A stretch of 39,056 nt of DNA from Sedimenticola sp. (GTDB taxonomy: Bacteria; Pseudomonadota; Gammaproteobacteria; Chromatiales; Chromatiaceae), in NCBI GenBank assembly GCA_011051655.1, contig DRKS01000067.1, positions 1 through 39,056 on the forward strand, written 5' to 3'. Shown here piece after piece: positions 1-39,056 of the stretch. The translations under genes were made by a program, and so were the position numbers. Each line of letters starts with the position of its first letter. Position 1 is the first letter of the stretch. A model generated the notes under the pieces. That model did no database searches. It was not told where the DNA came from and was given only the letters and a program-made list of their open reading frames with translations.

Positions 1-581
1 GGTTTTTCCTCGCCGGCCACATGCTTTTTCAGAAAGTCCAGGTAGCCGATGATGACGCCGAGCTGGTTGTTGAAGTCGTGGGCGATGCCGCCGGAGAGCT
101 GGCCGATGGCCTCCATCTTCTGGGACCGGCGCAGGGCCTCCTCGGCCCGGGCCTTTTCCCGGATGATATCGATGTGTTCGAAACAGCGCCCCAGAGTAGC
201 CAGCAGGTCCTCGGAATGAAAGGGTTTGCGCAGATAGTCATAGGCGCCCTGCCGCAGCGCCCCCACGGCGGTATCGAGATCGGCGTAGGCGGTCATCATG
301 ATGCACAGGAGCCCCGGGCGCCGGCGCCGCAGACGCGCCATCAGCTCGATGCCGCCACTCCCGCCGAGACGCAGATCCACCAGGGCCACCTCGGCGGGAA
401 AGCGCCTCAGGGCCTCTTCGGCGCCTTCCCCATTTTCGGCATGTTCGACGGCATAGCCCTCCAGCACCAGCAGGTTGGCCAGGCCGGCGCCGAAATCACG
501 ATCGTCATCGACGATGAGAATGCAGCGGCGGCCCCCGCCATGGGGTTTGGCGGCGTCAGGATGGGGCGCTGATCTTTTCAT
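1..581 (-). CDS. Hybrid receiver-histidine kinase, C-terminus cut by window edge
   Basis: The visible 193 residues begin with a response-regulator receiver domain (about 19-135): acidic triad at 25-27, phospho-acceptor Asp69 in VDLRLGG, and conserved Lys119 in LRKPF. A short helical linker follows, then a HisKA dimerisation domain with the H-box [12 protein letters not shown], giving phospho-histidine His168. The frame is open to base 1, so the ATPase domain should lie outside the window. The ATG at 581 overlaps the end of the upstream dual-receiver gene by 26 bases, indicating translational coupling. An N-terminal receiver before the kinase suggests it takes phosphate from, or is inhibited by, an upstream kinase. 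AHDFNNQLG is the H-box type of PAS/hybrid kinases that often lack a dedicated DNA-binding partner. The signal and the output are unknown. Confidence 0.85.
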
Positions 582-1308
582 CCGGGTTTTGCATCAGGCG
601 CCCTATGGCCGATATCAGCGCCTCCGGGGCAAAGGGCTTCACCAGGCACCCGGCAACCGACATCTGTTTAAGTCTGTGAATGACCCCGGCCTCCTCGACG
701 GCATAGCCGGTGACGACCATGGTTGGGGGGCTGCACTGCCTTCGCTTCAGCTCCAGGTATACCTCCAGGCCGCTCATTACCGGCAGCCGCAGGTCCAGGA
801 CCAGGACGTCGACGCCATTGGCCAGGACCCTGTCCACCGCCTCCCGCCCGGTATGCGCCAGCAGCACCCTGTAGCCGGCCTTGGCCAGATACATTTGCAG
901 CGAATGGGCGAATTCCGGGTCGTCGTCCACCACCAGGACCAGCCCGGCGGGCTTGACGGACTCCAGGATATCCAACACCTTGTCCGGGTCCAGGGGTTTG
1001 TCGAGCACCCCCAGGGCGCCGCCATCCACGGCGTCGCGCAACAGTTGCTCGACGCTGAAGGCGGTCATCATCATCACCCGGGCATCGGGCTTGAGCCTGC
1101 GGATCTCGAAGAAGCTCTCCATACCGCTCATGCCGGGAAGCCGCACATCCATGAAGGTGATATCGAAATCCTCCCCCTTGAATATTTCCAGGGCCTCTTC
1201 CCCGCTGGCGGCAAGCACCACCTCATATCCTTCCACCCGCAGCAGCAACGCCAGCCCTGCGGCAAAATCCCAATCGTCATCCACGATAAGCACGCGCAAT
1301 GGTTTCAT
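556..1308 (-). CDS. Dual receiver-domain response regulator without output domain
   Basis: This 250-residue protein is two receiver (CheY-like) domains in tandem and nothing else. REC1 (about 4-118) has the acidic cluster DDD at 10-12, phospho-acceptor Asp54 in [11 protein letters not shown], Thr82 and Lys104. REC2 (about 122-240) has DDD at 128-130, Asp172 in [10 protein letters not shown] and Lys224 in LVKPF. Both look competent for phosphorylation. With no DNA-binding or enzymatic domain, it probably relays or buffers phosphate between the flanking kinases. I chose the ATG at 1308 because it overlaps the stop of the upstream kinase as ATGA and has a strong GGAGGGGAAGG ribosome site; a longer frame extends to 1341 with no better start. 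Function at the family level is confident; pathway role is inference. Confidence 0.9.
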
Positions 1309-2675
1309 CCCTTCCCCTCCTCTGTATGCAATGGCAACCACAGCCGGACCCGGGTGCCCCGCCCCGGTTCACTGTGGACCTGAACGCCGCCGCCGTGCTG
1401 TTCCATGACCTGCCTGACCACCGGCATGCCCAGACCCACACCGAAGCTCTTGGTGCTGAACAGGGGTTCGAATATCTTTTCCAGATGATCCGCCGCTATG
1501 CCGGCCCCGTTATCGGCAACCAGGATTTCCACCCACTCGCCCGTCACGCGGGTCGCCACGGTCAGCCTTGGACTGAAGGCCTGATTGCCGTTTTCCGCTT
1601 CGGCCACAACGGCGTCACATGCGTTGTCCAACACATTGAGTATAGCCCGCAGCAGGCAGTCACGGTCGCAGGCGAGCTCCGCCCCGGAGTTCAGCTCGCG
1701 GGCCAGCTCGATCCCTGGGGGACATTCGTAGTCATCCAGCGCGCCAGCCAGCCAGGCGTCGATATCCGTGGTCTCCGGCCGGAGCTCCCGGACCCGGGTG
1801 AAATCCAGCAGCTCGGTAATGATGTTGTCGCAGCGGCCGATCCCCCGCTCGGCGATGTCCATGGCGTTTTGCATCATCGGATTGTCGTCACAGGGCAGGC
1901 GGCGGATAACGGCCAGGGCGTTGCGGATGCTCCCCAGGGGATTGCGCAGTTCATGGCTGACGGTGGCCGTGAGCTGGCCGATGGCGGCCAGGCGCTGTTT
2001 GCGCACCAGCTCCTCCTGTGAGGCGCGCAGCTCGGCGGTGCGCTCCCTGACCCGCTGCTCCACCTCGGCCAGCAGACCACGAAGCACCCTGTTATGGGAC
2101 CATTGCAGGTAATAGACGCCTCCCAGCAGGAATGCCATTAGCAGGCCACCCAGGAGCGTCAATTCGCGCACCGCCCGGGAGCCGCCGTCGATATCATGGT
2201 GGATCGGCCCTTCCCCCTCGGCCAGGCGCTCCATGGTGCGGGAAAATGCCGCGGACGTCAGCGCCAGCAGGCGGTGGGCTTCCTGGTCATCCGCAGCGGT
2301 CTGGGGGCCCAGCTTGGTTCCCGCATAATGGGCGAACATGGCCCGCTCGCCCTCGATCCAGGATTCGAATGACTCATCCAGGCGTTCGACCCGCTGCAAC
2401 ACCGCCGGGCTGTATTGCACGGCCTGCTTGAATTGCGCAATCAAATCCTGTCCGCGTTCGATGGCCTCCTCCAGGGATGCCCGGACAGATTCACTATAGC
2501 CCTCGTTCAAGAGCCTGGCTTCAGCGGCGAAGATCCCCAAAAAGGGCCGCCTCACCTCATCGAGGACGGCAATGGCGACCCGGCCGTTATCTCCATTGGC
2601 CATGCGGACGGGGATGTCGCGTATGAAAACCACGGCGAGAAAAACGGCTATCCCCAAAAGGCTCCACAGGGACAT
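1305..2675 (-). CDS. Membrane-bound sensor histidine kinase
   Basis: A 456-residue sensor kinase. A transmembrane helix (about 2-18) is followed by a helical, presumably periplasmic sensor region (about 20-170), a second transmembrane helix (about 173-191) and a coiled-coil linker. HisKA carries the H-box ATVSHELRNPLGS (phospho-His241). The HATPase_c domain has N-box VLDNACDAV, G1 VADNGAGIA, an F-box-like IFEPLFSTK and G2 GVGLGMPVV. It heads a minus-strand operon with the dual-receiver protein and the hybrid kinase. A GTG at 2732 would add 19 residues. I prefer the ATG at 2675 because AGGGGA lies about 8 bases upstream and the first transmembrane segment then starts the protein. The 273 bases upstream to the methyltransferase show no convincing gene; I see no clear promoter. 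Confidence 0.9.
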   Translation of the reverse strand: MSLWSLLGIAVFLAVVFIRDIPVRMANGDNGRVAIAVLDEVRRPFLGIFAAEARLLNEGYSESVRASLEEAIERGQDLIAQFKQAVQYSPAVLQRVERLDESFESWIEGERAMFAHYAGTKLGPQTAADDQEAHRLLALTSAAFSRTMERLAEGEGPIHHDIDGGSRAVRELTLLGGLLMAFLLGGVYYLQWSHNRVLRGLLAEVEQRVRERTAELRASQEELVRKQRLAAIGQLTATVSHELRNPLGSIRNALAVIRRLPCDDNPMMQNAMDIAERGIGRCDNIITELLDFTRVRELRPETTDIDAWLAGALDDYECPPGIELARELNSGAELACDRDCLLRAILNVLDNACDAVVAEAENGNQAFSPRLTVATRVTGEWVEILVADNGAGIAADHLEKIFEPLFSTKSFGVGLGMPVVRQVMEQHGGGVQVHSEPGRGTRVRLWLPLHTEEGKG

Positions 2676-2948
2676 GTTCAGTTTCCCCTGAGGGATTTCC
2701 GGTGTGCTACTCCGCACTGGTTCGCCTTCCACCCACCTGCATAGGCGGCGATAACGTCTGCCGAATCAATGACATCAATCTTTCCTGGATGGTGCGCCCA
2801 CGGATGCCCGGCAATCGATGGACCGGTGCTCCGGCCGAGGCGGTGTTAACGATTGGATAAAGAATGGACCCCCCCATGCAGCTCCCGGAGTCTGCCGGGT
2901 TTGCCAAGACCCTCCGACAAGAATAGCAGGGCCTGTCATGTTGTCAGC

Positions 2949-3548
2949 TCAGCGGCAAGCCGGCGACGCCTTCTCGGCGACCAGCATGGCGCGATCACGC
3001 CAACCCCGGCCGGTATCGCCAAGCCTTCCCTCCTCGCGGTAGGCACGCAGGCGCAGGGGGCGGAAAAGCGCCAGCAGTTCATTATCGCCCAGGCGCATGC
3101 CGGGGCTGGAAGGACCGCTGTCCGAGACGGCATCGCGGGTGAAGGTTTGATAGAACAACAGGCCGCCGGGACGCAGGGCGTCGATGAGAGCGGGCGCGAT
3201 GCCCCGATCCAGGAAATGGCTCACCAGGATCACATCGAAGCTGGCGGGCTCCGGCGGCCGCCGGGTTACGTCCCGCACCGATGCCCGAATGGCCAGGCCT
3301 CTGGCCCCGGCCTCCTCCATGAGCCGGTCTATGGCGACCCGGGAGATATCCCAGGCCTGCACGGCCAGCCCCGCCTCCGCCAGCAGCAGGGCATTGACGC
3401 CGCGTCCGCAGGCGAGATCCAGGGCGTCGCCCCGCGCAGGCAACAGATGAAGGTTTTCCATCAGCACCCTGGCGGGGCTGCCCAGCCCCTCCGCCTGGCG
3501 GTGGCGGCGGTTCCATTTCTTTTCAGGGTCTTGACCGGACTGTTCCAT
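2949..3548 (-). CDS. TehB-like class I SAM-dependent methyltransferase
   Basis: A 199-residue single-domain Rossmann methyltransferase. SAM-binding motif I is LDLACGRGVNALLLAE (about 43-58), followed by the acidic motif II loop AWDISRVAI and the motif IV region FDVILVSHFLDR. A WNRRHR segment near the N-terminus resembles TehB/thiol-methyltransferase-like small enzymes. The substrate cannot be read from sequence. It follows metZ closely and is likely co-transcribed, so it would share the SAM-responsive leader. The ATG at 3548 is used here. A GTG at 3596 overlapping the metZ stop by one base would add 16 residues and would favour translational coupling, so the start is uncertain. No terminator is obvious downstream. 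Confidence 0.8.
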   Translation of the reverse strand: MEQSGQDPEKKWNRRHRQAEGLGSPARVLMENLHLLPARGDALDLACGRGVNALLLAEAGLAVQAWDISRVAIDRLMEEAGARGLAIRASVRDVTRRPPEPASFDVILVSHFLDRGIAPALIDALRPGGLLFYQTFTRDAVSDSGPSSPGMRLGDNELLALFRPLRLRAYREEGRLGDTGRGWRDRAMLVAEKASPACR

Positions 3549-3595
3549 AGGCGGGGTCGGCAAGGGGATTGCCTGGCGGCTATGGAGCCACGCCA

Positions 3596-4783
3596 CTAAA
3601 TATTATCGAATCCGCGCTGCAGATCGGCGCGGATATCATCGATATCCTCCAGGCCCACGGCGATGCGGACCAGGCCCTCGCATATGCCGGACGCCTCTCT
3701 TTGCTCGGGGGTGAGCCGCCCGTGGGTGGTGGTCGCCGGATGGGTTATGGTGCTCTTCACATCCCCCAGATTGGCGGTGATGGAGAGCATCCGGGCGCTG
3801 TCCATCACTTTCCAGGCGGCCTCCCGCCCTCCCTTGACCACAAAGGAGACGATGCCGCCGGGGGCCTTCTGCTGCCTGGCGGCCAGTTCATGCTGGGGAT
3901 GGGATTCCAGCCCCGGGTAGTAGACCCGCTCCACGGCCAGCTGGTCCTCCAGCCACCGGGCCAGTTCAGCGGCATTGCGGGAATGGGCCTGCATGCGTAT
4001 GCCGAGGGTCTCCAGCCCCTTCAGAAACACCCAGGCGTTGAACGGACTCATGCTGGGACCGGCCGAACGCAGCACCCCGAAGACCTCTTCGCCCACCAGC
4101 TTGGCATCGCCCACCACGGCGCCGCCCACGCAGCGCCCCTGGCCGTCCAGGAATTTGGTGGCGGAGTGGATGACCAGGTCCGCCCCCAGGGCGAAGGGCT
4201 GCTGCAACGCCGGGGTGCAGAAGCAGTTGTCCACCACCAGCAGACAGTCATAGGCCCTGGCCATATTGGACAGCATTTCGATATCCACCAGTTCGGTCAG
4301 CGGGTTGGAGGGGGTCTCCACGAACAGCATGCGCGTGTTGGGGCGTATGCCCCGCTCCCAGGCGTCTGTGTCCGTCTGCGGCACGAAGGTGGTGGTGATG
4401 CCGAAGCGGGTCAGATATTTTTCGAACAGCACCGTGGTGGTGCCGAAGATGCTGCGGGATGAGACGATATGGTCCCCCGCCTTCAGCAGGCCCATGCAGG
4501 TGGCGAGGATGGCCGCCATGCCGGAGGATGTCGCCACGCAGGCCTCCGCCCCTTCCATGGCGGCCAGGCGCTGCTCGAAGGCGCGCACGGTGGGATTGGT
4601 AAAACGGGAATAGATATTGCCCGGCTCGTCCCCGGCAAAGCGCGCCGCCGCCTCGGCGGCGCTGCTGAATATGAAACTCGAGGTGGGGAATATGGGCTCG
4701 CTGTGCTCCCCCTCGGGGGTGCGGTGATGCCCTACCCTGATGGCGCGGGTCGACAGGCCCCACTCATCATAATCTTGGCTCAT
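3596..4783 (-). CDS. metZ: O-succinylhomoserine sulfhydrylase
   Basis: A 395-residue PLP enzyme of the Cys/Met metabolism family. MetZ makes homocysteine directly from O-succinylhomoserine and sulfide, bypassing cystathionine. Landmarks are YSRFTNPTV (active-site Tyr/Arg loop), the ATSSGMAAI phosphate-binding segment, VDNCFCTPALQQP with the PLP-contacting Asp, and the PLP lysine Lys210 in HSATKFLDGQG. The C-terminus has the family pattern SLGDVKST-like ANLGDVKSTITHPATTTH. Length matches MetZ. The assignment over MetY or MetB rests on overall resemblance and is strong but not proved. The ATG at 4783 has GGAG eight bases upstream. The leader carries a SAM-II aptamer and an intrinsic terminator, consistent with feedback by methionine-derived SAM. 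Confidence 0.9.
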   Translation of the reverse strand: MSQDYDEWGLSTRAIRVGHHRTPEGEHSEPIFPTSSFIFSSAAEAAARFAGDEPGNIYSRFTNPTVRAFEQRLAAMEGAEACVATSSGMAAILATCMGLLKAGDHIVSSRSIFGTTTVLFEKYLTRFGITTTFVPQTDTDAWERGIRPNTRMLFVETPSNPLTELVDIEMLSNMARAYDCLLVVDNCFCTPALQQPFALGADLVIHSATKFLDGQGRCVGGAVVGDAKLVGEEVFGVLRSAGPSMSPFNAWVFLKGLETLGIRMQAHSRNAAELARWLEDQLAVERVYYPGLESHPQHELAARQQKAPGGIVSFVVKGGREAAWKVMDSARMLSITANLGDVKSTITHPATTTHGRLTPEQREASGICEGLVRIAVGLEDIDDIRADLQRGFDNI

Positions 4784-4837
4784 GCCTTAACTCCAGGTTG
4801 GGTTGAAGGGGTTCGGATCCTCCGCGGCGGCAGGCAT

Positions 4838-4870
4838 AAAAAAACCCGCCCGGCCGCGGCCAAAGCAGGT
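4838..4870 (-). terminator. Intrinsic terminator in the metZ leader
   Basis: On the minus strand, the arm CCUGCUUUGGCC (4869-4858) pairs with GGCCGGGCGGG (4855-4845), with one bulged U and three G-U pairs. Seven U residues (4844-4838) follow directly. It lies between the SAM-II aptamer and the metZ start, so it fits a regulated attenuator. Part of its 5' arm (4866-4859) can instead pair with the aptamer core (see the findings). Confidence 0.8.
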
Positions 4871-4876
4871 GTCTTG

Positions 4877-4932
4877 CCCTCGCTTTAGCGGCATTTCTAT
4901 AGCGCCCGCAATCTGAGACAAATCGGCGCTGA
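4877..4932 (-). ncRNA. SAM-II riboswitch aptamer (metZ leader)
   Basis: The RNA read from 4932 downwards matches the SAM-II (metA motif) layout. A perfect P1 helix is formed by AGCGCC (4930-4925) and GGCGCU (4906-4901). The P1 loop holds the conserved GAUUU and AUUGC. After P1 come an A/U-rich segment ending in AAAUG and the conserved core GCUAAA. The pseudoknot is supported by CUC in the loop (4917-4915) facing GAG (4881-4879) at the 3' side, which replaces the CC/GG pairing I recall from the known marine metagenome aptamer. It lies immediately after a predicted promoter and before metZ, a typical SAM-II target gene. Confidence 0.85.
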
Positions 4933-4938
4933 ACCGAA

Positions 4939-4967
4939 AGACTAGAACCGGCAGGCGGGAATGTCAA
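4939..4967 (-). promoter_or_regulatory. Sigma-70-type promoter of metZ
   Basis: A perfect -35 TTGACA (4967-4962) is separated by exactly 17 bases from TAGTCT (4944-4939) on the minus strand. The predicted transcription start falls at about 4932, the first base of the SAM-II aptamer. The site lies 26 bases beyond the end of the upstream RND pump gene, so metZ has its own transcription unit. Confidence 0.7.
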
Positions 4968-4992
4968 GGACTCACCCCTGCTGCCATGGGCA

Positions 4993-7900
4993 TCATGCCG
5001 GTGGCCGGCTTTCACCACTGTGGCCGACTCCACGCTCCCCGGTTTGGCCCGGGCGGGCCGCATCCCTTGCCGCCACCGACGCTCCTTCCTGATAGGCGCG
5101 CGCCGTCATTCCCAGGTCATCCAGGATGCTGAACAGGGCCGGGACCACCAGCAGCACCAGCAGGGTGGTGGCCAGCAGGCCGAAGATGATGCTGATGGCC
5201 AGGGGGATCAGGATCTGGGCCTGCATGCTTTTTTCCAGCAGCAGGGGAAAGAGGCCGGCGATGGTGGTGATGGAGGTGAGCAGCACGGCGCGGAAGCGGG
5301 CGCGGCTGGCGATTTTGGCGGCCTCGACGGTGGCGTGGCCCTTGGCCACCTGCCGCTTCAGAAATGAGACCAGCAGGATGGAGTCGTTCACCACCACCCC
5401 GGCCAGGGAGGTGAAGCCGATGATGCCGGGCATGGAGAGCGGCGCCCCCATGAGCAGGTGACCCCAGATGACGCCGATGAGGGACAGGGGGATCACGGCC
5501 ATGACCACCAGGGGCTCCCGGTAGCAGCCGAACTGGAAGCTGAGCAGGACGAACACGCCGATGAGGCCCACGGCGAAGCTGCGCAGCATGGAGGCGCCGG
5601 TCTTGGCGGATTGCTTGGATTGTCCCTCGATGCCGGCCCGCACCCCCGGATAACGCTTCAGCAGTTCCGGCAGAAAGACCCGGCGGGTGTGGTTGACGAT
5701 CTCCTGGGCGTTGGCGATGCGGGGGTCCAGGTCGCCGGTGACGGTGACGGTGCGCACCCCGTCCACCCGCTGGATGCGGGAGAATCCCCGGCCGGTCTCG
5801 ACATGCACCAGGGTGCTGAGGGGAATCTGGTCGCCACTGGCGGTGACGATGCGGAAGGTCTCCAGATCGGTCAGGGTGGACTGGTCCTCCCGGGCCAGCC
5901 GGACGTCGATTTCATAGGACTCCCCCTCCACCTGGATCTCGCTGGCGGTGACGCCATAGAAGGCGGCCCGCAACTGGCTGGCGATGGTGGTGGCGTCCAG
6001 CCCCAGGGCCAGGGCCCCCTCGCGCAGGCGCAGGCGCAGCTCCGGCTTGCCGGGCCGCAGGTCATCGGAGAGGTCGAACACGCCCCGGTAGTGGCCCAGC
6101 CACTCCTGCAGCTCCAGCGCGGCCTTTTTCAACTGTTTCAGGCCGGGGCCGTAGAGACGGATCTCCAGGGGGATGCCCCCGGGCCCGATCACCGGCTCCT
6201 TGTAGCTCAGGGCCAGCAGGTCGGGGATATCGCCCACGTTTTCGCGCCAGCGGGCGATGATGTCGTCCAGGTGTCCCCGGCGCTCCTCGGCGGTGACCAG
6301 GTCCGCGGTCACGGTGGCCAGATGGGGGCCGGACTCGCCGGCGTCCTGGTTGACGCTGTAGCGCACCTGGACGTTGCGCACCAGGGGCCGCCCGTCCTTT
6401 TGCAGGGGCGTGAACGCTTTATCCACCGCATCGAGACCGTCGGTGATGCGCCGGACCACCGCCTCGGTGCGCCACAGGGGGGTGCCGGGGGGCAGCAGCA
6501 CCCGCGCCTCGATATTGTCCCCCTCGATGTCAGGAAAGACCTGGAACTTAAGCTTGCCGCTGACCACCACACCGATACTCAGCAGGAACAGGGCGATGAC
6601 GGTCCCCACGAACCAGTAGCGCTGGTGCACGGCGAAATCCACCGCCCGGCCCAGGGTGTTATTGCGGAAGTCATCCAGCAGGCTATCGAAACGCCGGCGG
6701 AAGCGGTTGGTCCTGCCCTCCTGGTGCTTCAGGGAATGGGCCAGGTGGTGGGGCAGGATCATGAAGGCCTCGATCAGGCTCACCACCAGCACCAGGCATA
6801 GCACCATGGGGATGAATTTCAGGACCTTGCCCATGTGGCCGGCGAGAAAGGCCAGGGGGCCGAATACCGCCACCGTGGTCAGGAACGAGGACAGCACCCC
6901 CGGCATCACCTGCCGGGTGCCGTCGATGGCCGCCTGGAAGGCATTCTTGCCCTTGCGCAGGTGGGCGGCGATGTTCTCGGAAATGACAATGGCGTCGTCC
7001 ATCAGCAGGCCGATGGCGATGAGCAGGGCCACCATGGTGATCATGTTGATGGTGAGCCCGAGGATGTTCATGATGAACAGGGCCCCCAGGAAGGACACCG
7101 GCAGCCCCATGGCCACCCAGAAGGCGAAGCGGAACCGGAAGAACAGCCACATGGTGAGGAACACCAGGGTCAGCCCCTGGGCGCCATTGCGCAGCAGCAG
7201 GTTGAGACGGTCCCGCACGATGGAGGAGCGGTCCTGGGTGACGGTGAAGCTCACCGCCGGCGGTGCCCGCGCCCGCTCGGCCTCCAGGAACGCCCGCACC
7301 GCCTGCATCACCACCAGGGTGTCCTGCTGCTTGGTCTTGACCACCTGGAGCACCGCCGCCCGGCGGCCGTTGAACAGGGTCTTCTCCTCGTCCCGCTCGA
7401 AGCGGTCGCTGATCCGGGCGATGTCGCCCAGGCGGATCTCGGCCCCGGTGGCGGCACCGACGACGATCAGCTCCGCCAGCTCCGCCGGGGTGCGCCGCTG
7501 GTCGGCGAAGCGCAGCAGCAGCTCCCGTTCGCGGGTCTCCAGGGTTCCGGCGGGCAGGTCGATGCCCTGGCGCCGCACCGCATCCGCCACGTCGGACATG
7601 CTGACGCCATAGCCGCGCATGGCCGCGGCGGAGACCTCGATGCGCAACTGGTGGTCGGAAAAGCCGAGGACGTTGACCCGGGAGATCTCCGGCACCCGCT
7701 GCATGCGTTCTTTGATCTGCTCCGCGTAGGCCTTGAGGTCGCTCACCGGCATGGGGCCGGTGACCGCCACTGCCACCACCTTGTCGGTGCGGCCCAGCTC
7801 CTTGACCACAGGCGGCTCCACCTCCTCCGGAAAGTCGTCGATGGCCTCGATCTCGCTCTTGACATCATCCATGAAGCGGGCCATGTCGCCGTCCTCGATC

Positions 7901-8178
7901 ATCTCCACCACGGCCCTGCCCAGCCCTTCGCGGGCCACGCAGACGATCTCTTCGATCTCGCTGATGCTCTCCAGGGCGTCCTCCACCCGCTGGCAGACGA
8001 CCTCCTCCACGTCCCCGGCGCTGGCCCCCGGATAGAGGATGCGGATCTCCAGCTTCTCCGGGGCGAAATCCGGAAAGGTCTCCCGCTGCAGGCCCGGCAG
8101 GGCCCCCAGGCCGACAAGGGCCAGCAAGGCCATCAGCAGGTTCCCCGCCGTGGGATGACGGACGAAAAAGGCGATCAT
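4993..8178 (-). CDS. RND-family efflux pump, inner-membrane permease
   Basis: A 1061-residue resistance-nodulation-division transporter, the proton-driven inner-membrane part of a tripartite efflux pump. It starts with MIAFFVRHPTAGNLLM (TM1), then a large periplasmic porter domain (about 35-330). The central membrane block includes GLLMDDAIVISEN, the TM4 Asp-Asp pair used for proton translocation, and PVSFLGALFIM. A second porter domain and a C-terminal membrane block (PLSLIGVIWGH, SLAGVVVNDSILLV) follow. Length is normal for the drug-efflux (HAE) branch. It overlaps the adaptor gene by four bases. There is no TolC-like outer-membrane gene in the window, so the channel must be encoded elsewhere. 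Substrate unknown; CusA-type heavy-metal residues were not recognised. Confidence 0.92.
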   Translation of the reverse strand: MIAFFVRHPTAGNLLMALLALVGLGALPGLQRETFPDFAPEKLEIRILYPGASAGDVEEVVCQRVEDALESISEIEEIVCVAREGLGRAVVEMIEDGDMARFMDDVKSEIEAIDDFPEEVEPPVVKELGRTDKVVAVAVTGPMPVSDLKAYAEQIKERMQRVPEISRVNVLGFSDHQLRIEVSAAAMRGYGVSMSDVADAVRRQGIDLPAGTLETRERELLLRFADQRRTPAELAELIVVGAATGAEIRLGDIARISDRFERDEEKTLFNGRRAAVLQVVKTKQQDTLVVMQAVRAFLEAERARAPPAVSFTVTQDRSSIVRDRLNLLLRNGAQGLTLVFLTMWLFFRFRFAFWVAMGLPVSFLGALFIMNILGLTINMITMVALLIAIGLLMDDAIVISENIAAHLRKGKNAFQAAIDGTRQVMPGVLSSFLTTVAVFGPLAFLAGHMGKVLKFIPMVLCLVLVVSLIEAFMILPHHLAHSLKHQEGRTNRFRRRFDSLLDDFRNNTLGRAVDFAVHQRYWFVGTVIALFLLSIGVVVSGKLKFQVFPDIEGDNIEARVLLPPGTPLWRTEAVVRRITDGLDAVDKAFTPLQKDGRPLVRNVQVRYSVNQDAGESGPHLATVTADLVTAEERRGHLDDIIARWRENVGDIPDLLALSYKEPVIGPGGIPLEIRLYGPGLKQLKKAALELQEWLGHYRGVFDLSDDLRPGKPELRLRLREGALALGLDATTIASQLRAAFYGVTASEIQVEGESYEIDVRLAREDQSTLTDLETFRIVTASGDQIPLSTLVHVETGRGFSRIQRVDGVRTVTVTGDLDPRIANAQEIVNHTRRVFLPELLKRYPGVRAGIEGQSKQSAKTGASMLRSFAVGLIGVFVLLSFQFGCYREPLVVMAVIPLSLIGVIWGHLLMGAPLSMPGIIGFTSLAGVVVNDSILLVSFLKRQVAKGHATVEAAKIASRARFRAVLLTSITTIAGLFPLLLEKSMQAQILIPLAISIIFGLLATTLLVLLVVPALFSILDDLGMTARAYQEGASVAARDAARPGQTGERGVGHSGESRPPA

Positions 8179-9560
8179 GGGGCGGCGGCCGCCCCCCGGG
8201 CCTGGCGTTGCAGGCGCTCGAGGACCCCGCCATCCTCCCGGGTCTCCAGCAGCATGCCCTCGATGGCCGGGATCAGGTCGGAGACGACCACCAGTTCCCC
8301 CGGCTCCAGGCCGGCGCCGATGACGGCGAAATCCGGCTGGAGCAGCTCCAGCTCCACCGGGCGGATCTCCAGCCGGCCGTCCGCCCCGGCGATATAGATG
8401 CGGCCGTCATGCAGGGCCGAACGGGGCAGCACCAGCCGGTCTCCCAGGGGCTTGCCCGAAAGCACAACCTCCACGAACAGGCCCTTCAGCAGGGGCGGGC
8501 GCACCCCCGGGCGCACCCCGGCGTAGGGCTTGTCCACCTCGACGATGACGCCGACGGTGCGGGTCTTGGGATCCAGGGTGTCGCTCATGCGGGCGAAGCG
8601 CCCCGGCCAGCCGGCGCGGATGCCACCCTCGTGCAGCTCCACCCGGGCTGACAACCCCAGTCTCCGGTGCAGGGCCTGGGGGGGCGTGTTGAGAATGTCC
8701 ACCGGACCGTCGGCATGCAGCACGGTGCGGATCTGCTCGATGGGGATGGGAACCTCCACCTCCGCCAGCTCCAGGCCGTCCACCCGGGTGAGGCTCTCCC
8801 CTTCCCGCACATACTGGTCCTGCTCCACGCTGACCTCGGCCACGCGCCCGGCGAAGGGGAGCCTTATCTCCGTGTTGGCCAGGTCCCGGCGGGCCACGCT
8901 GAGCCTGGCCCCCTGCCGCGCCAGTTGGGCGCGCAGCAGGGCCCGCTGGCTGGGAATCAGGTTCAGGGCGCTGCGCTGGGCCTGGACCGCCTGCTGCTGG
9001 GTCAGCAGCAGGCGCTCCTGGCTGTCCAGGTCGGAACGGCTGATGCTGCCGTCTTTGACTAGGCGGCGCTTGCGCTCCAGCTCCTTCCTGGTCAGGGCCA
9101 GGGCCTGTTCCTCGATCCCGAGGGCAAGGCGGGTATTGGCCTCTCTGGCGCTCAGCTCATCCAGTTGGGCCTTGGTGGCCTCGATGTCCGCCTCGGTCTC
9201 GGCGATGGCGAGACGGTAATCCATGGGGTCGATGCGCAGCAGCAGGCTGCCGGCCTCCAGGATGGCCCCCTTTTTGAGATTGGGATGCTTTTCCAGGATC
9301 TTGCCCTTGACCTGGGCCACGGCCTCCCAGGTCTTGCCCGGCCGCACCGTGCCGTGGCCCCTGGCCTGGGGCACCACCGTGGTGGTGAAGGCCCGGATGA
9401 CGCGCACCAGCCTGGGCTGCTCCCGGGCGGTAGCGCGGGGCGGTTCCGTCTTGTTCTGTTTCAGGAAAACCAGAGCGGCGACCCCGGCCAGGATCGGGAT
9501 GAGGATGACCCATTTTCTCGGTTTTGCGGCCACGGCGGCTCCCGGTGATTGACGCAGCAC
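8175..9560 (-). CDS. RND efflux periplasmic adaptor (membrane fusion protein)
   Basis: A 461-residue HlyD/AcrA-type adaptor. A short cytoplasmic N-terminus and an uncleaved signal-anchor (VILIPILAGVAALVFL) are followed by a barrel-sandwich half (AVAQVKGKILEKHPNLKKG, then LLLRIDPMDYRLAI). A long alpha-helical hairpin rich in Glu, Leu, Arg and Gln spans about 125-215. The second barrel half is IRLPFAGRVAEVSVEQDQYV, and beta-barrel and membrane-proximal domains follow. It is translationally coupled to the permease through a four-base overlap. The start at 9560 is GTG with a weak ribosome site. A GTG at 9533 with GGGAG five bases upstream would shorten it by nine residues and is equally plausible. 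It lies 74 bases after dcd on the same strand. Confidence 0.9.
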   Translation of the reverse strand: MLRQSPGAAVAAKPRKWVILIPILAGVAALVFLKQNKTEPPRATAREQPRLVRVIRAFTTTVVPQARGHGTVRPGKTWEAVAQVKGKILEKHPNLKKGAILEAGSLLLRIDPMDYRLAIAETEADIEATKAQLDELSAREANTRLALGIEEQALALTRKELERKRRLVKDGSISRSDLDSQERLLLTQQQAVQAQRSALNLIPSQRALLRAQLARQGARLSVARRDLANTEIRLPFAGRVAEVSVEQDQYVREGESLTRVDGLELAEVEVPIPIEQIRTVLHADGPVDILNTPPQALHRRLGLSARVELHEGGIRAGWPGRFARMSDTLDPKTRTVGVIVEVDKPYAGVRPGVRPPLLKGLFVEVVLSGKPLGDRLVLPRSALHDGRIYIAGADGRLEIRPVELELLQPDFAVIGAGLEPGELVVVSDLIPAIEGMLLETREDGGVLERLQRQARGAAAAP

Positions 9561-9634
9561 GGATGGTAACCGAGGAAGCCGCCTGGCTCTACCGCCGCAT
9601 CAGGGCATGCGGCGCCCCCGCCACGATACGGCCG

Positions 9635-10201
9635 TCAGGGCTTGGGCAGGGTGACGCCCTGCTGTCCCTGGTACTTGCCGCCCCGGTCCAGGTAGGAGGT
9701 CTCGCACACCTCGTCGGATTCGAAGAAAAGAATCTGGGCCACCCCCTCGTTGGCGTAGATCTTGGCGGGCAGCGGGGTAGTGTTGGAGAACTCCAGGGTC
9801 ACATGCCCCTCCCACTCCGGCTCCAGGGGAGTGACGTTGACGATAATGCCACAGCGGGCGTAGGTGGATTTGCCCAGGCAGACCGTCAGCACGTTGCGGG
9901 GGATGCGCAGGTACTCCACGGTGCGCGCCAGGGCGAAGGAGTTGGGGGGGATGATGCAGACGTCGGACTTCACGTCCACGAAGCTGTTGTCATCGAAGTT
10001 CTTGGGGTCCACCACCGCCGAGTTGATGTTGGTGAAGATCTTGAACTCGTCGGCGCAGCGGATATCGTAGCCGTAGCTGGAGGTGCCGTAGGAGATCACC
10101 CGGCCGTCCTCGCCTTCCCGGATCTGGCCCGGTATGAACGGCTCGATCATGCCGCACTGCTGGGCCATGCGGCGGATCCACTGGTCGGATTTGATGGACA
10201 T
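9635..10201 (-). CDS. dcd: dCTP deaminase
   Basis: A 188-residue cytosolic enzyme that deaminates dCTP to dUTP, feeding thymidylate synthesis. The sequence is nearly collinear with the E. coli-type protein: [13 protein letters not shown] start, [13 protein letters not shown], the catalytic-loop region [11 protein letters not shown], and [20 protein letters not shown] containing the conserved catalytic Glu. The C-terminus has the family's [10 protein letters not shown] ending. Length is typical (about 190 residues) and this is a trimeric dUTPase-fold family. It sits downstream of apbC on the same strand, a pairing also seen in other gammaproteobacteria such as Pseudomonas (from memory). It is followed by the efflux adaptor. 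The start is unambiguous because the conserved N-terminus begins at this ATG. Confidence 0.97.
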
Positions 10202-10301
10202 AATTCAGCTTCGGGTCTCCGGGAACGAGGGAGGACACATCTTACACGTCAGGCAGGCGCCCTGTCAGCCTGTGCCGTCCCCCGCTCCTGAAGCCAGGGC
10301 T

Positions 10302-11390
10302 CTAACTCTCTATGACGATCTTGGGGAAGGCGTTGGCATAGTCCTTCGCCGTAAGGGAGAGCTTGGCCGCCGTCTTGCGGGCGATCTCCCGGTAGATCAT
10401 GGCGATATCGGAGTCCGGCTCGGCAGCCACCGTGGGCGCGCCGCCGTCGGTCTCCTCGCGGATGCGGATGTCCAGGGGCAGGGAGCCCAGCAGTTCCACC
10501 CCGTACTGTTCCGACATCTCGGCGCCGCCGCCATGGCCGAAGATGTGCTCCTCGTGGCCGCAGTTGGAGCAGATGTGGGTACTCATGTTCTCCACGATGC
10601 CCAGCACCGGCACCTCCACTTTCTCGAACATCTTCAGTCCCTTGCGGGCGTCCAGCAGGGCGATGTCCTGGGGCGTGGTGACGATCACCGCGCCGGAGAC
10701 CGGCACCTTCTGAGCCAGGGTGAGCTGGGTGTCGCCGGTGCCCGGCGGCAGATCGATGATGAGATAATCCAGGTCGGTCCAGTTGGTGTCGTTCAGGAGC
10801 TGCTCCAGGGCCTGGGTGACCATGGGGCCGCGCCAGATCATGGGAGTCTCTTCCTCGATCAGGAAGCCGATGGACATGGCCTGGATGCCGTGGCCGACCA
10901 TGGGCTCCAGGCTCTTGCCGTCCTTGCTCTCCGGCCGGCCCTCCACCCCCAGCATGCGGGGCTGGGAGGGGCCGTAGATGTCGGCGTCCAGGATGCCCAC
11001 GCTGGCGCCCTCGGCGGCCAGGGCCAGGGCCAGGTTCACCGCCGTGGTGGATTTGCCGACGCCGCCCTTGCCGGAGGCCACGGCAATGACGTTCTTGACG
11101 TTCTTGATGGGCTCCAGGCCCTTTTGCACCGAATGGGCGGCCACCTTCCAGTCGACCCGTACATCGGCCGAAGAGACACCCTCCAGGGCCTCCACCTGCT
11201 CCCGCACCCCGTTGGCGATGGCCAGGCGGGCCCCCTTGGCGGGAAAGCCCAGCCGGATCTCCACCCTGACCTTGCCGTCCTCGATGGCGATGTCCCTGAC
11301 TGCCTTGGCGCTGACCAGGTCCTTCCCCAAATGGGGCTCGGTATAGCCCTTGATCGCCTCTTTGACTTGATCCTGAGTAACTTCTGACAT
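10302..11390 (-). CDS. apbC: Mrp/ApbC family iron-sulfur cluster carrier ATPase
   Basis: A 362-residue P-loop ATPase of the Mrp/NBP35 family that carries [4Fe-4S] clusters to target proteins in the cytosol. An N-terminal MIP18-like (DUF59) domain (about 1-85) precedes the deviant Walker A ASGKGGVGKSTTAVN (about 107-121). ADIYGPSQPRMLG and DLPPGTGDTQLTLAQ (Walker B/switch) follow. The CxxC cluster-binding pair is in THICSNCGHEEHIFG. Length and domain order match ApbC. A promoter with TATAAC and TTTTCA is visible upstream (11417-11445). It is normally next to and divergent from metG in gammaproteobacteria; here the iron-uptake module sits between them. Confidence 0.95.
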   Translation of the reverse strand: MSEVTQDQVKEAIKGYTEPHLGKDLVSAKAVRDIAIEDGKVRVEIRLGFPAKGARLAIANGVREQVEALEGVSSADVRVDWKVAAHSVQKGLEPIKNVKNVIAVASGKGGVGKSTTAVNLALALAAEGASVGILDADIYGPSQPRMLGVEGRPESKDGKSLEPMVGHGIQAMSIGFLIEEETPMIWRGPMVTQALEQLLNDTNWTDLDYLIIDLPPGTGDTQLTLAQKVPVSGAVIVTTPQDIALLDARKGLKMFEKVEVPVLGIVENMSTHICSNCGHEEHIFGHGGGAEMSEQYGVELLGSLPLDIRIREETDGGAPTVAAEPDSDIAMIYREIARKTAAKLSLTAKDYANAFPKIVIES

Positions 11391-11416
11391 GTGATGTCTC
11401 TCCCGTCGGCTGTTCT

Positions 11417-11445
11417 GTTATAGCCGCTGCCGGCTAGTCTGAAAA
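11417..11445 (-). promoter_or_regulatory. Probable promoter of apbC
   Basis: On the minus strand, TTTTCA (11445-11440) is followed after 17 bases by TATAAC (11422-11417), four and five matches of six to the sigma-70 consensus. It ends about 27 bases before the apbC start codon. No operator is visible. Confidence 0.5.
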
Positions 11446-11542
11446 AATAGGGGCGGGATAGTACACCAAAACGGGGGCATATTCCTACCAATTCACTTGG
11501 TTTTTGTCCGCGCCGCCCGGAAGCCACCGGCCGGATCCCGGC

Positions 11543-12943
11543 TCACCAATAGTAAAACATCGCCACCCAGCTGCCGACCACCAGGCCGGCGGCGGCCATG
11601 AGGCAGAGCCAGGCGAGGGCCCGGCGGCGGAAAACCGCCCCATTGCCGCCGGCCCCCAGCAGCCCCCACAGCAGCCGGCCGGTCCAGAGCACCGCCACCG
11701 CCAGCAGCGCGGCCCGCAGCCCGGGGGCCCAGGAGAGATCCAGGCGCTCCGCCTTGAGCAGCGAGAGGGTGAGAGCGGACAGCCCCAGAAACAGGCTGAT
11801 CCCGGCCAGGGGGGTCAGGCCGTAGGCCAGGCGCCAGGGCATGGTCCGTTGTCCCAGCAGCCGGCCTGCCAGGCGCAGCGCCAGCAGCAGGGCGCCGCCG
11901 ATGACCAGGGTGGTGGCGCCGATGTAGAGCAGGATCACCCCGCCGTCCAGCCAGGTGAAGACGTCGTTGGTTTCGGGATAGTGGGTCAGCAGCCACCAGG
12001 GCGCGCCGTCGCCGAGGGGCCAGTAGATGTCGCGCTCGATCAGCCATTCCGCCAGCCCCTGCTTGAGCTGCACGAACCAGGGCGAGGCCGACCACTGGAA
12101 GGCGCCGGTGGCGACGCCGAGCAGGCCGACGGTCAGCAGCAGGGCGTCCCAGCGGGAGGCGGCATTGTCCCCCAGCGACAGGATCTCCCGGTTGGGGCTG
12201 CGCGCGCTCAGGGTGACGGCGTTGCGGTGACCGCTGCAACGGCCGCACATGTGGCAGGCGCTGGCGCCGGTCATGCCGCTGATGTTCACCAGGGGGGCGC
12301 AATCCACCGCCGGGGTGCGCCGCGGGGCCCGCCGCCAGGCTGCGGCGTCCACCCGGAAGTGCACCGGGGCCAGGCGGGCGAGCAGGGAGAACACCCCGTT
12401 GACCGGGCACAGGTGACGGCACCAGACCCGCTTGCCCCGGCCATAGAAAAAGCCCACCGCCATGGCCACGATGGTGGAGCCCCCCAGGATCAGCAGGGCC
12501 GCCCTGGGGTATTCGTAGACGCTGATGAGCTGGCCGTAGACGGTGGTGAGGACGAAGGCGGTGAAGGGCCAGCCGCCCCAGCGCATCCAGCGCGGGATGG
12601 CGCCGCCGCGGCCGTGCCGGCTGGCCCATTCGGACAGGGCCCCCTCCGGGCAGAAGACCCCGCACCAGACCCGTCCCAGCAGCAGCATGCTCAGGATCAC
12701 GAAGGGCCACCACAGGCCCCAGAACACGAACTGGGCGAACAGCACCAGGTTCTCGTAGAAATGGGCGTATTCCCGGGGCAGCGGCAGCAGGGCCGGCCAG
12801 ATCAGCAGTGCCAGATAGAAGACCACCACCGTCCACTGCAGGGCCTGGATGGCACTGCGCTGACGGCGCATCCAGTCCCCCAGCGTCTGGAGGGGGGGGC
12901 GCCGGCGGCCGGCGGGGGCGAGATCCTGGACCAGTTCGTTCAT
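11543..12943 (-). CDS. Membrane polyferredoxin of iron-uptake type (FtrD/NosR-like 4Fe-4S protein)
   Basis: A 466-residue integral membrane protein with several hydrophobic helices and cysteine clusters. Two loops have the NosR/CcoG/FtrD pattern: RVWCGVFCPEGALSEW and WCRHLCPVNGVFSLLARL. A Cys-rich segment (CAPLVNISG, then SACHMCGRCSGHRNAV) follows, which would ligate Fe-S clusters. The C-terminal half adds at least four more helices (such as GGVILLYIGATTLVIGGALLLAL). The role by context is electron transfer across the membrane for periplasmic ferrous/ferric iron handling, as proposed for FtrD in FtrABCD systems. It starts one base after the porin stop, so the two are coupled. The usual FTR1-type permease gene is absent nearby. 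It could instead serve another membrane redox task; the iron role is inferred from the P19 and Fur-box context. Confidence 0.8.
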   Translation of the reverse strand: MNELVQDLAPAGRRRPPLQTLGDWMRRQRSAIQALQWTVVVFYLALLIWPALLPLPREYAHFYENLVLFAQFVFWGLWWPFVILSMLLLGRVWCGVFCPEGALSEWASRHGRGGAIPRWMRWGGWPFTAFVLTTVYGQLISVYEYPRAALLILGGSTIVAMAVGFFYGRGKRVWCRHLCPVNGVFSLLARLAPVHFRVDAAAWRRAPRRTPAVDCAPLVNISGMTGASACHMCGRCSGHRNAVTLSARSPNREILSLGDNAASRWDALLLTVGLLGVATGAFQWSASPWFVQLKQGLAEWLIERDIYWPLGDGAPWWLLTHYPETNDVFTWLDGGVILLYIGATTLVIGGALLLALRLAGRLLGQRTMPWRLAYGLTPLAGISLFLGLSALTLSLLKAERLDLSWAPGLRAALLAVAVLWTGRLLWGLLGAGGNGAVFRRRALAWLCLMAAAGLVVGSWVAMFYYW

Positions 12944-12944
12944 C

Positions 12945-14375
12945 TCAATAACTCAGCTGGGCGCGCAGCCCGAACGCGCTGATGCCGTCCGCCCTGCCGT
13001 TGCCGCCGGGGCGGCGGATGTACTGGAGGTTGGGCGAGAGCTCGAACTGCCTGTTCAGCCGGTAGCGGTAGTAGAGTTCCGTCACCTGCTCGGCGCCCGA
13101 GGCGCGGTAGCCGTAGTCGGGGCTGCCGTCCGCGTCCGCGTCCACCGTCAGCGAGGCCCGCCGGAACTCGTCCGAGGTCTGCAGCCAGCCAAAGGCGACG
13201 CCCAGGGCATCGGCGCCCCGGCTCCAGTAGCTGCCTCCCCACTCGCCGCCCAGGGTCAGGGCCCGGTCGAAGGGCACGTCGCCGCCCGTTTGCACCCCGG
13301 CACGCAGAAACAGGGTGGCGTAATCGGCGATCTGCTGGTTGAAGCTGAGGCCGACGCCGGTATGGCTGGAGACGGCGCCGTCGAAATCCTGCCCCCGGCC
13401 GTTGCGCCAGGCGTACAGCCGGTAGTTGCCCACCAGGCCGCCGAACAGGCGCTGTTCCGTGTCGGCCTGCACGATAATGAAGGGCGAATCGAGGCTGTCA
13501 TCAAAGCCGGTCCCCTGGCCGGAACCGAATACGCCCAGGGAGACCGAGTAGTGCTGCGGCTTGTAGAAGTCGTCGACATAGGCCAGGCGCAGGCCGGGGG
13601 TGAAGCCGAACTCGTCCACCCCCACGTCGCCGCCCACGTCCAGCAGGGGGTTGTGGATAAAGGCCTGGTTCACGAACCCCTTGGTCTCGTCGTCGGCGAT
13701 GGCGTTCTGATCGAAAAAGACGAAGGGGTCCATTTTGCCGAAGTTGAACTCGATGTGCCGGCGCGACAGGTCCGGGTTGCCCCCCAGGGGCAGGGGCACA
13801 TCGAGCTGGTACCAGGCCTGGGCCAGCAGCACGGTGCTGTCGGAGGACTCCGAACCGGGGCGCTGGAAGCTGGTGGAGTTGAGGGAGGAGAAGGCCCCGC
13901 CGGGATTCTCCAGCCCCAGCCCCTGACCCATGCGGAAGTGGGCGAACAGGAAGCCCTCGGCGTTGCCCAGGGTGCCCGCCGGCAGGCTGACCGTGGCGTC
14001 CGCGCGGTAGTTGAGTTCGCTGTCCTTGCCGGTGGCGTCACCGCTGTCGACAAGCCCCTGCGCCATCATAGTCAGCCCCACGCCGGCGCTGATGCCCTCC
14101 AGCGACTCCACGGTCCGGGCCGCTTGGCGGTAGCTGCTGACCTGGGATTCCACCGCCTTCAGCCTCGCGGCCACCGGCGGCTCCTCGGCGCTGATGTAGG
14201 GCTCCTCGAGGGAACGCTGCAGCGCCGCGTTCTCGGCCTCGAGCTGGGCGATGCGCTTCTCCATGGCCTCCAGCCGGCGCAGAATCTCACTGTCGAGGGC
14301 CTCCCCGGCCAGGACGGCGGGGGCCGCCAGGGCGCCGGTCAACACATGGGCCGCGAGCCGCTTCCACCCGGCCAT
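12945..14375 (-). CDS. Outer-membrane porin with N-terminal coiled coil
   Basis: A 476-residue exported protein. It has a signal peptide (cleavage near VLAG at about 22-25) and a heptad-rich segment (about 26-60: LRRLEAMEKRIAQLEAENAA) typical of trimerising porins. A long beta-barrel-like region follows, alternating aromatic and polar residues (FLFAHFRMGQG, FNFGKMDPFVFFDQNA, YYRYRLNRQFELSPNLQYI) and ending with QLSY, an aromatic C-terminal residue suited to BAM recognition. It resembles OprB-type/carbohydrate-selective porins, but substrate cannot be assigned. The ATG at 14375 lies two bases after the P19 stop; a longer frame upstream to 14684 merely overlaps P19. In this operon it may let iron or an iron ligand cross the outer membrane; that is inference. 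Confidence 0.8.
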   Translation of the reverse strand: MAGWKRLAAHVLTGALAAPAVLAGEALDSEILRRLEAMEKRIAQLEAENAALQRSLEEPYISAEEPPVAARLKAVESQVSSYRQAARTVESLEGISAGVGLTMMAQGLVDSGDATGKDSELNYRADATVSLPAGTLGNAEGFLFAHFRMGQGLGLENPGGAFSSLNSTSFQRPGSESSDSTVLLAQAWYQLDVPLPLGGNPDLSRRHIEFNFGKMDPFVFFDQNAIADDETKGFVNQAFIHNPLLDVGGDVGVDEFGFTPGLRLAYVDDFYKPQHYSVSLGVFGSGQGTGFDDSLDSPFIIVQADTEQRLFGGLVGNYRLYAWRNGRGQDFDGAVSSHTGVGLSFNQQIADYATLFLRAGVQTGGDVPFDRALTLGGEWGGSYWSRGADALGVAFGWLQTSDEFRRASLTVDADADGSPDYGYRASGAEQVTELYYRYRLNRQFELSPNLQYIRRPGGNGRADGISAFGLRAQLSY

Positions 14376-14377
14376 GC

Positions 14378-14935
14378 TCAGTACCCGCCGCGCTTGCCGA
14401 TGCCGGCGTAGATGAAGTCGAACTCCACGCTGAAGGGCTTGAACCAGGGACGCACCCCGGTGAGACGGTCGGTGTGCCGGCCAAAGTGTTTGCCGGCCGG
14501 GTTCTCGGGGGCGTTCGGGGGATAGATGGTGTATTTGACCCGGTACTTGCCCGGCCCCATGAGCTTGACGTTGTCGCCATAGTGGGGGCCGTCGTTGGCC
14601 ACCATGGGCATGAAATCGCCGCTTACCTTGGTGTCGGAACCCTTCTTGGTGACCTCGTATTTGACATGGAGATAGGGGATCCATTCACCCTCGACGAAGC
14701 CGTTGGGGTTGATGTCCAGGGCGCGCACATCGGCCTCGAGATGGACGTCGGATTCCTCCGCCGGCCGCATCATACCCTTGGGCTCCATGCGCACCGGCTG
14801 CAGATACACGGCGGCGATTTCCATGCCGTTGCGCTGCTCGGGCACACCGATGGGATATTCCACCGCCAGTGCGGGCTGCGCGGCCATCAGCAGCCACCCC
14901 GTCAAGACAAAGAGCATCGGTTGGTAAGATTTCAC
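14378..14935 (-). CDS. P19/FetP-type periplasmic iron-binding protein
   Basis: A 185-residue exported protein with a signal peptide ending at about residue 24 (PALA/V). It matches the P19/Tp34 family of periplasmic high-affinity iron transport proteins: EYPIGVPEQRNGMEIAAVYL near the mature N-terminus, His65 and Glu67 in DVHLEADV, Met109/Met111 in GDFMPMV, His118 in GPHYGDN, and His150/His154 in KHFGRHTDRLTG. Family members bind Cu and Fe at such His/Met/Glu sites and dimerise. It is first in a three-gene operon with a porin and a polyferredoxin, behind a Fur box. The start is GTG with GGAGG six bases upstream. An iron role is well supported by family and regulation together. Confidence 0.9.
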   Translation of the reverse strand: MKSYQPMLFVLTGWLLMAAQPALAVEYPIGVPEQRNGMEIAAVYLQPVRMEPKGMMRPAEESDVHLEADVRALDINPNGFVEGEWIPYLHVKYEVTKKGSDTKVSGDFMPMVANDGPHYGDNVKLMGPGKYRVKYTIYPPNAPENPAGKHFGRHTDRLTGVRPWFKPFSVEFDFIYAGIGKRGGY

Positions 14936-14952
14936 ATTGAACCTCCACTAGT

Positions 14953-14971
14953 CATAATACGAATCATTCTC
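14953..14971 (-). promoter_or_regulatory. Fur box
   Basis: The 19-mer CATAATACGAATCATTCTC (plus strand) matches the classical Fur consensus GATAATGATAATCATTATC at 14 of 19 positions. Further AT-rich half-site-like sequence continues to about 14982. It overlaps the predicted start point and reaches close to the -10 of the P19 operon promoter, the usual place for iron-dependent repression. Confidence 0.75.
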
Positions 14972-14977
14972 GTTTGT

Positions 14978-15007
14978 ATTATTAACAACGAGAGCGATTG
15001 CTGTCAA
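14978..15007 (-). promoter_or_regulatory. Promoter of the P19 iron-uptake operon
   Basis: On the minus strand, a perfect TTGACA (15007-15002) is followed after 18 bases by AATAAT (14983-14978), five of six matches to the -10 consensus. The predicted start is near 14971, at the edge of the Fur box, about 36 bases before the P19 GTG start. Confidence 0.7.
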
Positions 15008-15111
15008 CCGCCAATGACAATCCGGTCCAGGGGTTTTCTGCTGTGGCAGGCTCTCACCTCGATATGGGATAATCGATTGATTCAGAAGCCTTCCCGAAAT
15101 CAGTTACACGA

Positions 15112-17214
15112 ATGAACGACAAGCCCCGAAAAATCCTGGTCACCAGCGCCCTGCCCTACGCCAACGGCCCCATCCACATCGGCCATCTGGTGGAATACAT
15201 CCAGACCGACATCTGGGTCCGCTTCCAGAAGATGCGGGGACACCAGTGCCTCTATGTCTGCGCGGACGACGCCCACGGCACCCCCATCATGCTGCGCGCC
15301 CGCCAGGAGGGGATCGAACCGGAAGAACTGATCCGGCGCATCGGCGAGGAGCACCAACGGGATTTCGCCGACTTCGGCATCGGCTTCGACAACTACCACT
15401 CCACCCACTCGGAGGAGAACCGGGAATACGCCACCCTGATCTACCGGCGCCTGCGGGATAAGGGGCACATCGCCAGCCGCACCATTACCCAGGCCTACGA
15501 CCCGGTGGAGGAGATGTTCCTGCCGGACCGCTTCATCAAGGGCGAATGTCCCAAGTGCGGGGCGGCGGACCAGTACGGCGACAACTGCGAGGCCTGCGGC
15601 GCCAGCTACTCCCCCAGCGAACTGAAGAACCCGGTGTCGGTGGTCTCCGGCGCCAAACCGGTGGACAAGGCGTCCGAACACTATTTCTTCAAGCTGGCGG
15701 ATTTCGAGGCCATGCTCAGGGACTGGACCAAGGGCGGCCACCTCCAGCCCGAGGTGGCCAACAAGCTGGACGAGTGGTTCGAGGCCGGGCTGCAGGAGTG
15801 GGACATCTCCCGCGACGCCCCCTACTTCGGCTTCGAGATCCCGGACCATCCGGGCAAATACTTCTACGTCTGGCTGGACGCCCCCATCGGCTACATGGCC
15901 AGTTTCAAGAACCTATGTAATAAGCAGGGCCCGGACGATGCACAGGGAAGTGCAAATGTCACGGCAGGCAGGAAGCCGGGGGTGACCTTCGACGCCTTCT
16001 GGAACCGGGACAGCGACGCCGAGCTCTATCACTTCATCGGCAAGGACATCATCTATTTCCACGCCCTGTTCTGGCCGGCCATGCTCGAAGGGGCGGACTT
16101 CCGCACCCCCACGGCCATCTTCGCCCACGGCTTTCTCACCGTGAACGGCCAGAAGATGTCCAAGTCCCGCGGCACCTTCATCAAGGCCCGCACTTACCTG
16201 AACCATCTCAATCCGGAATATCTGCGCTACTACTTCGCTGCCAAGCTTGGCAGCGGCGTGGAGGATATCGATCTCAACCTGGAGGACTTCACCCAGCGGG
16301 TGAATTCCGACCTGGTGGGCAAGGTGGTGAATATCGCCAGCCGGTGCGCCGGCTTCATCAAAAAGCGCTTCGACGGCCGCCTGTCCGCCGAACTCCCGGA
16401 GCCGGCGCTGTTCGACGAATTCATCCAGGCCGGAGAGCTCATCGCAGACTGTTACGAAAAGCGGGAATTCGGCCGCGCCGCCCGGGAGATCATGGCCCTG
16501 GCGGACCGCGCCAACCAGTATATTGACGAGAAGAAACCCTGGGTCATCGCCAGGGAAGAGGGCAAGGAGCAGGAGCTGCACCACGTCTGCTCCATGGGCA
16601 TCAACCTGTTCCGGCTGCTGATCGGCTACCTGCGCCCCATCCTGCCCGCCACGGCGGAGAAGTCCGAGGCCTTCCTGCAGGTAAAACCCCTGACCTGGGA
16701 GGCCCTGGCCACCCCCCTGACCGGCCATGCCATCGCGAAATTCAAACCCCTGATGACCCGGGTGGAGCCGAAGCAGATCGAGGCCATGCTGGAGGCATCC
16801 AGGGAGGATCTGGCAAGCCAGGATGCGAAGAAGACCAAGCCGCATGAAACCCGCACCGAGGGCCATCTGGCCAAAGACCCCATCGCCGACACCATCGAAT
16901 TCGGCGACTTCGCCAAGGTCGACCTGCGGGTGGCCCGCATCGCCAGGGCCGAACAGGTGGAAGGGGCCGACAAGCTGCTGCGGCTCACCCTGGATCTGGG
17001 CGGCGAGACCCGCAACGTCTTCGCCGGGATCAAATCCGCCTATGCCCCGGAGGATCTGGAAGGCAGGCTCACCGTCATGGTGGCCAACCTGGCCCCGCGC
17101 AAGATGCGCTTCGGCGTCTCCGAAGGCATGGTCCTGGCGGCAGGACCGGGGGGTAAAGAGCTTTTCATCCTAGAACCCCACGCGGGCGCCGAGCCGGGAA
17201 TGAAGGTCAAATAA
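15112..17214 (+). CDS. metG: Methionyl-tRNA synthetase, with an unusual internal insertion
   Basis: A 700-residue class I synthetase charging tRNA-Met. It has the HIGH motif (His22-Ile-Gly-His25), a zinc-binding knuckle [18 protein letters not shown], the KMSKS loop (348-352), the anticodon-binding helical domain, and a C-terminal tRNA-binding/dimerisation OB domain starting near [14 protein letters not shown]. coli MetG is 677 residues. Most of the excess is residues 274-290 between NLCNKQG and VTFDAFW, where E. coli has only one or two residues. The DNA for this part (15931-15981) contains a palindromic repeat, and the frame is kept, so the enzyme should still work. It reads away from the iron operon and is followed by a lipoprotein and a ferredoxin gene. 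Confidence 0.97.
15931..15981 (+). repeat. Short palindromic repeat inserted in-frame in metG
   Basis: About 51 bases with no counterpart in the E. coli-type enzyme. They hold the inverted repeat TGCAC-AGGGAA-GTGCA (15939-15954), whose core ACAGGGAWGT recurs in the palindrome at 38930-38949. The insertion adds about 17 residues to a surface loop and leaves the reading frame open. Confidence 0.55.
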
Positions 17215-17232
17215 AACCAGAAACTTAATCAC

Positions 17233-17586
17233 ATGAAATCAAACGTGAAAAAATACCTGTTAATCCTGTTCACCGCCCTGTCGTTCACCGGTTGCACCCA
17301 GGAGAGCCAGAACAAGTTCGGCCGCGCCCTCCAGAACTGGACCGGCACCAATGGCGTGCTGGAGATCTACGCCGGTGAAAGGCTGGTCAAGCGCTTCATG
17401 CACATCGACAAGCTCACCACCGCCACCGGCACCACCAGCGGCGGTCCCCGGCCCTACCGCTTCGGCTACGGCGTCCTGGATGCGAACCTCAACGGCACCG
17501 CGGACAAGGGAGAAAAAAAGGTTTACTTCGAGTTCAGCGACTACTCCACCTCCTACGTATTCTTCGAGGACCCCGGCTCCAAATGA
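17233..17586 (+). CDS. Small predicted lipoprotein of unknown function
   Basis: A 117-residue protein with a lipoprotein signal: Lys-rich start, hydrophobic stretch LLILFTALS, and lipobox FTG-Cys21. The mature part is small and polar, with a predicted beta-rich core ([48 protein letters not shown]). [12 protein letters not shown] resembles an Asp-rich calcium-binding-like loop, but this is weak. I do not recognise the family. It starts 18 bases after metG and overlaps the downstream ferredoxin gene by four bases (ATGA), so all three are likely one transcription unit. The residue after the lipidated Cys is Thr, not Asp, so outer-membrane sorting is expected. Confidence 0.8.
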
Positions 17587-18089
17587 GGGAATACGCCTTC
17601 ATCGACGAACAGGCCTGCATCGGCTGCACCCTCTGCATCCAGGCCTGCCCGGTGGACGCCATCCTCGGCGCGGCCAAGCAGATGCACACGGTCCTCCGGG
17701 ATGAATGCACCGGCTGCCGGGATTGCCTGGAGCCCTGCCCGGTGGACTGCATCGAAATGCGGCCCTTCGAGAACCAGGACTGGCCCCCGGAGCTGGAGCG
17801 GGAAAGGGCCCGCCGGGCGGAGCAGCGCCGCGCCGCCCGCACCGCACGGCTGGAGCGCCTGGAGCGGGAGCGCAGCACCCGCCTGCGGCATAAAAAAGCG
17901 GCCCTGGAGAAAACGAAGGCGGGGGATGACCCCAAAAAGGCCGCCATCGAGGCGGCCATGAAGCGGGTGGCGGCGAAAAAAGCAGCCCGGGCGGCAAAGC
18001 CGAGGAACATCGAGAACCTGACCCCACAACAGCAGGCGCAGATCGAGGCCGCCAACGCCCGGCGGCGCAAGGCCCGCGACGGCGAATAG
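17583..18089 (+). CDS. Soluble RnfB-like di-cluster ferredoxin with charged tail
   Basis: A 168-residue protein. The first 60 residues hold two [4Fe-4S] ferredoxin motifs, [12 protein letters not shown] (Cys12, 15, 18, 22) and [12 protein letters not shown] (Cys42, 45, 48, 52). Their spacing and the [15 protein letters not shown] segment are like the C-terminal part of RnfB/RsxB. The N-terminal membrane anchor and the extra RnfB cluster are missing. The rest is a highly charged Arg/Lys/Glu/Ala helix (about 75-168). Stand-alone RnfB-like genes next to metG occur in other gammaproteobacteria (from memory), without the other rnf genes; none are here. The probable role is a cytosolic electron carrier with unknown partner. 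It is translationally coupled to the lipoprotein. Confidence 0.85.
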
Positions 18090-18193
18090 GATTATTTGCC
18101 CCGGGGTTTTCACTCCGATAGACTAATTGGTTTTTCCGCACCCAAACGTCCTTTAAACTCGTTCATTCGCGGCTCGCCCTTGCAGGACACATC

Positions 18194-19390
18194 ATGACGG
18201 ACTCACTCATGGCCACTTATAAACGCTTGCCGGTCGGCTTTGCGCGGGGTGAAGGCGCCTGGCTGTGGGATGACAAAGGCAAACGCTACCTCGACGCCCT
18301 GTCCGGCATCGCCGTCTGCGGGCTGGGACACGCCCACCCGGCGGTAAAAGAGGCCCTTTGCCGCCAGGCGGGGGAACTGGTCCATACCTCCAACCTCTAT
18401 GAGATCCCGTTGCAGCGCCGCCTGGGGGACAGGCTGACCCGGCTGGCGAACATGGACCGGGCATTCTTCGCCAACTCGGGGGCGGAGGCCAACGAAGCGG
18501 CCATCAAGATCGCGCGCCTGCACGGCCACGCCAGGGGCATCGACGTCCCCACCATCATCGTGATGGAAAACAGTTTTCACGGGCGCACCCTGGCCACCCT
18601 GACCGCCACCGGCAACCGCAAGGTCCAGGCGGGGTTCGAGCCGCTGGCCCAGGGCTTCGTCCGGATCCCCTTCGATGATGTGGAAAGCCTGGACACCGTG
18701 GCCCGGACCACCCCCAACGCGGTGGCCGTGCTGGTGGAACCCATCCAGGGCGAAGGGGGCGTCACCATCCCCGCCCCGGATTATCTGAACCGGGTCCGGG
18801 AGCTGTGCGACCGCCATGGCTGGCTGATGATGCTGGACGAGGTGCAGACCGGCATGGGCCGCACCGGCCGCCTGTTCGCCCACCAGCACAACGGCATCCT
18901 TCCCGATGTCATGACCCTGGCCAAGAGCCTGGGCAACGGCGTGCCCATCGGCGCCTGCCTCGCCAGGGGCGCGGCGGCGGAGACGCTGGGCCCCGGCAGC
19001 CACGGCTCCACCTTCGGCGGCAACCCCCTGGCCTGCGCCGCCGCCCTGGCGGTCATCGACACCCTGGAGGAGCAAAACCTGACCGAACGGGCCGCCACCC
19101 TGGGCGCACACCTGCTGGAGGCGTTCCGCAAGAGACTGGGGGATCTGGATGGCGTCCGGGATATCCGCGGCCGCGGCCTGATGATCGGCATCGAGCTGGA
19201 CCGCCCCTGCGCCAGCCTGGTGGGCGCCGCCCTGATGCTGGGGGGACTGCTGATCAACGTCACCGCCGACAATGTCATCCGCCTGCTGCCGCCGCTGGTC
19301 CTCAGCGACGCGCAGGCGAACGAACTGGCCGCCACCCTCAGCGGCCTGATCAAGACCTTTCTGCAGCGATCCGGTAACAGCGAGGATTAG
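18194..19390 (+). CDS. argD: Acetylornithine/succinyldiaminopimelate aminotransferase
   Basis: A 398-residue class III PLP aminotransferase of arginine synthesis, converting N-acetylglutamate semialdehyde to N-acetylornithine. Motifs: [18 protein letters not shown] (PLP phosphate-binding), [33 protein letters not shown], and the PLP lysine Lys244 in [14 protein letters not shown]. The C-terminal VIRLLPPLV is also typical. The ATG at 18194 has AGGA at good spacing; a second Met at residue 6 is possible. It is followed by argF after one base, making an arginine pair. I searched the 104-base upstream gap by eye and did not find a convincing ArgR box. Confidence 0.95.
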
Positions 19391-19391
19391 G

Positions 19392-20315
19392 ATGAACGCC
19401 GCACAGCCACAGCCCAGACACCTGCGCTCCCTGCTGGACCTGACCCCGGAGGAGCTGCACGGCATCATCCGGCGGGGCATCGCGCTCAAGGCCATGCTTC
19501 GGCGGGGCGAGCCCCACGAATCCCTGAAAAACCGCACCCTGGGCATGGTGTTCGAGAAATCCTCCACCCGCACCCGGGTCTCCTTCGAGGCGGGCATGAC
19601 CCACCTGGGAGGCAAGGCCATTTTTCTTTCCCCCCGGGACACCCAGCTGGGCCGGGGGGAGCCCATCGAAGACACCGCCCGGGTGCTGTCGCGCATGGTG
19701 GACTGCATCATGGTGCGCACCTACGAGCAGGCCAAGCTGGAGCGCTTCGCGGCCCATTCCCGGGTGCCGGTGATCAACGCCCTGACGGACCGCTTCCATC
19801 CCCTGCAACTGCTGGCCGACATCCAGACCTGGTTCGAGCACCGGGGCGACATCGCCGGGCGCACCGTGCTCTGGGTGGGGGACGGCAACAACATGTGCCA
19901 CTCCTACATCAACGCGGCCCGGCAGTTCGACTTCCGGCTGCGCATCTGCTGCCCCAGGGGCTTCGACCCGGACAAGGACGTGCTGGAGCCGGCAAGGGAC
20001 AGGTGTGAAATCATGCGGGATCCGCTGGCCGCCGCCGAGGGCGCCGACCTGGTGGTCACCGACGTCTGGGCCAGCATGGGCCAGGAAGAGGAACAGGCGA
20101 AACGGCGCCAGGCCTTCGCCGGCTTTCAGGTCAACGACGAGCTCATGGCCCGGGCCGCCGGGGATGCCCTGTTCATGCACTGCCTGCCGGCCCATCGCGG
20201 CGAAGAGGTCTCCGCCTCCGTCATCGACCGGGAGGACAGCCTGGTGTGGGAAGAGGCGGAGAACCGCATGCATTCCCAGAAGGCCCTGCTAGAATTTCTT
20301 CTCTGCAACGGTTGA
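19392..20315 (+). CDS. argF: Ornithine carbamoyltransferase
   Basis: A 307-residue transcarbamylase that makes citrulline from ornithine and carbamoyl phosphate. The carbamoyl-phosphate loop STRTR is at 58-62. The segments [24 protein letters not shown] and [11 protein letters not shown] are as expected, and the ornithine-binding [11 protein letters not shown] has catalytic Cys264. It starts one base after the argD stop with GAGG/AGG just upstream, so the two are co-translated. Length and motifs are fully normal for the anabolic enzyme. Confidence 0.96.
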
Positions 20316-20379
20316 AATCATTTCAAATCAAACCAACAGGATTCGGCCCAAAGTGCAAATCTCGCCCCCGAAAAACCGC

Positions 20380-21051
20380 ATGAAAAAGACCCTTCTGGCC
20401 CTGGCGCTGATACTGTGCGGCCTCACGGCGGCCCAGGCGGAGGTGCGCTATGTCACGGACCAGTCCCGCATCATGATGCGCTCGGGCGAGAGCGTCCAGC
20501 ACAAAATCCTGCGCACCCTGCGCAGCGGGCAGGCCCTCGAGCTGATAGAGAGCAATCCCGAAACCGGCTACTCCAAGGTCGCCACCGAAGATGGACAGAC
20601 CGGCTATGTTCTCACCCGCCAGCTGATGACCACGCCCAGCGCCCGCGACCGGCTGGCGGAGGTGGAACGCGAACTCAGGGCGCTGAAGGAGGCCCCCGAA
20701 CAGCTCGCCAGCAAGCTGGCGCTGTCCGAGTCGAAGCTGCAGAAACTGAGCGCCGATTACGCCCAGCTACAGGAGACCAAGGGCCGCATAGAGCAGGAGC
20801 TGGAGAGCATCCGCCGCACCGCCGCCGACTCCATCCGCATGGCCAGGGAGCGGACCGAGCTGCGCAAGACCGTGGCCGCCATGACCCGCCAGCTCGAAGA
20901 CCTGAAGCAGGAAAACCGGGACCTGAGCAACGAGGGGGCCCGCAACTGGTTTCTGGTGGGCGCCGGGGTCGTCATCCTGGGCATCCTCATCGGCCTGATC
21001 CTGCCCCGGCTGCACATCCAGCGCCGCCGGGACACCTGGGGGTCCCTCTGA
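20380..21051 (+). CDS. SH3-domain / coiled-coil membrane protein (TIGR04211-like)
   Basis: A 223-residue protein with a cleavable-looking signal (MKKTLLALALILCGLTAAQA). A bacterial SH3 domain follows at about 21-87 (VRYVTDQSRIMMRSGES, then the TGYSKVATEDGQTGYVLTR end). A long Glu/Arg/Leu coiled coil spans about 90-185, then one transmembrane helix (about 192-212: WFLVGAGVVILGILIGLIL) and a short basic tail. This is the layout of the YgiM/TIGR04211 family of envelope proteins of unknown exact role. An upstream GTG at 20353 would add nine residues, but the signal peptide begins at the ATG at 20380. It lies 64 bases after argF and converges on the DUF6765 gene. Confidence 0.85.
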   Translation: MKKTLLALALILCGLTAAQAEVRYVTDQSRIMMRSGESVQHKILRTLRSGQALELIESNPETGYSKVATEDGQTGYVLTRQLMTTPSARDRLAEVERELRALKEAPEQLASKLALSESKLQKLSADYAQLQETKGRIEQELESIRRTAADSIRMARERTELRKTVAAMTRQLEDLKQENRDLSNEGARNWFLVGAGVVILGILIGLILPRLHIQRRRDTWGSL

Positions 21052-21109
21052 CCGGGGGCCGCCGGAAACCCTTCATTCCCGCTATGATTCCCCGCCGCCC
21101 CGCCGGCCC

Positions 21110-22168
21110 CTAAGCCGCGCAGATGCCATATCTGGGCAGGACATCGTGCAGCATGACGAAACGATGGGCCTGCACGGCATCGTGGAACAGCTTCCAGTCG
21201 CTGTTGAGAAAATCCTTTTTGTACGTCTGCACCCGCATGTCATAGCTGATGCCCAGGGCCTTGGCCTTCCAGGAATGCTTGCCGCGGGCGGCATAGCTGA
21301 TGCGCTCCCGGCCGAAGCTGAATTCGCCGTCGGCTATGGCCTTCAGCCAGTCCTGGTGGCGTTTCTCGCCGTCTTTCTCCTTGAATTGCAGAAACAGGCT
21401 GCGGATGCGGCTCTTGTCTTCCCGTTCGAGACCCTTTACCCGCGCCTTGGGATCGCCCAGGCGGTAACGCTTCATGGCGATACAGAGCTTGTCCGCCGCG
21501 GTGACGAAGTCCCTGGTGTTGTTGCGCTCGATCTTGTGGCCGCTGCCGTTTCTGTATTGCCAGGTGAGAAAGGGCATGTCGGGGAAGACATTGGCGCGGC
21601 CGTGGCCCAGGGGGGGGATGGCGTCATCGAGGATGTCCCGCAGCCAGTCCCCCAGGATGGAGCCGAAGACGCCGGAATTGGAGGTCTCCTCGGCGTGCTC
21701 CACTTCGTTGATCTTGTGCAGCACCCCGGCGAAGCCCTGGTGGGCCCAGGTGTCGGCGTAGACGTGCATGGTCACCCCCAGGCGGTGCAGGGCGTAGGGG
21801 CGGTCCTGCTGCTCGATGGCCAGGGCCACCATGTCCCGGGCCACCGGGCTGTCGGGGGCGCAGACGATCTTCTTGATGAAGCTGCCCCGGATGTCGGCGC
21901 CGGCCGGCTGCTGATCGTTGCCGGGGAGAAAATGGAACGGCAGCCAGACCTGGTGATTGGCCAGTTCCTCCGCATTGCGCGGATCCAGCATCTTGTGGGC
22001 GGAGCTGATGCGATGGTAGAGGGCCTTGTTGTCGAAATAGACCGTGCCGGCGCTGGTGGCGTCATCCACGTACTGGGCGGCGTAGGCGATGGTCTCCGCC
22101 TCGGGCTGCTCGAATCCGGCCAGGCGCGCGACCACATAGGTGACTCCATGGTGAAAATCGATTTGCAT
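21110..22168 (-). CDS. DUF6765-like histidine-rich protein in the glycyl radical operon
   Basis: A 352-residue soluble protein resembling DUF6765, as far as I recall that family. It begins MQIDFHHGVTYVVARLAGF and has SSAHKML and LHRLGVTMHVYADTWAHQGF. The HxxxxxxHxxxDxxxH spacing resembles zinc-dependent phospholipase C/P1 nuclease metal sites, so a metal-dependent hydrolase fold is possible; that is a guess. No signal peptide. The ATG at 22168 has a near-perfect GGAGGG ribosome site; the frame runs further upstream only into the activase gene. It is last in the operon, 14 bases after the glycyl radical activase. A tie to the radical enzyme is suggested only by position. Confidence 0.7.
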   Translation of the reverse strand: MQIDFHHGVTYVVARLAGFEQPEAETIAYAAQYVDDATSAGTVYFDNKALYHRISSAHKMLDPRNAEELANHQVWLPFHFLPGNDQQPAGADIRGSFIKKIVCAPDSPVARDMVALAIEQQDRPYALHRLGVTMHVYADTWAHQGFAGVLHKINEVEHAEETSNSGVFGSILGDWLRDILDDAIPPLGHGRANVFPDMPFLTWQYRNGSGHKIERNNTRDFVTAADKLCIAMKRYRLGDPKARVKGLEREDKSRIRSLFLQFKEKDGEKRHQDWLKAIADGEFSFGRERISYAARGKHSWKAKALGISYDMRVQTYKKDFLNSDWKLFHDAVQAHRFVMLHDVLPRYGICAA

Positions 22169-22182
22169 GTTCTTTCCCTCCG

Positions 22183-22932
22183 TTATCGGGCTTCGTTGAA
22201 ATAGCTGATGCTGAGTTCCTGCTCCCCCCTGGGCATGTAGGTGCTGTAGTCGTACCTGGCGCGGATCCCCAGCCGCTTCAGCTTGTCCCGCCACAGGGGG
22301 TTGTAGGGGATCAGGGTGCAGGCGTCGACATTGCGCTCCCGGAGAAAACGGGCCAGGCCGGAAAGGTTCTCCCGGGTGGCCGTGATCCCGGGGATCAGGG
22401 GAATGCGGGGGATCACCGGAATTTCGGCCTCCCGGAGCAGGCGGGAAAAGTTTTCCAGCACCGGGGCGCTGGGGCAGCCCGCATATCTCCGGCTCGCCCC
22501 GTCATCGATGAGCTTGAGGTCGAAATAGATCAGGTCCAGCCAGGGCAGCAGCTTCCGCCGGAAGCCGTCGTAGTGGAACAGGCCGCAGGTCTCCATGGCC
22601 GTGTGGATGCCCTCCTCCTTCAGCATCTTCAGGAAATGCTGGTTGAAGTCCATCTGCGCCGTGGGCTCGCCGCCGGAAAGGGTGACGCCGCCGCCGCTGG
22701 AATCGTAGAAGGGCCTGTCCTGGCGCACCCGGTACAGCAGCTCCTCCAGGCCGATCCAGAAGCCTACCGGGTCCCCGTTGATATCGGTCCCGGGCTCCCT
22801 GGCGATGCCCTCGGGGTTCTGGCACCAGACGCAGGCCAGCGGGCAGCCCTTGAAGAAGACCGTGGTGCGGATACCGGGGCCGTCCTCGCTGCTGCCCCGC
22901 TTGATGTCGAAGATGAGGGCCCGCTGTCCCAC
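22183..22932 (-). CDS. Radical SAM glycyl radical enzyme-activating protein, short PflA-like form
   Basis: A 249-residue radical SAM enzyme that would abstract hydrogen from the glycine of its partner using SAM. The [4Fe-4S] motif CxxxCxxC is at Cys30, Cys34 and Cys37 (GCPLACVWCQNPEG), preceded by DGPGIRTTVFFKG. The SAM-binding GGEP lies in GGGVTLSGGEPTAQ, and later elements METCG and DLIYFDLKLID match activases. Between the cluster motif and GGEP there are no cysteines, so the eight-Cys ferredoxin insert found in activases of dehydratase- and decarboxylase-type enzymes is missing. In this it resembles PflA. The start is GTG, one base after the stop of the SCP2-like gene. Confidence 0.92.
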   Translation of the reverse strand: MGQRALIFDIKRGSSEDGPGIRTTVFFKGCPLACVWCQNPEGIAREPGTDINGDPVGFWIGLEELLYRVRQDRPFYDSSGGGVTLSGGEPTAQMDFNQHFLKMLKEEGIHTAMETCGLFHYDGFRRKLLPWLDLIYFDLKLIDDGASRRYAGCPSAPVLENFSRLLREAEIPVIPRIPLIPGITATRENLSGLARFLRERNVDACTLIPYNPLWRDKLKRLGIRARYDYSTYMPRGEQELSISYFNEAR

Positions 22933-22933
22933 G

Positions 22934-23566
22934 TCACTCCGGCCCGGCGAGGGCCGCCTGGGCGTTGGCGCCGATGGCTCCGAACTTGAACATGTGGCCG
23001 AAATTGCCGCTCATCTGCACCAGGTTCTCCAGCAGCAACTGGACCACATCGGCGTCCGGGCGCTCCAGCAGGCCCAGGATGGACCGGACGTCCTTGAACC
23101 GGATGACCAGGTCCACCTGGTCCGGGTCCCGTTCGATCCGGTCCGCCTGCTCCTCGCTCAGCGCCTCGGTGGCAACGATGGCGCCGGGGTTGAGGCGTTG
23201 TCCCAGGGGCGTCTGCACGAACAGGGCGTCGGGATCGGGACAGAACCGGATCCAGACATTCATGTCGTCCCCGGGCTTGCGGGTGCGGATCAGGAACTTC
23301 CCCTGGTAGTAGCGCACGCCCCCCTCCGCATTGGGGTCGCGCATGACGAAGTTGTCCTCGAAAAAGGCCTGGGCCCTGTTTGACTGGGCCTCGCTCAACC
23401 CCTCGCAGACGAGAAAGCCGAAGCCGAGCCGGATCAGTTTGGCCATGGTCTCGGCCAGCAGCCGGCCCCCGGCCCGGTCCAGCAGCCCCTTCAGCTCGTC
23501 GCTTTCGAAGCCGGCCCGCAGCAGATGATGAATGCCCCGGGGCAGGGATGGAATGGTTGCGTGCAT
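22934..23566 (-). CDS. SCP2-like protein between glycyl radical enzyme and activase
   Basis: A 210-residue soluble protein. The C-terminal part (about 150-200: VDLVIRFKDVRSILGLLER, then NLVQMSGNFGHMFKFGA) resembles the end of SCP2 sterol-carrier-like domains, which bind hydrophobic ligands or cofactors. The N-terminal half (IHHLLRAGFESDELKGLL) is helical and not recognised. Its placement in a four-gene operon (two bases after the enzyme gene, one base before the activase) suggests a subunit, substrate carrier or chaperone of the radical enzyme. The SCP2 match is by eye and needs a profile search; treat function as unknown. Confidence 0.65.
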   Translation of the reverse strand: MHATIPSLPRGIHHLLRAGFESDELKGLLDRAGGRLLAETMAKLIRLGFGFLVCEGLSEAQSNRAQAFFEDNFVMRDPNAEGGVRYYQGKFLIRTRKPGDDMNVWIRFCPDPDALFVQTPLGQRLNPGAIVATEALSEEQADRIERDPDQVDLVIRFKDVRSILGLLERPDADVVQLLLENLVQMSGNFGHMFKFGAIGANAQAALAGPE

Positions 23567-23568
23567 GA

Positions 23569-26562
23569 TTATTGCCCCCTGTGCTGCTCGACGCCGCTGG
23601 CCATGTCGAAATTGGCCCGGTCGATGATTTCCTGGCGCATCTGCGGGCTCAGGGTGACGAAGTAGGCGGAGTAGCCCGCCACCCTGATCATCAGGTCCTT
23701 GTAGGGCGCCAGCGCCGCCTGCTCCGCCTTGCCGGCGCCGGGCCGGGCGGCCGCGTTGGCGGCCTCGTTGGCCGCCTTGAAGTCCTCGATGGAGGTGACG
23801 CAGAGCTGGACCAGCACCCCGTCCTGGTCCAGGAAGGTCTTCATGTGCCGGGCGAACAGTTCGGTGTCCTCGTCGAACAGCTCGTGGCCGCGCGGGGTCA
23901 GGCTCAGGTTATAGGTGTAGCCGTTCTGCACCGTGTCGGCGTCCACCCTGGCCACCGAAAGCATGTGATCCAGCAGCATCACGGGCTCGCCGTTGCGCTT
24001 GACGATGCCGGGACAGGGGGTGATGCCGCTGGCGAAGGATTCGCTGTCCCGCCGCCCGTTGGGCGTGGCCTTGGTGAGCATGCCGAAGCCGGCGTGGTTG
24101 GTCATGCTCCAGTAGCCGGTGAGATAACGCCCCCCCCGGTGGGTGCGGTATTTGTAGAATACGTCCTGGATGAGCTTGGTCAGGAGGTTGGTGTATTTGA
24201 CCGCCAGGGCATTGTTGTAGGTGCCGCCCGGGGTCTCGTCCACGCCGGCGCCGTATTTGGGGGCCAGATGTATCTCCCGGCGCAGGGCCTTCAGCCGCTC
24301 CGGCGCAATGCCGGGGACATCCTCAGGCCCGCCGCCGCCAAACAGGCTCCGGAGCCGCTCGGCGATATTGTCGAAGAAGCCGGGCCGGTCCTTCGTGGCG
24401 GCGTCGCGGCGGTCGAAGTTGGCGTCCAGGGCGGCCAGCAGCTCCTGGGCGGTGACGCGGCCGCCGAACACCAGTTCGTCGATGACGCAGAAGGAGTCGA
24501 TGACATCCGCCAGGCCGATGATGGCCACCCCGGAGGAGTTGTACTTGGCCCCGCCGGAGGCGAGGTCCCGGAACTTGGCGCCCCGCTCCCCCGGTTTGTT
24601 GGTGGGCCCGTCGAACAGGCCGGACAGCAGCGGCGAGGGCCGCACCTTCTCCAGGGTGCGCCCCAGGTAATTGTTGAACTGGACACAGTGGCGGGCCATT
24701 TCATCCAGCTGGAAGCGGAAGGCCTCGATGAACTGGTCCATGCCGTTCATCTCCGTCAGCCGTGGCGAGGTGTATTCCGGGGCGCCATGGAACAGGTTGG
24801 GATCGTCCGGTCCCACGCCGTCGCTGCGGTGCTTGCCGCCGTAGATGGCCAGCTCCAGCACGGCGGGCAGCACCAGGAGGGTGGAGCCGGTATGGCCGTA
24901 GTGCTTGTGGTCGGCGTTCTGTTCGATGCAGCCGATGGAGGCATAGTCATGGGCGTCGGCCAGGGCCTCCTCCCCGGAGATCCCCGCGTGGGCGGCGTAA
25001 TAGCGGGCCATGCTGCGGATCACCGGGGCGTCGCCGTGCAGGGCCGGCGTGGCCCTGGTGTTGAGGTTGACCTGGCAGATGCGCCGCAGATAGGGGTCGA
25101 TCCCGCCGGGGGCGAGGGGGGACCCATCCGGGGCGCGGTGATGCACCTCCTTGTGGTAGCGGGCGTGGATATTGGGATCGCGGATGGCCAGCAGTTCCGT
25201 GGCCTTGAGGATGATGTAGGTCATGTCGTTGACCGCATCCACCGTCTGGCCGTTCTCGTAGCGGACCCCGCCCACCGTCAGGGCCTGGTTAGAGCCGCTG
25301 CCGGCGAACAGCACCTCGGCGCTCTCGGGCGACAGGGGCACATGGTCGGAACAGCGCAGGAAGAAATGGCACATCAGCTCCACCGCGCGGCGGGTATAGG
25401 CGGCCCTGGCTTCGTCATCGGGCTGCTTTTCCCAGTCACGCAGGTAAAAGGGATTGAGGGTCTGGTCCAGGCGTCCGAGGGAGAGCCCGAAGTTGGTGTT
25501 CTCCTGCAACAGCAGGTGGTAGCAGATCCAGACGCTGGTGAGGGCCTCGGCCAGGGTGTCGGCGGGCCCGGCGGGGACCTTGCGGCAGATGGCGGCCAGC
25601 CCGGCGTTGCCCGCCTCTTCCGCCGCCCCGGCCAGGCGGGCGGCATAGGCCTTGGCCCCTTCGTAGACGGCGATCACCCCCTCCAGGAATCCGACCTGCT
25701 CCGGGGTGGCGGCCACCCCTTCGTCGATGTCCTTGCGCAGTTGGCCGATCAGGCCGTCGAGGCCGTATTCCAGCACCCGGCCGAAGTCCGGCGTGGTGTG
25801 GGAAACGGCGGTGGCCTTGTCGCTGAGATAGAAGGCCACCCGCTCGAACAGCTCCTGGCACTTGGGGGTCTCCCCCGCCTTTTTGGCGAGAGGGGGATCG
25901 ATGCCCGGCTCGTCCCCCACGGTGTCCCGGCCGTCATCCGCATAGTCCGCGGTATCGTAGTCGCTGTAGCGGGCCGCCTCCTGCACCGGACGGCGCTCCA
26001 GCCAGTAGGGAAAGATCTCCTCGTTCAGCCGCCTGGCCACCTCCGGGCGGATCCTGAAGGGATTCTGGGGCCTGTCGGCGATGGTCTTCAGCTCCGGCCA
26101 GATGCAGTAGCCGCTCATGTCCATGTACACCACCGGACCGACGAAGCTGGTGGTGGTCTGGCCCGGCAGCAGATCCGTCTCCCTCACCAGGGGGGTCTTG
26201 TTGCGGAATACGTATTCCAGGGCCCTGGCGCGCCTGGTATAAGGCGGCAGCGCCCGGGACTCGGGACGGCGCAGGAATTCGGTGAGCAGGCGGGGCAGCT
26301 CGTCGCAGATCTCCGGGATCCCCTCCGGGCCGAACAGCTTGCTGCGCCAGGCCTGCACGACGGGAAACTGTTCGAGCCGTATGTCCGTCAGGGCCAGATC
26401 GGAAAGGGTCTTGATTTTTTCGAAATCATTGTTGGGTATGGCGCCGCTTTCCCCCGGCGATGCGGCATCATCCGCGGAGGCGCCGATCCCGACCCTGATG
26501 CCTCCGCCATACAGGTCTCGATTTGTGCCGTTGCCCGCGGATGTGGAAGTGGACTGGCTCAT
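23569..26562 (-). CDS. Glycyl radical enzyme of unassigned substrate
   Basis: A 997-residue member of the pyruvate formate-lyase / PFL2 superfamily. The glycyl radical loop is RVAGYSAYF with Gly963. The catalytic thiyl Cys545 lies in ASIGCIEQNADHKHYG; the Cys-x-Glu form is that of eliminase/decarboxylase-type members, not of PFL itself, which has two adjacent Cys. Other family marks are GGAKYNSSGVAIIGLADVIDS, ATPNGRRDSESF and LTSVWICYHLLLQENTNFGLS. It is longer than the usual 780-850 residues: an extra low-complexity N-terminus (1-45), an Asp/Tyr-rich insert (about 200-230) and another near 715-750. The residues after CIE (QNADHKHYGHTG) do not match the choline, glycerol or isethionate lyases I can recall. 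It is first in an operon with an SCP2-like protein, activase and DUF6765-like protein. The radical is oxygen-sensitive, so anaerobic use is expected. Confidence 0.93.
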   Translation of the reverse strand: MSQSTSTSAGNGTNRDLYGGGIRVGIGASADDAASPGESGAIPNNDFEKIKTLSDLALTDIRLEQFPVVQAWRSKLFGPEGIPEICDELPRLLTEFLRRPESRALPPYTRRARALEYVFRNKTPLVRETDLLPGQTTTSFVGPVVYMDMSGYCIWPELKTIADRPQNPFRIRPEVARRLNEEIFPYWLERRPVQEAARYSDYDTADYADDGRDTVGDEPGIDPPLAKKAGETPKCQELFERVAFYLSDKATAVSHTTPDFGRVLEYGLDGLIGQLRKDIDEGVAATPEQVGFLEGVIAVYEGAKAYAARLAGAAEEAGNAGLAAICRKVPAGPADTLAEALTSVWICYHLLLQENTNFGLSLGRLDQTLNPFYLRDWEKQPDDEARAAYTRRAVELMCHFFLRCSDHVPLSPESAEVLFAGSGSNQALTVGGVRYENGQTVDAVNDMTYIILKATELLAIRDPNIHARYHKEVHHRAPDGSPLAPGGIDPYLRRICQVNLNTRATPALHGDAPVIRSMARYYAAHAGISGEEALADAHDYASIGCIEQNADHKHYGHTGSTLLVLPAVLELAIYGGKHRSDGVGPDDPNLFHGAPEYTSPRLTEMNGMDQFIEAFRFQLDEMARHCVQFNNYLGRTLEKVRPSPLLSGLFDGPTNKPGERGAKFRDLASGGAKYNSSGVAIIGLADVIDSFCVIDELVFGGRVTAQELLAALDANFDRRDAATKDRPGFFDNIAERLRSLFGGGGPEDVPGIAPERLKALRREIHLAPKYGAGVDETPGGTYNNALAVKYTNLLTKLIQDVFYKYRTHRGGRYLTGYWSMTNHAGFGMLTKATPNGRRDSESFASGITPCPGIVKRNGEPVMLLDHMLSVARVDADTVQNGYTYNLSLTPRGHELFDEDTELFARHMKTFLDQDGVLVQLCVTSIEDFKAANEAANAAARPGAGKAEQAALAPYKDLMIRVAGYSAYFVTLSPQMRQEIIDRANFDMASGVEQHRGQ

Positions 26563-26606
26563 AATGGCTCTCCCCCCGGGAAGTAGATTCCTTCGACCAA
26601 GTGCTA

Positions 26607-26635
26607 AGACTATGCCAGCTTGGGCCTCGTTGCAA
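26607..26635 (-). promoter_or_regulatory. Possible promoter of the glycyl radical operon
   Basis: On the minus strand, TTGCAA (26635-26630) is 17 bases from TAGTCT (26612-26607), the same -10 hexamer as the metZ promoter. The glycyl radical gene starts about 45 bases downstream with a strong GGGGGGAG ribosome site. No FNR-type site (TTGAT-N4-ATCAA) is recognisable nearby. Confidence 0.4.
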
Positions 26636-26644
26636 TGAGGGGAC

Positions 26645-27616
26645 TCAGGAGGGCACCAGGGCGGCGGCCCGCCGGATCACCCCGGGACCCGCCCCCTCGA
26701 GGTGGGCGTGCTCGCTCAGATAACGCCGCCAGGCGCGGGCGCCGGGCCGGCCCTGAAACAGGCCGAGGATATGGCGGCTGATCCGGTGCAGCCGCACGCC
26801 CTGTTCGAGTTCCCGCTCCACGAAGGGCAGCAGTTGTTCCAGCACCTCATGACGGGAGGGTACCGGATGCCCGTCTCCATAGAAGCGGCGGTCCGCCTGC
26901 GCCAGGATCCAGGGGTTGTGGTAGACCTCGCGGCCCATCATGACGCCATCCACCTGCTTCAGATGTTCTTCCGCCTGATCCAGGGTCCTGATGCCGCCGT
27001 TGATGACGATCTCAAGGCTGGGGAAATCCTGCTTCAAACGGTACACCCGGTCATATTGCAGCGGGGGGATATCCCGGTTCTCCTTCGGACTGAGCCCCCG
27101 CAGCCAGGCCTTGCGGGCATGCACGATGAAGCTGGTGCAACCGGCGGCCGCCACCTGCTCCACCAGGCCGGCCAGTACTGCATAGCTGTCCAGGTGATCG
27201 ATACCGATGCGGGTCTTGAGGGTGACCGGTATTCCGACCGCCCCGGTCATGGCCCCTATGCAATCGGCCACCAGCGCGGGCTCGGCCATCAGGCAGGCGC
27301 CGAAGCGGCCCGATTGCACCCGGTCCGAGGGACAGCCGAGATTGAGGTTGATCTCATCATACCCCCACGCCTCGCAAATCCGCGCACATGCGGCCAGGGC
27401 CGCCGGATCACTCCCCCCCAATTGGACCGCCACCGGATGCTCGGCGGGATCGAAGGCGAGAAGACGCTCCCGGTCCCCGTGCAGCAGCGCCCCGGTGGTG
27501 ATCATCTCGGTATAGAGCAGGACATGGCGGGAGATCAGGCGCAGGAAATAGCGCTCGAAGCGGTCCGTCCAGTCCAGCATGGGGGCGACGGAGAGGGTGC
27601 GGTCGGGGAGTGGCAT
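26645..27616 (-). CDS. dusA: tRNA-dihydrouridine synthase A
   Basis: A 323-residue FMN enzyme that reduces uridines in the D-loop of tRNA (positions 20/20a for DusA in E. coli). It has a TIM barrel with SVAPMLDWTDR near the N-terminus, YTEMITTGALL, and the signature NLGCPSDRVQSGRFGACLM with catalytic Cys108. TLKTRIGID, HARKAWLRGLSPKENR and INGGIRTLDQA (FMN phosphate site) follow. The long ARKAWLxGLSPKxNR segment distinguishes DusA from DusB and DusC. It is a single gene, upstream in the same direction as the glycyl radical operon. Two small hairpins lie just upstream (27675-27711). Confidence 0.96.
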   Translation of the reverse strand: MPLPDRTLSVAPMLDWTDRFERYFLRLISRHVLLYTEMITTGALLHGDRERLLAFDPAEHPVAVQLGGSDPAALAACARICEAWGYDEINLNLGCPSDRVQSGRFGACLMAEPALVADCIGAMTGAVGIPVTLKTRIGIDHLDSYAVLAGLVEQVAAAGCTSFIVHARKAWLRGLSPKENRDIPPLQYDRVYRLKQDFPSLEIVINGGIRTLDQAEEHLKQVDGVMMGREVYHNPWILAQADRRFYGDGHPVPSRHEVLEQLLPFVERELEQGVRLHRISRHILGLFQGRPGARAWRRYLSEHAHLEGAGPGVIRRAAALVPS

Positions 27617-27674
27617 GGATACTTATTTACAGCCTTGACCACAGGCTGATATCAGACCGGCGCAGCGGCAGGAA

Positions 27675-27711
27675 GCGGGACTGAAATCCCGCCCTGGGAA
27701 TATAAATCCCA
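27675..27711. repeat. Two adjacent small inverted repeats
   Basis: GCGGGA-ctgaaa-TCCCGC (27675-27692) is followed at once by TGGGA-atataaa-TCCCA (27695-27711). They lie in the region upstream of dusA. They could be a leader structure or dispersed repeat remnants; neither is followed by a U-run on either strand. Confidence 0.5.
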
Positions 27712-27908
27712 TTATAAATTAATAAGTTGCACATCAGGAACGGCATTCACAGATATGTAGGGATTATCTTACATGGGTTTCAAAAATGCCTTATGCTCTG
27801 GGCCAGTTGCTGGCACTAAGATTTTCTCTCCGGAATCGAATCCGTCTGCTCTGACTGCACGAGGTCCGATTCCAGAACATCATGGTAAGACCTGGCAAAG
27901 GGAAAAAA

Positions 27909-28016
27909 ATGAAATCCATTATCTTTACCAAACCGAGACTCTTGCGCACGCTTTGCGGCCTTATTTTTTTCAGCATCGCAGTGGCGATCATACTTTTCCT
28001 GCCCATCCCCGGCTGA
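27909..28016 (+). CDS. Very small membrane protein (35 residues)
   Basis: A short ORF not overlapping any other gene, encoding MKSIIFTKPRLLRTLCGLIF and then a continuing hydrophobic helix to ILFLPIPG. It has a basic N-terminus followed by one transmembrane segment and a Pro-rich end, vaguely like the start of PGPGW-type membrane proteins. AGGG lies six bases before the ATG. A GC-rich hairpin with eight base pairs begins nine bases after the stop. These three signs (ribosome site, membrane-like composition, hairpin) support a real gene. The 290 bases upstream contain no other convincing gene, only the two small hairpins near dusA. Function unknown. Confidence 0.5.
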   Translation: MKSIIFTKPRLLRTLCGLIFFSIAVAIILFLPIPG

Positions 28017-28024
28017 GGGTCAAC

Positions 28025-28047
28025 AGGATGGCATCAGCCATCCTTTC
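28025..28047 (+). terminator. Hairpin after the small membrane-protein ORF
   Basis: AGGATGGC-atca-GCCATCCT is a perfect eight-pair stem with a four-base loop, followed by TTCCC. The U-tract is short, so termination may be weak. It lies nine bases beyond the stop of the 35-residue ORF. Confidence 0.5.
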
Positions 28048-28070
28048 CCGGCCCCGCCAATAACCCTTTA

Positions 28071-29180
28071 TCACTCTGATTTCGCCGGCGGAGGAACCGC
28101 TCCACCGGCAATGCCCTCCACCTCGATGGTGATGTGGGTCACCCGGGGTGCGACTTCCCGCAAGCGCGCCTCCAGCTCGTCGATGATCCTCTCGGTCCGC
28201 TTCAGGGTGCTCTGCACCGCGGCACGGGTCTCCAGGTAGTCCCGCACCTCGGCGGAGTCCCTGCGCCGGCGGGGGACCTCGTCCAGCAGCGCCTGGGCCT
28301 CCCGCTCGATCTGGCCGCGCAGGCCGGGGACTATGGCCTCCTCCCGCAGCTCGATCTCCGCCACCAGCACGGTATTGTTTTCATCCAGGATGATGGAGCG
28401 CAGGTCGTGATAGCGCTCCACCTCCGGGTGTTCGGCCGTCACCTTGACGAATGCCGCCTCCGCCTCCCGGTCGCGCATGTCGGCGAGAAAGCGCATATTG
28501 AGCGAGCCCAGGTAAAAGGCGACACCCCCGAGCATGAGGGCGATGAGGGCGGAAAAGATCACATCCCAGGCCGCATCGCCGGTCACGGCGGTAAGGCCTA
28601 TGCCGGCCATGGCGAGGCTCAGCCCGAGCATGGCCACCGAGTCCTCCAGCACCACCGCCACCAGGGTGGGATCATTGGACCGGAGCAGGTAGCGGAAGGG
28701 GTTGCCGGCGTTGTCCCGGCGCATGGCGGCCAGAAACTCCTTTGACGCGATCAGAAAGGAGTAGCCTTCGATCACGAAAGCGATGCCGAGCACCACCAGG
28801 CCCAGCCCCAGGGGGTCGAAAAAGATCCCGAATATCTCAACCAGGGCGGGCTCTTGGCCGTTGCCCAGATCATGCCAGGCATGCCAGGCATGGGCCAGCC
28901 CCAGGCCGGCGCCGATGGAGAACAGGCCGATGGCACTCCACAGGTTCCAGAGATATTTCTTCTGCATGTGGCCGAAGGCGTAGGTCTGGTCGGCCGGCCG
29001 TTCCGCTTCACTCAGGCCGCGATAGAGAAACCCCTGGTTGAGGGTATCCATCAGGCTGTGCACCGCCTCGTTCATCATGGAGGGCGAGCCGCCGGCCAGG
29101 GCGGTGATGAACTTGATTATCGTGACGGCGCCATTGGCGACCATGGCGGTGACGACCGCCTTTCTTGAACCCTGGGACAT
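28071..29180 (-). CDS. Cation diffusion facilitator family transporter
   Basis: A 369-residue membrane transporter exchanging a divalent metal (zinc, manganese or iron in the family) for protons. TM2 has MNEAVHSLMDTLNQG with the metal-site pair His41/Asp45. Several helices follow (LWSAIGLFSIGAGLGLAHAW, FFDPLGLGLVVLGIAFVI). The second metal site appears as VVLEDSVAMLGLSLAMAG, an ED pair in place of the common HxxxD. A cytoplasmic domain and a helical, charged C-terminal tail (about 300-360) complete it. This ED variant and length resemble the SLC30A9-like branch, from memory. It stands alone between the small ORF (convergent) and argA, from which it is separated by an inverted-repeat element. 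Confidence 0.88.
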   Translation of the reverse strand: MSQGSRKAVVTAMVANGAVTIIKFITALAGGSPSMMNEAVHSLMDTLNQGFLYRGLSEAERPADQTYAFGHMQKKYLWNLWSAIGLFSIGAGLGLAHAWHAWHDLGNGQEPALVEIFGIFFDPLGLGLVVLGIAFVIEGYSFLIASKEFLAAMRRDNAGNPFRYLLRSNDPTLVAVVLEDSVAMLGLSLAMAGIGLTAVTGDAAWDVIFSALIALMLGGVAFYLGSLNMRFLADMRDREAEAAFVKVTAEHPEVERYHDLRSIILDENNTVLVAEIELREEAIVPGLRGQIEREAQALLDEVPRRRRDSAEVRDYLETRAAVQSTLKRTERIIDELEARLREVAPRVTHITIEVEGIAGGAVPPPAKSE

Positions 29181-29188
29181 AGAAATTC

Positions 29189-29295
29189 AGTTTACAGTTG
29201 GCAGTTCACAGTTGACGGTAAAAGCGGTCGGGGGCCATATTCCAGCCCGTGCGCCACCGACCGTCAACTGTAAACCGTCAAGCGCCAACTGTTTT
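29189..29295. repeat. Inverted-repeat element overlapping the argA 3' end
   Basis: The arm at 29189-29219, containing ACAGTTGGCAGTTCACAG and TTGACGGT, is complementary (with small gaps) to the arm at 29260-29292, containing ACCGTCAACTGTAAACCG and GCGCCAACTGT. The loop of about 40 bases holds a further CGGTCGG/CCGACCG pair. On the plus strand the second arm is followed by TTTTT. The element fills the gap between the cation transporter and argA and supplies the last codons and stop of argA. Confidence 0.7.
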
Positions 29296-30609
29296 TATAA
29301 ACACCTTGGCGTTGCGCCGGTAGTTATAGAGCTGGCGCTTTTTCATGGGCAACTTCTGAAGCAATGAGGGTTCGAATCCCCGCTCCCGGAACCAGTGGGC
29401 GGCCTGGGTGGTGAGCACGAACAGGGCGCCGATGCCCCGGGCGCGGGCCTTGGCCTCCAGGTGTTGCAGCAGGGCCTCGCCGCGCTTGTTGTGCTGGTAA
29501 TCGGGATGCACCACGAGGCAGGCCAGCTCCGCCATTGCTTCCCGCTCATAGGGGTAGAGTGCGGCACAGGCGATAACCATGCCGTCCCGCTCCACCACGG
29601 TGAAATGTTCGATCTCGGTCTCCAGCAGATCACGGGAGCGGCGCACCAGTTTACCGGTCGCCTCCAGCGGCGCCAGCAGTTCCAGGATACCGCCCACATC
29701 CTCGATACGGGCGGTGCGGGTATCCTCGTAGGGCTCGGCGCTGATCAGGGTGCCGGCGCCATCACGGGTGAACAGCTCCCGCAGCAGGGCGCCGTCCATC
29801 TGGCGGCCCAGCAGATGGATGCGCTTCACCCCCCGGCGGCAGGCCCTGACGGCGGCGCGCAGGTACTGCGCCACATCCTCGGGCAGGCGCTTGCGGCGGC
29901 CGAGGATGGCCTCCGCCTCGCGGGCGGTGATGTTGGTGACGAGCCGGTTCCGCGTATCGACAAGGCCCCTGCCTTCCACCAGGGCGATGAGCTTGTCCGC
30001 CCCCAGGGCGGTGGCGGTGGCGGCGGCCAGGTCCGCGGCGCCGAGGTTGAAGACCTCCCCGGTGGGGGAATAGCCGAGGGGGGGAATGAGCGCAATGGCC
30101 CCCGCCTCCAATTGGCGGCGGATGGCCTCGGCGTCGATGCGCCGCACCTCGCCGGTATGGCCGTAATCCACCCCGTCCCGCACCCCGATGGGACGGGCCG
30201 TCACGAAATTGCCCGAGGCAACCCGGATCCTCACCCCCGCCATGGGCGAATTCGCCAGCCCCATGGAGAGCAGCGCCTCGATCTCCACCCGCACCGCGCC
30301 GGCGGCCTCCTTGACACAGGCCAAAGCCGCATCGTCCGTGACCCGCAGGCCGCCGATATACTGCATCCCGGCGCCCTGCCTCCCAAGCCGCTGCTCGATC
30401 TGGGGCCGGGCGCCGTGCACCAGCACCAGCCGGATGCCCAGGCCCTGCAGCAGGGCGATATCGTGGATCAGGTTGGGAAAGGCGTCATCCGCAACCGCCT
30501 CGCCGCCGAACAGGATAACGAAGGTGCTGCCCCGGTGGGCATGGATATAGGGCGAGGAGCTGCGGAACCACTCGACAAAAGAATCCGGCTTGTTTTTCTT
30601 TGCAGGCAT
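29278..30609 (-). CDS. argA: N-acetylglutamate synthase (kinase-like plus GNAT domains)
   Basis: A 443-residue enzyme for the first step of arginine synthesis. The N-terminal amino-acid-kinase-like domain (about 1-290) has FVILFGGEAVADDAF, LVLVHGARPQIEQRL and the GYSPTGEVFNLGAADLAA loop. The GNAT acetyltransferase domain (about 300-435) has ELACLVVHPDYQHNKRGEALL and the terminal QLYNYRRNAKVFIK. This is the classical gamma/beta ArgA, subject to arginine feedback. The last codons and the stop come from a repeat element, so the final TVGA residues replace the native end. It begins 14 bases after argE and should be co-transcribed with it. Confidence 0.95.
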   Translation of the reverse strand: MPAKKNKPDSFVEWFRSSSPYIHAHRGSTFVILFGGEAVADDAFPNLIHDIALLQGLGIRLVLVHGARPQIEQRLGRQGAGMQYIGGLRVTDDAALACVKEAAGAVRVEIEALLSMGLANSPMAGVRIRVASGNFVTARPIGVRDGVDYGHTGEVRRIDAEAIRRQLEAGAIALIPPLGYSPTGEVFNLGAADLAAATATALGADKLIALVEGRGLVDTRNRLVTNITAREAEAILGRRKRLPEDVAQYLRAAVRACRRGVKRIHLLGRQMDGALLRELFTRDGAGTLISAEPYEDTRTARIEDVGGILELLAPLEATGKLVRRSRDLLETEIEHFTVVERDGMVIACAALYPYEREAMAELACLVVHPDYQHNKRGEALLQHLEAKARARGIGALFVLTTQAAHWFRERGFEPSLLQKLPMKKRQLYNYRRNAKVFIKTVGA

Positions 30610-30623
30610 AATGCGGATTTTAC

Positions 30624-31769
30624 CTAATAACAGAACCGCTTGACCAACGACTGCACCAGTCCGATGGCGGGCTGGATATGGCCGGTCTCCAGGTACTCGT
30701 CCGGCTGGTGGGCCTGTTCGATATGGCCGGGCCCCAGGACAATGGTCTCCATCCCCAATCTGCTCAGGTAAGGTCCCTCGGTGCCGAAGGCGACCGCCCC
30801 GGCGCTGAAGCCGGTGATCGCTTCGGCCGCCTTCACGATCTCCGCGGCAGCGGGGGTCTCCATGGCGGGGATGCCGTGGAACAGGGGCTCCATTTCCAGT
30901 TTCAATTCACTGCCTGAAAGCGCTTTCCTCAGCCGCTCTTCCAGGGCACTGCGCATTTCGCCGAGGTCCATGCCCGGCAGCGGGCGCATATCGATGTGCA
31001 ACTCGCAGCGGGCACAGATGCGGTTGGGGCTGTCGCCGCCCTGGATGTGGCCCAGGTTGACCGTCGGGGTTTCCACCTCGAACGCGGGATTGCGGCAAGC
31101 GGCCTCCAGTTCTCCGCGCCAGGACAGGATCTCCCCCATGACCCGGTACATGCCCTCCAGGGCGTTGACGCCAAGGGCCGGATTGCTGGAGTGGCCGGAA
31201 CGGCCGGTAAGCCGGATGGCGTCCATGCTGATACCCTTGTGCATCCGCACGGGCCTGAGGCCGGTGGGTTCACCGATGACGGCGTACCGGCCCAGCCTGC
31301 GCCCGGCCGCAACCAGGGCCCGGGCGCCGCTCATGGTGCTCTCCTCATCGGCGGTGGCGACAATGGTAAGCGGCTGCCTGAGCCTGTCCAGGGGCAGGCC
31401 GCGCAGGGCCTCGATGACCAGGGCGAAGAAGGATTTCATATCCGCCGCACCCAGGCCGTAGAGGCGGTTGTCCGCCTCCGTAAGTTGAAACGGATCACGG
31501 GTCCAGCGGCCTTCGTCGTAGGGAACGGTATCCGTATGCCCTGACAGCACCAGCCCGTCCTCCCCCGAGCCCGCGCTGGCGATCAGATTGGCCTTGCCCG
31601 GATGGCCGGGGATGGGCAGGATTTCGACCCCCATGCCCAGCTCTTCCAGCCATTGGGCCAGGAGATGGATGACAGCGCTGTTGCTTTGATCCCACTGGGG
31701 ATTGACGCTGCTGATGGAGGGGGTCCCGATCAGCCGCCGGAGCATATCAAGCAGGTTTGGAATTGCCAT
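30624..31769 (-). CDS. argE: Acetylornithine deacetylase
   Basis: A 381-residue M20-family zinc hydrolase releasing ornithine from N-acetylornithine. Metal and catalytic motifs are LSGHTDTVPYD (metal His and catalytic Asp), the bridging Asp in LYGLGAADMKSFFAL, and catalytic Glu pair ATADEESTMSGA. IGEPTGLRPVRMHKG and the dimerisation-domain TGRSGHSSNPALGVNA follow, and the last metal His is in GPGHIEQAHQPDEYL. These fit ArgE better than DapE. The ATG at 31769 begins the conserved N-terminus; the frame extends to a TTG at 31841 without support. argE lies upstream of argA and diverges from ilvD across 144 bases. Confidence 0.93.
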   Translation of the reverse strand: MAIPNLLDMLRRLIGTPSISSVNPQWDQSNSAVIHLLAQWLEELGMGVEILPIPGHPGKANLIASAGSGEDGLVLSGHTDTVPYDEGRWTRDPFQLTEADNRLYGLGAADMKSFFALVIEALRGLPLDRLRQPLTIVATADEESTMSGARALVAAGRRLGRYAVIGEPTGLRPVRMHKGISMDAIRLTGRSGHSSNPALGVNALEGMYRVMGEILSWRGELEAACRNPAFEVETPTVNLGHIQGGDSPNRICARCELHIDMRPLPGMDLGEMRSALEERLRKALSGSELKLEMEPLFHGIPAMETPAAAEIVKAAEAITGFSAGAVAFGTEGPYLSRLGMETIVLGPGHIEQAHQPDEYLETGHIQPAIGLVQSLVKRFCY

Positions 31770-31913
31770 GGCCGCATTCTGGTGTCCCGGTGGCCGTTGT
31801 GCAAGCAGCCCCCACGGCGACCGTGAAAAGACATCCCGCAACGGGAGTGCCTAAGCCGCCAAAAATATCGGATAATACCGGCATCCTGGAAACTCAATTA
31901 ACCGGAGATCCCC

Positions 31914-33761
31914 ATGCCCCAGTACCGCTCCCGCACCACCACCCACGGACGCAACATGGCCGGCGCCCGCGCCCTGTGGCGCGCCACCGGCATGCACGAC
32001 GGGGACTTCGACAAGCCCATCATCGCGGTGGTCAACTCCTTCACCCAGTTCGTGCCGGGGCATGTGCATCTCAAGGACATGGGGCAACTGGTGGCCCGGG
32101 AGATCGAGCGGGCCGGCGGCGTGGCCAAGGAGTTCAACACCATCGCCATCGATGACGGCATCGCCATGGGCCACGGCGGCATGCTCTATTCCCTGCCCTC
32201 CCGGGACATCATCGCCGACTCGGTGGAGTACATGGTCAACGCCCACTGCGCCGATGCCATGGTCTGCATCTCCAACTGCGACAAGATCACTCCCGGCATG
32301 ATGATGGCGGCGTTGCGATTGAATATCCCCGCGGTGTTCGTCTCCGGCGGCCCCATGGAGGCGGGCAAGGCTACCATCGGCGGCAGGGAGATACACCTGG
32401 ATCTGGTGGACGCCATGGTGGCCGCCGCCGACCCGGACGAGAGCGACGAGGACGTCCGGACCATCGAACAGTCCGCCTGCCCCACCTGTGGTTCCTGTTC
32501 CGGCATGTTCACCGCCAACTCCATGAACTGCCTGGCCGAGGCCCTGGGGCTGAGCCTGCCGGGCAACGGCACCCTGGTCGCCACCCACGCCGACCGCAAG
32601 GGGCTGTTCCTGGAGGCCGGCCGCCTCATCGTGGAATTGGCCCGCCGCTGGTACGAGCAGGACGACGCCTCGGTGCTGCCCCGCTCCATCGCCACCTTCG
32701 AGGCCTTCGAAAACGCCATGTGCCTGGACATCGCCATGGGCGGCTCCACCAACACGGTGCTGCACCTGCTGGCCTGCGCCCGCGAGGCGGAAGTGGAGTT
32801 CACCATGGCCGACATTGACCGGCTGTCGCGCAAGGTGCCCAACCTGTGCAAGGTGGCCCCGGCCACCCCGGACTACCACGTGGAGGATGTGCACCGCGCC
32901 GGGGGCATCATGGCCATCCTGGCGGAGCTGGACCGGGCCGGCCTGCTGCACCGGGAGGTGCCCGTCGTCCATGCCGCATCCATCGGCGCCGCCGTCGACC
33001 GCTGGGATCTCATGGGCGGCAACGAGCAGGCCGAGCGGCTCTACAGCGCCGCCCCCGGCGGCATGCCCACCCAACAGGCCTTCAGCCAGCAGTCCCGCTG
33101 GAAGACCCTGGACAGGGACCGCAGCGGCGGCTGCATCCGGGACAGGGAAAACGCCTACAGCCAGGATGGCGGCCTGGCCGTGCTCTACGGCAACCTGGCC
33201 GCGGAGGGCTGTATCGTGAAGACGGCGGGGGTGGATGAGTCCATCCTCAGATTCAGCGGCCCGGCCCGCATCTTCGAGAGCCAGGAGGCGGCGGTGGAGG
33301 CCATCCTGGGCGACCGGATCAGCGCGGGTGACGTGGTTATCATCCGCTACGAAGGCCCCAAGGGCGGCCCCGGCATGCAGGAAATGCTCTACCCCACCAG
33401 CTATCTGAAGTCCAAGGGGCTGGGCAAGGTCTGCGCGCTGATCACCGACGGCCGCTTCTCCGGCGGCACCTCGGGGCTGTCCATCGGCCACTGCTCGCCC
33501 GAGGCGGCGGAAGGGGGCAATATCGGGCTGATCGAAGAGGGGGACATAATCGAGATCGACATCCCCAACCGGGGCATCAATATCGCCGTCGGCGACGAGG
33601 AACTGGCCGCCCGCCGCCGGGCGATGGAGGCCAAAGGCGATGCCGCCTGGCGGCCCGCCGGCCGCGAGCGCCCGGTCAGCCAGGCCCTCCAGGCCTACGC
33701 CGCCCTGACCACCAGCGCCGCCCACGGCGCGGTGCGGGATTTGTCACAGTTGAAGCGCTGA
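31914..33761 (+). CDS. ilvD: Dihydroxy-acid dehydratase
   Basis: A 615-residue Fe-S dehydratase of valine, isoleucine and leucine synthesis. It begins [18 protein letters not shown]. Cluster ligands lie in [12 protein letters not shown] and [19 protein letters not shown]. Other family segments are [32 protein letters not shown] and [19 protein letters not shown]. Length matches the long [4Fe-4S] E. coli-type form (616 residues). The ATG at 31914 has GGAG six bases upstream. It is a single gene that converges on the bacteriohemerythrin gene with a 13-base gap. It has no link to the arginine genes beside it beyond amino-acid synthesis. Confidence 0.97.
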
Positions 33762-33774
33762 CGGGCGTCCGGCC

Positions 33775-34206
33775 TCAGCCCGCCCCCTTGAGGCGGTTTT
33801 CATATTCCGCGATATAGGGGGCGTATTTCTTGTCTTCCACCCGGATGTGCTCCAGGAGCCAATCCTTGATGATCTTTATGAGCTCCGTCCCCAGGATAAT
33901 CTCGCCATCATTCAGATCCCTGTTGTACCGGTAGATCAGGGCGTCGAAATCCTTGTGCATGCGCATGTGCCTCACCAGGTCCGGGTAGCCGATCTTGCGC
34001 ATCAACGCTTCTTCGCACTCGAAATGATACCGGGCGTAATCCTGCATCGCCCGCAGGGACTCCCGGATGATTGCCTGTAAATCATTTTCATTGCCTTTGA
34101 TCAGGCCTGCATGCATTTTGTTGAATATCCCGATCCATTCCTTATGCTGGCCGTCAATTTCCGCGTTGTTCACGCTGAATGACGGATCCCACTCCATCCG
34201 CAACAT
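33775..34206 (-). CDS. Bacteriohemerythrin
   Basis: A 143-residue stand-alone hemerythrin, a four-helix bundle that binds O2 at a di-iron site. All ligands are visible: His21 (DGQHKEW), His61 and Glu65 (HFECEE), His80 and His84 (HMRMH), and His120 and Asp125 (HIRVED). The ATG at 34206 has GAGGGAGAGG just upstream; the frame runs back to 34266 through a hairpin, but the conserved N-terminus (WDPSFSVNNAEIDGQH) begins here. It lies 75 bases after the 809-residue gene on the same strand, separated by a strong hairpin. The role is oxygen storage or sensing, plausible in a microaerophilic organism. Confidence 0.95.
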   Translation of the reverse strand: MLRMEWDPSFSVNNAEIDGQHKEWIGIFNKMHAGLIKGNENDLQAIIRESLRAMQDYARYHFECEEALMRKIGYPDLVRHMRMHKDFDALIYRYNRDLNDGEIILGTELIKIIKDWLLEHIRVEDKKYAPYIAEYENRLKGAG

Positions 34207-34253
34207 AGCATCCTCTCCCTCTGATTTTCCAAAACAACATCCCCGAAGCCGCC

Positions 34254-34280
34254 GGAGCGCGGGCAAGACGCCCGCGCTCC
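34254..34280. repeat. Strong GC-rich inverted repeat between two minus-strand genes
   Basis: GGAGCGCGGG-caagacg-CCCGCGCTCC is a perfect ten-pair stem with a seven-base loop. It starts immediately after the stop of the 809-residue gene. It has the look of a dispersed REP-like hairpin and may stop or stabilise transcripts; no U-run follows directly on the minus strand. Confidence 0.75.
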
Positions 34281-36710
34281 TCAGTCCAGGGTGTCCAGTC
34301 CGATCACCAGCCGGTGCCGTTGCCAGTCGTCGTCCATCAGCAGGAAGTAGCCAAAAAGCTGGTACCTGTACTCGTCCGGATCCACGCCGGACTGGAAGGG
34401 CAGGCTCAACCTGGTGGCGTAAATCAACTGCCCGAGGAACAGGCCGTCGGCGATCTCAACCAGCTCATCCAGGCAGTAGCCGATAGGCGCGGGGCCACCG
34501 ATCATAGGGTAGCGGTATTGGAACTGGAAGACCTTCTTCCTGGCGGCGCCGTTGTTCATGGGCAGGATGGACTCCTGGTCCGACACGCCGAGGAATACGT
34601 ACCCCTGCCGCACGAAGGGCGAGGGCCCGGCATCCGCCGCGGCCTGGACGGCCGGGTCGGGGACGCGGTAGTTCATGTCGGCGATGCGCATCATCGGATC
34701 GGCGGCGAGGATGCGCGCATCCTGAAGGTTGTTGCCGAAGACCCAGCGCCGGGCCGCCTCTTCCTCCCAGAAGGCCTTGTCCGCATCCGTCATGCCGTTG
34801 TCCCAGGGGCCGTTTTTCAGATGGGCGGCATAGCGCGGCTCCACGTCCCAGTAGTGCTCCTGGTTTTTGATCAGCGCCATGAGGTGGGGGGCGCTGGCCG
34901 GATGGGCCCTCAGCTCGGCCACCCGCGCCGGATAACGTTCGGCCAGGTCATCGCTTTCATCCAGCAGCATGGAGAGCTTGCGTGGGCTGATTTTTTCGTA
35001 GGACTTGCCCGCCCAGGGGAAGATGTATTTGCCGATGCTGCGCCAGGTCTCGTTCAGGATATTCGGGGTATCGTCCGTGGCCTCGGCCAGGCGGGCGGCC
35101 AGGATACTGGGGAAGAGGCTCCTGTCTTCCTCCAGCAGGTCGCGCACGCTGTCGCCGAAGCCGCAGTGCAGGTTGAGGTTGGCGCCGTGGTAGTAATCGA
35201 GCCCGATGCAGGGATCATCCCCGCCATACCAGTCGCGTTTTTCCACGCCGTCCACCCGGGTGTTACAGGCGCCCTCCTTATGGCGTTGAAACAGCCCGTC
35301 CCTGACGCCGGGCGCCACGCCGCAGCGGAACAGGCGGTTGAGTTTTTCGAACTTTTCCATATCGTCCCCGTGCCGGGTATCGGCGGAGATCTCTTCGCTG
35401 ATGCGCTGTAGCATCTGCAACACCGACTCCCCTTCCCGCAGCAGCTCGCGCACATCCCCGTCCGTCTCCTTGGGGGACGGCTCCAGGATGAGGGTGGTGA
35501 ATTTTTCTTTCAGTGCGGCGTCGCTCTTCCAGCCGTCGATCCATTTTCCGGCCTCACGGGCGCCTGTTCCGCCTGTCGCCGCCGGTGTTTGCGCCTCCTC
35601 CCGGTCATAGCCCAGTTCGGCATAGCCGCTCTCGCCGGGCCTTGGCCGCAGTTGCGGGAAGGCGCCCTCGGCATAGATGCGCCCGGCATAGGCCGGATCC
35701 ATCATCAGGAAGAAGCCGTTGTTCTGGTAGCCGTAATCCACTTCCTCCGGGGCGGAGCCCCAGAAGCGCAGGCGCTCATAAAAGCTCAGTTCACGATGGG
35801 GCTCGTAATCCTCGCCAAGCTGGACCCTTTCGCCATTGGATTCCAGGGTCATATAGGCATAGTGCCTGGTGGCGAAAACGAGCTGGCCGAGGTAGATCCC
35901 CTCGCCGATCTGCACCAGTTCATCGATGAGGCGCGTCATGGGGTAGGCGGGACCGAGGCGGGGCCAGCGGTAGTTGAGCTGGTAGACCGCCTTGCCCCTC
36001 ATCTCGGGCACCACCGAGACCCCCATGTCGGCCAGGAACAGCCCGCCGGTCTTGCTGTAGGGGATGTATTTCTCTTTTTCCGCATTCTCGGGCAGCAGGC
36101 GTGTTTCGAAGACCTTGGGCGAATCCGGGGTGGGCCGGTCGACCAGCCCCCACAGCCGGGTCAACACCGGCAGGCCCAGCCCCTGGACCGGATTGGGATC
36201 CGGCGGCTCACGGAAAAAATTTCTGCCCATCCGGGTGATCTCCGGGTCATAGGCCGCCAGGGCGGCGGAATCTTCCTTGGTCTTGTAGGCGACGGTCTCC
36301 CGCGACACCGGCTCGAAGGTCTTGCCCATCCAGAGCCCGGTGTCGGCGAAGGTGAGATTCCAGGCGGTGGCCATCCATTCGATATCGGCAATGGCGGAAC
36401 GCTCATGGCCGAAACGCCGCGCCGTCTCCCTGAAATAGTCACTGTCGCGGATGGAGACCGTGCTCCCGATCATGGGGCCGTTCAGCGGGACCGCCTTGCC
36501 GGCCATGAAGAGCGTGCACAGCTTGTCATGCACCTGCGGCCACTGCTCACGCTTGCTGTTGTCGGCCAGAATGCGCTGGTAGGAGCCGATCAACGCGAAC
36601 ATGTCACCCTGGTAATCCGTGGCCAGGATATGCTCCAGATCCGACCCGAGCCTGTCCGCGGCTGCTTCGGAGGCGGCGGGGAAATTGGCGGCGCTCAAGT
36701 ATTCAGTCAT
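34281..36710 (-). CDS. 809-residue protein of unknown function with duplicated module
   Basis: I do not recognise this family. It is a soluble protein without signal peptide or clear membrane helices, rich in Trp, Tyr and acidic residues. Two segments are clearly related. Residues 240-282 (with VYQLNYRWPRLG and DELVQIGEGIYLGQLVFATR) match 726-767 (VFQFQYRYPMIG and DELVEIADGLFLGQLIYATR); each is followed by a GFFLMMD or GYFLLMD segment (332-338 and 787-793). So a domain of about 100 residues seems duplicated, one copy at each side of an unrelated central region (345-690). GLWMGKTF at 125-132 faintly recalls GXWXG-type domains. It overlaps the upstream muramidase gene by eight bases (ATGACTGA) with AGGAG at ideal spacing, so they form one operon. 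A partner, immunity-like or carrier role for the muramidase is speculation. Confidence 0.75.
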   Translation of the reverse strand: MTEYLSAANFPAASEAAADRLGSDLEHILATDYQGDMFALIGSYQRILADNSKREQWPQVHDKLCTLFMAGKAVPLNGPMIGSTVSIRDSDYFRETARRFGHERSAIADIEWMATAWNLTFADTGLWMGKTFEPVSRETVAYKTKEDSAALAAYDPEITRMGRNFFREPPDPNPVQGLGLPVLTRLWGLVDRPTPDSPKVFETRLLPENAEKEKYIPYSKTGGLFLADMGVSVVPEMRGKAVYQLNYRWPRLGPAYPMTRLIDELVQIGEGIYLGQLVFATRHYAYMTLESNGERVQLGEDYEPHRELSFYERLRFWGSAPEEVDYGYQNNGFFLMMDPAYAGRIYAEGAFPQLRPRPGESGYAELGYDREEAQTPAATGGTGAREAGKWIDGWKSDAALKEKFTTLILEPSPKETDGDVRELLREGESVLQMLQRISEEISADTRHGDDMEKFEKLNRLFRCGVAPGVRDGLFQRHKEGACNTRVDGVEKRDWYGGDDPCIGLDYYHGANLNLHCGFGDSVRDLLEEDRSLFPSILAARLAEATDDTPNILNETWRSIGKYIFPWAGKSYEKISPRKLSMLLDESDDLAERYPARVAELRAHPASAPHLMALIKNQEHYWDVEPRYAAHLKNGPWDNGMTDADKAFWEEEAARRWVFGNNLQDARILAADPMMRIADMNYRVPDPAVQAAADAGPSPFVRQGYVFLGVSDQESILPMNNGAARKKVFQFQYRYPMIGGPAPIGYCLDELVEIADGLFLGQLIYATRLSLPFQSGVDPDEYRYQLFGYFLLMDDDWQRHRLVIGLDTLD

Positions 36711-37680
36711 GGTCGACTCCTATCTCTTGGAATTCCCTGAACCAGGTGGCCAGGCTTTCATCGTAGTGATGGTCCGCATACCGGGGCCCGTTGTAATAAC
36801 GCGCCATGATCCGGAAGTCTTCCCGGCTGGGATCACGCTTGGCGACCACCCGCCGCTTGCCGGCGATGAAGCGGGCCACGAACAGCACCTGTTCGTCCAG
36901 GGGGCTGTAAAGCATATCGCGGGCCGATGCGGCGCCTACCTTCCGGTAGTTGAATCCCATGACCTGGCCCAGGCCGAAACTGGTGGCCCGGAAACGCAGT
37001 TCGGCCAGTTCCTCGTGCGGCGCCGCCCGGTTGAATTTGGTCAAATGGTGCTGCTCGAAACGGGGCCGGACCACGCCGGCGGTCTCCTGGCGGATGATGG
37101 CGAGGACCCAGGCCGGCGCGATATCGATGCCCGCCGTTTCCTGCATGAGGTTGACGGCCTTTATCACCGCCGTCCAGTATTGCTCGAATATCTGCCGGCA
37201 GTTCAGCAGGCGGCCCGAGTCGATGCGGTTGAGATGAAACAGCGCGGCATCCGCATCCCCAAAGGTGACCTGGCCGCCGGCTGCGGCCTGCAGCACCTTT
37301 TCCAGCATGGCGTCGAGGGTCGCCTGGTCCACTTCGACATCGGGGATGCGGGTGATGTTTTTGCGCGCCGTCCTGTAGTTGCAGTCGTAGCAGAGCGAGT
37401 CGCGGCCGGCCGCCGTCGGCAGGTTGTTTTCGACCTGGAACTGGGCGACGCCGCGATTGGTGCCCCGGCCGAAGTCGCCGTCCACCGCGTAGGACCCGCC
37501 GGAAAATGTGGAATAACCCAGGAAGATCAACAGCCGCTGAAGGGCCCTGATCACGGATTCGCCGCCCAGATGGCGCGACAGGCGCTTCCCCCCGTCCCGG
37601 ACGCCTGCCAGTACCTCCAGCACCCGAGGATCAGGCTCCCCGGGAAATAGCACGCGCTGAATCAGTTGATGATCGAGCAT
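36703..37680 (-). CDS. Peptidoglycan-binding N-acetylmuramidase (DUF3380-like)
   Basis: A 325-residue predicted cell-wall hydrolase. Residues about 41-92 form a PG_binding_1-like domain (VIRALQRLLIFLGY, VDGDFGRGTNRGVAQFQ). Residues about 165-315 match the phage-type muramidase domain: WVLAIIRQETAG with probable catalytic Glu199, then FGLGQVMGFNYRKVG and FRIMARYYNGPRYADHHYD. There is no signal peptide, so it must be released by lysis, a holin or a secretion apparatus, none of which is visible here. No other phage gene is nearby. It is the first gene of a two-gene operon with the 809-residue protein. Such lysozymes occur as phage endolysins and as antibacterial effectors; the context does not decide. 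Confidence 0.85.
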   Translation of the reverse strand: MLDHQLIQRVLFPGEPDPRVLEVLAGVRDGGKRLSRHLGGESVIRALQRLLIFLGYSTFSGGSYAVDGDFGRGTNRGVAQFQVENNLPTAAGRDSLCYDCNYRTARKNITRIPDVEVDQATLDAMLEKVLQAAAGGQVTFGDADAALFHLNRIDSGRLLNCRQIFEQYWTAVIKAVNLMQETAGIDIAPAWVLAIIRQETAGVVRPRFEQHHLTKFNRAAPHEELAELRFRATSFGLGQVMGFNYRKVGAASARDMLYSPLDEQVLFVARFIAGKRRVVAKRDPSREDFRIMARYYNGPRYADHHYDESLATWFREFQEIGVDHD

Positions 37681-37758
37681 AGTCCCTTCCCGCTATTTTG
37701 CTCCACTCCCGTTGGCTTGAGTATAAGAACAATGTTCCCAAAAACCAATTACTTTGTC

Positions 37759-37806
37759 AGGCCCCGGGGCCTCCTCCCTTTGTCAAGGGGGGATTGAGGG
37801 GGATTT
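37759..37806. repeat. Palindrome and G-rich dispersed repeat
   Basis: The perfect palindrome AGGCCCCGGGGCCT (37759-37772) is followed by CCTCCCTTTGTCAAGGGG and a further G-rich GATTGAGGGGGATTT, a sequence type seen dispersed between genes in many Proteobacteria. CCCTT/AAGGG makes a small hairpin. It lies between the divergent muramidase and DMT transporter genes. Confidence 0.6.
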
Positions 37807-37872
37807 TTATACAAATGCAGGGCATACGATGTAGTCTTGCTTATAACCTGAGACCTGTACCTTCGACTGACG

Positions 37873-38745
37873 ATGCACTGGCTCCCCCTCACCCTGATCT
37901 GCGCCTTCAGCCTCGCCTCGGCGGACGCGGCCACCAAGCGCTGGCTGCAGGGTTACAGCGCCCGGGAATTGGCCTTGATCCGGTTCGGCCTCACCGGCCT
38001 GCTGATGACACCGCTGCTTCTGACCAGGCCGCTGCCGCCACTGCCGGTGGAGTTCTGGTGCTGGATCGCCGCCCTGCTGCCGCTGGAGATCATCGCCATG
38101 CTTCTGTACATGCGGGCGATCCGGGACCACCCCCTCTCCCTCACCCTGCCCTATCTGGCCTTTACGCCCGTGTTCGTCACCGTCACCGGCTGGCTGCTGT
38201 TGGGGGAGCAGGTTTCACCGCTCGGCTTTGGCGGCATCCTGCTGGTGGTCTCGGGCGCCTGGGCGCTCAATCTGGAGCCCGGCGGACTGGCCGACTGGCG
38301 CCGCCTGCACGCCCCCCTCGGCGCCATCGCGCGCAACAAGGGCTCGCGCCTGATGCTGCTGGCGGCCATGCTCTACAGCCTCACCTCCGTCGGAGGCAAG
38401 GGCGCCATGCAATACATGCCGCCCGGCCAGTTCGGCCCCTTCTATTTCAGCATCCTGGGACTGACGACCCTGGCCCTGTTCAGCATCCACCAACCCGGGA
38501 TCATCCGGGTCATTTGGCGCCGCCCCGGCCCCACCCTCTTGGTCGGGGTGCTGATGGGACTCATGGTGGTCACCCACTTTATCGCCCTGCAACAAGTCGA
38601 AACGGCCTATATGATCGCCGTCAAGCGCACCAGCCTGCTGTTCGGCATCCTCTACGGCGCCCTGCTGTTCCATGAGAAGGGCCTGACCCTCCACTTCATT
38701 GCCGGGGGCCTGATGGTCGCCGGCGTCATTCTCATCGCCCTGTGA
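37873..38745 (+). CDS. DMT-superfamily (EamA-type) transporter
   Basis: A 290-residue membrane protein with about ten hydrophobic segments in two EamA-like halves. The first half is about 1-135, including LPYLAFTPVFVTVTGWLLLGEQVSPLGFGG, the usual helix ending in a GE motif. The second half is about 155-290, including AYMIAVKRTSLLFGILYGALLFHEKG and GGLMVAGVILIAL. Such proteins export or import metabolites. Substrate unknown. It is a single gene, divergent from the muramidase operon, with no clear ribosome site; the ATG at 37873 starts the first helix. Confidence 0.85.
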   Translation: MHWLPLTLICAFSLASADAATKRWLQGYSARELALIRFGLTGLLMTPLLLTRPLPPLPVEFWCWIAALLPLEIIAMLLYMRAIRDHPLSLTLPYLAFTPVFVTVTGWLLLGEQVSPLGFGGILLVVSGAWALNLEPGGLADWRRLHAPLGAIARNKGSRLMLLAAMLYSLTSVGGKGAMQYMPPGQFGPFYFSILGLTTLALFSIHQPGIIRVIWRRPGPTLLVGVLMGLMVVTHFIALQQVETAYMIAVKRTSLLFGILYGALLFHEKGLTLHFIAGGLMVAGVILIAL

Positions 38746-39056
38746 CCCGAGCCAATGGATTTAACCCGCATTTCTCACCAGGCGGACCCGGTTAATTGAG
38801 AAATTTATGAAATTCAATGTACTTGGCCTCATAAGGTGATGGCGGTTAATTTATACTCTGTCCTATTTGGTTTTTGGAACACAAATTTGCCTGGAGCGAA
38901 TTTGGACCGCACAGCGACCCCGAAGGGGTGGAATACAGGGATGTATTCCATCAATCTGGCTTCGCATCTTGAACGATCAGCCTTGAACCATAGCTACGGC
39001 TATGCTTCGGCGGCCGATCGTCCAACCTGCTTCGCCAGCTTGCCCCAAAAATCCAA
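38746..39056. repeat. Gene-free end region with nested palindromic repeats
   Basis: No gene is supported in these 311 bases. From 38876 on there are several inverted repeats: CCCC-gaa-GGGG (38918-38928), GGAATAC-AGGGAT-GTATTCC (38930-38949), and a larger stem of TTGAACGATCAGCC (38969-38982) against GGCCGATCGTCCAA (39012-39025). The last encloses CATAGC-tacg-GCTATG (38989-39004). TTTGG and CCAAA-type ends suggest the repeat may continue past the window. The first part (38746-38875) is AT-richer and shows nothing recognisable. Confidence 0.65.

Follow-up and report, generated by a model that had tools for sequence, protein, structure and literature searches.

A glycyl radical enzyme of a separate clade and its co-occurring partner genes in Sedimenticola and Nitrosomonas

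Glycyl radical enzymes (GREs) catalyse anaerobic reactions that rank among the most difficult, and every branch to which a function was newly assigned has opened up a pathway. The stretch of DNA analysed here, referred to as the window (39,056 nucleotides; Sedimenticola sp., GCA_011051655.1, contig DRKS01000067.1, positions 1 to 39,056 of the forward strand), encodes a GRE of a separate clade. Its conserved unit consists of the GRE, a radical-SAM activase and two companions occurring almost solely with the GRE, S210 and c7, while a DUF6765 protein is a common accessory (Table 1). The gene set is also present in some ammonia-oxidising Nitrosomonas, and a distinct GRE branch with seemingly undescribed partners is found in organisms known as aerobic lithotrophs. 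As far as the accessible parts of the literature found go, no study of a GRE in Nitrosomonas is apparent, and GRE partners like S210 and c7 do not appear to have been described. Judging from its sequence, the GRE is most likely of the eliminase type, working at low oxygen on an uncharged substrate, and a new activity is plausible. We lean, short of calling it probable, towards a dedicated system of GRE, activase, S210 and c7, joined by DUF6765 as an accessory, that would perform a 1,2-elimination on an uncharged, rather hydrophobic substrate and in which S210 and c7 could serve as carriers.

Table 1. Features of the GRE gene set in the window
Feature	Position	Strand	Basis
Glycyl radical enzyme (GRE), 997 aa	23569..26562	-	PF02901, PF01228; Cys545, Glu547, Gly963, His255
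S210, 210 aa, partner	22934..23566	-	3' of GRE, 26/26 loci; predicted SCP2-type helix/strand order
Radical-SAM GRE activase, 249 aa, without ferredoxin-like cluster insert	22183..22932	-	TIGR02494
DUF6765 protein, 353 aa, likely start ATG 22171	21110..22171	-	PF20551; homologue alignment
c7, 809 aa, partner	34281..36710	-	63% identity to gene directly 5' of GRE in locus L058
82-bp gap to dusA with shared upstream element	26563..26644	-	By-eye comparison of upstream sequences

A preliminary description of this DNA had proposed a tightly spaced operon of four open reading frames at 21110-26562. All four were found there on the minus strand, with 2 bp between the GRE and S210 genes and 1 bp between the S210 and activase genes. 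The DUF6765 reading frame as listed (start GTG 22294) overlaps the activase gene; in its homologues the alignment begins near ATG 22171, and this likely start leaves a gap of 11 bp. The GRE, S210 and activase genes are indeed kept together, but the set of four is not complete, because c7 had been overlooked, and DUF6765 is frequent but dispensable. In locus L057, GRE and S210 appear fused (1234 aa); this fusion results from a 1-bp insertion relative to L058 and was not taken as evidence. A defence or phage link was considered and dropped, as no match was obtained in PADLOC (E 0.1; c7, S210, DUF6765, GRE and short c7) or PHROGs (c7, S210, DUF6765 and short c7).

The protein belongs to the GRE superfamily, as its PFL-like domain (PF02901, 327.6 bits; cut-off 24.3) and its glycine radical domain (PF01228, 25.5 bits; cut-off 22.2) both exceed the curated Pfam cut-offs and the activase gene adjoins. 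Cys545, Glu547 and Gly963 had been numbered correctly and are aligned with C489, E491 and G821 of CutC, whose numbering was fixed by a four-residue offset. Cys545, Glu547 and His255 are invariant in all 23 rows of the family alignment, which thus retains the CxE motif of GRE eliminases, and Gly963 is present in 22 rows, the remaining one being gapped there. The neighbours of Cys545 are Gly and Ile, whereas pyruvate formate-lyase has an adjacent Cys pair. His255 is aligned with CutC D216, with HypD H160 and, in a separate pairwise alignment, with H164 of glycerol dehydratase. According to the accessible part of a study of HypD, His160 and Glu436 are essential and His160 was proposed to tune Glu436 (PMC7077986). 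The equivalent pair in the GRE is His255 and Glu547. At low oxygen, the activase and SAM would generate a radical on Gly963, which would move to Cys545. The Cys545 thiyl radical could then abstract a substrate hydrogen, and Glu547, with His255 tuning it, may handle the proton of a hydroxyl as a neighbouring group leaves. S210 and c7, as obligate partners, may bind and deliver the substrate.

The GRE falls outside every characterised group that could be tested, as had been supposed. It belongs to a separate clade in the tree, which covers 12 of the 23 long family rows and 21 of 22 references (one half-gene was omitted; three DyP-type long proteins were cut to their C-terminal part and G047 was trimmed by 100 residues). 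Relatives within the clade are at least 66% identical, and no other sequence found exceeds 32% identity. A GRE encoded on a Moraxella plasmid appeared as joint sister with a support of 90; this position was set aside because of a long-branch warning. Moreover, all NCBIfam equivalogs score far below their cut-offs, among them CutC (205.5 bits; cut-off 1050), HypD (148.7; 1100), indoleacetate decarboxylase (130.5; 1100), hydroxyphenylacetate decarboxylase (63.8; 1150) and pyruvate formate-lyase (29.9; 994.2). The PFL2/glycerol dehydratase subfamily model TIGR01774 is likewise not reached (328.4; 678.2).

The residues that would contact the substrate also differ from those of characterised enzymes, in agreement with the preliminary description. 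Phe358 (replacing CutC T334 and HypD D278), Phe419 (F389 and S334), Asn425 (F395 and F340) and Leu562 (Y506 and Y450) occur in 23 of 23 rows, as does Trp818, which was counted with the replaced pocket positions. Whereas equivalents of CutC C489, E491, T502 and G821 are present, T502 being aligned with Thr558, the choline contacts D216, F395 and Y506 are replaced by His255, Asn425 and Leu562. Of the substrate-binding residues of glycerol dehydratase, H164 is kept as His255, while H281, S282 and D447 correspond to Phe358, Gly359 and Gly559 in an alignment counted by hand. Altogether, where CutC, HypD and glycerol dehydratase contact their substrates, the GRE mostly has neutral or hydrophobic residues instead. 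Because charged and polar side chains like those holding choline, hydroxyproline or glycerol would be missing from the pocket, an uncharged, rather hydrophobic substrate is most likely, with faint hints of a fatty compound. The structure models of GRE-S210 (mean pLDDT 48.7) and c7 (mean pLDDT 46.3) are poor, so the pocket positions were derived from aligned sequences sharing about 25% identity; despite its low quality, the GRE model matches GRE folds with best Z scores of 22-24.

Alternatively, the GRE might be an ordinary, diverged catabolic eliminase for a small polar substrate such as a diol, an amino alcohol, a sulfonate or a hydroxyproline-like compound, with S210 and c7 being unrelated neighbours or assembly helpers. 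Its top sequence and fold matches are indeed propanediol/glycerol dehydratase, CutC and A. fulgidus PFL2, and it has the fold, the CxE motif, the glycyl radical loop and the catalytic-site His in common with the PFL2/glycerol dehydratase type (glycerol dehydratase, 1,2-propanediol dehydratase, A. fulgidus PFL2). The correspondence of Thr558 to CutC T502 and of His255 to HypD H160 and to glycerol dehydratase H164 points in the same direction. However, the GRE is only about 25% identical to the PFL2/glycerol dehydratase type, is about 200 residues longer and has S210 and c7 as dedicated partners. This alternative appears unlikely in view of the low equivalog scores, the replaced contact positions, the strict co-occurrence of S210 and the near-strict one of c7. 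Furthermore, no gene for a pathway enzyme, a transporter or a shell protein recurs outside groups of closely related loci, which comprise 6 of 28 loci at most (the clusters c43 and c67 lie outside the scan).

Two further kinds of chemistry have to be weighed. A decarboxylase acting on an aryl or alkyl acid in the manner of the hydroxyphenylacetate, indoleacetate and phenylacetate decarboxylases would be compatible with the CxE motif, which is found in GRE decarboxylases too, with the fold match to hydroxyphenylacetate decarboxylase (2yaj, Z 22.2) and with a hydrophobic pocket that an aryl group would fit. It is nevertheless distinctly improbable, as both decarboxylase equivalogs score below CutC and the PFL2/glycerol dehydratase subfamily, and S210, the sole small protein adjoining the GRE, matches no small-subunit family. 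Radical C-C bond formation, or some other reaction of lipids or hydrocarbons that is not an elimination, with S210 replacing the small subunits of X-succinate synthases, could draw on the hydrophobic replacements, the possible ligand-carrier partners and the structural similarity to benzylsuccinate synthase (Z 22.1) and (1-methylalkyl)succinate synthase (Z 21.0). Yet the GRE keeps the CxE motif, of which we know no case among X-succinate synthases, and benzylsuccinate synthase 4pkc and MasD reach only 41.3 and 59.4 bits, which makes such chemistry highly improbable.

The dedicated GRE system favoured above is further characterised by its partners. The S210 gene follows the GRE gene in every locus whose sequence continues beyond it, and it was detected in 3 of 369 genomes of the class, exactly those three with the GRE family. 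No Pfam or NCBIfam match was obtained for S210. Its earlier label as SCP2-like was not confirmed: 13 members lack a Pfam SCP2 match and hhalign comparisons with E. coli UbiT and UbiJ were negative. Only the helix/strand order predicted in the GRE-S210 model fits the SCP2 topology; in Foldseek, the best 50 rows per list are filled with GREs and then other large proteins, so this search barely probed the likeness.

The c7 gene lies directly 5' of the GRE gene in 18 related loci. Among 85 Nitrosomonas genomes, all 16 long c7 copies fall within the 17 GRE carriers (Fisher p 2e-16), as do 16 of all 20 c7 matches (p 1e-12), although the relatedness of these species means that the p values are not true probabilities. 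The four matches not classed as long are short or broken (G935, G875 and G896) or cut by a contig end and possibly long (G900). One carrier, which is 66% complete, lacks c7 on a contig extending more than 2 kb 5' of the GRE gene, and G440 has c7 without a GRE found, the copy having one internal stop and ending near the contig end. Damaged copies also occur elsewhere (internal stops in G530 and G899, a frame break in L015). That c7 and DUF6765 are merely carried along in one mobile or clustered region, the system consisting only of GRE, activase and S210, could be argued from the window, where c7 lies 7.7 kb from the GRE gene behind other genes, and from the distribution of DUF6765 given below. 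This seems quite unlikely, as c7 co-occurs even where it is non-adjacent, namely in the window, on a separate contig in G261 and 3' of the GRE gene in L015, L016 and L038.

Neither Pfam nor sequence searches gave a match for c7, which has a repeat within its sequence (roughly residues 208-281 and 698-793, tblastn cross-hits). The best fold match of its model is 4mve_A (Z 8.9 over 140 residues; unmatched models typically reach a best Z of 7-8). Annelid haemoglobin chains follow at ranks 2-4 (Z 7.4-7.6), and later ranks hold NanoLuc, a designed barrel and many fatty-acid- or retinol-binding proteins (Z about 4-6); Foldseek gave no match under E 0.48. Tentatively, c7 may contain calycin-type beta barrels. 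Kinship with DyP-type peroxidases was considered, and hhalign against one sequence was negative. A carrier role of the two partners would rest on the weak fold match of c7 and the unconfirmed SCP2 likeness of S210. A bolder and, in our view, doubtful version is a GRE for lipid or hydrophobic substrates that is fed by S210 and a double-barrel c7 and would allow ammonia oxidisers and other gammaproteobacteria to modify lipids or membranes independently of oxygen when oxygen is exhausted.

DUF6765 is linked to the GRE less strictly than the other members. It is missing from 5 of the 17 Nitrosomonas GRE carriers and occurs on three plasmids within stretches without an annotated GRE; the adjacency count omits L013 and L064, where the contig stops, as well as loci without the back of the GRE gene. 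The protein belongs to family PF20551 (373.3 bits; cut-off 26.6) and shows a sub-threshold resemblance to the zinc-dependent phospholipase C family PF00882 (E 0.014, 15.8 bits; cut-off 26.8). It is rich in His and Asp, some of which are invariant among the aligned members (L016, which has an in-frame stop, was omitted from alignment A5), and it has no match among PDB sequences. Small genes adjoin DUF6765 on the plasmids; S210 does not match them, and neither S210 nor c7 was found on plasmids.

It had also been stated that no shell, dehydrogenase or transporter gene lies beside the GRE gene. Apart from the five genes, no neighbour is shared by more than 6 of the 28 neighbourhoods. No microcompartment gene was seen among the neighbours scanned, which do not include the recurring clusters c43 and c67 (3 loci each), unlike in the CutC setting. 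However, transporters and an oxidoreductase do occur in some loci. An FtsX/MacB-type permease (c28) lies upstream in 6 closely related Nitrosomonas loci, facing away, and ABC genes (c16) belong to the same transporter group in 5 of them, while a pyridine nucleotide-disulphide oxidoreductase is found downstream in 3 closely related Nitrosomonas loci. In the window, a cation efflux gene and an EamA gene lie 1.5 kb and 11 kb away, respectively.

Upstream of the GRE gene, an element (ATTGCAA...AAGCTGGNATA) is common, by eye, to the window, L008, L016 and L017. A consensus promoter scan of the upstream sequences found none, and a sigma-54 candidate in the window was dropped because its GG-N10-GC match is absent from L008, L016 and L017. 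We infer that the system would be expressed at low oxygen. An exact FNR-type palindrome precedes c7 in 6 loci, and with up to 2 mismatches such boxes occur in 13 of 24 upstream regions (shuffled mean 5.7, highest 11). They belong to related Nitrosomonas loci. In the window, no FNR-type box with up to 2 mismatches lies within 350 bp of the GRE gene, and c7 is preceded only by a 2-mismatch box. CRP-type boxes, present in 3 of 24 regions, give no signal since the shuffled mean is 3.5.

The activase (TIGR02494, 213.6 bits; cut-off 174.35) shares the radical SAM motif CxxxCxxC with other GRE activating enzymes, including PFL-AE. Its segment from GIRTT to LSGGE comprises 65 residues with 3 Cys, whereas those of the activases in L012, L015, L018 and L030 comprise 114-115 residues with 11-12 Cys; the activases in L065 and L066, in which the measuring motif is missing, were scored as having no insert by their length (260 and 265 aa) and a nearly gap-free alignment. 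The window activase thus lacks the ferredoxin-like cluster domain that other members of its own family have. According to the accessible part of the source, PFL-AE and the GRM5 activases lack it too (PMC6325248). The function of this domain is still largely unknown, as stated in the available portion of another study (PMC10239695). Its state has changed once inside this one GRE family, which amounts to a natural experiment on this part of GRE activases.

All four open reading frames that the preliminary description had proposed for the glycyl radical enzyme (GRE) operon were confirmed as real genes at the positions given there by open reading frame and domain checks. The GRE contains both the PFL-like and the glycine-radical domain and is the only PFL-like protein that a search of its own genome revealed. 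The activase scores above the TIGR02494 cut-off, and the last gene clearly encodes a DUF6765 protein. The neighbouring genes are metG, argD, argF and a ferredoxin-like gene (the latter three named from sequence), an SH3-domain gene, dusA, a cation efflux gene, argA, argE, a muramidase gene and an EamA transporter gene.

Coordinates of the GRE system in the window and of related features in other loci
Feature	Location	Strand	Remark
DUF6765 protein	window 21110-22171	-	
Activase	window 22183-22932	-	
S210	window 22934-23566	-	210 aa
GRE	window 23569-26562	-	997 aa
Bacteriohemerythrin	window 33775-34266	-	14 bp downstream of c7
c7	window 34281-36710	-	809 aa
ABC/FtsX group	L058:1964-5650		upstream of c7, facing away
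Short c7 homologue	L102:5810-6931		
Short c7 homologue	L103:7779-8813		
Plasmid DUF6765	L118:7031-9074		Aeromonas
Plasmid DUF6765	L119:5063-7068		Photobacterium
Plasmid DUF6765	L120:5061-7065		Vibrio
DyP-type GRE	L101:6462-10559		G777
DyP-type GRE	L079:5613-9593		Asticcacaulis plasmid
DyP-type GRE	L084:6668-10007		Hymenobacter plasmid; peroxidase in a separate neighbouring gene

The relatives that we assign to the GRE family share 66-81% identity with the window enzyme, and all other matches found reach at most 32%. The family occurs in 3/369 genomes of the class sample (the window's included; three more carry distant GREs), in 6/210 genomes of its own taxonomic family (own included) and in 4/300 genomes of the order of the Nitrosomonas genome G530, where three further genomes carry distant GREs. 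In a tree of 33 rows, one branch (SH-aLRT 100; stem, 1.79 changes per column) separates the 12 family rows from the others, among them CutC (choline TMA-lyase), HypD (trans-4-hydroxy-L-proline dehydratase), YbiW, PflD and PflB. The best NCBIfam match is the PFL2/glycerol dehydratase subfamily (328.4 bits vs a cut-off of 678.2), every equivalog being more distant. Among solved structures, A. fulgidus PFL2 (2f3o, 188.9 bits) is the nearest in sequence. Decarboxylases and X-succinate synthases were compared by NCBIfam and structure-sequence scores and are not knowingly in the tree. The enzyme clusters with none of the characterised GRE groups that were compared. The GRE tree in PMC11528403 might contain this branch unlabelled. 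Judging by titles and abstract openings, none of the papers listed on GREs or pyruvate formate-lyase in Nitrosomonas or ammonia oxidisers, on GREs with a sterol carrier protein or on DUF6765 appeared to concern this system.

The active site was compared in an alignment of 23 family rows and 11 references. Cys545, Glu547 and His255 are present in 23/23 family rows and Gly963 in 22, the remaining row having a gap. His255 takes the position of HypD His160; according to PMC7077986, His160 and Glu436 are essential and His160 was proposed to tune Glu436. Positions in contact with substrate in HypD or CutC have changed: HypD D278, F340 and Y450 are replaced by Phe358, Asn425 and Leu562, respectively, and HypD S334 and CutC F389 both correspond to Phe419, each of the family residues being found in 23/23 rows. 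The S334/F389 correspondence agrees with PMC8473560. CutC T502 is matched by Thr558 (Thr in 20 rows, Ser in 3), and Trp818, found in 23/23 family rows, has no Trp counterpart in the 11 references. His255 aside, the sequence alignment reveals no residue at these positions that would bind a charged group. The model of the GRE with S210 is poor (mean pLDDT 48.7), and the GRE part still matches GRE folds (best Z 22-24). The best reading of the system is an eliminase-type GRE with dedicated partners. Its substrate would be uncharged and perhaps lipid-like, and the partners may serve as carriers. What the data establish is the gene set, the catalytic residues, the separate clade and the co-occurrence, whereas the reaction and the carrier role are inferred.

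In 28 loci from 27 genomes (two loci from one genome), the recurrent neighbours of the GRE are S210, the activase, DUF6765 and c7, a protein of about 820 residues that the preliminary description had missed. No other gene cluster was found in more than six of these loci. The minor clusters, which come mostly from closely related Nitrosomonas, comprise an ABC/FtsX transporter group facing away, a CRP-like regulator, an arginase, a lytic transglycosylase-like gene, a disulphide oxidoreductase and housekeeping genes. The ABC transporter pair and FtsX/MacB-type permease of L058 have similar counterparts upstream of c7 in L057, L059, L060 and L069 (closely related Nitrosomonas), and could form a lipid or lipoprotein exporter. 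In 15 Nitrosomonas-genus loci, as well as in L013, L014 and L030, c7 immediately precedes the GRE; in L015, L016 and L038 it lies downstream, and in the window it is 7.7 kb upstream on the same strand. The bacteriohemerythrin gene next to c7 places an oxygen-binding protein beside an oxygen-sensitive system, which may or may not be chance.

Among 85 Nitrosomonas-genus genomes, 17 carry the GRE and 20 have c7 matches. Sixteen matches are long, and all 16 belong to GRE carriers; two contain an internal stop and one is spread over two contig pieces. The other four, all outside the GRE carriers, are short or broken (three) or cut by a contig end (G900). The only carrier without c7 is G889 (66% complete), in whose locus L106 c7 is not upstream of the GRE, though the contig extends that far. 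Fisher tests gave p = 2e-16 for long copies and 1e-12 for all matches, values to be read with the relatedness of the species in mind. In the class sample, S210 occurs in 3/369 genomes, the same three that hold the GRE family, and c7 in four, the fourth being G440, in which c7 ends close to the contig end and the GRE was not found. DUF6765 adjoins the activase in 19 of 24 loci with sufficient flank (manual count) and occurs in 14 of the 85 genomes, of which 12 are GRE carriers. The proposed neighbourhood comparison gave a strict link for S210 but a looser one for DUF6765, which is missing from 5/17 carriers. All that G896 retains is the beginning of c7 and the end of DUF6765, the pattern that a deletion of everything between them would leave. 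The GRE gene of G911 is broken, its two parts (L068 and L069) lying about 236 kb from each other; c7 stays with the front part, and the back part is accompanied by S210, the activase and DUF6765. The short c7 homologues of L102 and L103 (345-374 aa), from Nitrosomonas-genus genomes without the GRE, adjoin an epimerase-type gene, which in L102 is fused to a VKOR domain.

c7 contains an internal repeat (residues ~208-281 and ~698-793, tblastn cross-hits). The c7 model is of low overall quality (mean pLDDT 46.3), with better stretches around residues 131-170 and 211-280. The top structural match is 4mve_A (Tcur_1030; Z 8.9, 140 of 148 residues), which we take to be a GXWXG-type protein, followed by annelid haemoglobin chains (ranks 2-4, Z 7.4-7.6), NanoLuc, a designed beta barrel and then many fatty-acid- or retinol-binding proteins (Z ~4-6). 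In this aligner, models that lack a true match typically score Z 7-8, so a calycin-type fold is a lead only. S210 had been called SCP2-like. The helix-strand-strand-strand-strand-helix-strand-helix-helix outline of its poor model follows the SCP2 topology, but the profile comparisons gave no support for SCP2, and S210 matched no family. The DUF6765 alignment shows a conserved HH, D, HxxxDxxxH pattern and the protein weakly resembles zinc phospholipase C (PF00882, E 0.014). DUF6765 also stands third in plasmid cassettes, behind a putative lipoprotein (~220 aa) and a ~90-aa gene, near restriction, Fic or ThiF genes.

A Cys-rich ferredoxin-like insert, present in the activases of L012, L015, L018, L029, L030 and L038, is missing from those of the window and of Nitrosomonas. 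The GRE tree of 23 rows, of which 17 lack the insert, 5 have it and 1 was not scored, requires no more than a single change, and one branch (support 100) separates the 17 insert-less rows from the others. Because many GRE activases contain the insert, we read this change as a loss, although midpoint rooting does not prove the direction. GRM5 activases also do without the insert (PMC6325248), and PMC10239695 describes the function of the domain as largely unknown.

The FNR-type palindrome TTGATNNNNATCAA occurs as an exact match upstream of c7 in six Nitrosomonas loci with two different spacers. With up to two mismatches, 13/24 upstream regions (350 bp) contain a box (shuffled mean 5.7, maximum 11), a count inflated by kinship of the loci. 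The 350 bp upstream of the window GRE contain no such box; an element in the 82-bp gap upstream of this gene recurs, by eye, in L008, L016 and L017. The boxes fit oxygen- or NO-controlled expression, and in the best reading the system would be expressed at low oxygen.

A GRE and an activase are also plasmid-borne in Moraxella osloensis (L077), and an Acinetobacter towneri plasmid was matched as well; both species are usually regarded as aerobes. Other PFL-like GREs are linked to DyP-type peroxidases and contain a CxE motif (GCYEP; Hymenobacter not included) and a glycyl-type loop (RVR.GGW.E.). The Asticcacaulis and Hymenobacter genes have no annotated activase next to them, and a scan of four neighbours in G777 matched none either. 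The peroxidase domain is fused to the GRE in G777 and Asticcacaulis, the GRE of G387 (L027) has the same long architecture as judged from its layout rather than a DyP domain scan, and in Hymenobacter the two are neighbouring separate genes. A peroxidase joined to an oxygen-sensitive radical enzyme is an odd pairing.
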